Shown one piece after another: positions 1 to 64,000 of a stretch of 64,000 bases of DNA. Where the stretch lies: positions 1,791,501 through 1,855,500 of the forward strand of contig NZ_CP009048.1 of assembly GCF_000746525.1 (NCBI RefSeq), in the 5' to 3' direction. Position 1 is the stretch's first letter; each line of letters opens with the position of its first letter. A model generated the notes under the pieces. The model made no database searches. It saw only the letters and a program-made list of their open reading frames with translations, and had not been told where the DNA came from. Made by a program: the position numbers and the translations under genes. The stretch is from Pseudomonas alkylphenolica (GTDB lineage: Bacteria; Pseudomonadota; Gammaproteobacteria; Pseudomonadales; Pseudomonadaceae).

Positions 1-1
1 G

Positions 2-334
2 GCGCTGGGAATCGGCAACGGCCGGCAGGCTGGTGGTGGGCATGTGCTGTGTCCGCAGGCGCAAGTCGATGATGGGCTGCTGGATGTCAGCATTTTGCCG
101 GCCCCTCAGGAAGTGGTGGGTACCTTGCGCAGTTTGCTCAGTGATGGCCTGGGCCTGGAGAACATGTTTGTGCGAGCGCGTCTGCCCTGGGTCGAAATCA
201 AGAGCGCGCAAGGCCTGGATATCAATCTCGATGGCGAGCCGCTGCAAAGCGATAGCTTGCGTTTTGAGGTACTGGCAGGCGCCTTGCGGGTGCACCTGCC
301 GGCTGACTCGCCGCTGCTCAGTCGTCGAGGCTGA
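2..334 (+). CDS. yegS: Lipid kinase YegS-like, C-terminal part
   Basis: The gene enters from the left edge, so only about 110 C-terminal residues are visible. The reading frame opens with a glycine-rich GNGRQAGGG stretch. It continues with a C-P-x-A-x-x-DDGLLDV block and an LDGEP motif, both typical of the C-terminal domain of diacylglycerol-kinase-like lipid kinases of the YegS/BmrU family. These ATP-dependent enzymes phosphorylate lipids at the membrane. The N-terminal catalytic GGDGT region is outside the window. The stop codon overlaps by 17 nt the 3' end of the convergent response-regulator gene. Confidence 0.8.
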   Translation, partial: ALGIGNGRQAGGGHVLCPQAQVDDGLLDVSILPAPQEVVGTLRSLLSDGLGLENMFVRARLPWVEIKSAQGLDINLDGEPLQSDSLRFEVLAGALRVHLPADSPLLSRRG

Positions 335-977
335 TGATCTGCTCGCGGACCGCAAACAGTACCAGGCCGGCCACGTCGTAGATCTGCAGGCGTTTCATGA
401 TTTGTGAACGGTGAGTCTCCACGGTCTTGATGCTCAAGCCCAGACCGTGGGCAATTTCGCGGGTGGATTTGCCGCGCACGATCAAGCGCAGGATTTCCAG
501 TTGGCGGGCTGTCAGATTGTGGTTATCCGAGGCCGGAGCCTTGAAACTCTGGGTCCGTAGCAGGGCCTGATTGATCACGGTGTGGGCGATTGCCGGGCTC
601 AGGTAGCGCTCGCCGTGGCGCAGTGCAGTCAGGGCCTGCTCCAGTTCGGTGGCGGTGGTGTCCTTGAGCAGGTAGCCATGGGCGCCGCTTTCCAGGGCCT
701 GCATGATCAGTTCGGGGTCGGTGTGCATTGACAGGATCAGTACTTTGCTGCGACAGCCGCTGGCGCGTAGCTGGGTGAGGGCGTCCAGGCCGTTGGTCGT
801 GCGCATCGAAATATCCAGCAGGACAATGTCCGGATCCAGTTGCAGTACGAGTTCGGCCACCTGGTTGCCGTCATTGCCTTCACCCACCACTGTGTAACCG
901 GGAATATCCGAGACCAGGGCGCGAACACCGGCGCGAATCAGTGAGTGGTCGTCTACCAGCAGCAATTTACAGATCAT
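318..977 (-). CDS. NarL/FixJ-family response regulator
   Basis: This 219-residue protein has an N-terminal receiver domain with the acidic pair in LLLVDDHS and the phospho-acceptor Asp in DIVLLDIS (near residue 55), plus a conserved Lys in YLLKD. A C-terminal LuxR/GerE helix-turn-helix follows (LTARQLEILRLIVRGKSTREIA, then SIKTVETHRS), so it is a DNA-binding transcription regulator. Its start overlaps the stop of the upstream histidine kinase gene by ATGA, so the two are translationally coupled and form a two-component system. The signal and target genes cannot be read from the sequence. Confidence 0.9.
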   Translation of the reverse strand: MICKLLLVDDHSLIRAGVRALVSDIPGYTVVGEGNDGNQVAELVLQLDPDIVLLDISMRTTNGLDALTQLRASGCRSKVLILSMHTDPELIMQALESGAHGYLLKDTTATELEQALTALRHGERYLSPAIAHTVINQALLRTQSFKAPASDNHNLTARQLEILRLIVRGKSTREIAHGLGLSIKTVETHRSQIMKRLQIYDVAGLVLFAVREQIISLDD

Positions 978-1879
978 TGGGCGTTATTTGTCTTGGCGCG
1001 TTCAAGGGTGCGTGGAGGCCAGGGAAACAGGGCATCGATTCGCGTGCCTTTGCCTGGCTGGCTGCTGACTGACAGTGTGCCATCAAGCAGTGCGGCGCGT
1101 TCAAGCATGCCGGCCATGCCGCATTGTCCTTCATCTGCTGGATTGCTGGCGGGCAAGAAACCCAGGCCATCGTCACTGATGGACAAGGCCAGGCCTTCAG
1201 GCTGGCGCTGAATGCAGACGACCAGGTTGTGTGCGCTGGCATGACGAAGCATGTTGGTGACCGCTTCCTGGGTGATGCGAAAGGCTGCGATGGCCATGTC
1301 TTCAGGTATGCCGCCCAGACGCTGGCGGCACTCAAGGCTCCAGTGCACGTTGGTGTTTTCCAGGGTGCGCAGCAAGTGCGCGCGCAAGCTGGCTTCCAGG
1401 CCCAGGCTGGAGAGCTGGCGCGGGTTGAGAATGGCCGAGACGTCGCGGACATTGGCCAGCGTGTCGTCCAGGGTGCTACGCAAGGTGCTGCAGTGATCTT
1501 GCAGGTCGCCTGGAACACGGCGTTGCAGCCAGTCCGCCTGGAGTTTGGCGGCGGTCAGCAGTTGGCCGATATCGTCGTGGAGTTCCCGGCTCAGGCGTTG
1601 ACGCTCGCTTTCCTGAACCTTGAGCAGGCGATCGGCAAGTTCTGCCGGGCGCAGGGCAATCGAGCGTGCCCAGTGGCGCAGATGCCAGCCAATGCTCAGC
1701 ATCGCGACGATGTGCAGGATCAGCACACTGGCCGGCATCGGCAACGCGTAGAGGTACAGCGCCAGGTTGGCGATGATCGAGGCCAGGCACAGGAGCGCGG
1801 TCAGCCCGCGCAGTAGAGCGGCCCCGGGGCGCCAGAGCTTGAGTCTATTGAGGCTTGAGAGCATAGAAAATGAAGCCAC
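974..1879 (-). CDS. Membrane sensor histidine kinase, HisKA_3 type
   Basis: About 300 residues. The N-terminal part has two hydrophobic segments (roughly residues 23-43 and 48-65) that anchor it in the inner membrane with almost no periplasmic sensor loop. A HisKA_3 dimerisation domain follows, with the phospho-accepting His in SRELHDDIGQ, and then an HATPase_c domain (N box near EAVTNMLRHA, G box DDGLGF). It is the partner of the overlapping NarL-type regulator. The start is taken as GTG at 1879; an in-frame ATG at 1864 is an alternative. Because it lacks a clear input domain, sensing may occur within the membrane, which is inference. Confidence 0.88.
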   Translation of the reverse strand: MASFSMLSSLNRLKLWRPGAALLRGLTALLCLASIIANLALYLYALPMPASVLILHIVAMLSIGWHLRHWARSIALRPAELADRLLKVQESERQRLSRELHDDIGQLLTAAKLQADWLQRRVPGDLQDHCSTLRSTLDDTLANVRDVSAILNPRQLSSLGLEASLRAHLLRTLENTNVHWSLECRQRLGGIPEDMAIAAFRITQEAVTNMLRHASAHNLVVCIQRQPEGLALSISDDGLGFLPASNPADEGQCGMAGMLERAALLDGTLSVSSQPGKGTRIDALFPWPPRTLERAKTNNAQ

Positions 1880-2311
1880 TGAAATATCGCTGAAGAAAGC
1901 CTGGAACAGGTCAAACTTAGGGGCGTTGTCGTGTTGCCTTCAATATCATTTATATGTCGGCGCCGGGCGCAGTAATGAATACCTGCGCCAACAGAAAAAT
2001 CGTTGAAGGCAGGATCGGCCAAGGCCTGACTAACCTTCATCGCGCGCATGGTATCACTTCAAGTCCCAAGGGTGGCGAACTCTGATAACTGTCTGAAAAG
2101 TCAGATTTTACGGGCTGATGCAGGGGGTCCGTGATGTGCGCTGGCCTAGCACTTTGCCATTACTTTATAAGACGTAAAGCTTGCGCGAAATAAAGTAAAT
2201 CTGCAGTTGTAAAAACGACTGCAGAACTGATCGGCAAACGGGAAAGTTGCTGCTTAGTGCGTAGCGCGGAGCGCTGTCAGCACGCGCTGCCGGATCTTTG
2301 TCGATGACCCT
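1880..2311. other. Intergenic stretch with two small inverted repeats
   Basis: No convincing gene is seen here. It holds two adjacent palindromes: an 8-bp pair TACTTTAT/ATAAAGTA (2161-2168 and 2190-2197) and CTGCAGT/ACTGCAG (2201-2207 and 2218-2224). These could be operators or weak terminators for the leftward gene that ends at 974 or the one that starts at 2812; nothing firmer can be said. Confidence 0.5.
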
Positions 2312-2812
2312 TTAGTTGCCTGTAGTTTGCTGTCCAGTTGCCTCACGCGTGTTGTGCGGCGGGTGTTCGCAGGGGGTCATGCTTGAGTGGCAGGAAGTGC
2401 AACCGGAGGTCGTGTTCAGGGCGGCCGCCAGGTTGTCCAGCAGCAGTACCTGTTCATCGGTATCCAGGCTCAGGCGGCCGGTGTGCGGGTCAACCAGCTC
2501 CAATTGCCAGGCCAGCAGGGTCAGGCACTCTTCGAGTGCCGGCAAGGCGCTGCCGGGCAGCCGCGAAGGGTTGTGAGCGGTCTCCAGCAAGTGCTGCAGC
2601 TGCCTGCTGTAACTGGCCACCTCCAGGAGCCCCAGGTTATGGGCGCGAGTCACCAGCGTGGCCAAGGTGTCGTTGAGGCAGTGGCAGGCATCCGGATCGT
2701 TGTCGATCAATTCCAGGTGCTGCAGGCACTCTTCGGCCTGGGTCAGCAAGACCTGGGCGTCCACCAGAAAATCCTGCAGGGCGCAGCTGCTCAGTGATTC
2801 GTTAGCCATCAT
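2312..2812 (-). CDS. Degenerate Hpt-like protein next to cheV
   Basis: The start is placed at the ATG ATG at 2812 because GGAG lies five bases upstream; an open frame continues to a GTG at 2908 but lacks a ribosome site. The 166-residue product resembles the all-helical Hpt (CheA P1) fold: amphipathic helices around LVDAQVLLTQAEECLQHLE and LGLLEVASYSRQLQHLLE. In a by-eye alignment with the Hpt signature H-T-L-K-G, the phosphorylatable His is Ala (A-T-L-V-T). It may therefore be a non-phosphorylated binding partner rather than a relay. It is divergent from the cheV-like gene, which suggests a chemotaxis or signalling link. Family assignment is tentative. Confidence 0.55.
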   Translation of the reverse strand: MMANESLSSCALQDFLVDAQVLLTQAEECLQHLELIDNDPDACHCLNDTLATLVTRAHNLGLLEVASYSRQLQHLLETAHNPSRLPGSALPALEECLTLLAWQLELVDPHTGRLSLDTDEQVLLLDNLAAALNTTSGCTSCHSSMTPCEHPPHNTREATGQQTTGN

Positions 2813-3158
2813 TTGGCTCCAGCACAAAGGGCTGGAGCAGGGGCTGGCCACAACGAGGCGATCGCTGACAAAAGCCTGACTCCGTTCATGCAATGAGAAT
2901 GGCGTCACATTAATGGCTAATGGATATCGCGAACATCAGGTCTCGCCCGATTGTCACTAGGGGTTTCCCTGATGGGGTGGTGTGATTACGACCCTTTGCG
3001 GGTGTTTACGACAGGAAGGAGCTGAGTGCAGTAAAGCATGATGTTAAAATGACATCAATGACCTGCTGAGCATTTTCTTCAGGGGGTCAAGCTGTGCCTG
3101 ATCTGGCCGATACAGGGCCAATCGGTTCATTTCTTGGAACAAGCCTGGGGGTTCTTTA
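2813..3158. other. Divergent intergenic region of Hpt-like gene and cheV
   Basis: About 345 bases between two divergent genes. It must carry both promoters, but I do not see a strong sigma-70 pair or a clear operator. No RNA gene is recognisable. Confidence 0.4.
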
Positions 3159-4094
3159 ATGGCTGGCATTCTCGACACAGTAGACCAAAGAACGCAGCTG
3201 GTGGGTGAGAACCGCCTGGAAATCCTGATGTTCCGCCTGGCCGGGCGACAGTTGTTCGCGATCAACGTGTTCAAGGTTCAGGAGGTGCTGCAAATGCCCA
3301 AACTGACCTTGATGCCACAGCGCCATGCATTCGTCTGTGGTGTAGTCAACCTGCGTGGGCAGACACTGCCGGTGATCGACCTGTCCCAGGCTATCGGCAT
3401 GCGCCCGCTTACGCCTGGGCCCGGCAGTACCATTATTGTCACCGAGTACAACCGTTCGGTGCAGGCGTTTCTGGTGGGTGGGGTCGATCGTATCGTCAAT
3501 ATGAACTGGGAAGCCATCATGCCGCCGCCGGCCAGCGCCGGTCGTCAGCATTACCTGACGGCAATCAGCAAGGTCGACGAGCAACTGGTGGAAATCATCG
3601 ACGTAGAGAAAGTGCTGGCCGAAATCGTGCCGTACAGTGCCAAGGTCTCGCGCGACAAGCTGGAGGATCCGGTGTTGGCGCGGGCCCGCGGTCGCGAGGT
3701 GCTGTTGGTGGACGATTCCACTGTGGCCTTGGCCCAGCTGCGCGACACTTTGTCTCAATTAGGGGTGAAAATGCACGTCGCCAGTGATGGCCTCAAGGCC
3801 TTGCGCATGCTCAAAGGCTGGGCCGACGCTGGCGAAGATATGTGTGAAAAACTGTTGATGATTTTCACCGATGCCGAGATGCCGGAGATGGACGGCTACC
3901 GTCTGACTACCGAGATCCGTAATGACCCGCGCTTACGCCCGTTGCATGTGGTGTTGCACACATCGTTGTCGGGTAGTTTCAACGAGTCGATGGTGAAGAA
4001 AGTCGGTTGTGACAACTTTCTCTCCAAGTTCCAGCCCGACAAGCTGGTCGATGTCGTTCGCCAACGGTTGATGCTGGATGAAGCGACGGCCTGA
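3159..4094 (+). CDS. cheV: CheV-type chemotaxis coupling protein
   Basis: A 311-residue protein with an N-terminal CheW-like coupling domain (about residues 15-160, including the GVVNLRGQTLPVIDL core) followed by a receiver domain (about 180-305). The receiver has an acidic pocket in LLVDDS and the phospho-acceptor Asp in FTDAEMPEMDG. CheV proteins couple chemoreceptors to the kinase CheA, and phosphorylation of their receiver domain tunes adaptation. The protein is cytoplasmic and acts at receptor arrays. It stands as a single gene, divergent from the Hpt-like gene. Confidence 0.92.
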   Translation: MAGILDTVDQRTQLVGENRLEILMFRLAGRQLFAINVFKVQEVLQMPKLTLMPQRHAFVCGVVNLRGQTLPVIDLSQAIGMRPLTPGPGSTIIVTEYNRSVQAFLVGGVDRIVNMNWEAIMPPPASAGRQHYLTAISKVDEQLVEIIDVEKVLAEIVPYSAKVSRDKLEDPVLARARGREVLLVDDSTVALAQLRDTLSQLGVKMHVASDGLKALRMLKGWADAGEDMCEKLLMIFTDAEMPEMDGYRLTTEIRNDPRLRPLHVVLHTSLSGSFNESMVKKVGCDNFLSKFQPDKLVDVVRQRLMLDEATA

Positions 4095-4140
4095 GTCGGT
4101 ATAAGCTAAGGCTTTGAACCGGCAAAAGGACAGGTCACCG

Positions 4141-4944
4141 ATGCAATTGAGTGCGTTGTACCGATATCCGCTCAAATCCGCGCGCGGCCAGGCGTTGCAA
4201 TCGTCTTCACTGGGTTTGCTGGGGCTGGATGGCGACCGTCGCTGGATGCTTGTAGAGCGCGACAATGGCCGCTTCCTGACTCAGCGCGCGTACCCGCAGA
4301 TGAGCCAGTTGACGGCGTTGTATGGCGTTGACGGCGAACTGACCCTGGAGGCGCCTGGGCGACCTGCGTTGAAGGTCGCCGTGCCGCAGGCTGACAGCGA
4401 TCTGCGCGGCGTGACGATCTGGCGTGACACCTTTCGCGTCCCGGACGCCGGTGAAGTCGCTGCGCAGTGGCTCAGCGAATTTATCGGCAAGGACGTGCGC
4501 CTGGTTCATGTACCTGAGGCGCGCAGCCGTTTCCTGCCGGGTGGTTATGGCGAGGTCAATGACCGGGTGGCTTTTGCCGATGGCTTCCCGTTGCTGCTGA
4601 TCGGTCAGGCGTCGCTTGACGACCTGGTACAGCGGGTCGGCCGGCCGCTCGAGATGCAGCGCTTTCGTCCCAATCTGGTGGTCGAAGGTGCAGAGCCCTT
4701 TGCTGAAGATGGCTGGAAGCGCATCCGTATCGGCGAGATGGAGTTCCGTGTGCTCAAGCCTTGCGAGCGTTGCATCATGACCACCATTGATCCGCAGACC
4801 GGCGAGCGCAGTACAGATCGCGAACCCCTGACCACACTCAAAACCTATCGGCAGAAAGAGGGGGATGTGCTGTTCGGGCAGAACCTGGTGGCTGATGGCA
4901 GCGGGGTGCTTGAGGTGGGGATGCCGGTAACGGTGCTGGAGTAA
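4141..4944 (+). CDS. MOSC domain protein (YcbX-like)
   Basis: A 267-residue protein with an N-terminal MOSC beta-barrel domain (LYRYPLKSARGQ, GLDGDRRWM) and the C-terminal MOSC core with the conserved Cys in LKPCERCIMTTIDPQTG. YcbX-type proteins bind molybdenum cofactor and take part in N-hydroxylated base reduction. This one lacks the ferredoxin domain that E. coli YcbX carries at its C terminus. The start at 4141 is chosen for the AAAGGACAGG ribosome site just upstream; an in-frame ATG-less extension to 4114 has none. It is followed directly by a REP palindrome. Confidence 0.85.
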   Translation: MQLSALYRYPLKSARGQALQSSSLGLLGLDGDRRWMLVERDNGRFLTQRAYPQMSQLTALYGVDGELTLEAPGRPALKVAVPQADSDLRGVTIWRDTFRVPDAGEVAAQWLSEFIGKDVRLVHVPEARSRFLPGGYGEVNDRVAFADGFPLLLIGQASLDDLVQRVGRPLEMQRFRPNLVVEGAEPFAEDGWKRIRIGEMEFRVLKPCERCIMTTIDPQTGERSTDREPLTTLKTYRQKEGDVLFGQNLVADGSGVLEVGMPVTVLE

Positions 4945-4948
4945 TTAA

Positions 4949-5014
4949 ATCGCGGGGCAAGCCCGCTCCCACCGGGTTCTATATCACCCTGTGGGAGCGG
5001 GCTTGCCCCGCGAT
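4949..5014. repeat. REP palindrome between convergent genes
   Basis: Two perfect 24-nt inverted arms (4949-4972 and 4991-5014) that begin ATCGCGGGGCAAGCCCGCTC, separated by 18 nt. The same arm recurs at 17030, 37158 and 40807, with variants at 21681 and 46700. These are pseudomonad REP elements, usually found between genes, where they can stabilise or terminate transcripts. This one lies between the MOSC gene and slt, which converge on it. Confidence 0.9.
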
Positions 5015-5023
5015 TGCATTCAA

Positions 5024-6952
5024 CTACTGATCGTCAAAATACCGTTCATGCCAGTCCACCAGCGGTTGCGGCGAGTTGAGCTTCTGCCCGTAGATCACCG
5101 AGTAGGACAGCACGTTCTGCACATACTGACGGGTCTCATCAAACGGAATCGACTCCACCCAGACATCGAAGCTCAGGTGGTCGGCGCCGCGCAGCCATTG
5201 CCGTACGCGGCCCGGGCCTGCGTTATAGGCTGCTGAAGCCAGCACCCGGTTGCCGTTGAACTGACTGTGCACCTGGCTCAGGTACGCCGCGCCGAGCTGG
5301 ATGTTTTTGTCCGGGTTGAACACCTGGGCCGGGGAAGCCAGCGGGATGCTGAACTTGCGCGCAGTCTCCTTGGCCGTGGCTGGCATCAGCTGCATCAGGC
5401 CGCTGGCGCCAACGCTGGAGCGGGCGTCCTCCATGAACGCACTTTCCTGGCGAGTGATCGCGAACACCCAGCTTGAATGCAGGCCACGCACCTTGGCTTC
5501 CCGTACCAGCGTATCGCGGTGGGCCATCGGGAAGCGGATATCCAGGTCGTCCCAGTATTGTGCCTGGCTGATGGTGCGGATCGCCGGGAAGTACCAGCGC
5601 ATGTCGTAGGCCAGGCGTGCCTGGGCGACCATTTCGTCGCGGCTGAAATGGCGGCTGACGTGGTACCACTCGCGGCGGCCATCGACAATCTGCCCGCGGG
5701 CATGGAACTCCAGGGCGCGACGGATGCCCGGTGTGTTGCGCACCTTGTTCATCACCGCCTGGCTCAGCACCAGTGGTTTGTTGTTCAGCTGATACGGGGC
5801 TTTTGCCCGGTCGGCGGCGAGGAAGCCATAGAAATCACGCTCGCGTGCCACGGTTTTGTACAGCAGCGGGATCTGCGGGTTCTGAGGCTGCGCCAGTTCA
5901 AGGCTGCGCGCGTGCCAGTATCGCCAGCGGCTGCTGCTGGCCAGGTCCTGAGGCAGGCGCTTGGTCAGCTCGTAGGCGTCTTCCCAGCGGCCCAGACGCA
6001 GCAACAGGCGCAGACGCCATTCGGTCACGGTGTTGTCGCGCAGCTCGGGGTCGTAGCGGGTCATCAGGTCCAGGGCCCGCGGGTCGTAGCGGCGGGCCAG
6101 GGTCAGGCCGATTTCGCGGGCGATGGCGACTTTCTCGTCGCGGGAGAAATGCATGCGGTTGGCGTAGTCGTCCAGCAGGCTCATGGCCCGCTCGGGGTCC
6201 TGGCGTGCCAGGCGGCGCAGGCCGAGGCTGACCACGTCGGACATGGCCTCGTTGACTGGTACGAAGCGTCCAGGCTGATTCAACAGCTGTGGTTTCTGTG
6301 CCACATCAACCAGCAATCGCCCCTGAGGGGCGAGGGTGGTGAGGGTTTTGGTCAGGCTGTTGGCCAAGGCATAGTTGCGCGCCTGGGCGGCCAGCTTGGT
6401 GCGCTGCCAGCGCTTCTGCTCGCTGAGCTGGCCTTCGGCCGCCCAGCGGTCGAACAAGGCGTCGCAGGCGGTAGGCTGGGACTTGCCCACCAGCCAGAGT
6501 TTTTCTGCCGACGCATAGCCTTCGGCGCGCTGGCCCTGAATCAGCTGACGCTGGCCGTTGAGGCAATCGAGTTCGGTGAAGTTCAGCTTCGGGTCGTAGT
6601 AGCGGCTGAAGGTCTCCCACTCGCCGCGCTCGGCCAGCCAGCGCAACCAGCGCAATTTCATCCAGTTGGCCTGGGGCAGGTCGCCATGGGCGGCGAGGAA
6701 TTTTTCGATCTCGGCATTGCTGGCGGTTTTCAGACGCGCGGTCAGCTCGTCGTAGGCCAGGTAAGGCGTCAGCGGATAGTCACTCAGCGCTTGTGCGTAA
6801 CGCAGGTAGGGACCCTTGTCACCCTTGGCCAGGGCGCGCTTGGCCTCGTCATAGTACTGGCGCTGCACGGTGATGTCGGTGGCCTGGGCGACGCTGGCTG
6901 CGGAGGCCGAGAGAAGCAGGCAGGAAACTAGATTTAACAGGCGGCTGCGCAT
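5024..6952 (-). CDS. slt: Soluble-type lytic murein transglycosylase
   Basis: About 642 residues. The start at 6952 gives a classic Sec signal peptide (basic MRSR, hydrophobic core, cleavage near SVAQA) and has GGAAG upstream; the frame stays open to 7054, but that start would bury the signal. Next comes a long alpha-superhelical U/linker region. The C-terminal SLT domain (about residues 480-620) has the catalytic Glu in ITRQESAF and the motifs GLMQLMPATA and AAYNAGPGRV. It cleaves glycan strands of peptidoglycan in the periplasm to give 1,6-anhydromuropeptides. The related nagZ lies elsewhere in the window, at 20668. Confidence 0.93.
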   Translation of the reverse strand: MRSRLLNLVSCLLLSASAASVAQATDITVQRQYYDEAKRALAKGDKGPYLRYAQALSDYPLTPYLAYDELTARLKTASNAEIEKFLAAHGDLPQANWMKLRWLRWLAERGEWETFSRYYDPKLNFTELDCLNGQRQLIQGQRAEGYASAEKLWLVGKSQPTACDALFDRWAAEGQLSEQKRWQRTKLAAQARNYALANSLTKTLTTLAPQGRLLVDVAQKPQLLNQPGRFVPVNEAMSDVVSLGLRRLARQDPERAMSLLDDYANRMHFSRDEKVAIAREIGLTLARRYDPRALDLMTRYDPELRDNTVTEWRLRLLLRLGRWEDAYELTKRLPQDLASSSRWRYWHARSLELAQPQNPQIPLLYKTVARERDFYGFLAADRAKAPYQLNNKPLVLSQAVMNKVRNTPGIRRALEFHARGQIVDGRREWYHVSRHFSRDEMVAQARLAYDMRWYFPAIRTISQAQYWDDLDIRFPMAHRDTLVREAKVRGLHSSWVFAITRQESAFMEDARSSVGASGLMQLMPATAKETARKFSIPLASPAQVFNPDKNIQLGAAYLSQVHSQFNGNRVLASAAYNAGPGRVRQWLRGADHLSFDVWVESIPFDETRQYVQNVLSYSVIYGQKLNSPQPLVDWHERYFDDQ

Positions 6953-7173
6953 GAGACTTCCGGGCAGTTTGACCATGAAAAGTGACGGCGAAGCCAGCAC
7001 TGTTGGGATTGCGTTGCTTAAGCTTAGCCGTTTGCCATAGGCGGATGAAAGCATTGTGCTTGTATCCAGTTGTAATCACACGGCCTGTCGTCGGATCTGT
7101 CTGGAGGTGCGCCTGCTTAATGTGAAGCGGGCCCAAGTCGGGTAGAATGCGCGCCCGGTTTTTGGAGAAGATC

Positions 7174-9093
7174 ATGACCCTGCTCAAATTAAGCGATGTG
7201 TCCCTTGCGTTCGGCGCCATGCCGTTGTTGGACAAGGTGTCGTGGCAGATCGCCCGTGGTGAGCGGGTGTGCATTATTGGCCGCAACGGTACTGGCAAGT
7301 CGAGCATGCTGCGCCTGGTCAAAGGCGATCAGAAGCCTGACGACGGCGATGTCTGGCGCGCTCCTGGGCTGAAGATTGGCGAGCTGCCGCAGGAACTGCC
7401 GGTGGCCGACGGTCGTACAGTATTCGACGTAGTGGCCGAAGGCCTCGACGGTGTCGGCGCCTTGCTGGCCGAATATCACCACCTGAGCCAGAACATCCAC
7501 AGCGATGCCGACCTGGAAAAGCTCATGCACGTTCAGCACGACCTGGAAGCGCGTGATGGCTGGCGTTTGCAGCAACTGGTCGACAGCACCCTGAGCCGTC
7601 TGCAACTGCCAGCCGACAAGACCCTGGCCGAGCTCTCCGGTGGCTGGCGCCGCCGCGTGCTGCTGGCCCAGGCGCTGGTGTCAGAGCCTGACCTGCTGCT
7701 GCTCGACGAACCGACCAACCACCTGGATATCGGTGCCATTGCCTGGCTGGAAGAGGCCCTCAGCGGCTTCGGCGGCGCCGTGCTGTTCATCACCCACGAC
7801 CGCTCCTTCCTGCAAAACCTGGCCACGCGCATCCTCGAACTGGACCGCGGCGGCCTGATCGACTGGAACGGCGACTACGCCAGCTTCCTGGTGCACAAGG
7901 AAGCCGCGCTGGCCGCCGAAGAAACCGCCAACGCGCTGTTCGACAAGAAGCTGGCCCAGGAAGAAGTGTGGATCCGTCAGGGCATCAAGGCCCGGCGTAC
8001 CCGTAACGAAGGCCGCGTGCGCGCCCTCAAGGCCCTGCGCGTTGAGCGTAGCGAGCGCCGTGAGCGTCAGGGCAAGGCCAATATCATGCTTGATGTTGCG
8101 GAGAAATCCGGCAAGCAGGTGATGGTCCTGGAAAACGTCAGCTTCAGCCATCCGGGTGGCCCGCAACTGGTCAAGGACTTCTCCATGGTCCTGCAGCGCG
8201 AGGACCGCATCGGTCTGCTCGGCGCCAACGGTACCGGCAAGACCACCTTGCTCAAACTGATGCTTGGCGATCTCGAGCCTACCAGCGGTAAAGTCGAGTC
8301 CGGCACCCGTCTGGAAGTGGCCTATTTCGACCAGCTGCGCCATCAGCTGGACCTGGAAAAGACCGTCATCGACAACTTGTCCGAAGGTCGCGACTTCATC
8401 GAGATCGACGGCCAGAACCGTCATGTCCTGAGCTACCTGGGTGACTTCCTGTTCAGCCCGCAGCGTGCCCGCACGCCGGTCAAGGCGCTGTCCGGTGGTG
8501 AGCGTGCGCGGTTGCTGCTGGCCAAACTGTTCAGCAAACCGGCCAACCTGCTGGTGCTCGACGAACCAACCAACGACCTCGACGTGGAAACCCTCGAGCT
8601 GCTCGAAGAAGTGCTGTCGGCGTTCAAGGGCACCGTGCTGATGGTCAGCCACGACCGGGCCTTCCTCGATAACGTGGTCACCAGCACCCTGGTGTTTGAG
8701 GGCGAGGGCAAGGTGCGCGAGTACGTCGGTGGTTACCAGGACTGGATTCGTCAGGGCGGTTCGCCAAAATTGCTGGGTGTTACCGAGAGCAAGTCGGGCA
8801 AGTCGGAACTGAACACGGCGGTGGTTGAGGCTGTTGCTCCGGCTCCCGCTGCAGTACCGGCCGCCGAGGCGCCAAAGAAGAAGCTCAGCTACAAGCTGCA
8901 ACGCGAGCTGGAAGCCTTGCCGGGCCAGATCGACGAACTGGAACAGAAGATGGCGGCGGTGCAGGAAGAAATTTCCGACCCGGCCTTCTACCAGCGCCCG
9001 ATCGACCAGACCTCTGCCGTGCTGGCGCGTCTGGAGCAGATGCAGGCTGAACTGGATGTTCTGGTAGAGCGCTGGGCTGAACTCGACAGCTAA
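7174..9093 (+). CDS. uup: ABC-F family ATPase Uup
   Basis: A 639-residue cytoplasmic protein with two ABC ATPase domains and no membrane segments. Walker A motifs are GRNGTGKS (near residue 34) and GANGTGKT (near 351). The signatures are LSGGWRRR and LSGGERAR, and the Walker B motifs are LLLLDEPTNHLD and LLVLDEPTNDLD. An Arg/Lys-rich linker joins the two domains. The C terminus is a charged coiled coil after an Ala/Pro-rich hinge, typical of Uup. Uup proteins act on ribosomes or branched DNA and affect precise excision of transposons. The ATG at 7174 has GGAG upstream. Confidence 0.92.
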   Translation: MTLLKLSDVSLAFGAMPLLDKVSWQIARGERVCIIGRNGTGKSSMLRLVKGDQKPDDGDVWRAPGLKIGELPQELPVADGRTVFDVVAEGLDGVGALLAEYHHLSQNIHSDADLEKLMHVQHDLEARDGWRLQQLVDSTLSRLQLPADKTLAELSGGWRRRVLLAQALVSEPDLLLLDEPTNHLDIGAIAWLEEALSGFGGAVLFITHDRSFLQNLATRILELDRGGLIDWNGDYASFLVHKEAALAAEETANALFDKKLAQEEVWIRQGIKARRTRNEGRVRALKALRVERSERRERQGKANIMLDVAEKSGKQVMVLENVSFSHPGGPQLVKDFSMVLQREDRIGLLGANGTGKTTLLKLMLGDLEPTSGKVESGTRLEVAYFDQLRHQLDLEKTVIDNLSEGRDFIEIDGQNRHVLSYLGDFLFSPQRARTPVKALSGGERARLLLAKLFSKPANLLVLDEPTNDLDVETLELLEEVLSAFKGTVLMVSHDRAFLDNVVTSTLVFEGEGKVREYVGGYQDWIRQGGSPKLLGVTESKSGKSELNTAVVEAVAPAPAAVPAAEAPKKKLSYKLQRELEALPGQIDELEQKMAAVQEEISDPAFYQRPIDQTSAVLARLEQMQAELDVLVERWAELDS

Positions 9094-9147
9094 GGGGAGG
9101 GGCCCGGCGCAGGCTGCGCCGGGCTGCCCCAGTTACTCTTTTTTCAG
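9094..9147 (+). terminator. GC-rich terminator after uup
   Basis: A ten-base-pair stem GCCCGGCGCA/TGCGCCGGGC (9102-9111 and 9115-9124) with a 3-nt loop, flanked by GGGG and CCCC that can extend the stem. CTTTTTTC follows on the + strand. It lies between convergent uup and the universal stress gene and may serve both. Confidence 0.7.
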
Positions 9148-9573
9148 CAGGCGTACGGCCAGCACATCACAGGGCGCGCCGTGCAGGACGTCATTGGCGG
9201 TTGAGCCCAGCAGCAGTGCCAGGCCGTGCCGGCCGTGGCTGCCGACCACGATCAGGTCGCAAGCATTCTCCTTGGCCAATTGATGGATCTCCTGGCGCGG
9301 TTGTCCGTAGGTCAGATGCGAATCGCCGCGCTTGATCTCGGGATACTTGACGAACAGGCGGTCCATACGCTCTTTGGCCTGGTCAAACTGTTGTTGCTGC
9401 AGCTGGGACAGGTCCATCGGCACATCGCCACCAAACGCCATGGCCATAGGCTCGACGATATGCACCAGAGAAACTTTGGTCTCGGTCGATGCGGCCAATG
9501 TCATGGCGCGCTTGATGACCGGATCGCATTCTTCGGTCAGGTCGACGGCAACCAGTATGTGTTCGTAGGGCAT
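9133..9573 (-). CDS. Universal stress protein, UspA family
   Basis: A 146-residue single-domain protein with the Rossmann-like Usp fold. The N terminus HILVAVDLTEE and the C-terminal ATP-binding motif G-x2-G-x9-G(S/T) (VVGSHGRHGLALLLGSTA) are both intact, so it belongs to the ATP-binding UspFG/MJ0577-like class. Such proteins are cytoplasmic and are induced by starvation, oxygen limitation or membrane stress. It is convergent with uup and monocistronic. The precise stress role cannot be deduced. Confidence 0.9.
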   Translation of the reverse strand: MPYEHILVAVDLTEECDPVIKRAMTLAASTETKVSLVHIVEPMAMAFGGDVPMDLSQLQQQQFDQAKERMDRLFVKYPEIKRGDSHLTYGQPRQEIHQLAKENACDLIVVGSHGRHGLALLLGSTANDVLHGAPCDVLAVRLLKKE

Positions 9574-9682
9574 GAGAGGCTCTCCTGACAGTCGCGATAG
9601 TTCAAGTATGGTCGGTTTCAGGCTGATCGCTCAGAACCTCGGCTAACCAGCTCATTTGCAAAGCTTTATGGGAACAACAGAT

Positions 9683-10120
9683 ATGACGGTCTGGGTAGTG
9701 GTGTCAATCCTTGCGCTGATTTTGAGCCCTCTGGCCTGGTTGCGTCCCTCGCGTAACCAGAGTGGTCGTATGGCCCTGCGCATGGAAGCCCGGCGCATGG
9801 GCCTGAACATGCAACTGGCGCCGCAGCAGTGGCCGCACTGGTTGCCCAAGGAGCCGCCAAGCCCCTGCGCGCAGTATGTGCAGCCGCGGCGCAAGGGAAG
9901 GGTAGACACCTGGAGTTATTGGCAAACGACCCCCGGCACCTGGCTCAATCAATGGCGTGAGCCTTGCACCGATCCTGTGCATGCAGAGCATCTCGCGCGC
10001 CTGCCTGACAACGTCTTCAAGGTCGAAGCCGGCCCGCAAATGGTTGCCCTTTATTGGGGGGAACGAGGAGAAACGGCTGTATTGCAGGATATTGCCGCGG
10101 TGCTGAAAGCCCTGGCCTGA
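9683..10120 (+). CDS. Conserved membrane-anchored hypothetical protein
   Basis: A 145-residue protein of unknown function. The first 20 residues (VWVVVSILALILSPLAWL) form one transmembrane helix; the remainder is soluble, basic, and rich in Trp and Pro. I recognise no catalytic motif. The ATG at 9683 is favoured because it places the helix at the very N terminus; an ATG at 9668 in the same frame is possible. It sits between the universal stress gene and fadB and has no obvious partner. Confidence 0.7.
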   Translation: MTVWVVVSILALILSPLAWLRPSRNQSGRMALRMEARRMGLNMQLAPQQWPHWLPKEPPSPCAQYVQPRRKGRVDTWSYWQTTPGTWLNQWREPCTDPVHAEHLARLPDNVFKVEAGPQMVALYWGERGETAVLQDIAAVLKALA

Positions 10121-10616
10121 TCACGCTCAATAAAAAGCCCGATATACGCATCGGGCAGGCGGGCCAGGCAGGCCGGTCTAAGTCTTGATTCCCTCCCAGT
10201 GTAGCGGGCCCTGCGCTACCCGACGTTTTTCCTGCCTTTTTTGTTCGCACTCAGCGTGTATTGATCCTGTGCATGAGTGTGTAAGCCTTTGTCCATTATC
10301 GTTGGCGTGAATGCTCATCGATCACCGAAGCCGGTGTTTGCCCACGATCAACAGAAAGTGACCGTAAAGTCGCGTTTTCACACCGCTTTCGGGCATTTGA
10401 CAACGGCGATCTTTTCGTTGAATGTGTGCATACCCAAATCAAACGGGCGTATGAATTGAGCGTTTGTATTGTCAGAAGGCTCTTACAGAATCCCGACTAT
10501 CGCGCTGACGGGTGTGCCTGGCGCAAGGATTCGGCAAATCACGGCCAGCGGCCGGCCGGGTCCTTCACCAGCGTTCGGCGTGTACAGTTCAGCTTCCATA
10601 TCGTGGAGATCAGTTG
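10121..10616. promoter_or_regulatory. Long upstream region of fadB with PsrA-like half sites
   Basis: No protein gene is convincing here. A hairpin GCCCGAT/ATCGGGC (10137-10156) has its T-run on the minus strand, as if a leftward transcript ended there. A second small stem GTAGCG/CGCTAC lies near 10202-10220. Around 10440-10453 is CAAAC-GGGC-GTATG, one mismatch from the PsrA box (G/C)AAAC-N4-GTTT(G/C), and a further GTTTG lies just downstream. PsrA is known to control fadBA in pseudomonads, so this is a plausible operator; it is an inference from one imperfect site. Confidence 0.45.
10137..10156 (-). terminator. Minus-strand intrinsic terminator
   Basis: A seven-base-pair stem GCCCGAT/ATCGGGC with a 6-nt loop. 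Read on the minus strand it is followed by CTTTTTATTG. No minus-strand protein gene leads into it, so it may end a small RNA. Confidence 0.55.
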
Positions 10617-12764
<2,148 letters not shown>

Positions 12765-12778
12765 GCGCCCAACGATAG

Positions 12779-13969
<1,191 letters not shown>

Positions 13970-13985
13970 GCGTTTCGCTGATGGA

Positions 13986-14015
13986 AACCGGGGCCTGGTG
14001 CCCCGGTTTTTGTTT
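13986..14015 (+). terminator. Rho-independent terminator of fadBA
   Basis: A nine-base-pair stem AACCGGGGC/GCCCCGGTT with a CTGGT loop, followed by TTTGTTTTT. It lies 17 nt beyond the fadA stop codon. Confidence 0.92.
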
Positions 14016-14047
14016 TTGCAGGATTTTTTTTCAAGAGGGCGAGCAAC

Positions 14048-14299
14048 ATGCAGATACAACCAGGCGTATACCGGCATTACAAGGGGCCTGAGTATCGTGT
14101 GTTCGGCACGGCGCGCCATTCCGAAACCGAGGAGTGGGTGGTGTTCTACCAGGCTCTGTATGGCGAGTTCGGCCTCTGGGTTCGACCCCTTTCGATGTTT
14201 ATGGAGTCGGTTGAGGTTGACGGCGAGCAAGTGCCGCGCTTTGCTTTGGTCAAGGCTGAAGCCGAGCTGTTTTCCCGGCCAGATGCCGAGGGTGGCTAA
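14048..14299 (+). CDS. DUF1653 family small protein
   Basis: An 83-residue protein matching the DUF1653 pattern: G-x-Y-x-H-Y-K-G-x-x-Y, then a HSET-E-x-x-V-x-Y-x-x-L-Y-G core and W-x-R-P-x-x-M-F. The family is short, soluble and widespread, and its function is not established. It sits between the fadBA terminator and topA, where pseudomonads commonly carry it. It has no signal peptide. Confidence 0.85.
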   Translation: MQIQPGVYRHYKGPEYRVFGTARHSETEEWVVFYQALYGEFGLWVRPLSMFMESVEVDGEQVPRFALVKAEAELFSRPDAEGG

Positions 14300-14399
14300 C
14301 GCCTCGCGCTTGACCTCACTCTGTTGCCACTATATATAGCGGTGCCGCGTCAGGTACCTGCCGTGTTTTTATTTTCAGTATTCAGGAATTTTCCGATCC

Positions 14400-17012
14400 A
14401 TGGGCAAATCGCTGGTCATTGTGGAATCCCCGGCTAAGGCCAAGACCATCAACAAGTACCTGGGCAGCCAGTACGTGGTGAAGTCGAGTATCGGCCATAT
14501 CCGAGACCTGCCCACCAGCGGTTCGGCCAGCGCCAGCAAGGAGCCAGCCGCCAAGCGCGGCAAGGCCGCCGCTGGTGAAGCGCCAGCCCTGTCGCCAAAA
14601 GAAAAGGCGCGCAAGCAACTGGTCGCGCGCATGGGAGTTGATCCGGACCACGGCTGGAAAGCCAAGTACGAGATCCTTCCGGGCAAGGAAAAGGTCATCG
14701 AAGAACTGCGTCGTCTGGCCAAAGATGCCGACACCATCTATCTCGCAACCGACTTGGATCGCGAGGGGGAAGCCATTGCCTGGCACCTGCGCGAAGCCAT
14801 CGGTGGTGACGACAGCCGCTACAAGCGTGTGGTGTTCAACGAAATTACCAAGAAAGCCATCCAGGAAGCGTTCTCGCAGCCAGGCGAGCTGGATATCGAT
14901 CGGGTCAATGCCCAGCAGGCGCGTCGCTTCCTCGACCGCGTGGTGGGTTACATGGTCTCGCCACTGCTGTGGTCGAAGATCGCCCGCGGCCTGTCTGCCG
15001 GTCGCGTGCAGTCGGTTGCAGTGAAACTGGTGGTTGAGCGAGAGCGCGAGATCCGTGCCTTCATCCCGGAAGAATACTGGGAAGTGCATGCTGATCTGGG
15101 TACTGCCAAGGACGCCAAGGTGCGTTTCGAAGTAGCGCGGGAGAAGGGCGAAGCCTTCAAGCCGCTCAACGAAGCCCAGGCCATGGCGGCACTGGAGAAG
15201 CTCAAGTCTTCCAGTTACACCGTCGCCAAGCGTGAAGACCGCCCGACCAGCAGCAAACCGTCGGCGCCCTTCATTACCTCCACCCTGCAGCAGGCCGCGA
15301 GCAACCGTCTGGGCTTCGGGGTGAAGAAGACCATGATGATGGCCCAGCGTCTGTACGAAGCCGGCTACATCACTTATATGCGTACCGACTCGACCAACCT
15401 TTCGGTCGATGCGGTGGAAATGGCCCGCAGCTATATCGAAAGCGAGTTCGGCAAGAAGTACCTGCCTGAAGCGCCGATCGTCTATGGCAGCAAAGAGGGT
15501 GCCCAGGAGGCGCACGAAGCGATTCGTCCTTCCGACGTCAACACCCACCCGACCAAACTCAGCGGCATGGAGCGTGATGCCGAGCGTCTGTACGAGCTGA
15601 TCTGGCGCCAGTTCCTGGCCTGCCAGATGCCACCGGCGCAGTACCTGTCGACCACCGTCAGCGTCACCGCTGGCGACTTCGAGCTGCGCGCCAAGGGCCG
15701 TATCCTCAAGTTCGACGGTTACACCCGTGTGCTGCCGCAACAGAGCAAGCCGGGCGATGACGACGTGCTGCCGGAGATGAACCAGGGCGAAGTGCTCAAA
15801 CTGATCCAGATCGACCCGAGCCAGCACTTCACCAAGCCGCCTGCGCGTTACTCCGAAGCCAGCCTGGTCAAGGAAATGGAAAAGCGCGGCATTGGCCGTC
15901 CTTCCACTTACGCGGCGATCATTTCGACCATTCAGGATCGCGGCTACGTGACCCTGCATAACCGTCGGTTCTATTCCGAGAAGATGGGCGACATCGTCAC
16001 CGAGCGCCTGTCCGAGAGCTTCTCCAACCTGATGGACTACGGCTTCACCGCCGGCATGGAAGAGAACCTCGACGATGTGGCCCAGGGCGAGCGCGACTGG
16101 AAAAACGTGCTGGACGAGTTCTACGGCGATTTCAGCAACAAGCTGAAGCTGGCCGAGGATGGCGAGAAGGGCATGCGTGCCAACCAGCCGACCCTGACCA
16201 ACATCGCGTGCAAGGATTGCGGTCGGCCGATGATGATTCGTACCGCATCTACCGGTGTGTTCCTCGGCTGCTCGGGCTACAGCCTGCCGCCAAAAGAGCG
16301 TTGCAAGGCCACTGTGAACCTGGTGCCGGGCGATGAAATCGCGGCCGACGACGAGGGTGAATCGGAATCGCGCGTGCTGCTCAACAAGCACCGTTGCCCG
16401 ATCTGCTCGACAGCGATGGATGCTTACCTGCTTGATGAGAAGCGCAAGCTGCACATCTGCGGTAACAACCCTGATTGCACCGGCTACGAGATCGAAGAAG
16501 GCAACTACCGCATCAAGGGCTACGAAGGGCCGAGCCTGGAGTGCGACAAGTGCGGTAGCGAAATGCAGCTCAAGACCGGCCGTTTCGGCAAGTTCTTCGG
16601 CTGCACCAACGCCGAGTGCAAGAACACCCGCAAGCTGCTCAAGAGCGGCGAAGCGGCGCCGCCGAAGATGGATGCGGTGAAGATGCCGGAGCTCAAGTGC
16701 GAGAAGGTCAACGATACCTACGTGCTGCGTGATGGCGCTTCGGGTCTGTTCCTGGCGGCCAGCCAGTTCCCGAAAAACCGCGAGACCCGTGCACCGCTGG
16801 TGATCGAGATCATTCCGCATAAAGACGAAATCGATCCGAAGTACCACTTCCTCTGCGAAGCGCCGAAGAAGGATCCTGATGGTCGTCCGGCCGTGATCCG
16901 CTACAGCCGCAAGACCAAGGAGCAGTACGTGCAGACCGAGGTGGAGGGTAAGCCGACTGGCTGGCGCGCCTTCTACGACGGCAATGCCTGGAAGGTCGAA
17001 GACAAGCGCTGA
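14400..17012 (+). CDS. topA: DNA topoisomerase I
   Basis: An 870-residue type IA topoisomerase, close to the E. coli length. The N-terminal TOPRIM domain starts [13 protein letters not shown] and includes the acidic [13 protein letters not shown]. The active-site Tyr is residue 326 in [13 protein letters not shown]. The C-terminal part has several Cys4 zinc-ribbon modules (CKDC...C, CPIC...C, CDKC...C). It relaxes negative supercoils in the nucleoid. It is likely monocistronic and is followed by a REP palindrome. Confidence 0.97.
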
Positions 17013-17029
17013 TCAAGCTTATTGGTCTA

Positions 17030-17094
17030 ATCGCGGGGCAAGCCCGCTCCCACAAAGGTTTCTAAATCCTGTGGGAGCGGGCTTGCCCCGCGAT
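17030..17094. repeat. REP palindrome after topA
   Basis: The same 24-nt inverted arms as at 4949, here at 17030-17053 and 17071-17094, with a 17-nt loop. It lies between topA and the next gene on the same strand. Confidence 0.9.
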
Positions 17095-17158
17095 GCTTTT
17101 ACGCCTTTGAGTAGTGTAAATTGACAGACCGCCTTGCAGCCTTTCGGAGGGCACCCAG

Positions 17159-17680
17159 ATGGCCCAGGAACTCTACACCCGCACCAATCAGAAGATTTAC
17201 TTTGCAGGCCTGGCCCTCGAAGCCATGGGCAGGGCACAGGAAAGCCGGGCCATGAATGCCCAGGCCTTGATTCAGGCTGAGCGTGAATCGGCGCTGTTTC
17301 ACCTGTACGGGGCACTGCTGGGCTTGTGTCACGAGATTGCCGGTTTTTACCGCTTGCCGCAGGCCGGTGCACCACGTGCAGAGCTGCTGCTGACTCGCGA
17401 AGTGCTGGAGGCGGTGGCAATTCCCGAAATGGCCGAGCTGGTCGAACTGGCTGAGCAGCGCGAAACTTGGCTGGCGCAACTGCTAAGTACTTATGCCGAT
17501 TTGTTCCGACCGCCGGTCGCGAAAAAAACGCCTAAAACTGACGTCACCCAACCGTTGATTCAGGCCGTGAGCCTTGATGAGCCTGAGGTGGCACCACTTT
17601 CGCGGGAGGAGCTGGAGAGCTGGCGGCAGAATCTCAAGGGGCTGACCGTTCGTTTTCGCGAGGGCTTGAGTGAGTGCTGA
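17159..17680 (+). CDS. Conserved hypothetical protein (topA-lexA interval)
   Basis: A 173-residue, mostly helical soluble protein with no signal peptide and no catalytic motif that I recognise. It fits a pseudomonad-specific conserved family located between topA and sulA. The C-terminal third is acidic and Leu-rich (LSREELESWRQNLKGL). A ribosome site GGAGGGC lies a few bases upstream of the ATG. The next gene follows after 50 nt and may be co-transcribed. Confidence 0.7.
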   Translation: MAQELYTRTNQKIYFAGLALEAMGRAQESRAMNAQALIQAERESALFHLYGALLGLCHEIAGFYRLPQAGAPRAELLLTREVLEAVAIPEMAELVELAEQRETWLAQLLSTYADLFRPPVAKKTPKTDVTQPLIQAVSLDEPEVAPLSREELESWRQNLKGLTVRFREGLSEC

Positions 17681-17730
17681 TTGGGGCGCTCGCTGGTACA
17701 ATACCGGCCTTTCGTGGAGAACAGCCCCTT

Positions 17731-17964
17731 ATGCCAACGTCCTTTCTAGAAATTGTCGAGTTGCCTGATGGCCGGATCGAGTTGCGCCGTGCCGAGGACG
17801 AAGGCTCCCTGGTAACCCTGGATTTCTCCGAGGACGCCAAGGCTTTCCTGCAAGGTCAGCACGTGGAAGTGGCCAAGGCCATGCTCAGTGTTGGCGTGCA
17901 GATGGCCGGCAAGCTGGTGGAAGGCGAAGTCGAGCGAGACGACGGGCCGCGCGTTCTGCATTGA
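17731..17964 (+). CDS. Small conserved hypothetical protein
   Basis: A 77-residue protein starting at the ATG at 17731, which has GGAGAACAG upstream; an upstream in-frame ATG at 17674 overlaps the preceding gene and lacks a site. The sequence is a short beta-rich segment (FLEIVELPDGRIELRR) followed by a helix. It has no known motif. It is conserved in this position in pseudomonads, next to sulA, with which it converges. Confidence 0.7.
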   Translation: MPTSFLEIVELPDGRIELRRAEDEGSLVTLDFSEDAKAFLQGQHVEVAKAMLSVGVQMAGKLVEGEVERDDGPRVLH

Positions 17965-18003
17965 TCGCCATTTAGGGCTTCCTCGTCCTGAGGAAGCCTG
18001 GCG
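17965..18003. terminator. Bidirectional hairpin between convergent genes
   Basis: A nine-base-pair stem GGCTTCCTC/GAGGAAGCC (17976-17984 and 17990-17998) inside an outer TCGCCA/TGGCGA pair. It has no T-run, so its role as a terminator is likely from position only. Confidence 0.6.
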
Positions 18004-18029
18004 AAACCAACCCCTGCTTATCCTGAATA

Positions 18030-18524
18030 TCAGCCAAGGCGGATGTTCAGGCTTTGTGCGTCTCCGGCACGTGCGGCGTTGCTGAGTTGCTGGCGGGCGC
18101 TGCTGCTGACCGTGCTCAGCCAGCTGACCACGGTATGGCTACGGCCCAGGCGCAGGGCTTCACAGGCCAGTTGCAGGGCGCTTTGGTTGCCGCGTGGTTG
18201 CAGTAACAGAATGCGCTCGCGGTTCAAGCCCGCTTCGCGTAGCCATGCCTGGGTCAGGCTGGCCGGTGGGGCGATCAGGGTCAGCCAGCGCTCGTCCTGC
18301 TCTTCGCTCAGCTCGCTCAGTTCGCGCAGCATGGGGGCCAGCAGGCTCTGGCAGTTGCCCAGCGCACCACGGAAAGACAGCTCGCTGAAAACCTGAGCTG
18401 CGCCAGGGTGCGGCGCAGGCTTGGCGGCTTTCAGTCCGGGCAGCACTGGCTGGGCCAGGAATGCTTCGAACAGGGGCAGTTGTGCTTGCTGCGGTACGTT
18501 CTGTGACGCTGGGGGGAACTGCAT
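18030..18524 (-). CDS. sulA: SOS cell-division inhibitor SulA
   Basis: A 164-residue protein starting at the ATG at 18524, preceded by AAAGGAGG. The RecA-like SulA fold shows in the central blocks LSELSEEQDERWLTLIAPP and ERILLLQPRGNQSALQ. SulA binds FtsZ and blocks septation while DNA is damaged. It is the second gene of the lexA-sulA operon, 10 nt after the lexA stop, so the LexA boxes upstream of lexA control it too. Confidence 0.9.
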   Translation of the reverse strand: MQFPPASQNVPQQAQLPLFEAFLAQPVLPGLKAAKPAPHPGAAQVFSELSFRGALGNCQSLLAPMLRELSELSEEQDERWLTLIAPPASLTQAWLREAGLNRERILLLQPRGNQSALQLACEALRLGRSHTVVSWLSTVSSSARQQLSNAARAGDAQSLNIRLG

Positions 18525-18534
18525 GACGCCTCCT

Positions 18535-19143
18535 TTACCGGCGAATGACGCCGACACTCAAGCCCTCGATCACCAGCTCCTGGTCTTTCAGGTTGACTTC
18601 GATAGGGGCGAATTCGGGGTTTTCAGCAATCAGCCAGACTTTGCTGCCTTCGCGCTTGAAGCGCTTGACCGTTACCTCGTCACCCAGGCGGGCGACCACG
18701 ATCTGACCATTGCGGGCTTCGCGGCAGGTATGTACGGCGAGCAGGTCGCCATCGACGATGCCGACATCCTTCATGCTCATGCCGTGGACGCGCAGCAGGT
18801 AATCGGCCCGGGGATGGAAGAAGGCCGGGTTGATGTTGCAGGATTCCTCGATGTGCTGCTGGGCAAGAATCGGTGCGCCGGCGGCGACACGGCCGATGAT
18901 CGGCAAGCCGCTGTCTTCGGCCTTGGCTTCAAGGCCGGGGATGCGGATGCCGCGCGAGGCGCCCGGGGTCATCTCGATTGCGCCCTTGCGGGCCAGGGCC
19001 TTGAGGTGTTCCTCGGCGGCATTCGGAGACTTGAAGCCCAGCTCCTGGGCGATTTCCGCGCGGGTGGGCGGGAAGCCGTTGTCTTCCAGGCAGCGCTTGA
19101 TAAAAGCCAGAATCTCAGCTTGGCGTGGCGTCAGTTTTAGCAT
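18535..19143 (-). CDS. lexA: SOS repressor LexA
   Basis: A 202-residue repressor. The N-terminal winged helix ([12 protein letters not shown]) binds SOS boxes. The C-terminal S24 peptidase domain has the self-cleavage bond Ala88-Gly89 in [10 protein letters not shown], catalytic Ser123 ([10 protein letters not shown]) and Lys160 (VTVKRFKRE). Activated RecA triggers autocleavage and derepression. It is autoregulated through two boxes immediately upstream and is co-transcribed with sulA. Confidence 0.97.
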
Positions 19144-19153
19144 GTCTATCGCT

Positions 19154-19188
19154 CTGTCTTTTTATACAGTGACTGGGATTATATACAG
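19154..19188 (-). promoter_or_regulatory. Two LexA (SOS) boxes of the lexA-sulA operon
   Basis: The first box, 19154-19169, is a perfect CTGT-N8-ACAG (N8 = CTTTTTAT). The second, 19173-19188, is CTGG-N8-ACAG with one change. They begin 11 nt upstream of the lexA start and are arranged in tandem as in E. coli lexA. This is the expected autoregulatory operator. Confidence 0.92.
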
Positions 19189-19194
19189 TGGGTG

Positions 19195-19257
19195 GCAAGC
19201 TGCAAGCATCGGGCTGCAAGAAAACCCGGGGCAGAGGCAGATGTCCTTGCAGCTTGC
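19195..19257. repeat. Inverted repeat between lexA and psrA
   Basis: Perfect 12-nt arms GCAAGCTGCAAG (19195-19206) and CTTGCAGCTTGC (19246-19257). The sequence resembles a second pseudomonad dispersed-repeat type (GCAAGCTGCAAG family). It separates the divergent SOS and psrA control regions. Confidence 0.7.
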
Positions 19258-19331
19258 GGCCTGCAGCTGTGATTTAATACGTGACCGGGTAGGCACAAAA
19301 CGGCTGCGCGGACTTGACAAATCACCGCTTT

Positions 19332-19358
19332 GAAACGTATGTTTCAAACAAGTGTTTG
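19332..19358 (+). promoter_or_regulatory. Tandem PsrA operators upstream of psrA
   Basis: Two perfect matches to the PsrA box (G/C)AAAC-N4-GTTT(G/C) lie end to end and share one base: GAAAC-GTAT-GTTTC (19332-19345) and CAAAC-AAGT-GTTTG (19345-19358). They lie 16 nt upstream of the psrA start, so autoregulation is expected; PsrA autoregulation is established in Pseudomonas. Confidence 0.88.
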
Positions 19359-19373
19359 TCAGGCGGAGTAGTC

Positions 19374-20087
19374 ATGGCCCAGTCGGAAACCGTTGAACGC
19401 ATTCTCGATGCTGCCGAGCAGTTGTTCGCGGAAAAAGGTTTTGCCGAAACCTCATTACGGCTGATCACCAGCAAGGCCGGCGTCAACCTGGCGGCGGTGA
19501 ACTACCACTTCGGTTCCAAGAAGGCCCTGATCCAGGCGGTCTTCTCGCGTTTCCTTGGTCCTTTCTGCACCAGTCTCGAGCGCGAACTGGAGCGTCGTCA
19601 GGCCCGTCCTGAGCACAAGCCAAGCCTTGAAGAACTGCTGGAAATGCTGGTCGAGCAGGCGCTGGTGGTACAGCCGCGCAGTGGCAACGACCTGTCGATC
19701 TTCATGCGCCTGCTGGGCCTGGCCTTCAGCCAGAGCCAAGGGCACTTGCGGCGTTATCTGGAGGACATGTACGGCAAGGTGTTCCGTCGCTACATGCTGC
19801 TGGTCAACGAGGCCGCACCGCGTATTCCGCCCATCGAGCTGTTCTGGCGTGTGCACTTCATGCTCGGTGCCGCAGCATTCAGCATGTCCGGGATCAAGGC
19901 ACTGCGTGCTATTTCCGAAACCGATTTCGGCGTCAACACCTCGATCGAACAGGTCATGCGCCTGATGGTGCCGTTCCTCGCCGCCGGTATGCGTGCCGAC
20001 AGCGGTGTCACTGACGAAGCCATGGCCGCCGCGCAGCTGCGTCCGCGCAGCAAATCCTCAAGCGCCACGGTCACCGCCAAGGCCTGA
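19374..20087 (+). CDS. psrA: TetR-family regulator PsrA
   Basis: A 237-residue TetR regulator. The N-terminal helix-turn-helix reads ILDAAEQLFAEKGFAETSLRLI, then GVNLAAVNYHFGSKKAL. The C-terminal ligand domain is typical of PsrA. PsrA senses long-chain fatty acids, represses itself and fadBA-type genes, and activates rpoS in pseudomonads. Identification rests on the sequence and on its place next to lexA and nagZ. The ATG at 19374 has GGAG upstream; an open frame from 19314 runs through the operators and is rejected. Confidence 0.93.
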   Translation: MAQSETVERILDAAEQLFAEKGFAETSLRLITSKAGVNLAAVNYHFGSKKALIQAVFSRFLGPFCTSLERELERRQARPEHKPSLEELLEMLVEQALVVQPRSGNDLSIFMRLLGLAFSQSQGHLRRYLEDMYGKVFRRYMLLVNEAAPRIPPIELFWRVHFMLGAAAFSMSGIKALRAISETDFGVNTSIEQVMRLMVPFLAAGMRADSGVTDEAMAAAQLRPRSKSSSATVTAKA

Positions 20088-20132
20088 TGCCATGGCTGGG
20101 CGCGGCGAGCCGCATCGGCTAAGCTAGCGCCC

Positions 20133-20657
20133 ATGCCCAGTCTCGATTTACTGCACATTTCCCTTGCCGATCAATGCCTCTATGGGTTTGCCCAGGGGCA
20201 GTTGCGCCTGCGTCTGTCTGTGTCCACGGCATTGAAGGGTGCCGGCGAGCGCAATGGCTCCGGTTGCACGCCCCGTGGCCTGCATCAGGTCCGCGCAAAG
20301 ATCGGCGCCGGATTGCCGCAAGGTGCGGTTCTGCGCGGGCGGCGCTGGACCGGCGAAACCTGGACGCCGGCCCTGCATGCGCAGTATCCCGAACGTGACT
20401 GGATCCTCAGCCGTATCCTCTGGCTCAGCGGTTGCCAGCCGGGATTCAATCGCCTGGGCCCGGTCGACACTTTCCGTCGCTACATTTATCTGCATGGCAC
20501 GCCTGATTGCGAACCAATGGGCGTGCCGTTGTCCCATGGCTGTGTGCGCCTGCGCAATGCTGACCTGTTGCGCCTGTTCGATCAGGTGCCAGTGCATTGC
20601 CAGGTGCGAATCGAAGAAGCCGCGTGCCCCGAATGGGCCCGCGCACCCCTGAACTGA
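20133..20657 (+). CDS. L,D-transpeptidase (YkuD domain)
   Basis: A 174-residue protein with the YkuD catalytic motif H-x16-S-H-G-C: IYLHGTPD, then PLSHGCVRLRNADLL, where the Cys is the nucleophile. Such enzymes make 3-3 peptidoglycan crosslinks or attach proteins to peptidoglycan. No clear signal peptide is seen (the start MPSLDLLHIS is not hydrophobic enough), so localisation is uncertain. It lies 10 nt upstream of nagZ, and the pair probably forms a cell-wall operon. Confidence 0.88.
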   Translation: MPSLDLLHISLADQCLYGFAQGQLRLRLSVSTALKGAGERNGSGCTPRGLHQVRAKIGAGLPQGAVLRGRRWTGETWTPALHAQYPERDWILSRILWLSGCQPGFNRLGPVDTFRRYIYLHGTPDCEPMGVPLSHGCVRLRNADLLRLFDQVPVHCQVRIEEAACPEWARAPLN

Positions 20658-20667
20658 AGGATCAATT

Positions 20668-21678
20668 ATGAGTGCCAGCCTGCAAGGCTCCTTGATGGTG
20701 GACATCGCCGGTACCTGGCTGACCGCCGAAGATCGCCAGCTGTTGCGCCAGCCCGAAGTGGCCGGCCTGATCATCTTTGCCCGCAACATCGAAAGCCCGC
20801 GTCAGGTGCGTGAGCTGACCGCTTCGATTCGCGCCATCCGCCCGGATCTGATTCTGGCAGTCGACCAGGAGGGTGGCCGGGTGCAGCGCCTGCGACAGGG
20901 CTTTGTGCGCTTGCCGGCGATGCGCGCGATTGCCGACAACGACAATGCCGAATACCTGGCCGAGCAGTGCGGCTGGCTGATGGCTACGGAAGTGCTGGCG
21001 GTTGGTCTGGACCTGAGTTTCGCGCCGGTGCTGGACCTCGATCACCAGCGCAGCGCCGTGGTCGGCAGCCGCGCGTTCGAAGGTGATCCGCAGCGTGCCA
21101 CCGTTCTGGCCGGCGCCTTTATTCGCGGTATGAACGCCGCAGGCATGGCTGCATGCGGCAAGCACTTCCCCGGCCATGGCTGGGCCGAAGCTGATTCTCA
21201 CGTCGCCATCCCGACTGACGAGCGTAGTCTGGAGCAGATTCGCGCCGTCGATCTGGTGCCTTTCGCGCGGCTCAGTGGCCAGCTGGCGGCGGTGATGCCG
21301 GCGCATGTGATCTATCCGCAGGTCGACAATCAGCCGGCGGGCTTCTCGCGCCGCTGGTTGCAGGACATCCTGCGCGGTGAGTTGGGCTTTGAGGGGGTGA
21401 TCTTCAGTGATGACCTGTCGATGGCCGGCGCACATGTGGTGGGTGACGCGGCCAGTCGGATCGAGGCGGCGTTGAGCGCCGGGTGTGATATGGGCCTGGT
21501 GTGTAACGACCGGGCTGCCGCCGAGCTGGCGCTGACAGCGGCGCAACGCCTGAAGGTCAAGCCTTCGCCACGTATCGCGCAGATGCGCGGGCAGGGCTTT
21601 GCGCGTACCGATTATCGCCAGCAGCCGCGCTGGCTGGAGGCGCTTGGGGCTTTGAAAGAGGCTCAGCTGGTCGACTGA
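20668..21678 (+). CDS. nagZ: Beta-N-acetylglucosaminidase NagZ
   Basis: A 336-residue glycoside hydrolase family 3 enzyme. Diagnostic motifs are AVDQEGGRVQRLR, the KHFPGHG loop that holds the catalytic His and supporting Asp, and the nucleophile Asp in VIFSDDLSM. It is cytoplasmic and removes GlcNAc from anhydromuropeptides during cell-wall recycling, producing the signals that induce AmpC in bacteria that have it. It is co-directional with the L,D-transpeptidase gene and ends before a REP. Confidence 0.96.
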   Translation: MSASLQGSLMVDIAGTWLTAEDRQLLRQPEVAGLIIFARNIESPRQVRELTASIRAIRPDLILAVDQEGGRVQRLRQGFVRLPAMRAIADNDNAEYLAEQCGWLMATEVLAVGLDLSFAPVLDLDHQRSAVVGSRAFEGDPQRATVLAGAFIRGMNAAGMAACGKHFPGHGWAEADSHVAIPTDERSLEQIRAVDLVPFARLSGQLAAVMPAHVIYPQVDNQPAGFSRRWLQDILRGELGFEGVIFSDDLSMAGAHVVGDAASRIEAALSAGCDMGLVCNDRAAAELALTAAQRLKVKPSPRIAQMRGQGFARTDYRQQPRWLEALGALKEAQLVD

Positions 21679-21680
21679 TT

Positions 21681-21732
21681 TCGCCGGGCAAGCCCACTCC
21701 CGCTACTCTGTGGGAGCGGGCTTGCCCTGCGA
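21681..21732. repeat. REP palindrome (variant) after nagZ
   Basis: Arms at 21681-21701 and 21712-21732 match the common REP arm with two mismatches between them. It separates the convergent nagZ and SNF2 helicase genes. Confidence 0.85.
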
Positions 21733-21737
21733 TGGTT

Positions 21738-24062
21738 TCAACCCGCTTTCGGAACCTTGCGCTTGCCGGGCAATGGCGCAAACAACGCATCGATATCCTC
21801 GGCTGCCAAACGCCAATCCCCCGCCTGGCGCCCATCCAGCACCCCGGCCGCCAGCGCCGACTTCTCCTGCTGCAGCTGCTGGATCTTCTCTTCCACCGTG
21901 CCTCGGGTAATCAGCTTGTAAACGAATACCGGCTTTTCCTGACCGATACGATAAGCACGGTCGGTGGCCTGGTTTTCCGCTGCCGGGTTCCACCACGGGT
22001 CGTAATGGATCACGGTATCGGCAGCGGTCAGGTTCAGGCCCACGCCACCGGCTTTGAGGCTGATGAGAAAAATCTGCAGGCGCCCGCTCTGGAAGTCCTG
22101 TACCGGTGCCCGGCGATCGCGGGTTTCGCCCGTCAGCAGGGCGTAGGCGATGGTGCGTTGCTGCAGTTCTGCCTCGATCAGCCGCAACATGCTGGTGAAC
22201 TGTGAGAACAGCAGCACGCGCCGCCCTTCGGCAAGCAGCTCCTCGAGCATTTCCATCAGGCTTGCCAGCTTGCCCGAGTGAGCACCGCGGGTGGTTGGCG
22301 CCTGGCTGTTGACCAGGCGCAGATCGCAGCAGACCTGGCGCAGCTTGAGCAAGGCTTCAAGGATGATGATCTGGCTGCGGGCCACGCCTTTGCGGGTGAT
22401 CTCGGCGCGCACTTTCTGGTCCATGGCCAGGCGCATGGTCTCGTAGACATCGCGCTGCGCATCGCTGAGCTCGACCCAGTGGATCATCTCGGTCTTGGCC
22501 GGCAGTTCGGTGGCAACCTGTTCCTTGGTGCGCCGCAGCAGGAACGGCTTGATCCGCGCGTTGAGGTGCTGCAGGCGCTCATCGTTGCCCTGGCGCTCGA
22601 TCGGTACTCGGTAGTCGCGATTGAACGCCTTGGCGTCGCCCAGCCAGCCGGGCAGCAGGAAGTGGAACAGCGACCACAGTTCGCCCAGGTGATTTTCCAG
22701 CGGCGTGCCGCTCAGGCACAGGCGTTGGCGTGCTTCCAGCTGACGCGCAGCCTGGGCGGCCTTGCTGCTCGGACTCTTGATGTACTGCGCCTCGTCGAGG
22801 ATCAGTACATGCAGCACCAGGCCCTTGAAGTGCGCCAGGTCCTTGGGCAGCAGGGCATAGGTGGTCAGCAGCAGGTCGTAGTCCTGCAAGTGGTCAAAAT
22901 GCTTGCGACGGCCGATGCCTTGCAGGGCCAGGACGCGCAGATCGGGAGCGAAGCGTGCCGCTTCGTCCTGCCAGTTGGGGATCAGGCTGGTCGGCATCAC
23001 CACCATGGCCGGGCGGGTCAGGCGTCCGGCTTTCTTTTCCGTGAGCAGGTGAGCAAGCGTCTGCAGGGTTTTGCCCAGGCCCATGTCGTCGGCGAGGATG
23101 CCGCCCACTTCCAGTTCGCGCAGGGCTTGCATCCAGCTCAGACCTTCAAGCTGATAGGAACGCAGGGTGGCGTTGAGACCGTCCGGTGTATGTGCCGGTT
23201 GCTGGCGGATGTCACGCAGGCGTTCAGCCAGGTTGCGCACGCGATCGCCGCCTTGCCAGCTTAGCGGCAGCTCCTGCAGGGCATTGAGGCGAGTGGCGTC
23301 GGGAGTGGCCAGGCGCAGGCTGGTTTCACCGGGCTCGCGCTGATAGAAATCGCCGAGGGTGGCCAGCACCGGTTTCAGTCGCCCGTAGGGCAGGGCAACC
23401 TGCAGCGGACGGCGGCCGCCGGTGTTGCCGGGAATCGTCACCAGAAGTTGCTCGTCCTCGCGACGCTTGGCCAGTTGCGTACTGTTGAGCAGTTCCGGAT
23501 GAGTACGTAGCAGATTGAGCAGGATCGGCAGCAGGCTCAGGCGTTCACCATCGACCACGATGCCCAGTTCCAGGTCGAACCAGTCACGCTCCGGCGCTTC
23601 CTGGATACGCGCATACCAGTCGTCCACTGGAGTCAGGTCGAAGGCGAAATCGTCGGCGAATTCGATCTGCCAGCCTTGCTCGCGCAGGGCCGGCAGTTCG
23701 CTCAAAACAAAGCGCAACCAGGCGCTGTCGTTGGGCAGTTCGAAGGGGTCGCCGGCGCTTTCCGGCAACGCTTTGCTCTGGCGTGTGGCGATCTTGAAAC
23801 CCAGGCGCAGCAAGGTGTCGCGCAAGTTGCGCTCGGCTGCGGGCTGACGCTGAATGCGCAAGGTCTGTTCGGCCTCGTGCTTGATGATGGCGATGTTCTT
23901 GGTGCCGCTGACGTACTCGCCAGCGTAACCAAAGGCCAAGGCTGCGCGATGCTGAATGTGGCGTTGCATGCGCCCGTTGCGCGGTTCGAAGGCGCTGAAT
24001 TCGATGCTGCCCAGCCACAACCGCGGTTGTGGCTGGAGGTTGTCAATCAGGTGCTCGGGCAT
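21738..24062 (-). CDS. SNF2/HepA-type DEAD/DEAH helicase
   Basis: A 774-residue SF2 ATPase of the bacterial SNF2 class. Motif I is DDMGLGKTLQ, motif II DEAQ (LILDEAQYIKSP), motif III LSGTPLENHLGELWS, motif V GGVGLNLTAADTVIHYDPWWNP and motif VI QATDRAYRIGQ. The N-terminal about 270 residues are a family-associated domain. Some relatives carry an N-terminal SWIM zinc finger, and none is seen here. It probably remodels DNA- or RNA-protein complexes; the substrate is unknown. The csiV gene ends 2 nt upstream, so they are likely co-transcribed. Confidence 0.85.
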   Translation of the reverse strand: MPEHLIDNLQPQPRLWLGSIEFSAFEPRNGRMQRHIQHRAALAFGYAGEYVSGTKNIAIIKHEAEQTLRIQRQPAAERNLRDTLLRLGFKIATRQSKALPESAGDPFELPNDSAWLRFVLSELPALREQGWQIEFADDFAFDLTPVDDWYARIQEAPERDWFDLELGIVVDGERLSLLPILLNLLRTHPELLNSTQLAKRREDEQLLVTIPGNTGGRRPLQVALPYGRLKPVLATLGDFYQREPGETSLRLATPDATRLNALQELPLSWQGGDRVRNLAERLRDIRQQPAHTPDGLNATLRSYQLEGLSWMQALRELEVGGILADDMGLGKTLQTLAHLLTEKKAGRLTRPAMVVMPTSLIPNWQDEAARFAPDLRVLALQGIGRRKHFDHLQDYDLLLTTYALLPKDLAHFKGLVLHVLILDEAQYIKSPSSKAAQAARQLEARQRLCLSGTPLENHLGELWSLFHFLLPGWLGDAKAFNRDYRVPIERQGNDERLQHLNARIKPFLLRRTKEQVATELPAKTEMIHWVELSDAQRDVYETMRLAMDQKVRAEITRKGVARSQIIILEALLKLRQVCCDLRLVNSQAPTTRGAHSGKLASLMEMLEELLAEGRRVLLFSQFTSMLRLIEAELQQRTIAYALLTGETRDRRAPVQDFQSGRLQIFLISLKAGGVGLNLTAADTVIHYDPWWNPAAENQATDRAYRIGQEKPVFVYKLITRGTVEEKIQQLQQEKSALAAGVLDGRQAGDWRLAAEDIDALFAPLPGKRKVPKAG

Positions 24063-24064
24063 TT

Positions 24065-24580
24065 TCAGGGCTTGCTGACCTTGAGCAGCAGGGCCAGGTG
24101 GCCGCCGTCAAGGAAGGTCAGTTCTCCGTTTTTCACCGTGCTGTTGCTCTGCTTGAGCTGTTCGCTCTGGATCACTGCGCCATTGCCATCGAACTGGTTG
24201 ACCCAGAGGCTGGCCTCGACGCTGATGAAGCGCTCTTCGTTGAGGTTCAGGTTGCCCTCGATCGGGAAGTGTCCGAACTGCTTTTTGCCGTCATTGATGG
24301 CGACAGTGCCGGCGTCCTGTTTCCAGGCCTTGTGCAGCAACACGGTGTACTTGTTGTCAGCGCTCAGCTTGGCCGCCTCGTCGGTCATGGCCGGTTGGCG
24401 CAGGTCGCCTTCGGCAATGGCCTGGGCGCCGTTGCTCCAGTCTTCCGGGGCGGACTGGCTGGTGATTGCCGGGACGGCGTTCTGCCGTACCAGGATCATT
24501 TCGACCTGATAAACGCCTTCAGCGAAAGCGGCTGGAGTAAACAACGCCAGCAGCAGGGTCAGGCAACGAATGGCACGCAT
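24065..24580 (-). CDS. csiV: CsiV-family periplasmic protein
   Basis: A 171-residue protein with a clear Sec signal peptide (MRAIRCLTLLLALFTPAAFA, cleaved before EGVYQVEMILVRQ). The rest matches the CsiV family: a Tyr-x-x-E-hydrophobic-hydrophobic opening, LLHKAWKQ, and LNEERFISVEASLWV. CsiV is a periplasmic peptidoglycan-associated helper of glycan polymerisation. It sits between mfd (10 nt before it in the leftward operon) and the SNF2 gene. Confidence 0.82.
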   Translation of the reverse strand: MRAIRCLTLLLALFTPAAFAEGVYQVEMILVRQNAVPAITSQSAPEDWSNGAQAIAEGDLRQPAMTDEAAKLSADNKYTVLLHKAWKQDAGTVAINDGKKQFGHFPIEGNLNLNEERFISVEASLWVNQFDGNGAVIQSEQLKQSNSTVKNGELTFLDGGHLALLLKVSKP

Positions 24581-24590
24581 GGATCTTCCT

Positions 24591-27500
24591 TCACGCAGAT
24601 TGTGGGGTCAGGCGCTCGAACAGCGCTTCGAGGTTGTTGAAACGTTCTTCCGGGCGCTCCATCGGTACCAGGAATTTGAACTGGGTGGCGCCTTCGAACT
24701 TGTAGCGCTTGGGCTGACCCTGGATCAGCTTGATCAATACCAGCGGGTCGACCGGAGTCTCGGCTTCGAACTCGATCTTGCCGCCGTTGGGGCCGGCATC
24801 GACTTTCTTGATGCCGAGTTTTTCCGCCTGCAGCTTGAGCAGGGTCAGGCGCACCAGGTTCTTGGTCGGCTCGGGCAGCAGGCCGAAGCGGTCGATCATC
24901 TCGACCTGCAGGTCCTTGAGGCCGTCTTCGTCCGCCGCCGAGGCGATGCGCTTGTACAGGATCAGGCGGGCGTGGACGTCCGGCAGGTAGTCTTCGGGAA
25001 TCAGTGCCGGTAGGCGCAGGTTGATTTCCGGGCCGCCACCCAGCGGCTGATCGAGGTTCGGCTGGGTGCCCTTGCGGATGGCCTTGACCGCACGCTCGAG
25101 CATTTCCATGTACAGGGTGAAACCGACCGCCTGGATCTGGCCGCTCTGGCCTTCGCCGAGCAGTTCACCGGCGCCGCGGATCTCCAGGTCGTTAGTGGCC
25201 AGGACGAAACCGGCGCCCAGGTCCTGGGTATTGGCGATCGCTTCCAGACGCTTTTCGGCGTCCGGGGTGATCTGCTGGCGCGGCGGCGTAAGCAGGTAGG
25301 CGTAGGCCTGGTGGTGGCTACGGCCGACCCGGCCGCGCAGTTGATGCAGTTGGGCCAGGCCGAACTTGTCGGCGCGCTCGATGATGATGGTGTTGGCGCT
25401 GGGCACATCGATGCCGGTCTCGATGATGGTCGAGGCAATCAGCACGTTGAAGCGCTTGTGGTAGAAGTCGCTCATCACCTGTTCTAGTTCACGCTCGCGC
25501 ATCTGCCCGTGGCCGATACCGATCCTGGCTTCTGGTACCAGCTCGGCGAGGTCGGCGGCGCATTTTTCGATGCTCTTCACGTCGTTGTGCAGGTAATAGA
25601 CCTGGCCACCGCGCAGCAGCTCACGCAGCAAGGCTTCCTTGACCGTGCTCTTGTTCTGCTCCATGACGAAGGTGCGCACCGACAACCGGCGTGCCGGCGG
25701 GGTGGCGATGATCGACAGGTCGCGCATGCCGGCCACAGCCATGTTCAGGGTGCGCGGGATCGGCGTGGCAGTCAGGGTGAGGATGTCCACCTCGCTGCGC
25801 AGGGCCTTGAGCTGTTCTTTCTGGCGCACGCCAAAACGGTGCTCTTCGTCGATGATCACCAGGCCCAGGTCCTTGATCCTGACGTCGTCCTGCAGCAGCT
25901 TGTGGGTGCCGATGACGATGTCGATCTTGCCTTCGGCCAGATCGGCAACGGCGGCGGCGACCTCTTTGGGTGACTTGAAGCGGCTCATCACTTCGACGGT
26001 CACCGGCCAGTCGGCAAAGCGGTCGCGGAAGCTGTTGTAGTGCTGCTGGGCGAGCAGGGTGGTCGGTACCAGAATGGCGACCTGACGCCCGCCGTGCACG
26101 GCAATGAAGGCGGCACGCATGGCCACTTCGGTCTTGCCGAAGCCGACGTCGCCGCAGACCAGGCGATCCATCGGTTTGGCCGCCAGCATGTCTTCGCGCA
26201 CCGCTTCGATGGCGCTCTGTTGGTCCGGGGTTTCTTCGAACGGAAAGCCGGCGCTGAAGGTGGCGTAGTCCACTGACGGGTCGGCGAAGGCATAACCTTT
26301 GCGCGCCGCGCGCCGGGCATAGATGTCGAGCAGTTCGGCGGCCACATCGCGTACCTGCTCGGCGGCCTTGCGCTTGGCTTTCTGCCAGGCTTCGGAACCC
26401 AGGCGGTGCAACGGCGCCAGGGCGTCGTCGCTGCCGGTGTAGCGAGCGATCAGGTGCAGGTTGGCCACCGGCACGTAGAGCTTGGCACCCTCGGCGTATT
26501 CGAGGGTGAGGAATTCGGCGGCCTGGTTGTCGATTTCCAGGGTTGCCAGACCCAGGTAGCGGCCCACGCCGTGATCGATATGCACCACCGGCGCGCCTTC
26601 GCGCAGCTCGGTAAGGTTCTTGATCACCGCGTCGTTGTTGGCGTCGCTGCGTTTGTCGCGGCGTCGGCGCTGCATGACCCGCTGACCGAACAGCGGGCTC
26701 TCGGCGATCAGGGCGATGGCCGGGTCATCCAGCAGCAGACCTTCGTCCAGCGGCGCGATGGTGATTGCCAGGCGCTCTTTGCCCGCGACGAAGGCGTTCC
26801 AGCTATCGACGGTTTGCGGGCGCAGCTTCAGGCGTTCGAGCAGCTCCAGCAGTACTTCGCGACGGCCCGCCGACTCGGCGGTGAACAGCACGCGGCCAGA
26901 AAACTGGTCGAGAAAGCCCGACAGTGCTGCCAGGGGCTGGTTGGCTTTGGCTTCGATGGCCAGGTTCGGCAAGGTCCGGGCCGGGAAGCGCTCGCGGCCG
27001 ACGCCGCTGTCGACGTCATCCTGGCTGACGACCACCCGCGGCCAGCTTTTTAGCCGGGCAAAGCAGTCTTCCACTGGCAGGAACAGTTCGGCCGGCGGCA
27101 ACAAAGGCCGCGACGGATCGATGCGGCGCTCCTCGTAGCGGTTGCGCACATCGCTCCAGAAGTGCTCGGCGGCCTGTTCGGCGCCTGGCAGGGAAAACAC
27201 CTGGGTGTCCTGCGGCAGGTAGTCGAACAGGGTCGAGGTGTCTTCGAAGAACAGCGGCAGGTAGTACTCGATACCGGCCGGGGTAATGCCGCTGGACAGG
27301 TCCTGGAAGATCGGGCAACGGCGAAAGTCGACGTCGAAACGCTCGCGAAAGCGTGCCTTGAAGCGGGTCACCGCCTCTTTCTGCAGCGGAAACTCGCGGG
27401 CGGGCAACAGCCGTACCGACTCGACCTTGTCGATCGAGCGCTGGGTTTCCGGGTCGAAGGTGCGCAAGGTCTCGATTTCGTCATCGAACAGGTCGATGCG

Positions 27501-28040
27501 GTACGGCAGTTTGCTGCCCATCGGGAACAGGTCGATCAGCGCGCCGCGCACGGCGAACTCGCCATGCTCGTACACCGTATCGACACAACGGTAGCCGCTG
27601 GCTTCAAGGCGCGTGCGCATCTGCTCGACATCCAGCTTCTGGCCGATGTCCAGCACCAGGCTGCTACCGAGCAGGAAGCTGGTCGGTGCCAGGCGGTGCA
27701 GGGCGGTGGTGATCGGCACCACGAGAATGCCGTGATCAAGTTCCGGCAGCCGGTACAGGCTGGCGATCCGCTGGGAGATGATGTCCTGGTGCGGCGAGAA
27801 CAGGTCGTAGGGCAGGGTTTCCCAGTCTGGGAAAGGCAGTACCGGCAGCTCCGGCGCAAAAAAACGCAGCTCCTGCTCAAGCCGGTCAGCGCTCTGGCTG
27901 TCGGCGGTCAATAGCAGGGTGAAGCGCTTGGCGGCGCTGGCAGCCTCGGCAATCGCCAGGCTCAGGGCGGCACCCGGCAGGTTGCCCCAGGTTTGTTTGC
28001 CGGCAGTGGCCGGCAGGTGCGGTAGACGCAGAACAGGCAC
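24591..28040 (-). CDS. mfd: Transcription-repair coupling factor Mfd
   Basis: An 1149-residue protein of full length for the family. The order is an N-terminal UvrB-homology module, an RNA polymerase interaction domain (about 480-550, including VHIDHGVGRYLGL), and a RecG-like translocase with Walker A GDVGFGKTEVAMR, DEEH (LVIIDEEHRFGV) and LTATPIPRTLNMA. A C-terminal autoinhibitory TRCF domain follows. Mfd removes RNA polymerase stalled at lesions and recruits UvrA. It is divergent from gap and is first in a leftward mfd-csiV-SNF2 group. Confidence 0.97.
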   Translation of the reverse strand: MPVLRLPHLPATAGKQTWGNLPGAALSLAIAEAASAAKRFTLLLTADSQSADRLEQELRFFAPELPVLPFPDWETLPYDLFSPHQDIISQRIASLYRLPELDHGILVVPITTALHRLAPTSFLLGSSLVLDIGQKLDVEQMRTRLEASGYRCVDTVYEHGEFAVRGALIDLFPMGSKLPYRIDLFDDEIETLRTFDPETQRSIDKVESVRLLPAREFPLQKEAVTRFKARFRERFDVDFRRCPIFQDLSSGITPAGIEYYLPLFFEDTSTLFDYLPQDTQVFSLPGAEQAAEHFWSDVRNRYEERRIDPSRPLLPPAELFLPVEDCFARLKSWPRVVVSQDDVDSGVGRERFPARTLPNLAIEAKANQPLAALSGFLDQFSGRVLFTAESAGRREVLLELLERLKLRPQTVDSWNAFVAGKERLAITIAPLDEGLLLDDPAIALIAESPLFGQRVMQRRRRDKRSDANNDAVIKNLTELREGAPVVHIDHGVGRYLGLATLEIDNQAAEFLTLEYAEGAKLYVPVANLHLIARYTGSDDALAPLHRLGSEAWQKAKRKAAEQVRDVAAELLDIYARRAARKGYAFADPSVDYATFSAGFPFEETPDQQSAIEAVREDMLAAKPMDRLVCGDVGFGKTEVAMRAAFIAVHGGRQVAILVPTTLLAQQHYNSFRDRFADWPVTVEVMSRFKSPKEVAAAVADLAEGKIDIVIGTHKLLQDDVRIKDLGLVIIDEEHRFGVRQKEQLKALRSEVDILTLTATPIPRTLNMAVAGMRDLSIIATPPARRLSVRTFVMEQNKSTVKEALLRELLRGGQVYYLHNDVKSIEKCAADLAELVPEARIGIGHGQMRERELEQVMSDFYHKRFNVLIASTIIETGIDVPSANTIIIERADKFGLAQLHQLRGRVGRSHHQAYAYLLTPPRQQITPDAEKRLEAIANTQDLGAGFVLATNDLEIRGAGELLGEGQSGQIQAVGFTLYMEMLERAVKAIRKGTQPNLDQPLGGGPEINLRLPALIPEDYLPDVHARLILYKRIASAADEDGLKDLQVEMIDRFGLLPEPTKNLVRLTLLKLQAEKLGIKKVDAGPNGGKIEFEAETPVDPLVLIKLIQGQPKRYKFEGATQFKFLVPMERPEERFNNLEALFERLTPQSA

Positions 28041-28224
28041 GGGAGGTCGAGCTCCAAGCGTTGCGACAAAGACGCCAATTGTACCGGTCAGAGGCCCGTG
28101 CTGTCAGGTTTGCACAGCCTAAATACATGTAGTGACAGAGTGGCGACAGGCGCTCATTGCTCGATGGGCTGCGGGGCGTCATAATGTAGCCCCTTTTTTC
28201 TGTCCCTACATGTGGAAGGTTCCC

Positions 28225-29673
28225 GTGACTCAGAAGCCCGACCAGTGTCTTGGTGAGTGGATTGATCGTGAAGCACTTGCAGAAGCGATGATCCCGCTTA
28301 TCGGTCAGCTCTACCGCAATAACAATGTGGTGAGTTCGATCTATGGCCGCAGCCTGATCAACCGTTCGGTGATCTCGATCCTCAAAGCGCACCGCTTTGC
28401 TCGTCATCGCCAAACCGACGAAACCGAACTCTCTGTCCACGAGACATTCCCGCTGCTCAAAGCCATGAGCGAGCTGAAACTGGGCGCCGCTTCGGTCGAC
28501 CTGGGCAAGCTGGCCAACAAATTCAAGCAGGAAGGCAACGGCCGCAGCGCCGAGCAGTTCGTGCGTGAAGAAATGGCTGACGTGGTTGGTCAGCAGAACG
28601 CTTCGGCGCGCAAAGGCACCGACGTTGTGCTGTACGGCTTCGGTCGTATCGGCCGCCTGCTGGCGCGCATCCTGATCGAAAAAACCGGTGGTGGCGACGG
28701 CCTGCGTCTGCGCGCCATCGTCGTGCGCAAAGGCGCCGAGAACGATCTGGTCAAGCGTGCCAGCCTGCTGCGTCGTGACTCGGTTCACGGCCCGTTCGAT
28801 GGCACCATCACCATCGACGAAGCCAACAACACCATCACTGCCAACGGCAACCTGATCCAGGTTATCTACGCCAAGAGCCCGAGCGAAGTCGACTACACCC
28901 AGTACGGCATCGAAAACGCGCTGATCGTCGATAACACCGGCGTATGGCGTGACGCCGACGGCCTGGGCCAGCACCTGGCCTGCCCGGGCGCTGCCCGCGT
29001 GATCCTCACCGCACCTGGTAAAGGCGCGCTGAAGAACATCGTCCACGGCATCAACCATGGCGATATCACTGCTGACGACAAGATCATCTCGGCAGCTTCG
29101 TGCACCACCAACGCCATCGTGCCGGTGCTCAAGGCTGTCAATGACAAGTACGGCATCGTCAACGGCCACGTCGAAACCGTTCACTCGTTCACCAACGACC
29201 AGAACCTGATCGACAACTTCCACAAGGGCAGCCGTCGTGGCCGTGCCGCGCCGCTGAACATGGTTATCACCGAGACCGGTGCCGCCACCGCAGCCGCCAA
29301 GGCACTGCCAGTTCTGAAGGGCAAGCTGACCGGTAACGCGATTCGCGTACCAACGCCGAACGTGTCGATGGCCATCCTCAACCTGAACCTGGAAAAGGCC
29401 ACCAGCCGCGAAGAAATCAACGAGTACCTGCGCCAGATGGCCATGCACTCGGATCTGCACAAGCAGATCGATTACGTCAGCTCCCAGGAAGTGGTATCCA
29501 CCGACTTCGTTGGCTCGCGCCACGCCGGTGTGGTCGATGCCGAAGCCACCATCTGCAACGATAACCGTGTTGTCCTGTACGTCTGGTACGACAACGAATT
29601 CGGTTACAGCTGCCAGGTAGTGCGCGTGATGGAAGACATGGCCGGTGTAAACCCGCCAGCTTTCCCACGCTAA
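28225..29673 (+). CDS. gap: Glyceraldehyde-3-phosphate dehydrogenase, long Pseudomonas type
   Basis: A 482-residue enzyme, about 150 residues longer than usual Gap because of an N-terminal extension (about residues 1-125) seen in the Gap2 type of pseudomonads. The NAD-binding start VLYGFGRIGRLLAR and the catalytic Cys in SAASCTTNAIVP are intact. The GTG at 28225 is favoured because GGAAGG lies seven bases upstream; an ATG at 28210 in the same frame is possible. It is probably the gluconeogenic form. A terminator follows. Confidence 0.93.
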   Translation: MTQKPDQCLGEWIDREALAEAMIPLIGQLYRNNNVVSSIYGRSLINRSVISILKAHRFARHRQTDETELSVHETFPLLKAMSELKLGAASVDLGKLANKFKQEGNGRSAEQFVREEMADVVGQQNASARKGTDVVLYGFGRIGRLLARILIEKTGGGDGLRLRAIVVRKGAENDLVKRASLLRRDSVHGPFDGTITIDEANNTITANGNLIQVIYAKSPSEVDYTQYGIENALIVDNTGVWRDADGLGQHLACPGAARVILTAPGKGALKNIVHGINHGDITADDKIISAASCTTNAIVPVLKAVNDKYGIVNGHVETVHSFTNDQNLIDNFHKGSRRGRAAPLNMVITETGAATAAAKALPVLKGKLTGNAIRVPTPNVSMAILNLNLEKATSREEINEYLRQMAMHSDLHKQIDYVSSQEVVSTDFVGSRHAGVVDAEATICNDNRVVLYVWYDNEFGYSCQVVRVMEDMAGVNPPAFPR

Positions 29674-29694
29674 GCTTGGCTTGGTTGTGAAAGA

Positions 29695-29722
29695 CGGGAA
29701 CCTCAGGGTTCCCGTTTTTTTT
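29695..29722 (+). terminator. Rho-independent terminator of gap
   Basis: An eight-base-pair stem CGGGAACC/GGTTCCCG with a TCAG loop, followed by a run of eight T. Confidence 0.93.
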
Positions 29723-29745
29723 GCCCGGATTTTCCAGGAGGACAA

Positions 29746-30741
29746 ATGCGCAACGCGTTGCTGGTGAGTATGTTGCTGAGTCTGGCCGGTTGTGGGCAGG
29801 GCAATACGCTTGAGCGTATCAGTGGCCCGACCATGGGCAGCAGTTACTCTGTGCAGTACGTGCGCACGCCGCAAGGGCCGGTACCGGAACAGGTCAGGCG
29901 TGAGGTGGAGGCTATTCTCGAGGGCGTCGACAAGCGCTTCTCCACCTACCGTAGCGACTCGCTCATCGAAACCTTCAACCGCTTGCCTGCCAATAGCTGT
30001 CAGCCGATGCCGGCGGATGTGCTGGAACTGGTGCGTGTCGGCGAGCAATTGTCGCAGCAAAGCGGCGGTGCATTTGACCTGACCGTGGAGCCGTTGCTCG
30101 ATCTGTGGGGCTTCGGTCCGCAGTCGAGAGTGGAAAAGGTGCCCAGCGAACAGGCGTTGGCCAGTGCCCGCCAGCGTGTCGGGCATGGGCATTTGCGCAT
30201 AGTGGGTGAGCAGCTGTGCAAGGACGCGCCGGTGGAAGTGGACTTCAATAGCATCGCCGCAGGGCATGCAGTGGACCTCCTGGTGGAGCGTCTGCAAGCC
30301 CTGGGAGTCGCGGATTTACTGGTCGAAGCCACAGGCGAGCTCAAGGCGCTGGGGCGAAAACCGGATGGCAGCAGTTGGAAGGTTGCCGTGGAATTACCCC
30401 GCGAAGATCGCCAGATCGCCCAGCAAGTGTTGGTCGTGGATGGTTTTGGTGTTTCTACCTCCGGTGACTATCGCAATTATTTCGAGGAGAATGGCCAGCG
30501 CTATTCGCACACGTTCGATGCGCGCCTGGGCAGGCCGGTGAAACACGACCTGGCTGCGGTGACGGTATTTGATCGCTCGACCTTGATGGCTGATGGCTAC
30601 TCGACCTTATTGTTGGTCCTCGGGCCGCAGCAAGGCTGGGACTTTGCACTCAAGCACCAGATCGCTGCGGTGTTCGTGACCCGGGTTGCCGACGGTTTCG
30701 TCTCTCGTAGCACCCCGGCGTTCGAACAACTGATGCTGTAG
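29746..30741 (+). CDS. apbE: FAD:protein FMN transferase lipoprotein ApbE
   Basis: A 331-residue protein that begins with a lipoprotein signal peptide; the lipobox is LAGC (Cys16). The ApbE domain has GPTMGSSYSVQY, NSIAAGHAVDLL, the HTFDARLGRPV segment and the metal-binding ADGYSTLLLVLG region. It attaches FMN covalently to Thr/Ser of flavoproteins such as NqrB/NqrC and RnfG/RnfD in the periplasm. The TAG stop lies inside the first arm of a REP-like repeat. Confidence 0.92.
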   Translation: MRNALLVSMLLSLAGCGQGNTLERISGPTMGSSYSVQYVRTPQGPVPEQVRREVEAILEGVDKRFSTYRSDSLIETFNRLPANSCQPMPADVLELVRVGEQLSQQSGGAFDLTVEPLLDLWGFGPQSRVEKVPSEQALASARQRVGHGHLRIVGEQLCKDAPVEVDFNSIAAGHAVDLLVERLQALGVADLLVEATGELKALGRKPDGSSWKVAVELPREDRQIAQQVLVVDGFGVSTSGDYRNYFEENGQRYSHTFDARLGRPVKHDLAAVTVFDRSTLMADGYSTLLLVLGPQQGWDFALKHQIAAVFVTRVADGFVSRSTPAFEQLML

Positions 30742-30848
30742 GAGCGGATTTATCCGCGATTGGGCGACAACGTCGCCTCGATTCTCGATTCTCGATTCTC
30801 GATCCGGGGCCGCTTCGCGCCCCATCGCGGATGAATCCGCTCCTACAG
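30736..30848. repeat. Large inverted repeat with internal 7-bp tandem repeat
   Basis: Arms of 25 nt (30736-30760 and 30824-30848) that begin CTGTAGGAGCGGATT, with one mismatch. This is a second REP class, different from the GGGGCAAGCCC type. Its loop holds four tandem copies of CTCGATT (30777-30804, the last ending in C). The first arm contains the apbE stop codon. Confidence 0.85.
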
Positions 30849-31024
30849 GTGTGCGCAAATGACATGTAGTGCAGAGAAAAATAGCCTACGACGCGACCAA
30901 GGGTTAATGTGCGCGGCGTTCAAGCTTGATTAGACTGCACCCGAATTTTTTCATGGCGCCGCTGGCGACATGATCTAGCCCCGCTCGCCAATGTGGCGAC
31001 CGGGCCTGTTCTGAAGGAGTACGC

Positions 31025-32419
31025 ATGGCTGTCTACAACTACGACGTAGTGGTGCTGGGTTCCGGCCCCGCAGGAGAAGGGGCGGCAATGAATGCTGCCA
31101 AAGCAGGACGCAAGGTGGCGATGGTCGATAGCCGTCGCCAGGTCGGCGGTAACTGCACCCACCTGGGCACCATCCCGTCCAAGGCCCTGCGTCACTCGGT
31201 GCGCCAGATCATGCAGTTCAACACCAACCCGATGTTCCGGGCCATTGGTGAGCCGCGCTGGTTCTCGTTCCCGGACGTGCTTAAAAGCGCCGAGAAAGTG
31301 ATCGCCAAGCAGGTCGCTTCACGCACCGGCTACTACGCCCGCAACCGCGTCGATGTGTTTTTCGGTACCGGCAGTTTTGCCGACGAGCAGACCATTGAAG
31401 TGGTCTGCGCCAACGGCGTGGTCGAGAAACTGGTGGCCAAGCACATCATCATCGCCACCGGTTCGCGTCCGTATCGTCCGGCCGACATCGACTTCCATCA
31501 CCCGCGGATCTACGATAGCGACACCATCCTCAGCCTCGGCCACACCCCGCGCAAACTGATCGTTTACGGCGCCGGCGTCATTGGTTGCGAATACGCTTCG
31601 ATCTTCAGTGGTCTGGGTGTGCTGGTGGAGCTGGTGGACAACCGTGGCCAGTTGCTGAGCTTCCTCGACTCGGAAATCTCCCAGGCGTTGAGCTACCACT
31701 TCAGCAACAACAACATCACCGTTCGCCACAACGAAGAGTACGAGCGTGTCGAAGGCCTGGATAACGGTGTGATCCTGCACCTGAAATCGGGCAAGAAGAT
31801 CAAGGCCGATGCCTTGCTCTGGTGCAACGGCCGTACCGGCAACACCGACAAGCTGGGTCTGGAAAACATCGGCATCAAGGTCAACAGCCGTGGCCAGATC
31901 GAAGTCGATGAGAACTACCGCACCCACGTGCCGAACATCTACGGTGCCGGTGACGTGATCGGTTGGCCGAGCCTGGCCAGTGCTGCACACGACCAGGGGC
32001 GCTCGGCCGCTGGCAGCATCGTCGACAATGGCAGCTGGCGCTTCGTCAACGATGTGCCGACCGGTATCTACACCATTCCGGAGATCAGCTCGATCGGCAA
32101 GAACGAGCAGGAACTGACCCAGGCCAAGGTACCTTACGAAGTCGGCAAGGCTTTCTTCAAAGGCATGGCGCGGGCGCAGATCGCCGGTGAGCCGCAAGGC
32201 ATGCTGAAGATCCTGTTCCACCGCGAGACCCTGGAAATCCTCGGCGTGCACTGCTTCGGTTATCAGGCGTCGGAGATTGTCCACATCGGTCAGGCGATCA
32301 TGGATCAGCCGGGTGAGCGCAACACCCTGAAGTACTTCGTCAACACCACCTTCAACTACCCGACCATGGCCGAAGCCTATCGGGTAGCGGCCTACGACGG
32401 CCTCAACCGGCTTTTTTGA
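31025..32419 (+). CDS. sthA: Soluble pyridine nucleotide transhydrogenase
   Basis: A 464-residue flavoprotein of the disulfide-reductase fold. The FAD-binding start is [16 protein letters not shown]; the redox-disulfide position reads [15 protein letters not shown], with the second Cys replaced by Thr, as is characteristic of SthA. The NAD(P)-binding site is [15 protein letters not shown]. It moves hydride between NADPH and NAD+ in the cytoplasm. The start follows GAAGGAG, and it converges on ugpQ. Confidence 0.96.
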
Positions 32420-32461
32420 GCGGCTCCGGCCGGTGGCCTGAGCCGGCCGGGGAGACCGATT

Positions 32462-33184
32462 TCAGCGATTCTCGAGGGTGGCGCTGGCCAAACCGGGAAA
32501 GTCTGTAATCAGGCTGTCTACGCCGAAGTCGGCGAGCCTGCGCATCAGCGCCGGCTCGTTGACTGTCCACACCGACACGTGCAAACCCTGGCGCTGGGCC
32601 TTGATCAGGCGCTCAGGGGTGCACAGTGTCCAGTTCAACGCCAGCAAGTTGCAGTCATAGTTCTGGGCGACCTTCAGCGGGTCGAGCCAGGCGTACTCGG
32701 CGACCAGTCCGCGAGAAATATCCGGCGTCAATTCAAGGGCCGCACCCAGCACTTCCCGAGAACTTGAGGTGATGGTGATTTTGTCGAGCAGGCCGTACTG
32801 CTGGGCCATTTCGCGAATGGCCAGCACCGTGGTCACCGCACGGGTGCGCGAGGCACTCTTGACCTCCAGCTGCCAGTGCTCGAAGTCGCATTTTTCGAAC
32901 AGCTCTTCAAGCCGTGGAATGGGGCAGGGCGATACCCAGCCCGGACCACCTTCGCGTGCATCGTAAGTCACCAGGTTCGCCGCTTCGTGCTCGACCACCT
33001 TGCCGCGTCGGCCGGTGGTGCGCTTGAGGCTCGGGTCGTGAATGACCATCAGTTCGTTGTCAGCCGACAGGTGCAGGTCCAGTTCGCAGCGGCGCACGCC
33101 GTGCTTGAGACACTGCTGGAAGCTGGTCAGGGTGTTTTCGGGGGCTTCGCCCTTGGCGCCACGGTGGCCGTAAATCTGGGTCAC
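32462..33184 (-). CDS. ugpQ: Glycerophosphodiester phosphodiesterase
   Basis: A 240-residue GDPD TIM-barrel enzyme without signal peptide. The motifs are HRGAKGEAPENTLTSF (catalytic His and metal-binding Glu), ELDLHLSADNELMVIHD (second His) and QLEVK. It hydrolyses glycerophosphodiesters to glycerol-3-phosphate and an alcohol in the cytoplasm, as UgpQ does. It is upstream of the PilZ-like gene on neither strand's operon: the PilZ-like gene lies 27 nt upstream on the same strand, so the two may be co-transcribed. Confidence 0.92.
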   Translation of the reverse strand: MTQIYGHRGAKGEAPENTLTSFQQCLKHGVRRCELDLHLSADNELMVIHDPSLKRTTGRRGKVVEHEAANLVTYDAREGGPGWVSPCPIPRLEELFEKCDFEHWQLEVKSASRTRAVTTVLAIREMAQQYGLLDKITITSSSREVLGAALELTPDISRGLVAEYAWLDPLKVAQNYDCNLLALNWTLCTPERLIKAQRQGLHVSVWTVNEPALMRRLADFGVDSLITDFPGLASATLENR

Positions 33185-33211
33185 GTTTGTTCCTTCAAGA
33201 AAGGGTGAGAC

Positions 33212-33799
33212 TCAAGAAGCGCTCGGGGCGTTCTGTTCCAGTGCCTGACGTCGTTGTTGTGCCTGTCGTTGCAGGATGTAGCGAGCCAGCAGCTGGCGTT
33301 GGGCGTCGGTCATGTCGACGAACTCGGTACCGATTTCGTACAGGCCGTCAGGCTGCTGATCGCAGTGGGTGACTCTGGCGCGCAGCAGCAAACCCAAGGC
33401 TTGTGGCATCAATACCATCTTCACCGCGACGCGGCTGCCAGCGGCAAGTGCTTGGGCCTGGTTGAACTCGATACCGCCTTCGGACAGCACTACCGCTTGT
33501 GGCGCGCTGAGCTGCCCGAGCAGTGTCTGCGCAACCACAGCGCTGAGCAGGTCGATACGTTTGTTCTGCGCCTTGAGAAAGGCGGCCAGGGTGCGATCCT
33601 TGTCGCTGAGCTGGCGCAGCAGGTGCTGGGACTCGAATTCGCTCAGGTGCAGTTCGCTGAGCAGGTTGAAGAGTGGTGAATCATCTTGCAACAAGTCTGG
33701 GCCAAGGGCTTCAGTAGCACTCAGCTGGCTAATTTCCAGTGCGATCCTATCGTCGATACGGTAGTATTCGCGGCGATCTTCTTCATCTAATGTCGACAT
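33212..33799 (-). CDS. PilZ-like domain protein
   Basis: A 195-residue protein. The start RREYYRIDD resembles the R-x3-R arm of PilZ domains, and LSEGGIEF matches the S-x-x-G part of the second motif. The usual Asp/Asn before it is replaced by Val, so binding of cyclic di-GMP may be weak or lost. The middle (about 45-90) is a helical insert. Most likely it is a cytoplasmic signalling or adaptor protein. It lies divergent from lolC. Confidence 0.68.
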   Translation of the reverse strand: MSTLDEEDRREYYRIDDRIALEISQLSATEALGPDLLQDDSPLFNLLSELHLSEFESQHLLRQLSDKDRTLAAFLKAQNKRIDLLSAVVAQTLLGQLSAPQAVVLSEGGIEFNQAQALAAGSRVAVKMVLMPQALGLLLRARVTHCDQQPDGLYEIGTEFVDMTDAQRQLLARYILQRQAQQRRQALEQNAPSAS

Positions 33800-33893
33800 G
33801 GCGAACCCATGGTAGCGGCGGTGGTCTGAGTGTAAAGCTGCTATTCAACGCCCGCCACAAGGACGTTCCTCTTTCATCCGAACAAGCCCCGAC

Positions 33894-35144
33894 ATGTTCA
33901 GACCTCTCTTCGTATTCATCGGCACGCGTTACACCCGTGCCAAGCGTCGCAACCACTTCGTCTCGTTCATTTCCCTGACCTCGATGATCGGCCTCGCCCT
34001 GGGCGTGGTGGTGATGATCGTGGTGTTGTCGGTCATGAACGGTTTCGATCACGAGATGCGCACCCGGGTATTGGGCATGGTGCCCCATGCCACCCTGGAA
34101 AGCGGACAGCCGATCAGCGACTGGCCCACCCTTGCCAAGCAAGTAAAGCAGAACCCGCAGGTTGTGGCGGTGGCCCCCTTTACCCAGATGCAGGGCCTGC
34201 TGACCCATGACGGCAAGGTGCAGAAGGTGCTGCTCAACGGCATCGATCCGGCCCAGGAGCGGCAAGTCTCGATCATCGACAACTTCATTCGTGAAGGTAA
34301 GCTCGACGCCCTGGCGCCGGGTGAGTTCGGCATCATGATCGGTGACAAGGCGGCGGCCAAGCTGGGTGTCGGTATCGGCGACAAGCTGACTTTCGTCGCC
34401 CCGGAGGTCACCGTGACCCCCGCCGGCATGTTCCCGCGCATGAAGCGCTTTACCGTGGTCGGCATCTTCCATGTCGGCGCCGGTGAAATCGACGGCTACC
34501 TGGGGCTTACCAACCTGTCGGACCTGTCGCGTCTGCACCGCTGGAAAGCCGACCAGGTCCAGGGCCTGCGCCTGAAGTTCGATGACCTGTTCCAGGCACC
34601 GCGCACCGCCTGGGATATCGCCCAGAACCTGGGTGATCGCGAGTTCTATGCCCGCGACTGGACCCGCACCCATGGCAACCTGTACCAGGCGATCCGTATG
34701 GAGAAGGCGATGATCGGCCTGCTGTTGCTGCTGATCGTGGCGGTGGCGGCGTTCAACATCATTTCCACCCTGGTGATGGTGGTCAACGACAAGAAGGGCG
34801 ATATCGCCATCTTGCGTACCCTGGGTTCGACCCCGGGGCAGATCATGGCCATCTTCATGGTCCAGGGTACCGTAATCGGCGTGGTCGGTACCTTGATCGG
34901 CGGGGTGGTCGGCATCGCTGCGGCGCTGAATGTCAGCGCGGCAATCGCCGGGCTCGAGCGCCTGATCGGACACAAGTTCCTCAATGCCGACGTCTACTTC
35001 ATCGACTACCTGCCGTCCCAGGTCATGGCCGAAGATGTGTGGATGGTCTGCGGTGCGGCATTGGTCCTGAGTTTCCTCGCCACCCTGTATCCGGCCTGGC
35101 GTGCGGCACGCACCCAGCCTGCGGAGGCGCTACGTTATGAGTGA
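33894..35144 (+). CDS. lolC: Lipoprotein-release ABC permease LolC
   Basis: A 416-residue inner-membrane protein with the LolC/LolE topology: one N-terminal transmembrane helix (after [21 protein letters not shown]), a large periplasmic MacB-like domain, and three C-terminal helices. The LolCDE complex extracts outer-membrane lipoproteins from the inner membrane and hands them to LolA. Its TGA overlaps the lolD start (ATGAGTGA). It is first in lolC-lolD-lolE. Confidence 0.93.
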
Positions 35145-35835
35145 GTTGGGCATGAGTAATAAAGCAGTGCTGAGTTGCCGCAACCTGGGCAAGTCCTACG
35201 AGGAAGGCCCGGAGAAGGTTCAGGTGTTGTCCGGTCTGCAACTGGAGCTGCACCCCGGTGAGCGGGTGGCCATTGTCGGCAGTTCGGGTTCAGGCAAGAG
35301 TACCTTGCTCAACCTGCTGGGCGGTCTCGACACCCCGACCGAGGGCAGCGTCTGGCTGGCCGGTGAAGAGCTGTCGGCCCTCGGTGAGCGTGCGCGTGGC
35401 CTGCTGCGCAACCGCGCGCTGGGCTTCGTCTACCAGTTCCATCACCTGCTTCCGGAGTTCACCGCGCTGGAGAACGTGTGCATGCCGTTGCTGATTGGCC
35501 GCACCGCCATCCCCGAAGCGCGCGAGCGCGCCGAAGCGTTGCTCAAGCGCGTCGGTCTGGGCCACCGCCTGAGTCACAAACCGGCCGAGCTGTCCGGTGG
35601 TGAGCGCCAGCGGGTAGCGATTGCCCGCGCCCTGGTCAACCGTCCGGGGCTGGTGATGCTCGATGAGCCGACCGGCAACCTCGACCACCACACCGCCCAA
35701 GGTATCCAGGACCTGATGCAGGAGCTGAGCAGCTCGTCGCAGACAGCCTTCCTGGTGGTCACCCACGACCTCAACCTGGCGCGGCAGATGGACCGTGTGC
35801 TGCGCCTGGACGACGGTCACCTGGTACCGATCTGA
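35137..35835 (+). CDS. lolD: Lipoprotein-release ABC ATPase LolD
   Basis: A 232-residue ATPase. Walker A is [17 protein letters not shown], the Q-loop region [14 protein letters not shown], the signature [15 protein letters not shown] and Walker [13 protein letters not shown]. It powers the LolC/LolE permeases. The ATG at 35137 overlaps the lolC end by 8 nt; a second ATG at 35152 is possible. Translational coupling with lolC is likely. Confidence 0.95.
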
Positions 35836-35907
35836 CCTGGCCGTGCAGCGTGCCCGCACACTTAGGCGGGCACCGTGTTTCTTTTCTTTACCTGGGTGCT
35901 TCCGTTC

Positions 35908-37152
35908 ATGTTCAGACCCTTGTCTATTTTCATCGGCGCGCGCTACACCCGCGCCAAGCGCCGCAACCATTTTATCTCGTTCATTTCCATGACCTCGATG
36001 ATCGGCCTGTCCCTGGGTGTGCTGGCGATGATCGTGGTGTTGTCGGTGATGAACGGTTTTCAGCGCGAAATGAGTGCGCGGATCCTCGGCATGGTGCCGC
36101 ATGCCAGCATTCTCGGTGTGCAGCCATTGGCTGACTGGCGCCCGGCGGCCGATGCCGCGCTGAAAAACCCGCAAGTGCTTGCTGTCGCGCCGTTGACCGA
36201 GATGGAGGGCATGCTCTCCTACAAGGGGGCGATGCAGCCGATCCAGGTCAGCGGTATCGATCCGGCCGAGGAGGGCAAGGTCTCGATCGTTGCCCAGCAC
36301 ATTGTCCAGGGCAGCCTGCAGGCGCTGGAACCGGGCGAATACGGGGTAGTGATCGGCGAGATCAGCGCCCGGCGTTTTCGTTTGAATGTCGGTGACAAGC
36401 TGACCCTGATCGTGCCGGAAGTGAGCAGTGCTCCAGGTGGCATCACGCCGCGGATGCAGCGTCTGAATGTGGTCGGGGTGTTCAAGGTGGGGGCCGAGCT
36501 GGATGGCTCCATGGCCTACATCCATATGGCCGATGCAGCACAAATGCAGCGCTGGCAGCCGGGTCAGGTGCAGGGCGTGCGGCTCAAGCTCAAGGACCTG
36601 TACGCCGCGCCGCAGGTGTCCAAGGCCATCGCCGCAAGCCTGGGCGAGCAGTACCGTGCCGATGACTGGTCGCATACTCAGGGCAGCCTGTTCAGTGCCA
36701 TGAAGATGGAAAAGACCATGATCGGCCTGTTGCTGCTGATGATCATCGCCGTGGCGGCGTTCAACATCATTGCCACGCTGATCATGGTGGTCAATGACAA
36801 GGGCGCGGACATCGCCATCCTGCGCACCATTGGCGCAACCCCGGCGCAGATCATGGGCACTTTCATGGTTCAGGGCACATTGATCGGGATTGTCGGCACC
36901 TTGATCGGTGGCGTGCTCGGGGTGGTTGCCGCACTCAATGTCAGCCAGATCGTCGGCTGGCTGGAGCGGGTCAGCGGGCAACACATCTTTACCTCTGATG
37001 TGTACTTCATCAGCAGTCTGCCGTCGGAACTGCAATGGGGCGATGTGGCGCTGATCTGCAGTGCTGGCCTGGTGATGAGTTTTCTGGCGACCTTGTACCC
37101 GGCTTATCGGGCTTCGCAGGTTGAGCCGGCGTACGCGTTGCGTTACGAGTGA
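35908..37152 (+). CDS. lolE: Second lipoprotein-release permease (LolC/LolE type)
   Basis: A 414-residue protein with the same topology as the first permease, and nearly identical N- and C-terminal helices ([36 protein letters not shown]). The start MFRPLSIFIG mirrors the lolC start [10 protein letters not shown] and is preferred to an upstream in-frame ATG at 35875. The two permeases presumably form a heterodimer with LolD. Whether it should be named lolE or a second lolC depends on phylogeny. Confidence 0.88.
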   Translation: MFRPLSIFIGARYTRAKRRNHFISFISMTSMIGLSLGVLAMIVVLSVMNGFQREMSARILGMVPHASILGVQPLADWRPAADAALKNPQVLAVAPLTEMEGMLSYKGAMQPIQVSGIDPAEEGKVSIVAQHIVQGSLQALEPGEYGVVIGEISARRFRLNVGDKLTLIVPEVSSAPGGITPRMQRLNVVGVFKVGAELDGSMAYIHMADAAQMQRWQPGQVQGVRLKLKDLYAAPQVSKAIAASLGEQYRADDWSHTQGSLFSAMKMEKTMIGLLLLMIIAVAAFNIIATLIMVVNDKGADIAILRTIGATPAQIMGTFMVQGTLIGIVGTLIGGVLGVVAALNVSQIVGWLERVSGQHIFTSDVYFISSLPSELQWGDVALICSAGLVMSFLATLYPAYRASQVEPAYALRYE

Positions 37153-37157
37153 TAGCT

Positions 37158-37206
37158 ATCGCGGGGCAAGCCCGCTCCCACGGTGGGAGCGGGCTTGCCC
37201 CGCGAT
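37158..37206. repeat. REP palindrome with almost no loop
   Basis: Two 24-nt arms (37158-37181 and 37183-37206) separated by one base, which makes a near-perfect 49-bp palindrome. It lies 5 nt after the second permease stop and 5 nt before the convergent cinS stop. Confidence 0.92.
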
Positions 37207-37211
37207 CAGTT

Positions 37212-38567
37212 TTAAACCGCTGGCAAGTCAATCACAAACCGCGTCCAGCCCGCCGCCGACTCGGCACGAATACTCCCGCCATGGGCCTGGACAATCGAAC
37301 GGGTAATCGCCAGGCCCAGCCCCGCATGCTCGCTACTGCCTTCGCGCCGCGCCGGATCGGCCCGGTAAAAACGGTCGAACAGACGCGGTAGCAATGCCGG
37401 GTCTATGGGCTCGCCAGTATTTGCCACCTGCAGGCTCACCTGGTCATTCCCCACCTCGATACTCAAGCGAATCTCGCCCTGTGCCGGGGTAAAGCGCAAG
37501 GCGTTATCCAGCAGGTTGGACAGCGCCCGGCGCAGCATGTGTCGGTCACCTTCCAGGCTGGCCTGGCCTTCGCGGTGCAAAGTAATACCGGTTTCTTCGG
37601 CCAGCGGGGCGTAGTACTCCAGCAAGGCATCGGCCTCATCAGACAGGGCAAGCCGCTGGCGGCTGGGCATCAACAGGCCGTGGTCGGCCTTGGCCAGATA
37701 GAGCATGTCGTTGACCAGTTGTGCCATCCACTGCAGTTCTTCTAGGTTGCTGTGCAAGGCCTCGCGGTATTCGTCCAGGTCGCGTGGGCGGGTGAGGGTG
37801 ACCTGGGTGTGCGTCAGCAGGTTCGACAATGGCGTGCGCAATTCGTGGGCGATATCGGCAGAGAACGCCGACAAACGCTGAAAGGCATCATCCAGACGTT
37901 CCAGCATGGCGTTGACGGTCTGTGCCAGTTCGGCCAGTTCAACCGGCATCTGGTTTTCAGGCAGGCGCGTGGTCAGCGAGCGCGCCGATACCTGTGAGGC
38001 AACCTCGCCCATGCGCCGCAATGGCCGCAGGCCGCTGCGCGCAGCCCAGGCGCCGAGCAGGGCGGTGGCCAGGGCGGAGAGGCCGACGGTCAGCCAGATC
38101 AGTTGCTGCATGCGCTGCAGGAAGTGCTGGTGGTGGGTGATGTCGAGAAACAGTGTCAGTTGCGCCGACTGTGGGTCGCCATGCTGCAGATTGACGCACA
38201 GGCTGCGGTAGTCGCTACTGGTGCTGTGCACGGTGCTGATCCCGGGCACCTGAGGCGATTCGGGCAGGTTGGTCTGGCTGTCGAACCATACCTGGCCATC
38301 GCTGCCCCGTACGCGTACCGCGAGGTCAGTCTGATGGCTCAATTCGGTTTGCAGGGCCGGCAGGCGCGTAGCCAGGCTGGCCGGGTCGTGGACGCCTTCA
38401 AGCATCTGGCGCAACACCGACAGCCGACTCTCCAGCAGTTGCTGGTCGAGCTCGATGAAATGGCGTTCGCTGGCGCGGCTGAATAGCAGGCCGGCAGTCA
38501 ACGATACCGCGGCCGTGCAAGCAGCAAACAACAGCGCCAGACGGCCACCCAGGGACAATCGGCGCAT
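37212..38567 (-). CDS. cinS: Heavy-metal sensor histidine kinase, CinS-like
   Basis: A 451-residue kinase: an N-terminal membrane helix (LALLFAACTAAVSLTAGLLF), a periplasmic sensor of about 135 residues, a second helix (LIWLTVGLSALATALLGAWA), then HAMP, HisKA (AHELRTPLSNLL) and HATPase_c. This is the heavy-metal (CusS/IrlS) layout. With cinR and the downstream divergent cupredoxin and queF genes, the block matches the P. putida cin copper/silver locus. The start overlaps the cinR stop (TGATG). Confidence 0.88.
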   Translation of the reverse strand: MRRLSLGGRLALLFAACTAAVSLTAGLLFSRASERHFIELDQQLLESRLSVLRQMLEGVHDPASLATRLPALQTELSHQTDLAVRVRGSDGQVWFDSQTNLPESPQVPGISTVHSTSSDYRSLCVNLQHGDPQSAQLTLFLDITHHQHFLQRMQQLIWLTVGLSALATALLGAWAARSGLRPLRRMGEVASQVSARSLTTRLPENQMPVELAELAQTVNAMLERLDDAFQRLSAFSADIAHELRTPLSNLLTHTQVTLTRPRDLDEYREALHSNLEELQWMAQLVNDMLYLAKADHGLLMPSRQRLALSDEADALLEYYAPLAEETGITLHREGQASLEGDRHMLRRALSNLLDNALRFTPAQGEIRLSIEVGNDQVSLQVANTGEPIDPALLPRLFDRFYRADPARREGSSEHAGLGLAITRSIVQAHGGSIRAESAAGWTRFVIDLPAV

Positions 38568-39247
38568 CAGGCAAGCCGCTCTTCAAGCACGTAACCCATG
38601 CCGCGCACGGTATGGATCAGCTTGCGCTCGTGGTTGTCATCGATTTTCAGGCGCAGGCGGCGGATCGCCACTTCGATGACGTTGGTGTCGCTGTCGAAAT
38701 TCATGTCCCAGACCTGAGAGGCAATCAGCGACTTGGGCAGCACCTCGCCTTGACGGCGCAGCAGCAGTTCGAGCAGGGCAAACTCCTTGGCGGTCAGGTC
38801 GATGCGCTGGCCGTTGCGCTCGACCCGGCGACGGATCAGGTCCAGGCGCAGGTCGGCAAGGCCCAGGCTGGTTTCCTGGGTCGGGCTGCTGCCGCGGCGC
38901 AGCAGGCTGCGCACCCGTGCCAGCAACTCGGAGAAGGCAAACGGCTTGACCAGGTAATCATCGGCGCCCAGCTCCAGGCCATGCACGCGGTCTTCCACGG
39001 CATCGCGGGCGGTGAGGAACAGCACCGGCACCTCACTGCCAGCTGCGCGTACGGCCTGGAGAATCTGCCAGCCATCGCGGCCGGGCAGCATCACATCGAG
39101 GATCAGCAGGTCGTAGTCGCCGGTCAGGGCCAGGTGCTGGCCGGTATTGCCGTCGGCGGCCAGCTCCGTGGCAAAGCCTGCTTCACTGAGGCCCTGGCTC
39201 AAGTACTGGCCGGTCTTGGTCTGGTCTTCGACGATCAACAGTTTCAT
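38567..39247 (-). CDS. cinR: OmpR-family response regulator, CinR-like
   Basis: A 226-residue regulator: a receiver domain ([10 protein letters not shown], phospho-acceptor in [13 protein letters not shown], Lys in [10 protein letters not shown]) and an OmpR-type winged helix ([44 protein letters not shown]). The sequence fits heavy-metal regulators of the CopR/CusR type. Its likely target is the divergent cupredoxin promoter, where a CopR-type box is present. Confidence 0.9.
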
Positions 39248-39313
39248 CAGGGGGGGCTCATGGATATGGGTTGCCGGCTGGTTATACCGCGCCGGAGGGG
39301 CCAGGTGGCCAAG

Positions 39314-39340
39314 CTGACAAAGTTGTAATGTTTTTGTCAG
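39314..39340 (+). promoter_or_regulatory. Copper-responsive operator (cop box) and inverted repeat
   Basis: CTGACA-AAGTT-GTAAT (39314-39329) matches the CopR-type box CTGACA-N5-GTAAT of pseudomonads. It is also embedded in an 8-bp inverted repeat CTGACAAA/TTTGTCAG (39314-39321 and 39333-39340). It lies between divergent cinR and the cupredoxin gene and so can control either or both. Confidence 0.75.
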
Positions 39341-39405
39341 GTAGCTGCCAGCGCCGGTTTTCTACAGTGAAGCCTGATTCGTCGCAACCCTGGAGTGGGC
39401 CTGAT

Positions 39406-39900
39406 ATGAAACACCTTTTTTTCGCTGGCGCCCTGGCGCTGTTCAGTCTGCCTGCACTGGCTTCTCCTGCGAATTCATTTGCCTTTGGCGCGCCTGCAGC
39501 GGCTGCCAAGGCTGATCGTACCGTGGAGATCGTCATGGGCGACATGTACTACGCGCCACGCAGCTTGCAGGTCAAGGCCGGGGAAACCGTACGCTTCGTG
39601 CTGATCAACAAGGGCGCGGTGGCGCATGAGTTCAGCCTCGGCGACGCGGCCATGCATGCCAAGCATCAGAAGGAAATGATCGCCATGCAGGGGCAGATGG
39701 ACCACGCGGCCATGGGCCACGGCAGCATGCAGCACGGTGCAATGATGAAACATGACGACCCCAATACGGTGATGGTTGCCCCCGGCAAGCGTGCCGAGCT
39801 GACCTGGACCTTCACTCAGACCACCCCCATCGAGTTCGCCTGCAATGTGCCGGGCCACTATCAGGCGGGTATGGTTGGGGAGCTGATCATCGGCCAATAA
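39406..39900 (+). CDS. cinA: Periplasmic cupredoxin with Met/His-rich loop (CinA-like)
   Basis: A 164-residue secreted protein. The signal peptide MKHLFFAGALALFSLPALA is followed by a plastocyanin/azurin-like domain. Type-1 copper ligands are visible: His in AHEF and the C-terminal Cys-x4-His-x4-Met (CNVPGHYQAGM). Between the strands is a loop with many Met and His (AMGHGSMQHGAMMKH), suited to bind extra copper or silver. The arrangement with queF and cinRS matches cinA of P. putida. It is likely induced by metal through the operator upstream. Confidence 0.88.
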   Translation: MKHLFFAGALALFSLPALASPANSFAFGAPAAAAKADRTVEIVMGDMYYAPRSLQVKAGETVRFVLINKGAVAHEFSLGDAAMHAKHQKEMIAMQGQMDHAAMGHGSMQHGAMMKHDDPNTVMVAPGKRAELTWTFTQTTPIEFACNVPGHYQAGMVGELIIGQ

Positions 39901-39967
39901 CAGCCGATTCCCCTTTGCATGGCACAAACCGATAAACTAGGCACATTTCGTCCTTCAGGTTTGAGTC

Positions 39968-40798
39968 ATGCATCCCGCCGCCGAACATTCCCCGCTGGGC
40001 AAGTCCAGCGAATACATCGCCACTTACACGCCATCGCTGCTGTTCCCGATTCCTCGCGCAGCCAAATGGGCTGAGCTGGGCGTCAGTGCCGAAACGCTGC
40101 CGTGGCAAGGTGTGGATTTCTGGAACTGCTTCGAGCTGTCCTGGCTGCTGCCGTCGGGTAAGCCGGTGGTGGCGATCGGCGAGTTCGCGATTCCCGCCGA
40201 TTCGCCGAACATCATCGAGTCGAAGTCGTTCAAGCTGTACCTGAACTCCCTGAATCAGACCGTGTTCGAAACGCCGGCAGCGTTGCAGGCGTGCCTGGCA
40301 AAAGATCTCTCGGCCGCGGCCGGCAAACCGGTGGTCGTGCAGATTCGTAGTCTGGCCGAAGTCGAAGGGCAGGGCGTGGTTGCCTTGCCGGGCGTGTGCA
40401 TTGACGACCTGGACGTCAGCATCAGCAACTACGAGCAACCGCAACCGGAGTTGCTGAGCTGTGACGCCACCCGCGTCGTCGAAGAAACCTTGCACAGCCA
40501 CTTGCTCAAATCCAACTGCCCGGTCACTGGTCAACCGGATTGGGGTAGCGTTACTGTGCACTACCGTGGAGCCGCGCTGGATCACGCGAGCCTGCTGACC
40601 TACCTGATCAGCTTCCGCCAGCATGCCGATTTCCATGAGCAGTGCGTGGAGCGCATTTACCTGGACCTCAAGCGTTTGCTCAACCCTGAGTTCCTGACGG
40701 TCTATGCCCGTTATGTGCGTCGCGGCGGGCTGGATATCAACCCGTACCGCAGCACCGAAACCGTGACATTGCCGAACCTGCGCCTGGTTCGGCAGTAA
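39968..40798 (+). CDS. queF: 7-cyano-7-deazaguanine reductase QueF
   Basis: A 276-residue enzyme of the long, two-domain QueF type. The nucleophile Cys lies in [12 protein letters not shown], and the partner motif [11 protein letters not shown] binds NADPH and substrate. It reduces preQ0 to preQ1 in queuosine synthesis. It lies 67 nt downstream of the cupredoxin gene, and in P. putida the two form one copper-inducible operon (cinAQ). Why a tRNA-modification enzyme is tied to copper is not known from sequence. Confidence 0.95.
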
Positions 40799-40806
40799 TT
40801 GCAATG

Positions 40807-40861
40807 ATCGCGGGGCAAGCCCGCTCCCACAGAGCCGGTGGGAGCGGGCTTGCCCCGCGAT
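40807..40861. repeat. REP palindrome after queF
   Basis: The same 24-nt arms as at 4949, here at 40807-40830 and 40838-40861, with a 7-nt loop. It separates queF from the convergent DUF4404 gene. Confidence 0.92.
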
Positions 40862-40867
40862 GGCTAT

Positions 40868-41131
40868 TCAGATACCCATACTGTGCAAGCTTACGGCCAG
40901 GCGGCGCAAGATACCGGTCAGGCTGGGGTGGTTGGCTTCAAAGGTTTCGACGGCCAGGTTGACGCTATCGACCAGGTCGTTGTCCGGGACGGTGGCTTCC
41001 AGTTCAAGCTTGGCCTCGATTTGCCGCATCAGCTCATGCAGGTGTTCGCGCTCTTCTTCTGAAAGCGGTGGGTTTTGCTCCAGTTGCTCGCGCAGCTCGT
41101 TGAGTTGCTGTTGCAGTTCGCGGGCAGGCAT
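40868..41131 (-). CDS. DUF4404 family small protein
   Basis: An 87-residue soluble protein. The ATG at 41131 has GGGAGA upstream; an open frame continues to 41245 without a ribosome site. It opens with a charged helix (ELQQQLNELREQLEQNPPLSEEEREHL), probably a coiled coil, followed by a shorter helical pair. This is the DUF4404 pattern. Function is unknown. It ends 7 nt from the REP. Confidence 0.75.
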   Translation of the reverse strand: MPARELQQQLNELREQLEQNPPLSEEEREHLHELMRQIEAKLELEATVPDNDLVDSVNLAVETFEANHPSLTGILRRLAVSLHSMGI

Positions 41132-41255
41132 GGGTGATCTCCCTCTATGAATAGGCACAGTCATGGACCCCGGTAGCGGGTGAAAGGTCCATACCTTGTC
41201 TACTAGAGTAATCCACTGCGCAACGCTTTGCATGACCGGGATCAACGGCCCTGTG

Positions 41256-41822
41256 TCAGGGTTTTTCTCCCTTGAGGCGGCGCTGGGTGATGTCGGCCAG
41301 GCAGTCGCTCAGCGCTTCGAGATGGTCGATCACCGAATGTACGCCCAGGGCAAACAATTGCAGCGTCGCCTTGCCGCGTTTACGTTCCTGTTCCTGCGGG
41401 CTGAGCGCCTGCCACTGCTGACTATCGATCGCGCAGAGCGAGCCGCTGCTGGCAAGGCCGATAGTCCACAGGCCGGCATTGAGCCCCGACTGCAGCAGGC
41501 GTGGCTCACCGCTGACCAGCACGCAACCTTCAAGGGTGTGGGTCTTGAGCGTCATTAAGGCCTGCCAGCAGGCGTCCGGCGCCGGCCATGGCGCCGGCGC
41601 CTGATATTGCGCCTTGATCCAGGCTGGCAATGGCCTGCCAAAGTGTTCGGCGTCGGCACTGCTCAACTCGTCAACCCAGGCACAGGGCACCTGGTGCTGA
41701 TTCAACCAGTCGAGTGTCCGCAGGGCGCCGGGGGTGGGTTGCGGTTTCGGGGTGATGCCCGCGTCGACGAGGCAGCCGCGCAGGCCAAACAGCAGAGCGG
41801 TGAAGACGGGGGCGTCTGGCAT
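41256..41822 (-). CDS. HAD-like protein lacking the catalytic aspartate
   Basis: A 188-residue protein whose N terminus LLFGLRGCLVDAG aligns with motif I of haloacid dehalogenase phosphatases (F-D-x-D-G-T-L-V-D). Here the nucleophile Asp is Gly and the second Asp is Arg. The remainder still resembles the phosphonatase-like HAD fold (cap-like helices, motif II region CVLVSGEPRLL). It is therefore probably catalytically dead and may bind a ligand or a partner. No operon partner is evident. Confidence 0.6.
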   Translation of the reverse strand: MPDAPVFTALLFGLRGCLVDAGITPKPQPTPGALRTLDWLNQHQVPCAWVDELSSADAEHFGRPLPAWIKAQYQAPAPWPAPDACWQALMTLKTHTLEGCVLVSGEPRLLQSGLNAGLWTIGLASSGSLCAIDSQQWQALSPQEQERKRGKATLQLFALGVHSVIDHLEALSDCLADITQRRLKGEKP

Positions 41823-42016
41823 GGAAACATCCCTGAAATAGCTTGCACATTACGCGCGCCGTATTACACCTTGGTTACGCCATCAGCGCACCGTTGTTCA
41901 CAAAATCATGACCTTGTTTATGTCAGGCTGTTCATCAGTGGAAGACCCTTTATACTTGTTTCCTTTTTAGCGTAGGACACGAGTGTCTTATGCAGTGGCC
42001 GTCGAGGAGTAACTCT

Positions 42017-42724
42017 ATGCGTAGGATCGGTACAGACGTGATCAATCGGATGACCCGGGCCTGTGTCTGTGCCAGCCTGCTGCTGGCGCCAATGGGCGCA
42101 GCCCAGGCGGCAACCGAGGAAGATCCGTGGGAGAGCATCAACCGGCCGATCTTTACCTTCAACGACACCGTCGATACCTACGCGCTCAAGCCGCTGGCCA
42201 AGGGATACCAGGCGGTCACCCCGCAGTTCCTGGAGGATGGCATCCACAATATGTTCCTCAACCTGGGCGACGTGACCAACCTGGCCAACAACATCCTGCA
42301 GCTCAAGCCGCATGCCGCCGGGGTCGACACCGCACGCCTGATCGTCAACACCACCTTCGGTCTGGGCGGTTTCTTCGATGTCGGCACCAAGATGGGCCTG
42401 CAGCGTAATGATGAGGACTTCGGTCAGACTTTGGGTTACTGGGGTGTAGGCAGTGGTCCTTACGTGATGCTGCCATTGCTCGGCCCAAGCACCGTGCGTG
42501 ACGCTATCGGCAAATACCCGGACACTTACACCGAACCCTACCGCTACATCGATCACGTGCCGACCCGCAACAGTGCGATTGCCGTGGATGTCGTCGACAC
42601 CCGCGCCAGCCTGCTGTCGGCGGAAAAGCTGATCCGTGGCGACAAATACGTGTTCATTCGCAATGCTTATCTGCAGAACCGCGAGTTCAAGGTCAAGGAT
42701 GGCGAAGTCAAAGACGACTTCTAA
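42017..42724 (+). CDS. mlaA: Phospholipid-trafficking protein MlaA/VacJ
   Basis: A 235-residue protein with an N-terminal signal peptide (MRRIG... to about GAAQA) and the MlaA core EDPWESINRPIFTFNDTVD, LNLGDVTNLANNILQLK, LGYWGVGSGPYVMLPLLGPSTVRD. MlaA removes misplaced phospholipid from the outer leaflet of the outer membrane with the Mla ABC system. E. coli MlaA is a lipoprotein; no lipobox Cys is visible here, only the two Cys in RACVCAS, so it may be a soluble or integral form. The ATG at 42017 has GAGGAG upstream. A terminator follows. Confidence 0.9.
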   Translation: MRRIGTDVINRMTRACVCASLLLAPMGAAQAATEEDPWESINRPIFTFNDTVDTYALKPLAKGYQAVTPQFLEDGIHNMFLNLGDVTNLANNILQLKPHAAGVDTARLIVNTTFGLGGFFDVGTKMGLQRNDEDFGQTLGYWGVGSGPYVMLPLLGPSTVRDAIGKYPDTYTEPYRYIDHVPTRNSAIAVDVVDTRASLLSAEKLIRGDKYVFIRNAYLQNREFKVKDGEVKDDF

Positions 42725-43063
42725 TCCGTACAGCAACGAAACAGGCGGCCCTCGGGCCGCCTTTTTCATGCCGGCGATTCAGCGCATGCTGACAATGCAA
42801 TGCTTCCATTAGGTTGCAGTGAAAGGGGTTTTTATAACTCTTGGTGATTTGCCCGGCAAAGAGCAGCCGCGAGCATCGGCGTACCCTTGAAACCCCCAGC
42901 GGATGGGAGTACCGTCTGCGCCTTACAGGGCACCTCTGCAAGTTGCCGGACAGCCTGTCTTGTCCTACAACTCATATAAGAGTGGCTAGAAGCGAATCCA
43001 GTACGTGTGCTCATGCCTTGTCGAGCCGCCTACGCCAACCTAATTCTGGCGCCGTTTGCCCAC
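42725..43063. other. Intergenic region before rssB
   Basis: After the mlaA terminator there are about 300 bases without a convincing gene. TATAAG near 42975 could be a -10 element for rssB. No RNA gene or repeat is recognised. Confidence 0.35.
42744..42766 (+). terminator. Rho-independent terminator of mlaA
   Basis: An eight-base-pair stem GGCGGCCC/GGGCCGCC with a 2-nt loop and TTTTT downstream, 20 nt after the stop. Confidence 0.92.
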
Positions 43064-44248
43064 ATGCAGAAAACCAGTGCCACGCTGCTGATAATTGATG
43101 ACGACGACGTCGTACGTGCCAGTCTTGCCGCCTACCTTGAAGACAGTGGTTTCAGTGTCCTGCAAGCGAGTAATGGCCAGCAGGGCCTGCAGGTCTTCGA
43201 ACAGGAACAGCCTGATCTAGTGATCTGCGATCTGCGCATGCCGCAAATGGGCGGCCTGGAGCTGATTCGCCAGGTGACCGAGCGCGCGCCCGAATTGCCG
43301 GTGATTGTGGTCTCCGGTGCCGGGGTCATGAACGATGCAGTAGAGGCGTTGCGCCTGGGTGCTGCTGACTACCTGATCAAGCCTCTGGAAGACCTTGCGG
43401 TGCTGGAACATTCGGTGCGCCGTGCGCTGGATCGTGCTCGCCTGGTGCTGGAGAACCAGCGTTACCGGGAAAAGCTCGAAACCGCCAACCGCGAGCTGGA
43501 GGCTAGCCTGCACCTGTTGCAGGAGGATCAGACAGCCGGGCGTCAGGTGCAGATGAACATGCTGCCGGAAAGTCCCTGGGTGGCCGACGAGCTGTCGTTC
43601 GAGCACCAGATCATTCCGTCGCTGTACCTGTCGGGCGACTTTGCCGACTATTTCCGGGTCGACGAGCGACGCATCGCCTTCTACCTGGCGGACGTTTCCG
43701 GTCATGGCGCTTCATCGGCGTTCGTCACGGTGTTGCTGAAGTTCATGACCACCCGGCTGCTGTTTGAATTCAAACGCAATTCCAGGCTGCGCGATTTCAA
43801 GCCCTCGGAAGTGCTCGGCCACATCAACCGCGGCCTGATCAACTGCAAGCTGGGCAAGCATGTGACCATGGTCGGCGGGGTGATTGACGAAGACACCGGG
43901 CTGATGACCTACAGCATTGGTGGCCACTTGCCGTTGCCGGTGCTGTATACCCCGGGCCAGAGCCGTTATCTGGAGGGCCGCGGGTTGCCGGTCGGACTGT
44001 TTGAAGAGGCGACCTACCAGGATCATGTTCTGGAGTTGCCACCACAGTTCAGCCTGACCTTGCTCTCTGATGGCATTCTGGACCTTTTGCCTGGGAGTAC
44101 ACTCAAAGATAAAGAGGCGGCCTTGCCTGAAATCGTCAAGGCCGCGGGTGGCAGCCTGGATGGGCTGCGCCAACGATTCGGATTGGCTACGCTTGGGGAG
44201 ATGCCGGATGATATCGCCCTATTGGTGTTGAGCAGGAACCTTCAATGA
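43064..44248 (+). CDS. rssB: RssB-type response regulator with PP2C phosphatase domain
   Basis: A 394-residue protein: an N-terminal receiver (LLIIDDDDVVRASL, phospho-acceptor in LVICDLRMPQMGG, Lys in ADYLIKPLED), a short helical linker, and a C-terminal PP2C-like domain (SpoIIE/RsbU type: YLADVSGHGASSAF, TYSIGGHLPLPV, LLSDGILDLLPG). In Pseudomonas this RssB resembles anti-sigma regulatory phosphatases rather than a simple ClpX adaptor. The following STAS gene overlaps by ATGA. The ATG at 43064 begins just before the receiver; ATG 43007 is an alternative. Confidence 0.9.
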   Translation: MQKTSATLLIIDDDDVVRASLAAYLEDSGFSVLQASNGQQGLQVFEQEQPDLVICDLRMPQMGGLELIRQVTERAPELPVIVVSGAGVMNDAVEALRLGAADYLIKPLEDLAVLEHSVRRALDRARLVLENQRYREKLETANRELEASLHLLQEDQTAGRQVQMNMLPESPWVADELSFEHQIIPSLYLSGDFADYFRVDERRIAFYLADVSGHGASSAFVTVLLKFMTTRLLFEFKRNSRLRDFKPSEVLGHINRGLINCKLGKHVTMVGGVIDEDTGLMTYSIGGHLPLPVLYTPGQSRYLEGRGLPVGLFEEATYQDHVLELPPQFSLTLLSDGILDLLPGSTLKDKEAALPEIVKAAGGSLDGLRQRFGLATLGEMPDDIALLVLSRNLQ

Positions 44249-44727
44249 GTACGGGAAGAATCCAGTTCGCCGAACAGAGCGGCACCTTCGTTCTGAAGTT
44301 TGTCGGCGAAGTGCGCCTGACCTTGTGTTCGGCGCTGGATGCGACTATTGAAAAGATCTTCACGGCGCTGAATTTCTCGGCGATCGTCATTGATCTGACT
44401 GAAACCGAAAGCATCGACAGTACCACCTTGGGCTTGCTGGCCAAGCTCTCGATCCTGTCACGCCAGAAGGTCGGGCTGTTGCCGACAGTGGTGACCACCA
44501 ACCCGGACATCTCGCGGTTGTTGCAATCGATGGGCTTCGACCAGGTGTTCAACATCGTTGACCGGCCGATTCCATGCCCCGAGTGCCTGACTGATCTACC
44601 TTCCCAAGACCAGAACGAAGACGTGGTGCGCTCGAAGGTACTGGAGGCGCACAAGATCCTCATGGGCCTGAACGATTCCAATCGCGAAGCCTTCCACGAC
44701 CTGGTCAACGCCCTCGAGCGCACTTGA
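44245..44727 (+). CDS. rssC: STAS-domain anti-sigma-factor antagonist
   Basis: A 160-residue protein with a STAS domain (about 5-100). The phosphorylatable Ser region reads ETESIDSTTLGLLAKLS, and KVGLLPTVVTTNP follows. The substrate of a PP2C partner is usually such a Ser, and rssB encodes one in the overlapping gene, so the two probably act together on RpoS control as the RssB-RssC pair. It is cytoplasmic. Confidence 0.88.
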   Translation: MSTGRIQFAEQSGTFVLKFVGEVRLTLCSALDATIEKIFTALNFSAIVIDLTETESIDSTTLGLLAKLSILSRQKVGLLPTVVTTNPDISRLLQSMGFDQVFNIVDRPIPCPECLTDLPSQDQNEDVVRSKVLEAHKILMGLNDSNREAFHDLVNALERT

Positions 44728-44736
44728 TCCGGCTCT

Positions 44737-44756
44737 CAGGCGCCTCGCGGCGCCTG
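44737..44756. terminator. Hairpin between convergent rssC and phosphatase genes
   Basis: Eight-base-pair stem CAGGCGCC/GGCGCCTG with a TCGC loop. It has no T-run; position suggests a weak bidirectional terminator. Confidence 0.55.
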
Positions 44757-44766
44757 CGCTTACTGA

Positions 44767-46671
44767 CTAATCTGTTGTCCTGGGTGGAAACTCGGTCGGC
44801 GCCGCGCCGTTGGCGTTGAGCTGGAAAATCCGCTGGGGTTGTCCCTGTTCATTGAAAAACACCTGGCCCAGGCCTGCGCTGTTCCACAGTCGCTCACCGG
44901 CCTTGCTGTGGCTCGGTGTGCGGGGGATTACCTCCATCTGGCGGCGCTTGGTAAACCAGTTGAGCGGTGAGCGGGGCGAATACAGCCAACGGTTAAGGCG
45001 GTCGAAGGTGTCCAGCAGACGCCTCGGGAATTCGTTCTTGATGCCACTGCTGGTGATCTGCCACAGGTGCGGACTACGCTGGCGATGTCGGATCAGTACC
45101 TCGTAGACAAACGAATAGTGCACATCGCCGGAGAGAACCACGTAATGCCCTGGTGTTCGCGAGTGTCGGAAGATGTTCAGGATTACCTGCGCCGCACCAC
45201 GATGGGCCATCCAGTTTTCAGCATCGACCAACAGGGGGTAGCCCAGCCAGCTGAACACCCGTTGCACGGTCTCAATCAATTTGACGCCGAAGATCGGGGC
45301 AGGCGACACGATGATGGCTGAGGGGTGATCTAGCAGGGCCTGTTGCAGCTCGCTCAGGGCTTCCCAGTCGAGCAGGCCGGACGGCTTGTTAAAGTTGCTT
45401 TCGCTGCGCCAGCGACGTGTCCGGGTGTCGAGGACCAGCAGCGGCGGGTTGCTTGGCAGTACAAACTGCCAGCCCTGAAAGCGCAGCACTTCATCGATCA
45501 GCTCATCCTGTAACGCGGCATCCAGGCGCTGGTCGGTCAGGGCGCTATGGCTCAGTGCCTGGCATTTGTGCACCAGCGCGCGACAGCTGTCGGGATCATT
45601 GCCCCAGCCCTGGCACAGCAGGTAGGCAAGCAAGGCATTGCCAATGATGCGCCTGGAAAAGGGATGGCCGTAGGCGGTTTCTTCCCACTGTGCAGACAGG
45701 TTCCAGTCGTCGGTGATGTCGTGATCGTCGAAGATCATCAGGCTAGGCACATGGGCCAGCACCCGGGCGACGCCGCCCAGACCGCTAACAAACGCGTGGA
45801 TCAGCTGTTGTTCCTGACGGTAGCGGTCCTGGCGCTGAGCGGTAAGTGCGGATGGCATTTGCGGGTCGATCAGCGACCAGGGTACCGGCGACCAGACCAA
45901 CAGGTACATGGCCATGACCTCGGCAAAGGTCACCAGGTGATTATCGGCATTGCTGCTGGTGAAGATCGGCTTGCGCGCGCCGCCGAAGAAGCGCTCACGC
46001 AGGGTTTCATTGTTTTCCAGTGCCGGTAGCAGATCTGCGCGATGGTAATAACTGGCCGGGTGCTGGTAGAGCGCCGTGCCGTTATCGACCACCGCACCCT
46101 CCAGCGCCTCGTCAAACAATCCCAGGCGTTCGATCAGCGCATGTATCGCGCGCAGCATCGGCCCGGCGACATCGTCGGCGTAGACCTGATCGCCGCTCAT
46201 CATCAACAGGGCGGGGCGCGCCTTGGGGTCGCTGCATTCCATCAGCAGGCGATCGGCGCAGAGCAGGCCGTCGGCGGCCGGATGATGAGGCTTACGGCAA
46301 GAGCCGTGAAGCAGTTGCTCAAGGCGTGAATGCAGGACAAAACTGGGTTGCCGGGCGCCGTCGTAGAGCAGGTGTGGCGCCCATTGGGCGATGCCCTGAG
46401 CACCGTAAACGGTTTGCAGGATCAGGTCATAGTCGATTTGCACATCGCAGGGCAGGGGGCTGTCGAGGCGGATGTCGATCAGGTGCACGAAAGCCTGGCG
46501 GCCGATGGCGATGACCTGGCAATCGAGGTCGGGCGTGATGCCCGGGCAGTGCAGTGACAGGGTCGGGTGCAACACTTGCGAGCCGACCAGCCAGAACACC
46601 ATTCGCGTAGGTTCCAGGCGGCGCAGCACAGGGCCGGCCAATACTGCGGGCAATGCGGAAGGTTCAGGCAT
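44767..46671 (-). CDS. PhoD-like metallophosphatase
   Basis: A 634-residue protein with PhoD-type metal-binding motifs: GDQVYADD, FDDHDITDDWN and LSGDVHYSF. It lacks a signal peptide, so it differs from secreted PhoD and may act in the cytoplasm. The ATG at 46671 is preferred; ATGs at 46677 and 46701 exist, but the one at 46701 lies inside a REP arm. The substrate is unknown. It converges on rssC. Confidence 0.82.
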   Translation of the reverse strand: MPEPSALPAVLAGPVLRRLEPTRMVFWLVGSQVLHPTLSLHCPGITPDLDCQVIAIGRQAFVHLIDIRLDSPLPCDVQIDYDLILQTVYGAQGIAQWAPHLLYDGARQPSFVLHSRLEQLLHGSCRKPHHPAADGLLCADRLLMECSDPKARPALLMMSGDQVYADDVAGPMLRAIHALIERLGLFDEALEGAVVDNGTALYQHPASYYHRADLLPALENNETLRERFFGGARKPIFTSSNADNHLVTFAEVMAMYLLVWSPVPWSLIDPQMPSALTAQRQDRYRQEQQLIHAFVSGLGGVARVLAHVPSLMIFDDHDITDDWNLSAQWEETAYGHPFSRRIIGNALLAYLLCQGWGNDPDSCRALVHKCQALSHSALTDQRLDAALQDELIDEVLRFQGWQFVLPSNPPLLVLDTRTRRWRSESNFNKPSGLLDWEALSELQQALLDHPSAIIVSPAPIFGVKLIETVQRVFSWLGYPLLVDAENWMAHRGAAQVILNIFRHSRTPGHYVVLSGDVHYSFVYEVLIRHRQRSPHLWQITSSGIKNEFPRRLLDTFDRLNRWLYSPRSPLNWFTKRRQMEVIPRTPSHSKAGERLWNSAGLGQVFFNEQGQPQRIFQLNANGAAPTEFPPRTTD

Positions 46672-46699
46672 CAACATCTCTGGAAGCGCAATAGAAAGC

Positions 46700-46748
46700 A
46701 TCGCGGGTCAAGCCCGCTCCTACTGTGGGAGCGGGCTTGACCCGTGAT
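46700..46748. repeat. REP palindrome (variant)
   Basis: Arms at 46700-46723 and 46725-46748 with two mismatches and one spacer base. It carries GTCAAG in place of the usual GGCAAG. It lies between tal and the PhoD-like gene, both on the minus strand. Confidence 0.88.
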
Positions 46749-46818
46749 GAGGCCTCAAGGCCGCAAAAAAGCAAGGATACTCAGCATTCCCCGCCTCAGT
46801 AGCAAATGCGGTTTTGTA

Positions 46819-47745
46819 TCAAGCCTTTGCCGCGAGCAACGCCTCAAGTTTTTCCTGATCCCGAGCGAACTGGCGAATCCCCTCGGCCAGTTTCTCGGTG
46901 GCCATGGCATCTTCGTTCGAGGCCCAGCGGAACTGTGCTTCGTTCAGTTGCTGACGGGCTTCGCCCGCGTTGCCCGGCTTGAGGATACGTGGCAGCTCGC
47001 CCTGGTCATCACTCAACTGCAGTAGCAGCTCGGGGCTGATGGTCAGGCGGTCGCAGCCCGCCAGTTGTTCGATCTGGCCGATATTACGGAAGCTCGCGCC
47101 CATGACCACGGTGTTGTAACCGTTGGCCTTGTAGTAGTTGTAAATCCGCGTGACCGATTGCACGCCCGGGTCTTCGGCGCCGACGTATTCCTTGCCGGTG
47201 GATTTTTTGTACCAGTCGTAGATACGGCCTACGAACGGCGAAATCAGGAATACCCCCGCGTCGGCACAGGCCTGGGCCTGGGCAAAGGAGAACAGCAGGG
47301 TCAGGTTGGTCTGGATGCCTTCCTTTTCCAGCACTTCGGCAGCGCGGATGCCTTCCCAGGTCGAGGCAAGTTTGATCAGCACGCGATCGCGACCGATACC
47401 AGCTTGCTCATAGAGCGCGATCAACTGCCGGGCCTTGGCCAGCAGCGCGGGTTGGTCGAAGGACAAACGCGCATCGACCTCGGTGGAGATACGCCCCGGA
47501 ATCACCTTGAGAATGCCGGCACCCACCGCTACGGCAAAGGCGTCACAGGCAAGGCCGACATCGCCTTTGCTATGTTCGAGCGATTGCTTGAGCAACTCGG
47601 CATAACCGGGCATGGCCGCAGCTTTGAGCAGCAGGGAAGGGTTGGTGGTGGCATCGACCGGTTTCAGGCGGCTGATGGCATCGATATCACCGGTGTCGGC
47701 AACCACAGTGGTGAACTGCTTGAGTTGTTCCAGCTTGGAGGTCAT
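46819..47745 (-). CDS. tal: Transaldolase
   Basis: A 308-residue TIM-barrel enzyme of the TalB type. The Schiff-base Lys lies in [12 protein letters not shown], and the signature [12 protein letters not shown] is near the N terminus. It transfers a dihydroxyacetone unit between sugar phosphates in the non-oxidative pentose phosphate pathway. The ATG at 47745 has AGGA upstream; an open frame to 47778 lacks one. It is upstream of the REP and probably monocistronic. Confidence 0.95.
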
Positions 47746-47868
47746 GGGCGTGCTCTGTCCTGTGCGATGGATCGACATTACCCGAGCGTTGCCAGCCGCT
47801 CAAGGGCTGACTGACAAGCAGGGCGAAGGGATAAACCTTCGAGTGTCCAGGTGCGCACAGGTTCCGAG

Positions 47869-48879
47869 CTAGCGACCCTGAAGCAGTTCGCCGGCCTGAT
47901 CGAGCAGGGCCAGCGGATCCTTGCTCTTGTGAATGTCCACCGAGAGCAACTGACGGAACTTGCGCGCCCCCGGGAAGCCCTGGCCGAGGCCGAGGATGTG
48001 GCGGGTGACGTGATGCATGGCGCCGCCGTCAGCCAGGTGTGCGGCGATATAAGGGCGCAGCTTGGCCAGTGCTTCACTGCGGCTGATCACCGGCGCCTGG
48101 CTGCCGAACAATTGCTGGTCGACCTCGGCCAGCACATAGGGGTTGTGGTACGCCTCGCGTCCGAGCATCACGCCGTCGAACGTCTGCAGGTGTTCCTGGC
48201 ACTCGGCCAGGGTCTTGATGCCACCGTTGAGGATGATCTCCAGCTCCGGGAAATCCGCCTTCAATTGCGCTGCTACGTCGTAACGCAGGGGTGGAATCTC
48301 GCGGTTCTCCTTCGGCGACAAACCTTCAAGGATCGCAATGCGTGCATGCACGGTAAAACTGCGGCAGCCGGCATCACGCACCTGGCCGACAAAATCGCAC
48401 AGCTCGGCGTAGCTGTCGCGGCCATTGATGCCGATACGGTGTTTGACCGTCACCGGGATCTGCACCGCATCCTGCATCGCTTTGACACAATCACCGACCA
48501 GTGCCGGATGGCCCATCAGGCAGGCGCCGATCATGTTGTTCTGCACCCGGTCGCTCGGGCAGCCAACGTTGAGATTGACCTCATCGTAGCCGGCGCCCTG
48601 GGCCAGCTTTGCGCAAGCGGCGAGATCCGCCGGCACGCTGCCGCCCAGTTGCAAGGCAAGCGGATGCTCGGCTTCGTCATGACGCAGGAAGCGCTCGGCG
48701 TCGCCATGCAGGAGGGCGCCGGTAGTGACCATTTCGGTGTAGAGCAGGGCGTTGCTGGAAAGGAGGCGTAGGAAGAAGCGGCAATGGCGATCAGTCCAAT
48801 CCATCATCGGCGCAACAGAAAACCTCCTAACTACCGGATTCATTGGGTTTACTAGGTTTTCTGTGTGTTTCGGGTGCAT
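47869..48879 (-). CDS. dusA: tRNA-dihydrouridine(20/20a) synthase DusA, 5' end formed by prophage
   Basis: A 336-residue flavoprotein. It opens with SVAPMMDWTDRHCRFFLR, the FMN-binding start of DusA, and has the catalytic Cys in NVGCPSDRVQNN and the KHRIGI segment. It reduces uridine 20/20a of tRNA. The first 17 residues (before RRFSVAPM) differ from normal DusA and are probably supplied by the prophage; an ATG at 48843 is an alternative start. dusA is a known integration site, and the gene remains intact after insertion. Confidence 0.92.
   Translation of the reverse strand: MHPKHTENLVNPMNPVVRRFSVAPMMDWTDRHCRFFLRLLSSNALLYTEMVTTGALLHGDAERFLRHDEAEHPLALQLGGSVPADLAACAKLAQGAGYDEVNLNVGCPSDRVQNNMIGACLMGHPALVGDCVKAMQDAVQIPVTVKHRIGINGRDSYAELCDFVGQVRDAGCRSFTVHARIAILEGLSPKENREIPPLRYDVAAQLKADFPELEIILNGGIKTLAECQEHLQTFDGVMLGREAYHNPYVLAEVDQQLFGSQAPVISRSEALAKLRPYIAAHLADGGAMHHVTRHILGLGQGFPGARKFRQLLSVDIHKSKDPLALLDQAGELLQGR
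48780..48845. other. Inferred prophage left attachment site in dusA
   Basis: The boundary between chromosomal dusA and prophage must lie near the codons for SVAPMMDWTDRH, because this is where the gene stops looking phage-specific and becomes standard. DusA-associated integrases are known to recombine in this 5' part of the gene. The right end (attR) is outside the window, so the core sequence cannot be delimited. Confidence 0.5.
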
Positions 48880-48936
48880 TTCAATTCTCTTGTTTACTAC
48901 CTTTTCCCACCATTTTTGCTTATTTGCTTTACCTCG

Positions 48937-48953
48937 TTGCTACAATGTAGCAA
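48937..48953. promoter_or_regulatory. Palindrome upstream of the integrase
   Basis: TTGCTAC-AAT-GTAGCAA is a perfect 7+3+7 palindrome 26 nt upstream of the integrase start. It contains TACAAT, a possible -10 element, so it may be an operator over the int promoter. Another GTAGCAA lies 14 nt downstream. Confidence 0.5.
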
Positions 48954-48979
48954 CTCAAATCAGCCGTGTAGCAAAATTC

Positions 48980-50122
48980 ATGGGATCCATCACACTCAGA
49001 AAGCGCAAGGACGGCTCTGCCGCGTATACCGCGCAGATCCGAATTATGAAGAAGGGTGAGACAGTCTATCAGGAAAGTCAGACCTTCGATCGCAAGACCA
49101 CCGCTCAGGCATGGATCAGAAAGCGCGAGGCTGAGTTGCATGAGCCGGGCGCGATTGAGAAGGCCAATCGAGACGGCGTGACGGTCAGGGAGATGATTGA
49201 GCGGTACCTTGACCAGTACGAGAAGCTCAGACCGCTGGGTAAGACTAAGCGCGCGACTCTGAATGCCATCAAGGAAACGTGGCTTGGTGACATCGTTGAC
49301 ACGGACCTGACCAGCCAGAAGCTGGTGGAATACGCCCTGGGCCGGATGGAGAAAGACGGTATTCAGGCGCAGACCGTGGGCAATGACCTGGCTCACCTCG
49401 GCGCCGTGCTATCTGTGGCCCGACCAGCCTGGGGCTATGACGTCGACCCGAACGCGATGCCTGACGCACGGAAGGTGCTGCGCAAGATGGGAGCGGTTAG
49501 CAAGAGCCGCGAGCGCAACCGTCGACCAACGCTCGACGAGCTGGATCGAATCCTGAAGTACTTCGCCGAGATGCGCGACCGTCGAAAGCAAGAGATAGAT
49601 ATGGTCCGGGTGGTGGTCTTCGCGCTGTTCTCCACGCGCCGCCAGGAAGAAATCACGCGGATACGCTGGGATGCGCTCAATGACAAAGAGCAGTCGGCTT
49701 TGATCACCGACATGAAAAACCCGGGCCAGAAGCACGGCAACGACGTGTGGTGCCACATGCCCGACGAGGCCTGGAACATCATGCAGTCCATGCCGAAAGT
49801 CGCAGCTGAGGCCTTCCCGTACAACTCACGATCAGTGTCGGCAGCATTCACTAGGGCGTGTAACTTCCTCGAAATTGATGACCTGCACTTTCACGACCTC
49901 CGCCACGATGGCGTCAGCCGGCTATTCGAAATGGGGTGGGATATCCCGAAGGTGGCCTCTGTTTCCGGTCACCGGGATTGGAACTCGATGAGGCGCTATA
50001 CGCACCTGCGGGGGAATGGCGATCCATATAAAGGGTGGGAGTGGATCGAGAAGGTGATATCGGGCCCCGTAATCGAGGCCCAGAGGAGGATCAAGAGACG
50101 CGTCGAAGACCGCGACCCATGA
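48980..50122 (+). CDS. int: Tyrosine integrase of the dusA prophage
   Basis: A 380-residue site-specific recombinase. The N-terminal arm-binding part starts GSITLRKRKDGSAAYTAQI, followed by a SAM-like core-binding domain. The C-terminal catalytic residues are Arg220 (FALFSTRRQEEI), His305-x-x-Arg308 (HDLRHDG), His331 (SGHRDWN) and nucleophile Tyr340 (RRYTHL). The ATG at 48980 is chosen since the open frame further upstream reads through dusA. Its 3' end overlaps the convergent PrtN-like gene by 32 nt. Confidence 0.93.
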   Translation: MGSITLRKRKDGSAAYTAQIRIMKKGETVYQESQTFDRKTTAQAWIRKREAELHEPGAIEKANRDGVTVREMIERYLDQYEKLRPLGKTKRATLNAIKETWLGDIVDTDLTSQKLVEYALGRMEKDGIQAQTVGNDLAHLGAVLSVARPAWGYDVDPNAMPDARKVLRKMGAVSKSRERNRRPTLDELDRILKYFAEMRDRRKQEIDMVRVVVFALFSTRRQEEITRIRWDALNDKEQSALITDMKNPGQKHGNDVWCHMPDEAWNIMQSMPKVAAEAFPYNSRSVSAAFTRACNFLEIDDLHFHDLRHDGVSRLFEMGWDIPKVASVSGHRDWNSMRRYTHLRGNGDPYKGWEWIEKVISGPVIEAQRRIKRRVEDRDP

Positions 50123-50372
50123 GCTTGTCGTGCTCGGTCTTAGCCTTGGCATGCTGTGCGTCCAGGTAGGCGGCCAGGTCATTCAGGTGTACCCCGCGCG
50201 CTGACTTCTGGCTCGCCTCCATGCAGATGAGCGGTAGGTTTATCTCGCCCCTGGCTACCTTGCCTTTCATCTTCTCTGGGGTGAGGTGGCTGAAGTAGTC
50301 GAGGCACACGCGATCGAGCGGGATGATTGCCTGGCCACCGTATTGGGCCATGAGCAGGAAATGGGTGTTCAT
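50091..50372 (-). CDS. PrtN-like pyocin activator family protein
   Basis: A 93-residue protein with the PrtN family pattern: N-T-x-F-L-L-M-A-Q-Y, then IPLDRVCLDYFSHLTPEKMKGKV, EINLPLICMEASQKSARGVHL, and D-L-A-A-Y-L-D. PrtN activates pyocin genes, and prophage-borne homologues next to integrase genes are common in Pseudomonas; here they may act in excision or early control. The ATG at 50372 is preferred to 50384. It is the last gene of the leftward block. Confidence 0.85.
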   Translation of the reverse strand: MNTHFLLMAQYGGQAIIPLDRVCLDYFSHLTPEKMKGKVARGEINLPLICMEASQKSARGVHLNDLAAYLDAQHAKAKTEHDKLMGRGLRRVS

Positions 50373-50384
50373 ATGGTTCTCCAC

Positions 50385-50417
50385 GCCGCGTATGGCGGCA
50401 GGGGTGGGGAGGGGTTA
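50385..50417 (-). promoter_or_regulatory. Leader module a: C-tract plus hairpin
   Basis: On the minus strand AACCCCTCCCC (50407-50417) is followed by a hairpin GCCGC-CATAC-GCGGC (50385-50399) and then the ribosome site GGAGA of the PrtN-like gene. The same layout occurs at 50756-50797 and 52321-52360. Confidence 0.6.
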
Positions 50418-50738
50418 ATCGACCTGGTAATAGACGTAGCAGTCGACGCCCTGGGTCTTGAGGGATTCGTGCATGGCGCGAACGCCGGCACTGCGCCGGT
50501 TGCCGATACCTGGCCACGGGGTGTCAAGGTGAATACCTTGCTGGTGATAGCGGCTTTTCTTCTGCACATAACCGGGCAGGGTGGGCAACTGGCTTGCGCG
50601 CAGGCCCGGTACCGGGATTACGACGCGATCGAGGTTGGCGCTGCCGCCATCGTTGTTGCAGGCCGCTGCCGCAACCTTGCCTGCCTCGATGGCGACCTTG
50701 ACCTTCTCCGGCAGGCTGGCCAGCTCTTCTTTCGTCAT
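50415..50738 (-). CDS. Phage protein of unknown function
   Basis: A 107-residue soluble protein with no motif I recognise. It is Ala/Val-rich at the N terminus (a helix) and has basic residues in its middle. A GGAGAG site lies upstream. It belongs to the leftward early block, between the Lar-like and PrtN-like genes. Confidence 0.6.
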   Translation of the reverse strand: MTKEELASLPEKVKVAIEAGKVAAAACNNDGGSANLDRVVIPVPGLRASQLPTLPGYVQKKSRYHQQGIHLDTPWPGIGNRRSAGVRAMHESLKTQGVDCYVYYQVD

Positions 50739-50755
50739 GGCAATAGCTCTCCATG

Positions 50756-50797
50756 CCCGCCTACCGGCAGGCTTGAGTTGTTGTAGGGGGAGGGGTT
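50756..50797 (-). promoter_or_regulatory. Leader module b: C-tract plus hairpin
   Basis: AACCCCTCCCC (50787-50797, read on the minus strand) precedes the stem CCTGCC-GGTA-GGCGGG (50756-50771, one G-T pair) and a GGAGAG ribosome site. Confidence 0.55.
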
Positions 50798-50978
50798 AGG
50801 GCTTCGGCGCGGGCTTAAGCTTGTTCCAGTGCCGCCAGATGTTCTCCTCGGGCACCTTCTTCTGGAGGGTGAAGTCGCAGTCGTTGCAGATCACCCAGCT
50901 GAGGCTGAGGCTTGAGCTGCTGTCGATCTCCAGGTTGTCGCTGCTGCATTGAGGGCACGGTTTCAGTTCGTCACTCAT
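50796..50978 (-). CDS. Lar-like restriction alleviation protein
   Basis: A 60-residue protein with the Lar pattern: LKPCPQC near the N terminus, then VICNDCDF and a terminal WNKL. The four Cys form a zinc-finger-like unit. Lar of the Rac prophage reduces restriction by type I systems, so this protein may protect incoming phage DNA; homology is short, so the function is likely but not certain. Its start overlaps the small membrane ORF by ATGA. Confidence 0.72.
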   Translation of the reverse strand: MSDELKPCPQCSSDNLEIDSSSSLSLSWVICNDCDFTLQKKVPEENIWRHWNKLKPAPKP

Positions 50979-51043
50979 GACCTCGGCCCCTTCCAGATCA
51001 TCCAGGCCATATAGAGCGGGGCGGCGATAGGTAGGAGGATCAT
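50975..51043 (-). CDS. 22-residue membrane peptide, translationally coupled
   Basis: This very small open frame encodes MILLPIAAPLYMAWMIWKG plus PRS, a single hydrophobic helix with a basic tail. Its start overlaps the stop of the gene before it, and its stop overlaps the start of the Lar-like gene, both as ATGA, so it is very likely translated. A GGAGG-like site is not needed. Function unknown; it could be a membrane-active phage peptide. Confidence 0.6.
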   Translation of the reverse strand: MILLPIAAPLYMAWMIWKGPRS

Positions 51044-51291
51044 GGCGTCACCTCTCGCTTTACATCCAAACGCTGCTCACGCATGAAACTAGCCATGTCG
51101 CCCATCTGCTGGACAATTGCATCCTCCTCGGCAGCGATTGACGACGATATTTCCCCCTTTCTCCTGATGCAGTGCCGACAGTCCACGCGGGACCAGTCGC
51201 CAGACAAGTTGCTGGCCTCGCCAAGCCAAGTTCCGCAGACGGCCTGCTCTTCAGAATCATCCTGTGGGTGCGGGGAGTAATGGGTCTTCAT
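51040..51291 (-). CDS. Small Cys-rich phage protein
   Basis: An 83-residue protein with Cys at AVCGT and DCRHC, which could bind a metal ion, and an acidic helical C terminus. No family recognised. ATGA overlaps join it to the genes on either side (51288-51291 and 51040-51043). Confidence 0.6.
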   Translation of the reverse strand: MKTHYSPHPQDDSEEQAVCGTWLGEASNLSGDWSRVDCRHCIRRKGEISSSIAAEEDAIVQQMGDMASFMREQRLDVKREVTP

Positions 51292-51644
51292 GGCGCCACC
51301 CCCTCGGCAGGAAGTAGCTGTGCCGCCATCTCAGCAGCGAGGCCGACAGGCCACCAGTAGCGCGGGCGGTGGTACTCGGGGTAGCTGGACTCGCGCAGGA
51401 CAAGGCCTTTCCGCTCCAGAGCCTTGAATGTGCTGAGCACAGATGCAGCTGAGAGGTCGAGGCGGGCGCCCACCTGGTAGCTCAGCCCTCCAAGCCCAAA
51501 GGCACAGGCCTGATCGCCCCGGGCCAGCTTCTTGCAGTCTTGCTCGTACAGGTACGGGGTTTTCTCCCGGTACCGAAGTACGTTTGCGCGGGACACTTCA
51601 CGCAGAGCACCGAGGATGCGCCGCTGATTGTCGGTCAGTTTCAC
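51288..51644 (-). CDS. Putative winged-helix phage protein
   Basis: A 118-residue protein. The pattern LTDNQRRILGALREV, LDLSAASVLSTFKALERKGLVLRE looks like a winged helix-turn-helix recognition unit, so it may bind DNA. An aromatic stretch (HRPRYWW) follows. It overlaps its neighbours by ATGA on both sides. Confidence 0.6.
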   Translation of the reverse strand: MKLTDNQRRILGALREVSRANVLRYREKTPYLYEQDCKKLARGDQACAFGLGGLSYQVGARLDLSAASVLSTFKALERKGLVLRESSYPEYHRPRYWWPVGLAAEMAAQLLPAEGVAP

Positions 51645-51991
51645 AGCTGATACCTCTCTTCATTCCAGCGCACTGGCGCCATTGCTGGGATAGGGGTGTT
51701 GTCTTGTTCGTGCGGGGAGAGCTGGCGCTCAGCGTGGTGAGCACCGCCAGTTATCCCTTTTTGAGGGTCGCAACCCTTTCCGCAGTCCTCGCTCCAGGCC
51801 ATAGTGCCCGAGCAGTTCGTGAAGTACTTGTTGCCGCCGCTGTCGAGAAAGCGGTAAACGGTGCAGCCTTCAACGGTGAAAAGCTTGTCGACCTGGTAGT
51901 CACCAGCTGCAACGGTTGCGGCTGGTTTTTCAGGCTCACTGCAGCCGGTCAGGGTGGCCAGCAGCAGGAGGCAGAGGGCGAGGCGGGTCAT
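51641..51991 (-). CDS. Phage lipoprotein (DUF4884-like)
   Basis: A 116-residue protein with an N-terminal lipoprotein signal (MTRLALCLLLLATLTGC, Cys17). The mature part has VDKLFTVEGCTVYRFLDSGG and NKYFTNCSG, a Cys-containing beta motif seen in DUF4884 proteins of phages. It may be anchored to the outer membrane and could alter the lysogen surface, which is inference. Overlaps its neighbours by ATGA. Confidence 0.72.
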   Translation of the reverse strand: MTRLALCLLLLATLTGCSEPEKPAATVAAGDYQVDKLFTVEGCTVYRFLDSGGNKYFTNCSGTMAWSEDCGKGCDPQKGITGGAHHAERQLSPHEQDNTPIPAMAPVRWNEERYQL

Positions 51992-52308
51992 GGCTTGAAC
52001 TCGACTGCAGGCGTGATCTTGCGGGCGTAGTCCAGAAGGTCCCGCGACCAGTCCTGACCAACACCATCGTCGAAGGCGAACAACATTCCTCCTAGGGCCC
52101 TGCGAAGGTTCTGCAGATCAGTGACGATCGTTGCGATCACGGCAGGGTCAGCCAGTGACACGTATCGCTCGTCAGTTCGGGGCAGGTCGGCGTCTTCGAC
52201 CATCCCTTTCCAGCCGTGAGAGCGGATCACGTTATCGGCAGCGGCTTTGGCGGCGACGTGCAGGGCATCCAGGTCGATTGAGTCGAGGGCAATCTTTTCA
52301 ACAGGCAC
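51988..52308 (-). CDS. Phage hypothetical protein
   Basis: A 106-residue, acidic, helical soluble protein with no motif I recognise. It starts with AAGGAACAATC upstream and is preceded by leader module c. It lies in an ATGA-linked string with the lipoprotein and winged-helix genes. Confidence 0.55.
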   Translation of the reverse strand: MPVEKIALDSIDLDALHVAAKAAADNVIRSHGWKGMVEDADLPRTDERYVSLADPAVIATIVTDLQNLRRALGGMLFAFDDGVGQDWSRDLLDYARKITPAVEFKP

Positions 52309-52320
52309 GATTGTTCCTTG

Positions 52321-52360
52321 GCCGCCATATAGCGGCTATTCAATAGAGGGGAGAGGGGTT
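52321..52360 (-). promoter_or_regulatory. Leader module c: C-tract plus hairpin
   Basis: On the minus strand AACCCCTCTCCCC (52348-52360) is followed by a stem GCCGC-TATATG-GCGGC (52321-52336), then AAGGAAC. This is the third copy of the module. Confidence 0.55.
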
Positions 52361-52368
52361 AAATCAGA

Positions 52369-52388
52369 AAGAGTACAAGTGTACTCTT
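52369..52388. promoter_or_regulatory. Perfect 20-bp palindrome
   Basis: AAGAGTACA-AG-TGTACTCTT is a perfect palindrome 1 nt after the stop of the leftward 243-residue gene and 60 nt before the next start. It is operator-like; no regulator can be assigned. Confidence 0.5.
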
Positions 52389-52389
52389 G

Positions 52390-53121
52390 TCAGGGTGCGG
52401 CTGAAGTGATGGCCTTGTATTCGGCCAGCAGGTCCTCGGGCACGCCCGATTCGGTGCAGTACTCGACGAAACGATCCATCCACGACTTCTGCGTGGTCAT
52501 CTGGGTGCGAAGGCGCTCCGCTTCATCCTCAAGTTGGATGATTTGGTGTGCACTGTACCGGCACAATTCCAATTCTCCGGCTGCTGCCGGATCAACATCG
52601 AAATGCTGGCGAAGTTCGTCCTCTTTCCAGTGGCTGCCGTAATCTCCGGTGTCGGCGATGGCGTGACTGCCGATGAATTCGTCCAGACCAGTCTCAGCTT
52701 CAAGGTCGAGGATCATCTCGACTGCCTCGGCTCGACCTTGGGCGCGTGCAACCAGGACTTGCTGCTTCAACTGTTCAACCTCGCTATCCCGCGCAGCAAA
52801 CGCCTTGGCACCCTGGTCGGCCATGTCACCGGCGCTGAAGCCGTCGGCGGTTGGTGGGTGGCGGTAGACAGGACTTACCTCGATGCCTTCCGCCCTGAGG
52901 TCGTGCGCATGATCTGGGCAGGCGGTGTATTCCTTCCCGCCTTCGTAGGTCCAGCCCACCGGCTCGCCCTGATTCTGGGCTGCTGGCTGGTCGAGGAGGG
53001 TGCGCATCTTTGAACGAGCCTTGGTTAGAGAGATGTCCCAGTCCTCAGCCAATGACACGGCCAAGTTCCAGGGCACGCTGACCATCTGTTCGGTGTTGCT
53101 GGATCGGTTTTCTGTGGGCAT
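52390..53121 (-). CDS. Phage hypothetical protein with central coiled coil
   Basis: A 243-residue acidic protein. The ATG at 53121 has GAGG upstream; the open frame to 53310 has no ribosome site. The middle region (SEVEQLKQQVLVARAQGRAEAVEMILDLE) is a likely coiled coil, and the C terminus has a second one (LEDEAERLRTQM). The N-terminal 80 residues contain a short GEPVGWTYEGGKEYTACPD segment seen in other phage early proteins. Function unknown. It is the first gene left of the DGR. Confidence 0.62.
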   Translation of the reverse strand: MPTENRSSNTEQMVSVPWNLAVSLAEDWDISLTKARSKMRTLLDQPAAQNQGEPVGWTYEGGKEYTACPDHAHDLRAEGIEVSPVYRHPPTADGFSAGDMADQGAKAFAARDSEVEQLKQQVLVARAQGRAEAVEMILDLEAETGLDEFIGSHAIADTGDYGSHWKEDELRQHFDVDPAAAGELELCRYSAHQIIQLEDEAERLRTQMTTQKSWMDRFVEYCTESGVPEDLLAEYKAITSAAP

Positions 53122-53200
53122 GGGTATACCTCGCCGGAGTGGCGCTAGTTGGTGAAGTGGTCTATCACTTGAAGTCCGATACGACCTGATGGAGGTCGCC

Positions 53201-53389
53201 ATGACATTGCAAAGCGATACCGAAGCCCTTGCCTCGATCGAGGAAGAGGCAGAAGCAATGCTGAAGAAGATCGGGCTTCCGGACGACCAGCTGAAGAAAG
53301 AGGTGGTCATCTGCCTGCGTCAGATCATTGCCATCGCCCGGTACAGGTCAGGCCTGGGATTGGGTGAGGGTGCGCCGCGCATTGGGTGA
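53201..53389 (+). CDS. Small plus-strand phage gene beside the DGR
   Basis: A 62-residue acidic helical protein on the strand opposite to the surrounding block. The ATG at 53201 has a strong GGAGG site. It ends 6 nt from the 3' end of the reverse transcriptase gene. No homologue recognised; it may be a moron-type gene with its own promoter. Confidence 0.6.
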   Translation: MTLQSDTEALASIEEEAEAMLKKIGLPDDQLKKEVVICLRQIIAIARYRSGLGLGEGAPRIG

Positions 53390-53394
53390 TAGCG

Positions 53395-54549
53395 CTATCG
53401 TTTCGGGTAGGTCTGCGTCAGCGCGCCGTTGACCACATGCCCGCGGCGCAACACCAGCTTGGCAAGCTCCGCCCGGTCCTTCTGGCTGTGGCTGGCCTGG
53501 GTGAGCAGGCCGAAGTAGCTGTTGGCGGTCTCGCGGAGCTGCTCGGCTGGCGCTGCAGCGGCGCGCTTCATGGCCTGGGCCACTGACCGCTTCCGAGTTG
53601 TGCGCCGCCACGGCTTGATCACATGTCCGACGAAGTCAACGCCCCGGTCAATCGGCTGCAGGATGGTCTTCTTCGGGTTTAGTCGGGCGCCGAGCTTCGG
53701 CAGGAAGGCTTCGATCTCGGCCTTCCAGGCGTTCAGTTGCTGCGACGATTCATGCAGCAGCACGAAGTCGTCGACATAGCGCACGTAGTGTTTGACCCCG
53801 AGCCGGTGCTTGCAGAACTGGTCGAGGGCGTCGAGGTAGACATTGGCGAAGAACTGCGACGACAGGTTGCCGATCGGCAGTCCCAGGTGCGCAGGCTGCG
53901 CGGTCAGGCGCTTGTGCTGCGGCACCCGGTTGAACAGGTGCGCCGGGCTGCGGATCTGGTAGTTCTCGCGGGGATCATGCATCAGCAGCTGCAGGCCCAG
54001 GGCCTGCCACCATGGCTCAGCGAGCCTGGCCGACAACTGGCTGGCCAGCACGCGCTTGTCGATGGCGACGAAGAAGTTGGCCAGGTCGCACTTCAGGTAG
54101 AAGGCAGGCTTCGACCAGTTTTGCGTCTGGCTGCGGATCTTCGCCTCAAGGCGCTTTGCGGCGTACAGCGTGCCGCGCTCTCGGATACAGGCGCAACTGT
54201 CCGCTATGAAGCTGCGCTCGATGCCGGGGCCGATGTGGTTGTACAGCAGGTGGTGCACGATGCGGTCGCGGAAGTCGGCGGCCCACACCTCGCGGGGCTT
54301 GGGCCGGGTGACCACGAAGCAGATAGAGCGGCCTGGCCGGTATTGGCCGGTGACTAGGTCGCGATGGAGCGCCGTCAGGTTCTGCTCCAGAGCCATTTCG
54401 AAAGCCAGCGCGCTGGCGCTGTTGCGTTTGGAGCGCCGGCAGTCGTAATAAGCTTGGACCAGATCGCTGAACGGGTAGGGCGTTGAAGCTGCGGACGGGG
54501 CGGACGCGGAGCTCGTTGTTCTTGTCGTTGTTGTTCTGATTGCCATCAT
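53395..54549 (-). CDS. DGR reverse transcriptase
   Basis: A 384-residue reverse transcriptase of diversity-generating retroelements. The N-terminal part DLVQAYYDCRRSKRNSASA and the catalytic motifs are present: motif A YLKCDLANFF (Asp155), motif C YVRYVDDFVLL (YVDD at 258-261), and the DGR-specific motif 4 LPIGNLSSQ (226-232, with SQ in place of QG). It makes mutagenised cDNA of TR. The first in-frame start after a stop codon is an ATG ATG inside TR, so its first ~20 residues are encoded by the template repeat. Leftward partner of avd. Confidence 0.93.
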   Translation of the reverse strand: MMAIRTTTTRTTSSASAPSAASTPYPFSDLVQAYYDCRRSKRNSASALAFEMALEQNLTALHRDLVTGQYRPGRSICFVVTRPKPREVWAADFRDRIVHHLLYNHIGPGIERSFIADSCACIRERGTLYAAKRLEAKIRSQTQNWSKPAFYLKCDLANFFVAIDKRVLASQLSARLAEPWWQALGLQLLMHDPRENYQIRSPAHLFNRVPQHKRLTAQPAHLGLPIGNLSSQFFANVYLDALDQFCKHRLGVKHYVRYVDDFVLLHESSQQLNAWKAEIEAFLPKLGARLNPKKTILQPIDRGVDFVGHVIKPWRRTTRKRSVAQAMKRAAAAPAEQLRETANSYFGLLTQASHSQKDRAELAKLVLRRGHVVNGALTQTYPKR

Positions 54550-54589
54550 CGAAGTTCATGTTGAATGCGTTGTTGGCGGAGCGCTGCGA
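54489..54589 (-). repeat. DGR template repeat (TR)
   Basis: A 101-nt template. On the minus strand it runs from TCGCAGCGCTCCGCC through many AAC codons to CCGTCCGCAG. It contains 31 adenines, most in AAC codons. VR2 (101 nt) and VR1 (103 nt) match it apart from substitutions at adenines and a 2-nt insertion. Its last 26 nt (GAGCTCCGCG... to CGCAG) are identical in all three copies. There is no promoter or hairpin after its 3' end. The reverse transcriptase start lies inside it. Confidence 0.95.
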
Positions 54590-54751
54590 CCTGTCGTGCT
54601 ATCTACGTCGGCCCGCCGAATCTTCAGCGAGCAAACTGCGCTGGACCTACACGGACGCTTTAGACCGGCGGTATCCAGGGTGCGCATGGCGGTGACCAAA
54701 GGTCAGCGGCACGACCAGGTTCAATTCGCACAGACCAGAAAGCCGTAACTC

Positions 54752-55108
54752 TCAGGTAGCGGGCGCGGTTGGGGTGGAGCGTTTCCAGGCGTTGGCCTGC
54801 TTGCCGATAGAAGTGGTGATCTCCATCGTTTTGGCGTGCTGCGGCACGCTGATGAATCGACTTTCCTTGAACAGCCGCATCAGGAATTCGATCACCTGGA
54901 CCTTCTCGACCAGTCGTGTCAGGTGCGGGCGCTTGTCCTGCGTGGCATTGGCCCGGGCGATGAGCATCAGCACATCGATGCATTCATCGATAACCCGCTT
55001 GCCGAGTGATTGCTTCAGGTCGCGCGGAATGTTCCGAGTCAGGTTCGTGGCCATTTGCAGCAGGCCAAGCGAAGACTTGTAGATCGATAGATCGGTGTGC
55101 ATTGCCAC
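54752..55108 (-). CDS. avd: DGR accessory variability determinant (Avd)
   Basis: A 118-residue basic four-helix protein: YKSSLGLLQMATNLTRNIPRDLKQSLG, CIDVLMLIARANATQ, LVEKVQVIEFLMRLFKES, and a C-terminal GKQANAWKRS. This fits the bAvd fold, which forms a pentameric barrel that binds nucleic acid and the reverse transcriptase. Its place between target gene 1 and TR is the canonical one. The GTG at 55108 has AAGGAGG upstream; an ATG at 55102 is an alternative. Confidence 0.9.
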   Translation of the reverse strand: MAMHTDLSIYKSSLGLLQMATNLTRNIPRDLKQSLGKRVIDECIDVLMLIARANATQDKRPHLTRLVEKVQVIEFLMRLFKESRFISVPQHAKTMEITTSIGKQANAWKRSTPTAPAT

Positions 55109-55779
55109 AACAGTGCTCCTCCTTGAGCAACCGGCCGCGAGCGGCCGGATTGAATAAGCGAATTAATCGATAAGCGACCTGCGGACGGGGCGGACGCGGA
55201 GCTCGTCGCCCTCTTGCCGAGGTCGTCCTGATAGCCATCACCGAAGTACAAGTAGAATGCGCTGCCGGCGGAGCGCTGCGAAGATGACCAGTACCAGCGC
55301 GCCTGGAAGGCTTCAGGTTCGCCCTCGGCAAAGCCCGGCACCTGGGTCTTGGCTGGCGACTCTTCGGTATACAGCAGGCCCACCGGCAGGCTGTTGGGGT
55401 TGTCGCCGTCACGGTTCCAGCAGTAGTTCTCACGGCTGGTCGGCTTGAAGTGGCGGTACTGCAGCTCCTGCACGTCGCGGGCTGGGATTGCCCAGTCAGT
55501 GAAGCCGCCGACTTCCAGGGCCAGAACCTGCTGTGCCAGCTCGCTGCCGGACGCGGCCATGGCCTCCGTGTTGGCGCGGCTATCGGTGAAGCTGTCGGCG
55601 CCGTCGATCTTGACGCCGCATTCACCCCACTCACCGACCAGCTCATGCTCGGCACCGGCGGTGATGTTGGCGTAGCGCTGACCGTTCTCGACGGTGATGC
55701 CGGAGAAGAAGCCGCCACCGAAGGGCTCGCCGATCTCGGGAAACTGAATTGCAGGTGCCACTTTCTCTACTGCGCTCAT
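55039..55779 (-). CDS. DGR target gene 1 (frameshifted in VR1)
   Basis: As it stands this frame encodes 246 residues. Residues 1-170 fit the DUF1566/C-type-lectin-like fold of DGR targets (FGGGFFSGITVENGQRYANI, GGFTDWAIPARDVQELQ, WYWSSSQRS). VR1 starts at codon 167 (Ser). After residue 189, a 2-nt GG insertion shifts the frame, so the usual ending ELRVRPVRR is lost and a random tail runs to 55039, over the avd start. Without the insertion it would end at 55163 (204 residues). AAAGGAG precedes the ATG. Most likely a phage-encoded adhesin or ligand-binding protein. Confidence 0.85.
   Translation of the reverse strand: MSAVEKVAPAIQFPEIGEPFGGGFFSGITVENGQRYANITAGAEHELVGEWGECGVKIDGADSFTDSRANTEAMAASGSELAQQVLALEVGGFTDWAIPARDVQELQYRHFKPTSRENYCWNRDGDNPNSLPVGLLYTEESPAKTQVPGFAEGEPEAFQARWYWSSSQRSAGSAFYLYFGDGYQDDLGKRATSSASAPSAGRLSINSLIQSGRSRPVAQGGALLWQCTPIYRSTSLRLACCKWPRT
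55131..55148. other. Hairpin/cruciform after VR1
   Basis: CCGGCCGC-GA-GCGGCCGG is a perfect 8-bp inverted repeat with a 2-nt loop (or seven pairs with a CGAG tetraloop). It lies 30 nt beyond the 3' end of VR1. DGRs are known to need such hairpin/cruciform structures downstream of VR for efficient homing. Confidence 0.75.
55179..55281 (-). repeat. DGR variable repeat VR1
   Basis: A 103-nt copy of TR at the end of target gene 1. Compared with TR it has 15 substitutions, all at TR adenines, and a GG insertion in the codon corresponding to the TR AAC that follows AAG. The 26-nt 3' end is identical to TR. Confidence 0.95.
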
Positions 55780-55809
55780 GTGTTGCTCCTTTCTGAAGGC
55801 AACAAAAAA

Positions 55810-55828
55810 GGCGCTGATGCGCCCCTGT
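55810..55828 (-). terminator. Hairpin/terminator after VR2 between the two targets
   Basis: The stem GGCGC-ATCA-GCGCC (55810-55823), followed by TTTTTTGTT on the minus strand, is a rho-independent terminator. It lies 35 nt beyond VR2, so it may also be the structure that directs homing. Confidence 0.75.
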
Positions 55829-55844
55829 TCGAATGAATGAAGGA

Positions 55845-56450
55845 TTAAATGAATAACCTGCGGACGGGGCGGACGCGGAGCTCGCTGTACTTGACGATGC
55901 TGTCCTGAAAGCCAGCAACGAAGGTCATGAAGAACGCGCCGTAGGCGGAGCGCTGCGAACTCGACCAGTAGTAGCAGTCCTGGGCGAACACCTCAGGGCA
56001 GTTCACCCAGCCCTGGCAGAGCTCGGCTGCTGCGGGCAGATAGAAGTCATGGTGACCATCAGCCTGGTGCTCGGCGCAGGCATTGGCGGCCGGGTGTTCG
56101 GTTTCTTCGTTACACAGCCATTCGGTATTGGCCTTGCCGTCGGTCTTGCTGGTCGCCTTCGACTCTTCCCGGTAGCCGCCCCAGGCGCGGTCGCCGATGT
56201 CCTTGGCGGCGATGATCAGGTAGTGCTCCGGCACGTCTCCGCGAGCAGCAACCAGGCCGGCGTTGATGCCACCCTGGCCCGGCCATGGCTGGCCGACAGC
56301 AGGGATGCCAGTCTGAACAATCGGCTGAACATTGGCCGCTGGCGGCAGCGCCTGAGCAAACACGCTGGCGATTGCCAGCTTCGCCAAGGATGCTGACGGC
56401 ATTTTGATCGTGGTGTCACCGTGCTTCAGGGTGATCATTTCTGGTTTCAT
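55845..56450 (-). CDS. DGR target gene 2 (in frame)
   Basis: A 201-residue protein. Residues 1-160 include an acidic, Ala-rich N terminus and a YLPAAAELCQGWVNCPEVF segment typical of the C-type-lectin/FGE-like fold. The C terminus is YWSSSQRS then the variable residues and ELRVRPVRR, the classic ending of DGR targets. Variable codons are residues 170-189. No signal peptide is seen. It has AGGAACAATC upstream. It and target 1 share the same architecture but differ in the N-terminal part, so they are likely two separate displayed ligand binders. Confidence 0.9.
   Translation of the reverse strand: MKPEMITLKHGDTTIKMPSASLAKLAIASVFAQALPPAANVQPIVQTGIPAVGQPWPGQGGINAGLVAARGDVPEHYLIIAAKDIGDRAWGGYREESKATSKTDGKANTEWLCNEETEHPAANACAEHQADGHHDFYLPAAAELCQGWVNCPEVFAQDCYYWSSSQRSAYGAFFMTFVAGFQDSIVKYSELRVRPVRRLFI
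55858..55958 (-). repeat. DGR variable repeat VR2
   Basis: A 101-nt copy of TR at the 3' end of target gene 2. It differs from TR by 17 substitutions, all at TR adenines, with no other change. The frame matches TR and the protein ends ELRVRPVRRLFI. Confidence 0.97.
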
Positions 56451-56501
56451 GATTGTTCCTCAGGGTGGTGCCGCCCTCCGTGGCCGGGCGCGGCATGGTG
56501 G

Positions 56502-56690
56502 TTACTTGAGGATTGCGCTGGCGCAGGCCTGTATTTCGATCCAGAGCGCCGACGAAGGCCGTGCCTCGTACTTGACGAGAGCCTTGGCGATGCGCACGGC
56601 CAGATCTTCCTTGCTACCGGTTGGCATTGGCGGCGATTGATGGGCAACTTGGATAGGCAGGTCGAACTGGCCCGGAAGGTCGACTCTCAT
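56502..56690 (-). CDS. Phage hypothetical protein
   Basis: A 62-residue protein starting at the ATG at 56690, which has a GAGGAG site upstream; a start at 56717 is possible. It has a basic helical middle (KEDLAVRIAKALVKYEARPSS). No family is recognised. It lies just before target gene 2. Confidence 0.6.
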   Translation of the reverse strand: MRVDLPGQFDLPIQVAHQSPPMPTGSKEDLAVRIAKALVKYEARPSSALWIEIQACASAILK

Positions 56691-56783
56691 GCGTCGCGTC
56701 TCCTCGCTCTTTTGCAAGCCCGCTGGGCGGCAGATTGATGTGTTGTTGTCGGCGACCGTGCCGGACGCGGTTAGAAATGCGCT

Positions 56784-57245
56784 TCATGCAGCGACCTTCT
56801 GCTGTCGCCAGGCACCGACGGCCTCGAGCACTGCAGCGGCCTGAGCCTCTTCAAGCGTCAGGTCTGCGGGAATAGCGATCCAGCCGGAAGCCACGACATG
56901 CTGGGGATTGCACTGAGCGCGCAGGTCCGTGTAGGTGGCCTCGATTACGTCGGTGAGGTGCGACGCCAGATAATTGCCCTGGGGCGCCACCTCGACGGAC
57001 TTGCAGTACTGCTCGCCGCTGGTGCCAACGCACATCACGCTCAGGTAGATGGTCCAGCGGTGAGGGATATCGCACACCGCGTCGACGATCTGGCGGCTCC
57101 GGATGCGGCTGCAATTCTTCCAGTTGACCAGGCACTGCTGGCCGCTTGGGTCGATGTTCACCACTGCCACATGGTTGGTACCCAGCAGTGCCCGGCAGGC
57201 ACGCTCGATCCGGGCTCGCATGTTGTGCGGTTTGCGCTTGCTCAT
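56784..57245 (-). CDS. Conserved phage hypothetical protein
   Basis: A 153-residue basic protein with several Cys (FKCxxC-like at CRALLGT and NWKNC) and a C-terminal helix. Its start overlaps the stop of the next gene in the block. Function unknown. Confidence 0.6.
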   Translation of the reverse strand: MSKRKPHNMRARIERACRALLGTNHVAVVNIDPSGQQCLVNWKNCSRIRSRQIVDAVCDIPHRWTIYLSVMCVGTSGEQYCKSVEVAPQGNYLASHLTDVIEATYTDLRAQCNPQHVVASGWIAIPADLTLEEAQAAAVLEAVGAWRQQKVAA

Positions 57246-57475
57246 AGATCCTCCGCGAGCTTCCGCAGGACGGCGCGCTCTGCAGTGCTTGGCCGGCGGC
57301 GCCGACGCTTCAGGATGGTTTCGGGGTCGACCTTCGCGGATCGTGCTGGCAGGGGAGTGCGCTGGTAACCAGCAACCTCAGTGGCTTGGCCACCGGCGGC
57401 GAAGAACTTGTCGATGTCCGCGTTCAGCTGCTCAAGCACCTGGATGCGCGGGTCTGGGATGGGGTCGCCGATCAT
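57242..57475 (-). CDS. Phage hypothetical protein
   Basis: A 77-residue protein with an Arg-rich stretch (ILKRRRRRPSTAERAVLRKL), suggesting nucleic-acid contact. ATGA-type overlaps occur on both sides (57242-57245, 57472-57475). Function unknown. Confidence 0.6.
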   Translation of the reverse strand: MIGDPIPDPRIQVLEQLNADIDKFFAAGGQATEVAGYQRTPLPARSAKVDPETILKRRRRRPSTAERAVLRKLAEDL

Positions 57476-57741
57476 TGCCGCCCGACCAGCTTGCGCGTTG
57501 CAGCTGCCTCCATCGCGTCGACGAACTGTTGAGCAGCCAGATAGCTACCGCAAAACCCGCAAGTCTTGCCGGTCTTCCTATCGATGATGTGCCACATATT
57601 GCCTTTGTTGACGGCCTGGAAGCGCGGCGCCGATGCCGGAGCGGATAGCCCGATCTTGGCGTAGAAGTCGGCCGTGGCGAGAGTGGCGCGGGCGCGCAGA
57701 TCGGCCAGGCCATCCCGGCGAGCTTGGATAGCTGAGTGCAT
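57472..57741 (-). CDS. Phage hypothetical protein with Cys pair
   Basis: An 89-residue protein starting at the ATG at 57741, which has GAGGAC upstream; an open frame to 57861 lacks a site. It contains a CGFCG motif in GKTCGFCGSY, which could hold a metal ion. Function unknown. Confidence 0.6.
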   Translation of the reverse strand: MHSAIQARRDGLADLRARATLATADFYAKIGLSAPASAPRFQAVNKGNMWHIIDRKTGKTCGFCGSYLAAQQFVDAMEAAATRKLVGRQ

Positions 57742-57763
57742 ATTGAAGTCCTCGGGGCAGGGG

Positions 57764-58147
57764 TCAGGCGTGCAGGTCGAACGATTCGGCCTTGCGGATG
57801 ATTCGGACCTGGGCAATACGTCGCTCAGGTACACGGCGGTCGCGACGCATAGGGTCGGCATCGCCCATGACGGCGTGCATAGCCATCAATCCGGCCAGGA
57901 CGATACACAGCGGGCTGATGATCTGCCGCTTCATGGCTTCGGCGACCAGTGCAGCCCGGCGGGGCGCGTCGAGTTTGAACATGGCTGCCGATAGTCGCTT
58001 TTCGACAGTGCCCGGGGCGATCCCGAGCAGCTTGGCGATTTCCTTCGCGGTCATGCCTTGGGCGACCGCGAGAACGCATTGCAGCTCACGGGGTGCGAGA
58101 CCGAGGCCGAGGCGGCCTATCCATGAGCCCTCAGTGATCGTTTCCAT
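57764..58147 (-). CDS. LuxR/GerE-type helix-turn-helix phage protein
   Basis: A 127-residue protein with the ATG at 58147 and GAGGATTAATC upstream. The HTH unit APRELQCVLAVAQGMTAKEIAKLLGIAPGTVEKRLSAAMFKL is of the LuxR/GerE type. The C terminus has a hydrophobic segment (IISPLCIVLAGLMAMHAVMG) that may attach it to the membrane. It is the first gene of the leftward block, which suggests control of that block. No receiver domain is present. Confidence 0.72.
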   Translation of the reverse strand: METITEGSWIGRLGLGLAPRELQCVLAVAQGMTAKEIAKLLGIAPGTVEKRLSAAMFKLDAPRRAALVAEAMKRQIISPLCIVLAGLMAMHAVMGDADPMRRDRRVPERRIAQVRIIRKAESFDLHA

Positions 58148-58163
58148 GATTAATCCTCGGGGT

Positions 58164-58238
58164 GGCTGCATTGGTCGTGACACTCGCTGCCGTTGCCTCC
58201 CGGACCAGGGGAGGGCGAGCGTCACGACCGATGCAGCC
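58164..58238. other. Long imperfect hairpin in the leader
   Basis: Two 24-nt arms (58164-58187, 58215-58238), with two mismatches, enclose a 27-nt loop that itself can pair (CCTCCC/GGGAGG). On the minus strand this RNA lies just upstream of the first leftward gene. Confidence 0.7.
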
Positions 58239-58554
58239 TGGTGATGGGGAGTACCAGGTGATCGGGCTGGAGTCCTATGGCAAATCCAGCAATGCCCCAA
58301 CTTCGTCTCAAGTTGGCAGAAGTGATGCAGGGGGCCGCTTGTGCGGTGTGTACTCGTCCGCATCCCAAAGCGCCCGGGAGGCCAGGCGCTTCAGTGATGC
58401 TTTCTTCTCTCCGACCGCGACCCTGGTCCGCCGGATAACTAATTTCGCGCTTTACGCTGCACGCCTGGGTCAGTTGCCAACCCTCTGAACAGTTGAGGCC
58501 TGTCCATCGCTGCCTTTGTTGCTGGCCGGTGGTGATCCGGCGACGAGACAAATC

Positions 58555-58592
58555 TACAAGCAAATATTGTAATCATGCAAGCTTGAATTGTA
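58555..58592. promoter_or_regulatory. Left operators OL1 and OL2
   Basis: Two sites of the form T(A/G)CAA-N7-TTGTA: TACAA-GCAAATA-TTGTA (58555-58571) and TGCAA-GCTTGAA-TTGTA (58576-58592). They overlap the predicted PL promoter. The same form occurs at the right operators, so the S24 repressor is the probable ligand. Confidence 0.75.
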
Positions 58593-58593
58593 A
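58566..58593 (-). promoter_or_regulatory. Predicted leftward promoter PL
   Basis: On the minus strand a -35 TTACAA (58588-58593) and a -10 TACAAT (58566-58571) are spaced 16 nt. Both overlap OL1 or OL2, so repressor binding would block it. Confidence 0.65.
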
Positions 58594-58634
58594 TTTTTCT
58601 CACGGGTATCCCTCTGAAATTGCAATTGGGGGCG

Positions 58635-58660
58635 GAAAAAAGCCCGCGAATCGCGGGCTT
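58635..58660 (-). terminator. Rho-independent terminator of the repressor gene
   Basis: Stem GCCCGCG-ATT-CGCGGGC (58642-58658) followed by TTTTTT on the minus strand, 16 nt beyond the repressor stop. Confidence 0.9.
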
Positions 58661-58675
58661 AGGCTGATTTCTGGA

Positions 58676-59398
58676 TCAAGAGAAAATTGTAGATGCCTGA
58701 AAAACTCGACCGATGATGTTCACTGCCGACACGTCAGCCACCTCATCTTCGTACTCATCCCGGTTGAACGACCTGATCCTAAGCTTCCCTCCGGCCAGCC
58801 GGTAGAGGATTTTCACCCTCAACATTTCTTCGTAGAAGATGCCGTACATCTTGCCGTCAACAACGGTAGTGGCGCCTGTATCAACGGCAACAGTAGAGCC
58901 GTCAGCAAGTAGCGGCTCCATGCTGTTGCCCTTCACGGGCATGCAAATGACGTTACTTGGCTGTACGCCTAAACGCATGAGGGTGTACTTACCAAATCGC
59001 AACTTTGCTCGGCTGTGACTATCGACACTAAAGCGTCCCGAGCCGGCAGATAGCTCTACTTCCTTTAGAAACGGCACTTCAATCTCATCTTCATCAAGAG
59101 GGGTGCTGTCATCCCACATGCTGATCGGGCGCATGTCCGGATGCGTCAGCTTTGCCGGGTCGGTTTCGCTCTCGCAGGGCTGGCTTCCTGGCGGTTGCCC
59201 AGGGCCTACCAGTAGCTCTTGAACAGAAACCCCCAGAATTTTTGACAGTTCAGTGAGCCTGTTGCCCCGAGGGCTTGCTTTACCAGACTCCCAGCCTTGT
59301 ACAGCCTGAGGGGATACCCCTATGGCTCTGGCCAGCTCGGATTGATTCAAGCCTTTCTTTTCGCGGGCTTGCGCGATTCTTTGAGGAAGAGTGCTCAT
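58676..59398 (-). CDS. LexA-like prophage repressor (CI type)
   Basis: A 240-residue repressor. The N-terminal helix-turn-helix is LNQSELARAIGVSPQAVQGWESGKASP. The C-terminal S24 domain has Ser159 (VKGNSMEP) and Lys196 (RVKILYR), with a likely cleavage site Ala-Gly at 118-119, so RecA-dependent induction is expected. It starts at the ATG at 59398, where no ribosome site is seen; a -10 TATATT (59405-59410) lies 6 nt upstream, so the mRNA is probably leaderless, as with lambda cI. Confidence 0.92.
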   Translation of the reverse strand: MSTLPQRIAQAREKKGLNQSELARAIGVSPQAVQGWESGKASPRGNRLTELSKILGVSVQELLVGPGQPPGSQPCESETDPAKLTHPDMRPISMWDDSTPLDEDEIEVPFLKEVELSAGSGRFSVDSHSRAKLRFGKYTLMRLGVQPSNVICMPVKGNSMEPLLADGSTVAVDTGATTVVDGKMYGIFYEEMLRVKILYRLAGGKLRIRSFNRDEYEDEVADVSAVNIIGRVFQASTIFS

Positions 59399-59404
59399 GC
59401 GCCA

Positions 59405-59410
59405 AATATA
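59405..59410 (-). promoter_or_regulatory. Repressor promoter -10 (PRM-like)
   Basis: TATATT on the minus strand, 6 nt before the repressor ATG, with no good -35. The first right operator (59409-59425) covers it. A weak promoter near OR is typical of PRM. Confidence 0.55.
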
Positions 59411-59483
59411 CAACCTGTTGTTGTAGGTATCACTGCAATATGTGCTTGTAGATTTAAAGCTGCACTTGTAATCTCTGCTTGTA
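59409..59483. promoter_or_regulatory. Right operators OR (four sites)
   Basis: Four sites fit T-A/G-CAA-N7-TTGTA in full or in part: TACAA-CCTGTTG-TTGTA (59409-59425), TGCAA-TATGTGC-TTGTA (59434-59450), TTAAA-GCTGCAC-TTGTA (59454-59470, weaker) and TGTAA-TCTCTGC-TTGTA (59467-59483, weaker). The spacing between centres is 25, 20 and 13 bp. Confidence 0.7.
59446..59474 (+). promoter_or_regulatory. Predicted rightward promoter PR
   Basis: -35 TTGTAG (59446-59451) and -10 TAATCT (59469-59474), spaced 17 nt, overlapping the right operators and leading to the Cro-like gene. Confidence 0.65.
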
Positions 59484-59503
59484 AAAACCAGCAGAGACCC
59501 ATC

Positions 59504-59716
59504 ATGACTACCAGCGCAATCATCGAGGCATGCACAAAGGCCGGAGGGCAGTCGGCGCTCTCGCGGGCCATTGGGTGCACGCCCCAGGCAGTTCAGCGCA
59601 TGTGTGCAACTGGGCGAGTCCCAGCTGAGCGCGTCCTTCAAATCGAGAAGGTAACGGGGGTGTCGAGGCATAAATTGCGGCCCGACCTCTATCCGAACGG
59701 CATCGAAGTCGCCTGA
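59504..59716 (+). CDS. Cro/YdaS-type regulator
   Basis: A 70-residue protein with a helix-turn-helix typical of the YdaS/Cro family: AGGQSALSRAIGCTPQAVQRM, then PAERVLQIEKVTGVSRHKLRPDLYP. Divergent from the repressor, it probably competes for the same operators and sets lytic development. The ATG at 59504 begins just after the weak sites; the frame upstream to 59297 is antisense to the repressor. Confidence 0.85.
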   Translation: MTTSAIIEACTKAGGQSALSRAIGCTPQAVQRMCATGRVPAERVLQIEKVTGVSRHKLRPDLYPNGIEVA

Positions 59717-59809
59717 TTCTGGAGCGAATTATCCAGCTCCTGGCCTTGCGCCAGTAGTGGGACCGTCCTGCTGTTCATCCGTCCAGTACCTGAATCGCAG
59801 GCATAAAAA

Positions 59810-59830
59810 AACCGGGTGGCAGCCCGGCTT
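59810..59830 (-). terminator. Intrinsic terminator between cro and next gene
   Basis: Stem CCGGG/CCCGG (59812-59816, 59823-59827) with a 6-nt loop. The T-run is on the minus strand. On the + strand it may give partial termination (attenuation). Confidence 0.55.
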
Positions 59831-59857
59831 CTTCAACAGCAGTAAACGAGGTTGATT

Positions 59858-60046
59858 ATGCACTCAGCAATGGATGCTAGCAACACCGCAGCAAGCGCAC
59901 CAAGCCACCAGAAAGCCTTTCACCAGTCCGCCGCACTCCATGCCGCGCAAATGATTCGCCTCCAGTACGCAGCCTCCTCGAAGTCCGCACTCCGTCGTGA
60001 GTGCGTCGAGCACCTGCGGGCATCGCTGTGCGGAGGTGGCGTGTGA
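59858..60046 (+). CDS. Small phage protein in CII position
   Basis: A 62-residue Ala- and Ser-rich protein with GAGG upstream of the ATG at 59858. Its stop overlaps the next start (GTGTGA), so the two are coupled. It occupies the place of cII but shows no helix-turn-helix. Function unknown. Confidence 0.6.
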   Translation: MHSAMDASNTAASAPSHQKAFHQSAALHAAQMIRLQYAASSKSALRRECVEHLRASLCGGGV

Positions 60047-60834
60047 GCACCGTCACCCCAATCCAACCGAGAAGCGGATTCACCCGAATGGACAACGACC
60101 TGTACGAGGCCCTGATCGGGGCTGAGTTGTCAGGCCGCGAGCTTCGTGTCGCCCTGGCAATCCACCGCCAAACCGCTGGCTACAACATGGAGAGCGCCTG
60201 CATCGCGGCCTCGTACATCGCCCAGATGTCCGGAATCCGTCGCGAGGACGTGTCCCGCGCAATCTCCGAGCTGCTTCGCCAGGGCGTTATTAACCGTGAA
60301 GGCGGTAGCCGCAGCCCGATCGGCTTTGCCCCGGTCGGTGAGTGGAAGATCGACAAGAAAAACACTCATCCGAACAAGCCAAAAGGAGCGCCACAGTGTG
60401 GCGTTTCCAGCACGTCCAATGTGGCGTTCCTGCCACACAATAAAGAAAGAAATACAAATACTACTCCTGACGGAGTAGTCGCCGACGCCGAGCGTCAACC
60501 AGTCGAGCCGAAAGCTACTCGCCAGAAGCTCACGGTGGATGCGTGCCCGTACCAGGCCATTGTCGACCTGTACCACCAAGCGCTCCCTGAATTGCCAGCA
60601 GTGGCAATCCTCAATCCAGGCCGCAAGCGCACCCTGCAGTCCCGGTGGCGAGAAAGCGACGTGCATCGCGACCTCGGTTTCTGGGCCGATTACTTCTTCC
60701 AGGTGAAAACTTCGGACTTCCTGATGGGGCGAGTACCGGGCCGCAATGGCTCGAAAGCCTTCCGGGCGACCTTCGACTGGCTGATCGCTCCATCCAACTT
60801 CGTCAAAGTGGTGGAGGGAAACTACCATGCGTGA
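60043..60834 (+). CDS. Phage replication protein O-like
   Basis: A 263-residue protein. The GTG at 60043 has GGAGG upstream. The N-terminal half has the lambda-O-like DNA-binding domain (FTRMDNDLYEALIGAELSGR, VALAIHRQTAGYN, ISELLRQGVINREG). The C-terminal part is unlike O and may contact the helicase. It would bind the phage origin, possibly inside its own gene, and load the DnaB-type helicase of the next gene. Overlaps the helicase gene by 8 nt. Confidence 0.85.
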   Translation: MSTVTPIQPRSGFTRMDNDLYEALIGAELSGRELRVALAIHRQTAGYNMESACIAASYIAQMSGIRREDVSRAISELLRQGVINREGGSRSPIGFAPVGEWKIDKKNTHPNKPKGAPQCGVSSTSNVAFLPHNKERNTNTTPDGVVADAERQPVEPKATRQKLTVDACPYQAIVDLYHQALPELPAVAILNPGRKRTLQSRWRESDVHRDLGFWADYFFQVKTSDFLMGRVPGRNGSKAFRATFDWLIAPSNFVKVVEGNYHA

Positions 60835-62206
60835 TCCGTACAGCCTCGATGCTGAGCACGGCCTGCTGGGCGCGATGATGATTCGCCCCGAGCTGATCGA
60901 CACCCTGAGCGACGATCTCTCTCCTGAGTCGTTCTACTTCGCCGAGAACGCCGAAGTGTTCCGCGGGATCATGGCTGTTCGAGCCAACGGCAAGGCCGTG
61001 GACTTCCTGACGGTTGGCGAGCAGATCGGCAGCCTGCCGAATGGTGATCGGGCCTTGGCTTACTGCGCCGAGATCGTGAACAACACGCCGAGCGTGGCCA
61101 ATGCCAAGACCTACGCCGGCATTGTCCGGGAAAGGGCAATTGAGCGGGCCCTGTACAGTCTGGGCGAGCACGCCATGGAGATTGCCCAAGGCGCCGAGGA
61201 TGTCCAGGCGAAAATTGCCGCCGTGCAGGCTGCAGCAATGGCCATCGACTGCGGCGACGGTGACGACGACATCGTCAAAGTCGGGGATGTACTGGTCGAT
61301 CAGTTGGAAGTCTGGCAGGACCGCCACGATCGCCACGCCCGAGGTGAAACGCTCATCGGACTATCGACGGGCCTGAAAGACCTGGACGAGAAACTGGGCG
61401 GCCTGCAGCCCGATCACCTGTACATCGTTGCCGGGCGCCCCGCAATGGGTAAGACCACGCTTGGCATGGGCTTTATCGTCGATGCGGCCGTGCGTCAAAG
61501 CAAGTCGTCGCTCGTTATCAGCCTGGAGATGAATAAGGGCCAACTGCTGGATCGTGCCGTGGCTTCAGAGGGTCGCATCCCTCTCACGCTGGTGAAAAAT
61601 GGAACCGCCTGCCAGAGCCACGGCGCCGAGCTTGCTGCTGCAGCCGGGCTCCTGCGTAGCGCTCCGCTCTACATCGCCGACCGTGCCGGGTCGACGATTG
61701 GCCGCATCCGCTCGCTGGCTCGTCGCCACAAGATGCGCTACGGCCTGGACCTCCTGATGATCGACTACTTGCAGCTGGTCGAAGGGGATGGAGGCAACCG
61801 AACCGAGGAAGTCAGCAGCATCAGCCGCGGTTGCAAGCTGCTCGCCAAGGAGTTGGGCATTCCGGTGGTGTTGCTCAGCCAGTTGTCCCGCAAGTGCGAA
61901 GAGCGCCCCAACAAGCGTCCAGTGCCGTCTGATCTGCGCGAATCCGGGGCCATCGAGCAAGACGCCGACGTGATCCTGTTCGTGTACCGCGACGAGGTTT
62001 ATCACGAAAACACCGAAGCCAAGGGCATTGCCGAAATCATCATTGGCAAGGGTCGCGATATCGAAATGGGCACCGTTCGTGCTGCCTTCCTCGGCCAGTA
62101 CAACCGTTTTGAAAACCTTGCTGCTGGGTGGGCGCCAACGCCAGTCGAGCAGCCCGAAAAGGTAACGCCGCTGTCTCGCCGCTATGCAAACAAGGACCGC
62201 TTCTGA
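60827..62206 (+). CDS. DnaB-like replicative helicase
   Basis: A 459-residue protein. The N-terminal DnaB domain (about 1-110) is followed by a RecA-like helicase domain. Walker A is GRPAMGKTT (203-211), Walker B region LLMIDYLQLV, then LLSQLSRKCEERPNKRPVPSDLRESG and EQDADVILFVYRD. It unwinds DNA at the phage fork, replacing the need for host DnaB. The stop TGA overlaps the next ATG (TGATG). Confidence 0.93.
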   Translation: MRDPYSLDAEHGLLGAMMIRPELIDTLSDDLSPESFYFAENAEVFRGIMAVRANGKAVDFLTVGEQIGSLPNGDRALAYCAEIVNNTPSVANAKTYAGIVRERAIERALYSLGEHAMEIAQGAEDVQAKIAAVQAAAMAIDCGDGDDDIVKVGDVLVDQLEVWQDRHDRHARGETLIGLSTGLKDLDEKLGGLQPDHLYIVAGRPAMGKTTLGMGFIVDAAVRQSKSSLVISLEMNKGQLLDRAVASEGRIPLTLVKNGTACQSHGAELAAAAGLLRSAPLYIADRAGSTIGRIRSLARRHKMRYGLDLLMIDYLQLVEGDGGNRTEEVSSISRGCKLLAKELGIPVVLLSQLSRKCEERPNKRPVPSDLRESGAIEQDADVILFVYRDEVYHENTEAKGIAEIIIGKGRDIEMGTVRAAFLGQYNRFENLAAGWAPTPVEQPEKVTPLSRRYANKDRF

Positions 62207-62409
62207 TGGCCGATCCGATGCTGATGCCGCCCGACCTCAGTGAGTACCACTGGGCCCTATACGCCTGCGGTCACTTGCTCGACCTCACCAATAAGCCACA
62301 GCCACCCGTTGGCCTGTACCGCGACGAAGAGTCGGCGCGCATCCACGGTGTGCGCATGTGGCCAGCCACTTTCACCGTTGTTGACCTCCACAAGGACGAC
62401 CGCCCATGA
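62206..62409 (+). CDS. Small phage protein after dnaB
   Basis: A 67-residue protein starting at the ATG at 62206, coupled to the helicase by TGATG. It is Pro- and Tyr-rich with no family I recognise. It overlaps the YbcO-type nuclease start by ATGA. Confidence 0.6.
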   Translation: MADPMLMPPDLSEYHWALYACGHLLDLTNKPQPPVGLYRDEESARIHGVRMWPATFTVVDLHKDDRP

Positions 62410-62705
62410 GACAGACCAAGTTGACCAAGGCCGCGCGCGGTCGGGAGTGCCAGGTGCGCATCCCGGGCGTTTGCAACGGCAACCCTGAAACCACCGTGCT
62501 GGCTCACTACCGAATGTCCGGCACCTGCGGCGTCGGCATGAAGCCGAACGACCTGCAGGGCGCCTGGGCGTGCAGCGCCTGCCATGACGCCTGTGACGGC
62601 CGCAGCCAGTTGATCAGCCGCGCCGAAGCCCGCCAGCACCACGCCGAGGGCGTGATGCGCACCCAGGCCAAGCTGATGAGCGAGGGAGTGGTTGCCGCAT
62701 GCTGA
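62406..62705 (+). CDS. YbcO-type nuclease (DUF1364)
   Basis: A 99-residue protein that closely matches the DUF1364/YbcO pattern: K-A-A-R-G-R-E-C-Q-V-R-I-P-G-V-C-N-G-N-P-E-T, LAHYRM, GVGMKP, AWACSACHD and CDGR. YbcO of the DLP12 prophage is a small zinc-containing DNase. It probably helps recombination or resolves DNA during phage replication. Confidence 0.88.
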   Translation: MRQTKLTKAARGRECQVRIPGVCNGNPETTVLAHYRMSGTCGVGMKPNDLQGAWACSACHDACDGRSQLISRAEARQHHAEGVMRTQAKLMSEGVVAAC

Positions 62706-63130
62706 AAGCCAAGCCCCGTGTTTTTGCCGCGAAGAAGACCCGCGCCAAGCCAATCGACCGTGAAGGCCTGGAGCAGGCCGCCCTGATGACCGAGATTGCG
62801 CTGCGCTATCCGGCTGCAGCCAAACTGATCTACCACGTCCCGAACGGTGGCCACCGGCACAAGCTGGTGGCGATCAAGCTGAAAGAGCAGGGCGTGAAAG
62901 CCGGTGTTCCTGACTTGGTGCTGCCGATGGCGCGTGGTGGTCACTTCGGCCTCTACATCGAGTTCAAGGCTAAGCCTCCGTTCGACGCCGCCGTATCACC
63001 GAGCCAGGACGCCTACATTCAGGCGCTGCTCGATCAGGGTTATCTGGCGATCGTCTGCCGTGGCGCCATCGATGCGCTGGAGGCGATTCGCGCTTACTTG
63101 CTGCAGCCGCAGACCGAGGTGGTCGCATGA
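62699..63130 (+). CDS. VRR-NUC domain nuclease
   Basis: A 143-residue VRR-NUC protein. The motifs are YHVPNGGHRHKLVAIKLKEQG, GVPDLVLP and YIEFKAK, which hold the D...E-x-K nuclease core. Such phage proteins act as structure-specific nucleases (Holliday-junction-like). It overlaps the YbcO gene by 7 nt and the recombinase gene by ATGA. Confidence 0.85.
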   Translation: MLKAKPRVFAAKKTRAKPIDREGLEQAALMTEIALRYPAAAKLIYHVPNGGHRHKLVAIKLKEQGVKAGVPDLVLPMARGGHFGLYIEFKAKPPFDAAVSPSQDAYIQALLDQGYLAIVCRGAIDALEAIRAYLLQPQTEVVA

Positions 63131-64000
63131 GCCAGACAGTTCTCACCACCTTCTCCGATGCCGAGATTCGGCGCCAGGCCGCCAAGACTGACGTGCTCAA
63201 CCTTCGCGATGCGCGATACCCGGGCGTTTACTTCCGGTTCAACAAGAACCGCGAGCGCGGGTCTTGGTACCTGGTCGTCAGCTCCAAGTGGAGCAAGGTA
63301 GCGACCTATCCAGCGCTTCCAACCAAGAGCTTGATCAGCGCGCTGCCGGGCATCCGTGAGCGCCTGGCCGTGGACCCCGGTGCATCGACCGCCGCTGGCA
63401 CGCTGCACACAGTCGGCCAATTGTTGTCTTGGTACGCTGATCGGCAATCCCGCGACCGGAGTCTGTCCGCCAAGCGCCGGTCGACCACGGCCTCAATCAT
63501 CAGCTGTCACCTGAAGCGGCGGCTGGAGGACCTTCCGGTTTCCGAGGTCACCCGTTCAAGCCTGGACAAGCTCGCCATGTGGCCACTTCAAGAAGAGGTG
63601 TCACTGTCCTACGTCCGCCTGATGTGGGGCGTGCTGGTGGTCTCGTTCCGCCAGGCGGCGAAGCTGCACATGATCACGTCCAATCCGATCGCGGGCTTCA
63701 AGTTCACCGACTTCACCAAGGCCCGGGTTAAGCCGAAGCCGGCACGCTTGAGGACGGTGCAGTTGGAGAAGGTGCTTGGTGAACTGGCCATCCGGTTCGA
63801 TGAGGCTCCGGTGGACTGCACGCTGGCCCTGCTGATGCTGTGCCATGGAACCCGAGTGGGTGAGACCCGGATGGCGCGCTGGGCGCATATGACCCAAGGT
63901 GAGCAACCGGAGTGGTTCATTCCTGCCGAGAACACCAAGACGCGCTGCGAGCATCGCTTGCCGCTGACTCACCAGGCACTGGCCCTGTTGAATCGCTATC
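63127..64000 (+). CDS. Second tyrosine recombinase (runs off the window)
   Basis: At least 291 residues; the catalytic C terminus is cut off. It has a short N-terminal arm (RYPGVYFRFNKNRERGSWYL), a SAM-like core-binding domain (LSWYADRQSRD, to ILK) and the start of the catalytic domain with Arg243 (LCHGTRVGETRMARW) and a Lys near 271. It is coupled to the replication operon by ATGA, unlike the integrase at 48980. It may resolve phage dimers or act in late DNA processing. Confidence 0.85.
   Translation, partial: MSQTVLTTFSDAEIRRQAAKTDVLNLRDARYPGVYFRFNKNRERGSWYLVVSSKWSKVATYPALPTKSLISALPGIRERLAVDPGASTAAGTLHTVGQLLSWYADRQSRDRSLSAKRRSTTASIISCHLKRRLEDLPVSEVTRSSLDKLAMWPLQEEVSLSYVRLMWGVLVVSFRQAAKLHMITSNPIAGFKFTDFTKARVKPKPARLRTVQLEKVLGELAIRFDEAPVDCTLALLMLCHGTRVGETRMARWAHMTQGEQPEWFIPAENTKTRCEHRLPLTHQALALLNRY

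Follow-up and report, generated by a model that had tools for sequence, protein, structure and literature searches.

Mtd, the target protein of the diversity-generating retroelement (DGR) of Bordetella phage BPP-1, adopts a lectin fold. In BPP-1 (NC_005357), Mtd is encoded with the tail genes, avd abuts the template repeat (TR), and TR is separated from the reverse transcriptase (RT) gene, brt, by a gap of 144 nt that contains RF03022; this TR–RT spacer is reported to recruit the enzyme and to prime cDNA synthesis (PMC12875486). Group 3 of DiGReF and other DGRs with multiple variable repeats (VRs), such as that of Pseudomonas fluorescens WH6, encompass two VRs in diverged target genes, and the absence of a strict gene order has been read as irrelevance of the spatial arrangement (PMC3521204); the accessible part of that report mentions neither a structured RNA nor a one-target-per-type rule, unlike the family described here. 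Several VRs have been recorded in 271 of 948 DGRs, with Pseudomonas among the genera likelier to carry DGRs (PMC6642488); in the accessible part of this source, the target pairs of the multi-VR DGRs are untyped, unlike the W/G typing that applies below.

Here we analyze a DGR in a 64,000-nt stretch of the Pseudomonas alkylphenolica genome (NZ_CP009048.1; hereafter, the window). It resembles the BPP-1 system in the avd-TR-RT order, A-specific differences between TR and VR, the presence of Avd, a related RT, a target with a lectin fold and an inverted repeat after the VR. It differs from BPP-1 in that the 159-nt gap between avd and TR is filled by the RNA RT-15, TR overlaps the RT ORF, and both targets are encoded in the repressor region rather than with the tail genes. 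We are confident that, as a whole, the locus is explained as a phage DGR with one TR, two targets and RT-15 as the leader. It is a member of a beta- and gammaproteobacterial family of DGRs that mostly diversify pairs of unlike lectin-fold proteins, and most of the close relatives share the kind of target pair and carry the folded RNA on the same, atypical side of TR. The two-target DGR itself is an already known kind, of which the 5′-leader layout together with the steady pair looks like a variant.

Components of the locus and the prophage context

Every part of the one-TR, two-target DGR that the original prediction placed in a dusA prophage is present (Table 1). The RT produced its best match among solved structures with the reverse transcriptase 8ub7 (E 3.1e-34), which we take to be the BPP-1 DGR enzyme, followed by a group II maturase (E 7.9e-11), and matched PHROG 1423 at 9.6e-112. 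DGR-type RTs are recognized by SQ in motif 4 and by YxDD; the translation carries GNLSSQ and YVDD, in agreement with the earlier reading. Avd, also as predicted, passes the Pfam bAvd cut-off of 40 with 45.8 bits; its NCBIfam Avd score of 50.2 is below the cut-off of 80, and a sequence search of solved structures yielded just weak matches to designed and unrelated proteins.

Table 1 Features of the DGR and its surroundings, in window coordinates
Feature	Position	Strand	Remarks
dusA, integration site	47872..48879	-	NCBIfam DusA 526 bits
att repeat in dusA 5′ end	48799..48852		30 nt, 1 mismatch, 23 nt
Prophage tyrosine integrase ORF	48752..50122	+	Phage_integrase 3.9e-16
Reverse transcriptase (RT) ORF	53395..54549	-	in-frame ATG within TR; motifs GNLSSQ and YVDD
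TR	54486..54592	-	3′ half within RT reading frame
RT-15 RNA (RF03018)	54587..54768	-	structured leader in the avd–TR gap
avd	54752..55108	-	Pfam bAvd 9.7e-12; PHROG Avd 7.8e-30
Target 1 ORF (G type)	55039..55779	-	246 aa; frame broken within VR1
8-bp GC-rich inverted repeat	55131..55148	-	30 nt beyond VR1
VR1	55179..55281	-	repeat comparison with TR
Hairpin with T tail 3′ of VR2	55807..55826	-	terminator-like; also at the DGR target hairpin position
Target 2 (W type)	55845..56450	-	201 aa; WPGQGG motif; C-terminal lectin-like domain closes in VR2
VR2	55855..55961	-	repeat comparison with TR
CI-like repressor	58676..59671	-	phrog_4 3e-50; Peptidase_S24 4.7e-18

A direct repeat in the 5′ end of dusA flanks an integrase-led phage. 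The second copy of the repeat is located 40.6 kb downstream, beyond the end of the window, giving a prophage of about 40.6 kb that contains terminase, portal, head and tail genes. The CI-like repressor is encoded upstream of the DGR on the same strand; both DGR targets lie in this region, and the tail fibre J gene is about 25 kb away. A scan for sigma-70 promoters produced no match, with 0.8 expected. The “canonical DGR order” of the original prediction describes the genes correctly; the RNA departs from it, with hardly any spacer separating TR from the RT domain and with the structured RNA on the other side of TR.

RT-15 RNA and the layout of the template

The RT-15 covariance model matches the window over all 192 positions (162 bits, cut-off 82, E 1.3e-39); the last 6 nt of the RNA lie within TR and its first nucleotides within the 3′ end of avd. 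In three sets of further loci, RT-15 was identified in 11 of 12, 8 of 10 and all 18; of the three loci missed, one has an RT that lacks the 5′ part and the other two are phages that have no close RT. Across 398 genomes of the genus, the RNA keeps step with the RT: it scored above the cut-off at 35 places in 30 genomes, all among the 31 genomes that carry the present RT (36 places), and each of the 35 places adjoins an RT by coordinates. Two-sided changes were detected in 25 of the 53 base pairs, compared with 12.1 after shuffling, and the covariation score was 0.267, compared with 0.112 after shuffling and at most 0.077 after sliding (29 loci). The Rfam entry for RF03018 gives the name RT-15 and the type sRNA, with no stated function and no mention of DGRs; a literature search by name returned no paper on this RNA, and there was none among the matches listed in wider searches.

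In all 154 loci with a VR, the RT frame is open past the end of TR, at least 20 nt into it; 152 of these lack an ATG in the stretch from TR to the RT domain, and the distance from the TR end to the RT domain is -1 to 29 nt over the 154. Nine of the 10 control phage DGRs, by contrast, have a gap of 135–320 nt between TR and RT; no structured spacer of the BPP-1 type was found in the window. The RT frame is likewise open back across TR in five of the 10 control phages (BPP-1, phiARM81mr, VP58.5, ACA1, and Lagaffe), so it does not by itself set the family apart. The possibility that a spacer is concealed within the RT gene was rejected: synonymous identity is 0.567 over the first 20 codons compared with 0.536 overall (20-codon blocks, 0.395–0.658), and the folding signal in the first 180 nt (z -3.5, with a double change in one pair; seven near-copies and the RT without the 5′ part left out) is lost when the windows are shortened to 120 nt (z -0.4 and -2.5, with -2.6 in another RT window). 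Neither robust structure nor excess synonymous constraint was thus detected at the RT 5′ end.

An avd - RT-15 - TR - RT transcript would fold at RT-15 and bind Avd and RT, and cDNA synthesis on the bound transcript would introduce errors at A. Since hardly any spacer follows TR, the role that the spacer has in BPP-1, recruitment and perhaps priming, most likely falls to RT-15, 5′ of TR. Alternatively, RT-15 could be an attenuator or translational control element of the RT mRNA only, without a part in cDNA synthesis, the cDNA being primed from a short or distant element. The position of the RNA just upstream of the RT start on the sense strand, and the overlap of TR with the RT frame, are compatible with this possibility, but we consider it unlikely given that RT-15 adjoins TR, scores above the cut-off only beside the present RT in the 398 genomes, and has counterparts in RF03022 (BPP-1) and RT-14 (BalMu-1) that also abut TR, if on the opposite side. 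A near-spacerless branch whose RT is accompanied by this RNA makes it testable whether the recruiting fold can act from the opposite flank of the template and how cDNA synthesis would then be primed.

Adenine-specific change and the frameshift in target 1

The comparison of VR1 with TR shows 15 substitutions, each at template A, and a 2-nt insertion; among the 19 differences in VR2, 17 are at template A inside the repeat and two are close to where the alignment ends on the outside. With TR as the query, the whole genome yielded TR, VR1, and VR2 only, with no remote VRs at E 0.001. Across a first set of 42 loci, the window among them (86 VRs), A was substituted at 1195 of 2706 aligned positions, compared with 34 of 6132 for the other bases; in a second set of 159 further loci (307 VRs), the corresponding counts were 4196 of 9591 and 97 of 21944, and because the two sets share some genomes under different names, these counts must not be summed. 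The locus whose RT lacks the 5′ part (L072) was left out of these counts. The A-specific differences go beyond chance. The IMG/VR contig L161 is identical to the window over 7980 nt, possibly the same assembly; therefore, it was rejected as an independent second isolate, left out of the second set, and is no proof of activity. The DGR may still be active at present.

Perfect stems of at least 6 pairs no more than 90 nt after the VR were found for 54 of the 86 VRs, compared with 41 of 430 shuffled sequences and 35 of 252 random places. The stem behind VR1 is the GC-rich inverted repeat of 8 bp; the VR2 stem failed the script used for this count, yet is among the terminator-like sites, which number 7 over 4.7 kb, compared with a mean of 3.9 (sd 2.2) in shuffled sequences. 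The loops of the window hairpins are CTCG (or TC) and ATCA, and not the GRNA loops described for the target hairpin of other phage DGRs (PMC3240598). The GC-rich 3′ end of each VR, together with the hairpin that follows it, would direct the cDNA to replace VR1 or VR2.

With two more bases than TR, VR1 shifts the frame of target 1 in the present assembly: the frame is lost ahead of the conserved C-terminal tail of the lectin-like domain, and the ORF reads on, sharing 70 nt with the avd ORF. Because of this shift, the claim that both target genes end in C-type-lectin-like domains fails for target 1 as sequenced; it stands for target 2, which is intact. Gaps occur in 10 of the 307 VRs of the second set; in the seven that were inspected, the gap is in the AAC-rich tract in six and at the matching place in L231, and it breaks the frame in four (L081, L139, L143, and L149). 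A programmed frameshift was rejected because the other VR1s of the first set have no such gap, and among the inspected gapped VRs of the second set, only L081 and L143 are gapped at that place. Most likely, the latest copying into VR1 inserted two bases, putting target 1 out of frame.

An error of sequencing or assembly, with target 1 actually intact, has a minor but real chance of being the explanation: there is a single assembly, L161 perhaps comes from the same data, and the window VR1 has the sole gap among the 86 VRs of the first set that is not a multiple of three. However, the extra bases fall in the mutated A-rich tract, where the inspected gaps of the second set also cluster. Decay of a formerly active DGR that is now losing its targets, with the frameshift within VR1 as the first sign, appears rather improbable. 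Signs of decay are seen in relatives, namely, an RT match without the first 50 residues and with no RT-15, TR, or VR found (L072/G193) and a locus with a single displaced VR (L048); two phages, Aurca01 and D14O, likewise point to decay, retaining VRs but lying outside the 9 phage records with RT identity of at least 60%. In the window, however, RT, avd, RT-15, TR, and target 2 are all intact, and frame-breaking gaps in the A-rich tract, present in at least 4 of the 307 VRs, are the copying slips expected of working elements. An RT of the group II intron or retron type, the outcome named in advance as refuting the prediction, is practically excluded: although group_II_RT_mat is the top NCBIfam match, its 89.5 bits are far under the cut-off of 300, 8ub7 is the best solved structure, and the presence of Avd and of TR/VR with A-specific changes already refutes it.

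Paired targets in related loci

Two VRs are not special to the window but are present in 139 of the 159 further loci; two targets are the rule. One W-type and one G-type target, in either order, are encoded in 121 of these 139 loci, and the order changed at least 7 times on the RT tree. The types were assigned with W and G profiles (regex typing left many targets untyped and was dropped) built from 26 and 22 rows, respectively, that were picked by eye, mostly from the same loci, so that those rows type themselves.

By family and fold, the targets were assigned to the C-type-lectin fold with a C-terminal VR. The similarity to Lcl_C/DUF1566 (PF07603) is in the fold, with 20.5 and 22.1 bits against a gathering score of 34.9, which was not reached, and a search of solved structures with the target 2 sequence gave no match at E 1. 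A library of viral structures returned, among others, DUF1566 proteins and a tail fibre protein; therefore, the fold alone leaves the role of the targets undecided. The steady pairing of unlike proteins outside the tail region points to a binding job for two subunits rather than the usual tail tip. Tentatively, and at somewhat less than an even chance, we envisage a permuted template RNA, with a recruiting and perhaps self-priming fold (RT-15) 5′ of TR and with TR also encoding the start of the RT, that serves a two-lectin receptor of the early or lysogenic stage, not tail fibres.

We presume that the WH6 DGR may well belong to the same family as the window DGR. Seven phages, SC_8_H2H8_2017, Cruim01, Haboob, phPA-G, LPPA56, Magia, and vB_Sb_QDWS, all have two upstream VRs and RT-15 ahead of TR, with RT identity of 65.7–80.6%; the second VR lies at about 1235 nt in Magia and QDWS, nearer than in the other five (about 1480–1525 nt).

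The cassette and its prophage

The gene order of the original prediction, namely, target 2 with VR2, target 1 with VR1, avd, TR and reverse transcriptase (RT) in the direction of transcription, was recovered as described, on a single strand. The RT, predicted to be of the DGR type with SQ and YVDD motifs, contains both GNLSSQ and YVDD, and its best match among solved structures is 8ub7, which we take to be the BPP-1 DGR enzyme; Avd scores above the Pfam cut-off. Between VR1 and TR there are 15 substitutions, each at an A of TR, and VR1 carries 2 added bases; VR2 differs from TR at 19 positions, 17 of them A and the other two near the outer ends. These two repeats, both within the window, are the only relatives of TR, none being found elsewhere in the 5.76 Mb genome at an E-value of 0.001, in agreement with the proposal that one TR serves two targets. 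By its sequence, the locus can be added to the two-target DGRs as a good new example.

The assignment to a dusA prophage also stands: a repeat inside the 5' end of dusA (30 nt, one mismatch, 23 nt) recurs 40.6 kb further on, and between the copies are genes for an integrase, a CI-like repressor, terminase, portal, major head protein, a relative of tail fibre J, and other tail proteins. An integrase with a single site in the dusA 5' end is described for more than 200 bacteria in PMC4482086. The DGR lies downstream of the CI-like repressor, on the same strand and, by coordinates, ~25 kb from the J gene, which places the targets outside the tail cluster. The prophage also contains a second tyrosine-integrase-like gene. 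Near the repressor-side regulator genes, there is a long imperfect inverted repeat; its microRNA match of 30.5 bits is below the cut-off of 75.

Features of the locus and two control phages (window positions unless another stretch is named)
Feature	Position	Strand	Remark
DGR	53395-56450	-	target 2, target 1, avd, TR, RT
TR	54486-54592	-	
RT-15 (RF03018)	54587-54768		avd end to first TR bases
dusA	47872-48879		
Second integrase-like gene	63127 to past window end		4127-5428 of stretch L034
Inverted repeat	58153-58249		long, imperfect
Phage_DGR RNA (Rfam)	2750-2882 of L241 (BPP-1)		just behind TR
RT-14	3295-3438 of L242 (BalMu-1)		just behind TR

Relatives, target number and RT-15

Close RTs (E-value 1e-60 or better) were detected in 31 of the 398 genus genomes. 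The first set of 42 loci combines the window with 34 of 35 genome stretches and 7 phage stretches; the stretch dropped, L072, has an RT match without the first 50 residues, and a search there for TR, VR and RT-15 found none. The second, overlapping set of 159 loci consists of the best 80 of a named-genome scan and the best 80 of an IMG/VR scan, minus L161, a contig identical to the window locus. Two VRs are present in 38 of the 42 loci (three in 3, one in 1) and in 139 of the 159 (three in 7, one in 8, none in 5), so that two targets represent the normal state. Among the five loci without a VR, four have fewer than 740 bases ahead of the RT domain, and in the fifth (L123), the RT match begins at residue 50. 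Named hosts are mostly Pseudomonas, along with Paraburkholderia, Janthinobacterium, Massilia and other beta- and gammaproteobacteria; one host bin is labelled Verrucomicrobiaceae. A third VR lies 3-5 kb upstream of the RT in L042, L046 and L071; L048 has a single displaced VR, with RT, TR and RT-15 all present.

The RNA RT-15 scores above the cut-off at 35 places in 30 of the 398 genomes; all 30 are among the 31 with an RT, and every place adjoins an RT place. The sole RT genome without such a match carries L072; three sub-cut-off matches came from G077, G200 and G212. Searches of three further batches of loci detected RT-15 in 11 of 12, 8 of 10 and 18 of 18; the three loci in which it was missed are L072 and stretches of phages Aurca01 (18.9 kb) and vB_PaeS-D14O (10.6 kb), the two phages being outside the 9 phage records with RTs of at least 60% identity. 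Across 29 loci, window included, both sides changed in 25 of the 53 pairs of the Rfam structure (12.1 when shuffled), and the covariation score was 0.267, compared to 0.112 shuffled and at most 0.077 slid; helix 7 is weakly kept (62.2% paired). No published tie of RT-15 to this DGR branch was found among the open-licence papers listed.

The Aurca01 stretch contains three VRs, with no close RT in the record. Compared to the TR of phage Cruim01, these VRs show 14, 14 and 16 changes, at A only (0 non-A changes over 104, 104 and 98 nt), and the recorded host of both phages is P. syringae CC1557; Aurca01 might have either lost its RT recently or undergone diversification in trans by Cruim01. The vB_PaeS-D14O stretch has one VR-like sequence, and this record, too, contains no close RT.

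Template-RNA layout and RT start

In BPP-1, avd adjoins TR, and the TR-brt distance is 144 nt, with RF03022 inside it; in the window, by contrast, avd and TR are 159 nt apart, and no more than 10 nt separate the TR end from the RT domain. In 9 of the 10 other DGR phages used as controls, BPP-1 among them, avd-TR distances are -2 to 34 nt and TR-RT distances 135 to 320 nt, measured up to the annotated RT start in BPP-1 and up to where the RT match begins in the rest. The exception, Bacteroides phage F2, resembles the window (avd-TR 128 nt, TR to RT match 51 nt); the Rfam search of its stretch gave no match, and perhaps it has an uncatalogued 5' leader RNA. RT-15 was found in none of the ten. 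The near absence of a TR-RT spacer and the RNA 5' of TR are what makes the branch distinctive; with this template-RNA layout and its steady target pair, we regard it as a variant on an established type. RT-15 quite probably takes over the role of the BPP-1 TR-RT spacer, although this is among the weakest links. Given the RNAs behind TR in BPP-1 and BalMu-1, several RT-n families may be parts of DGR template RNAs.

In all 154 second-set loci with a VR, the RT frame runs open across the end of TR and covers 20 nt or more of it; 143 have an in-frame ATG inside TR, and 152 have none in the stretch from TR to the RT domain. For the 11 lacking a TR ATG, the open frame continues upstream, and each has an ATG 192-240 nt ahead of the domain, located within RT-15 in all six searched against Rfam (L133, L138, L140, L146, L148, L150). 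The first-set count, which covers 37 loci, four phage loci being left out, gives a TR ATG in 36, the exception being Haboob. The window RT is therefore most probably translated from a start codon within TR. The overlap is neither new nor unique: PMC3521204 already classes it as group 3, and five of the ten control phages likewise have an RT frame that is open back over TR.

Frameshifts in the targets and hairpins after the VRs

The 2 extra bases of VR1 cause loss of the target 1 frame ahead of a conserved tail (RVRPVR in 16 of 17 aligned relatives, LVRPVR in the remaining one); the ORF extends to 246 aa, overlapping avd by 70 nt. No other VR among the 86 of the first set has a gap whose length is indivisible by three; 3-nt insertions occur in two more, and the L048 VR also failed the scripted frame test, owing to a short upstream frame. 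Gaps occur in 10 of the 307 second-set VRs; of the seven read individually, four (L081, L139, L143 and L149) disrupt the frame of the target, L231 leaves it unbroken, and L142 and L215 stay in frame; the other three gaps, those of L083, L168 and L238, have lengths divisible by three. In L231, the stretch taken as TR is apparently itself mutated at A positions and out of register with the VR, which is in frame. Slips inside AAC repeats are cited, and modelled as multiples of three, in PMC12875486; together with the gapped VRs of other loci, this suggests that slipping is a price of the DGR machine and not a special device. By the known mechanism, the frameshifted allele could be overwritten in a subsequent round of copying.

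The putative function of the targets is likewise among the weakest links: they could form an accessory particle part, act at the lysogen surface or in exclusion, or do something different; matches in the viral structure library, which include DUF1566 proteins and one tail fibre protein among others, do not favour one of these roles. Within 90 nt after the VR, 54 of the 86 VRs have a perfect stem of 6 bp or more, at 24-35 nt in 45 of the 54; in shuffled stretches the count is 41 of 430, and in random ones 35 of 252. BPP-1 requires a hairpin of this type according to PMC3240598; the loops here are unlike the GRNA loops reported in it.
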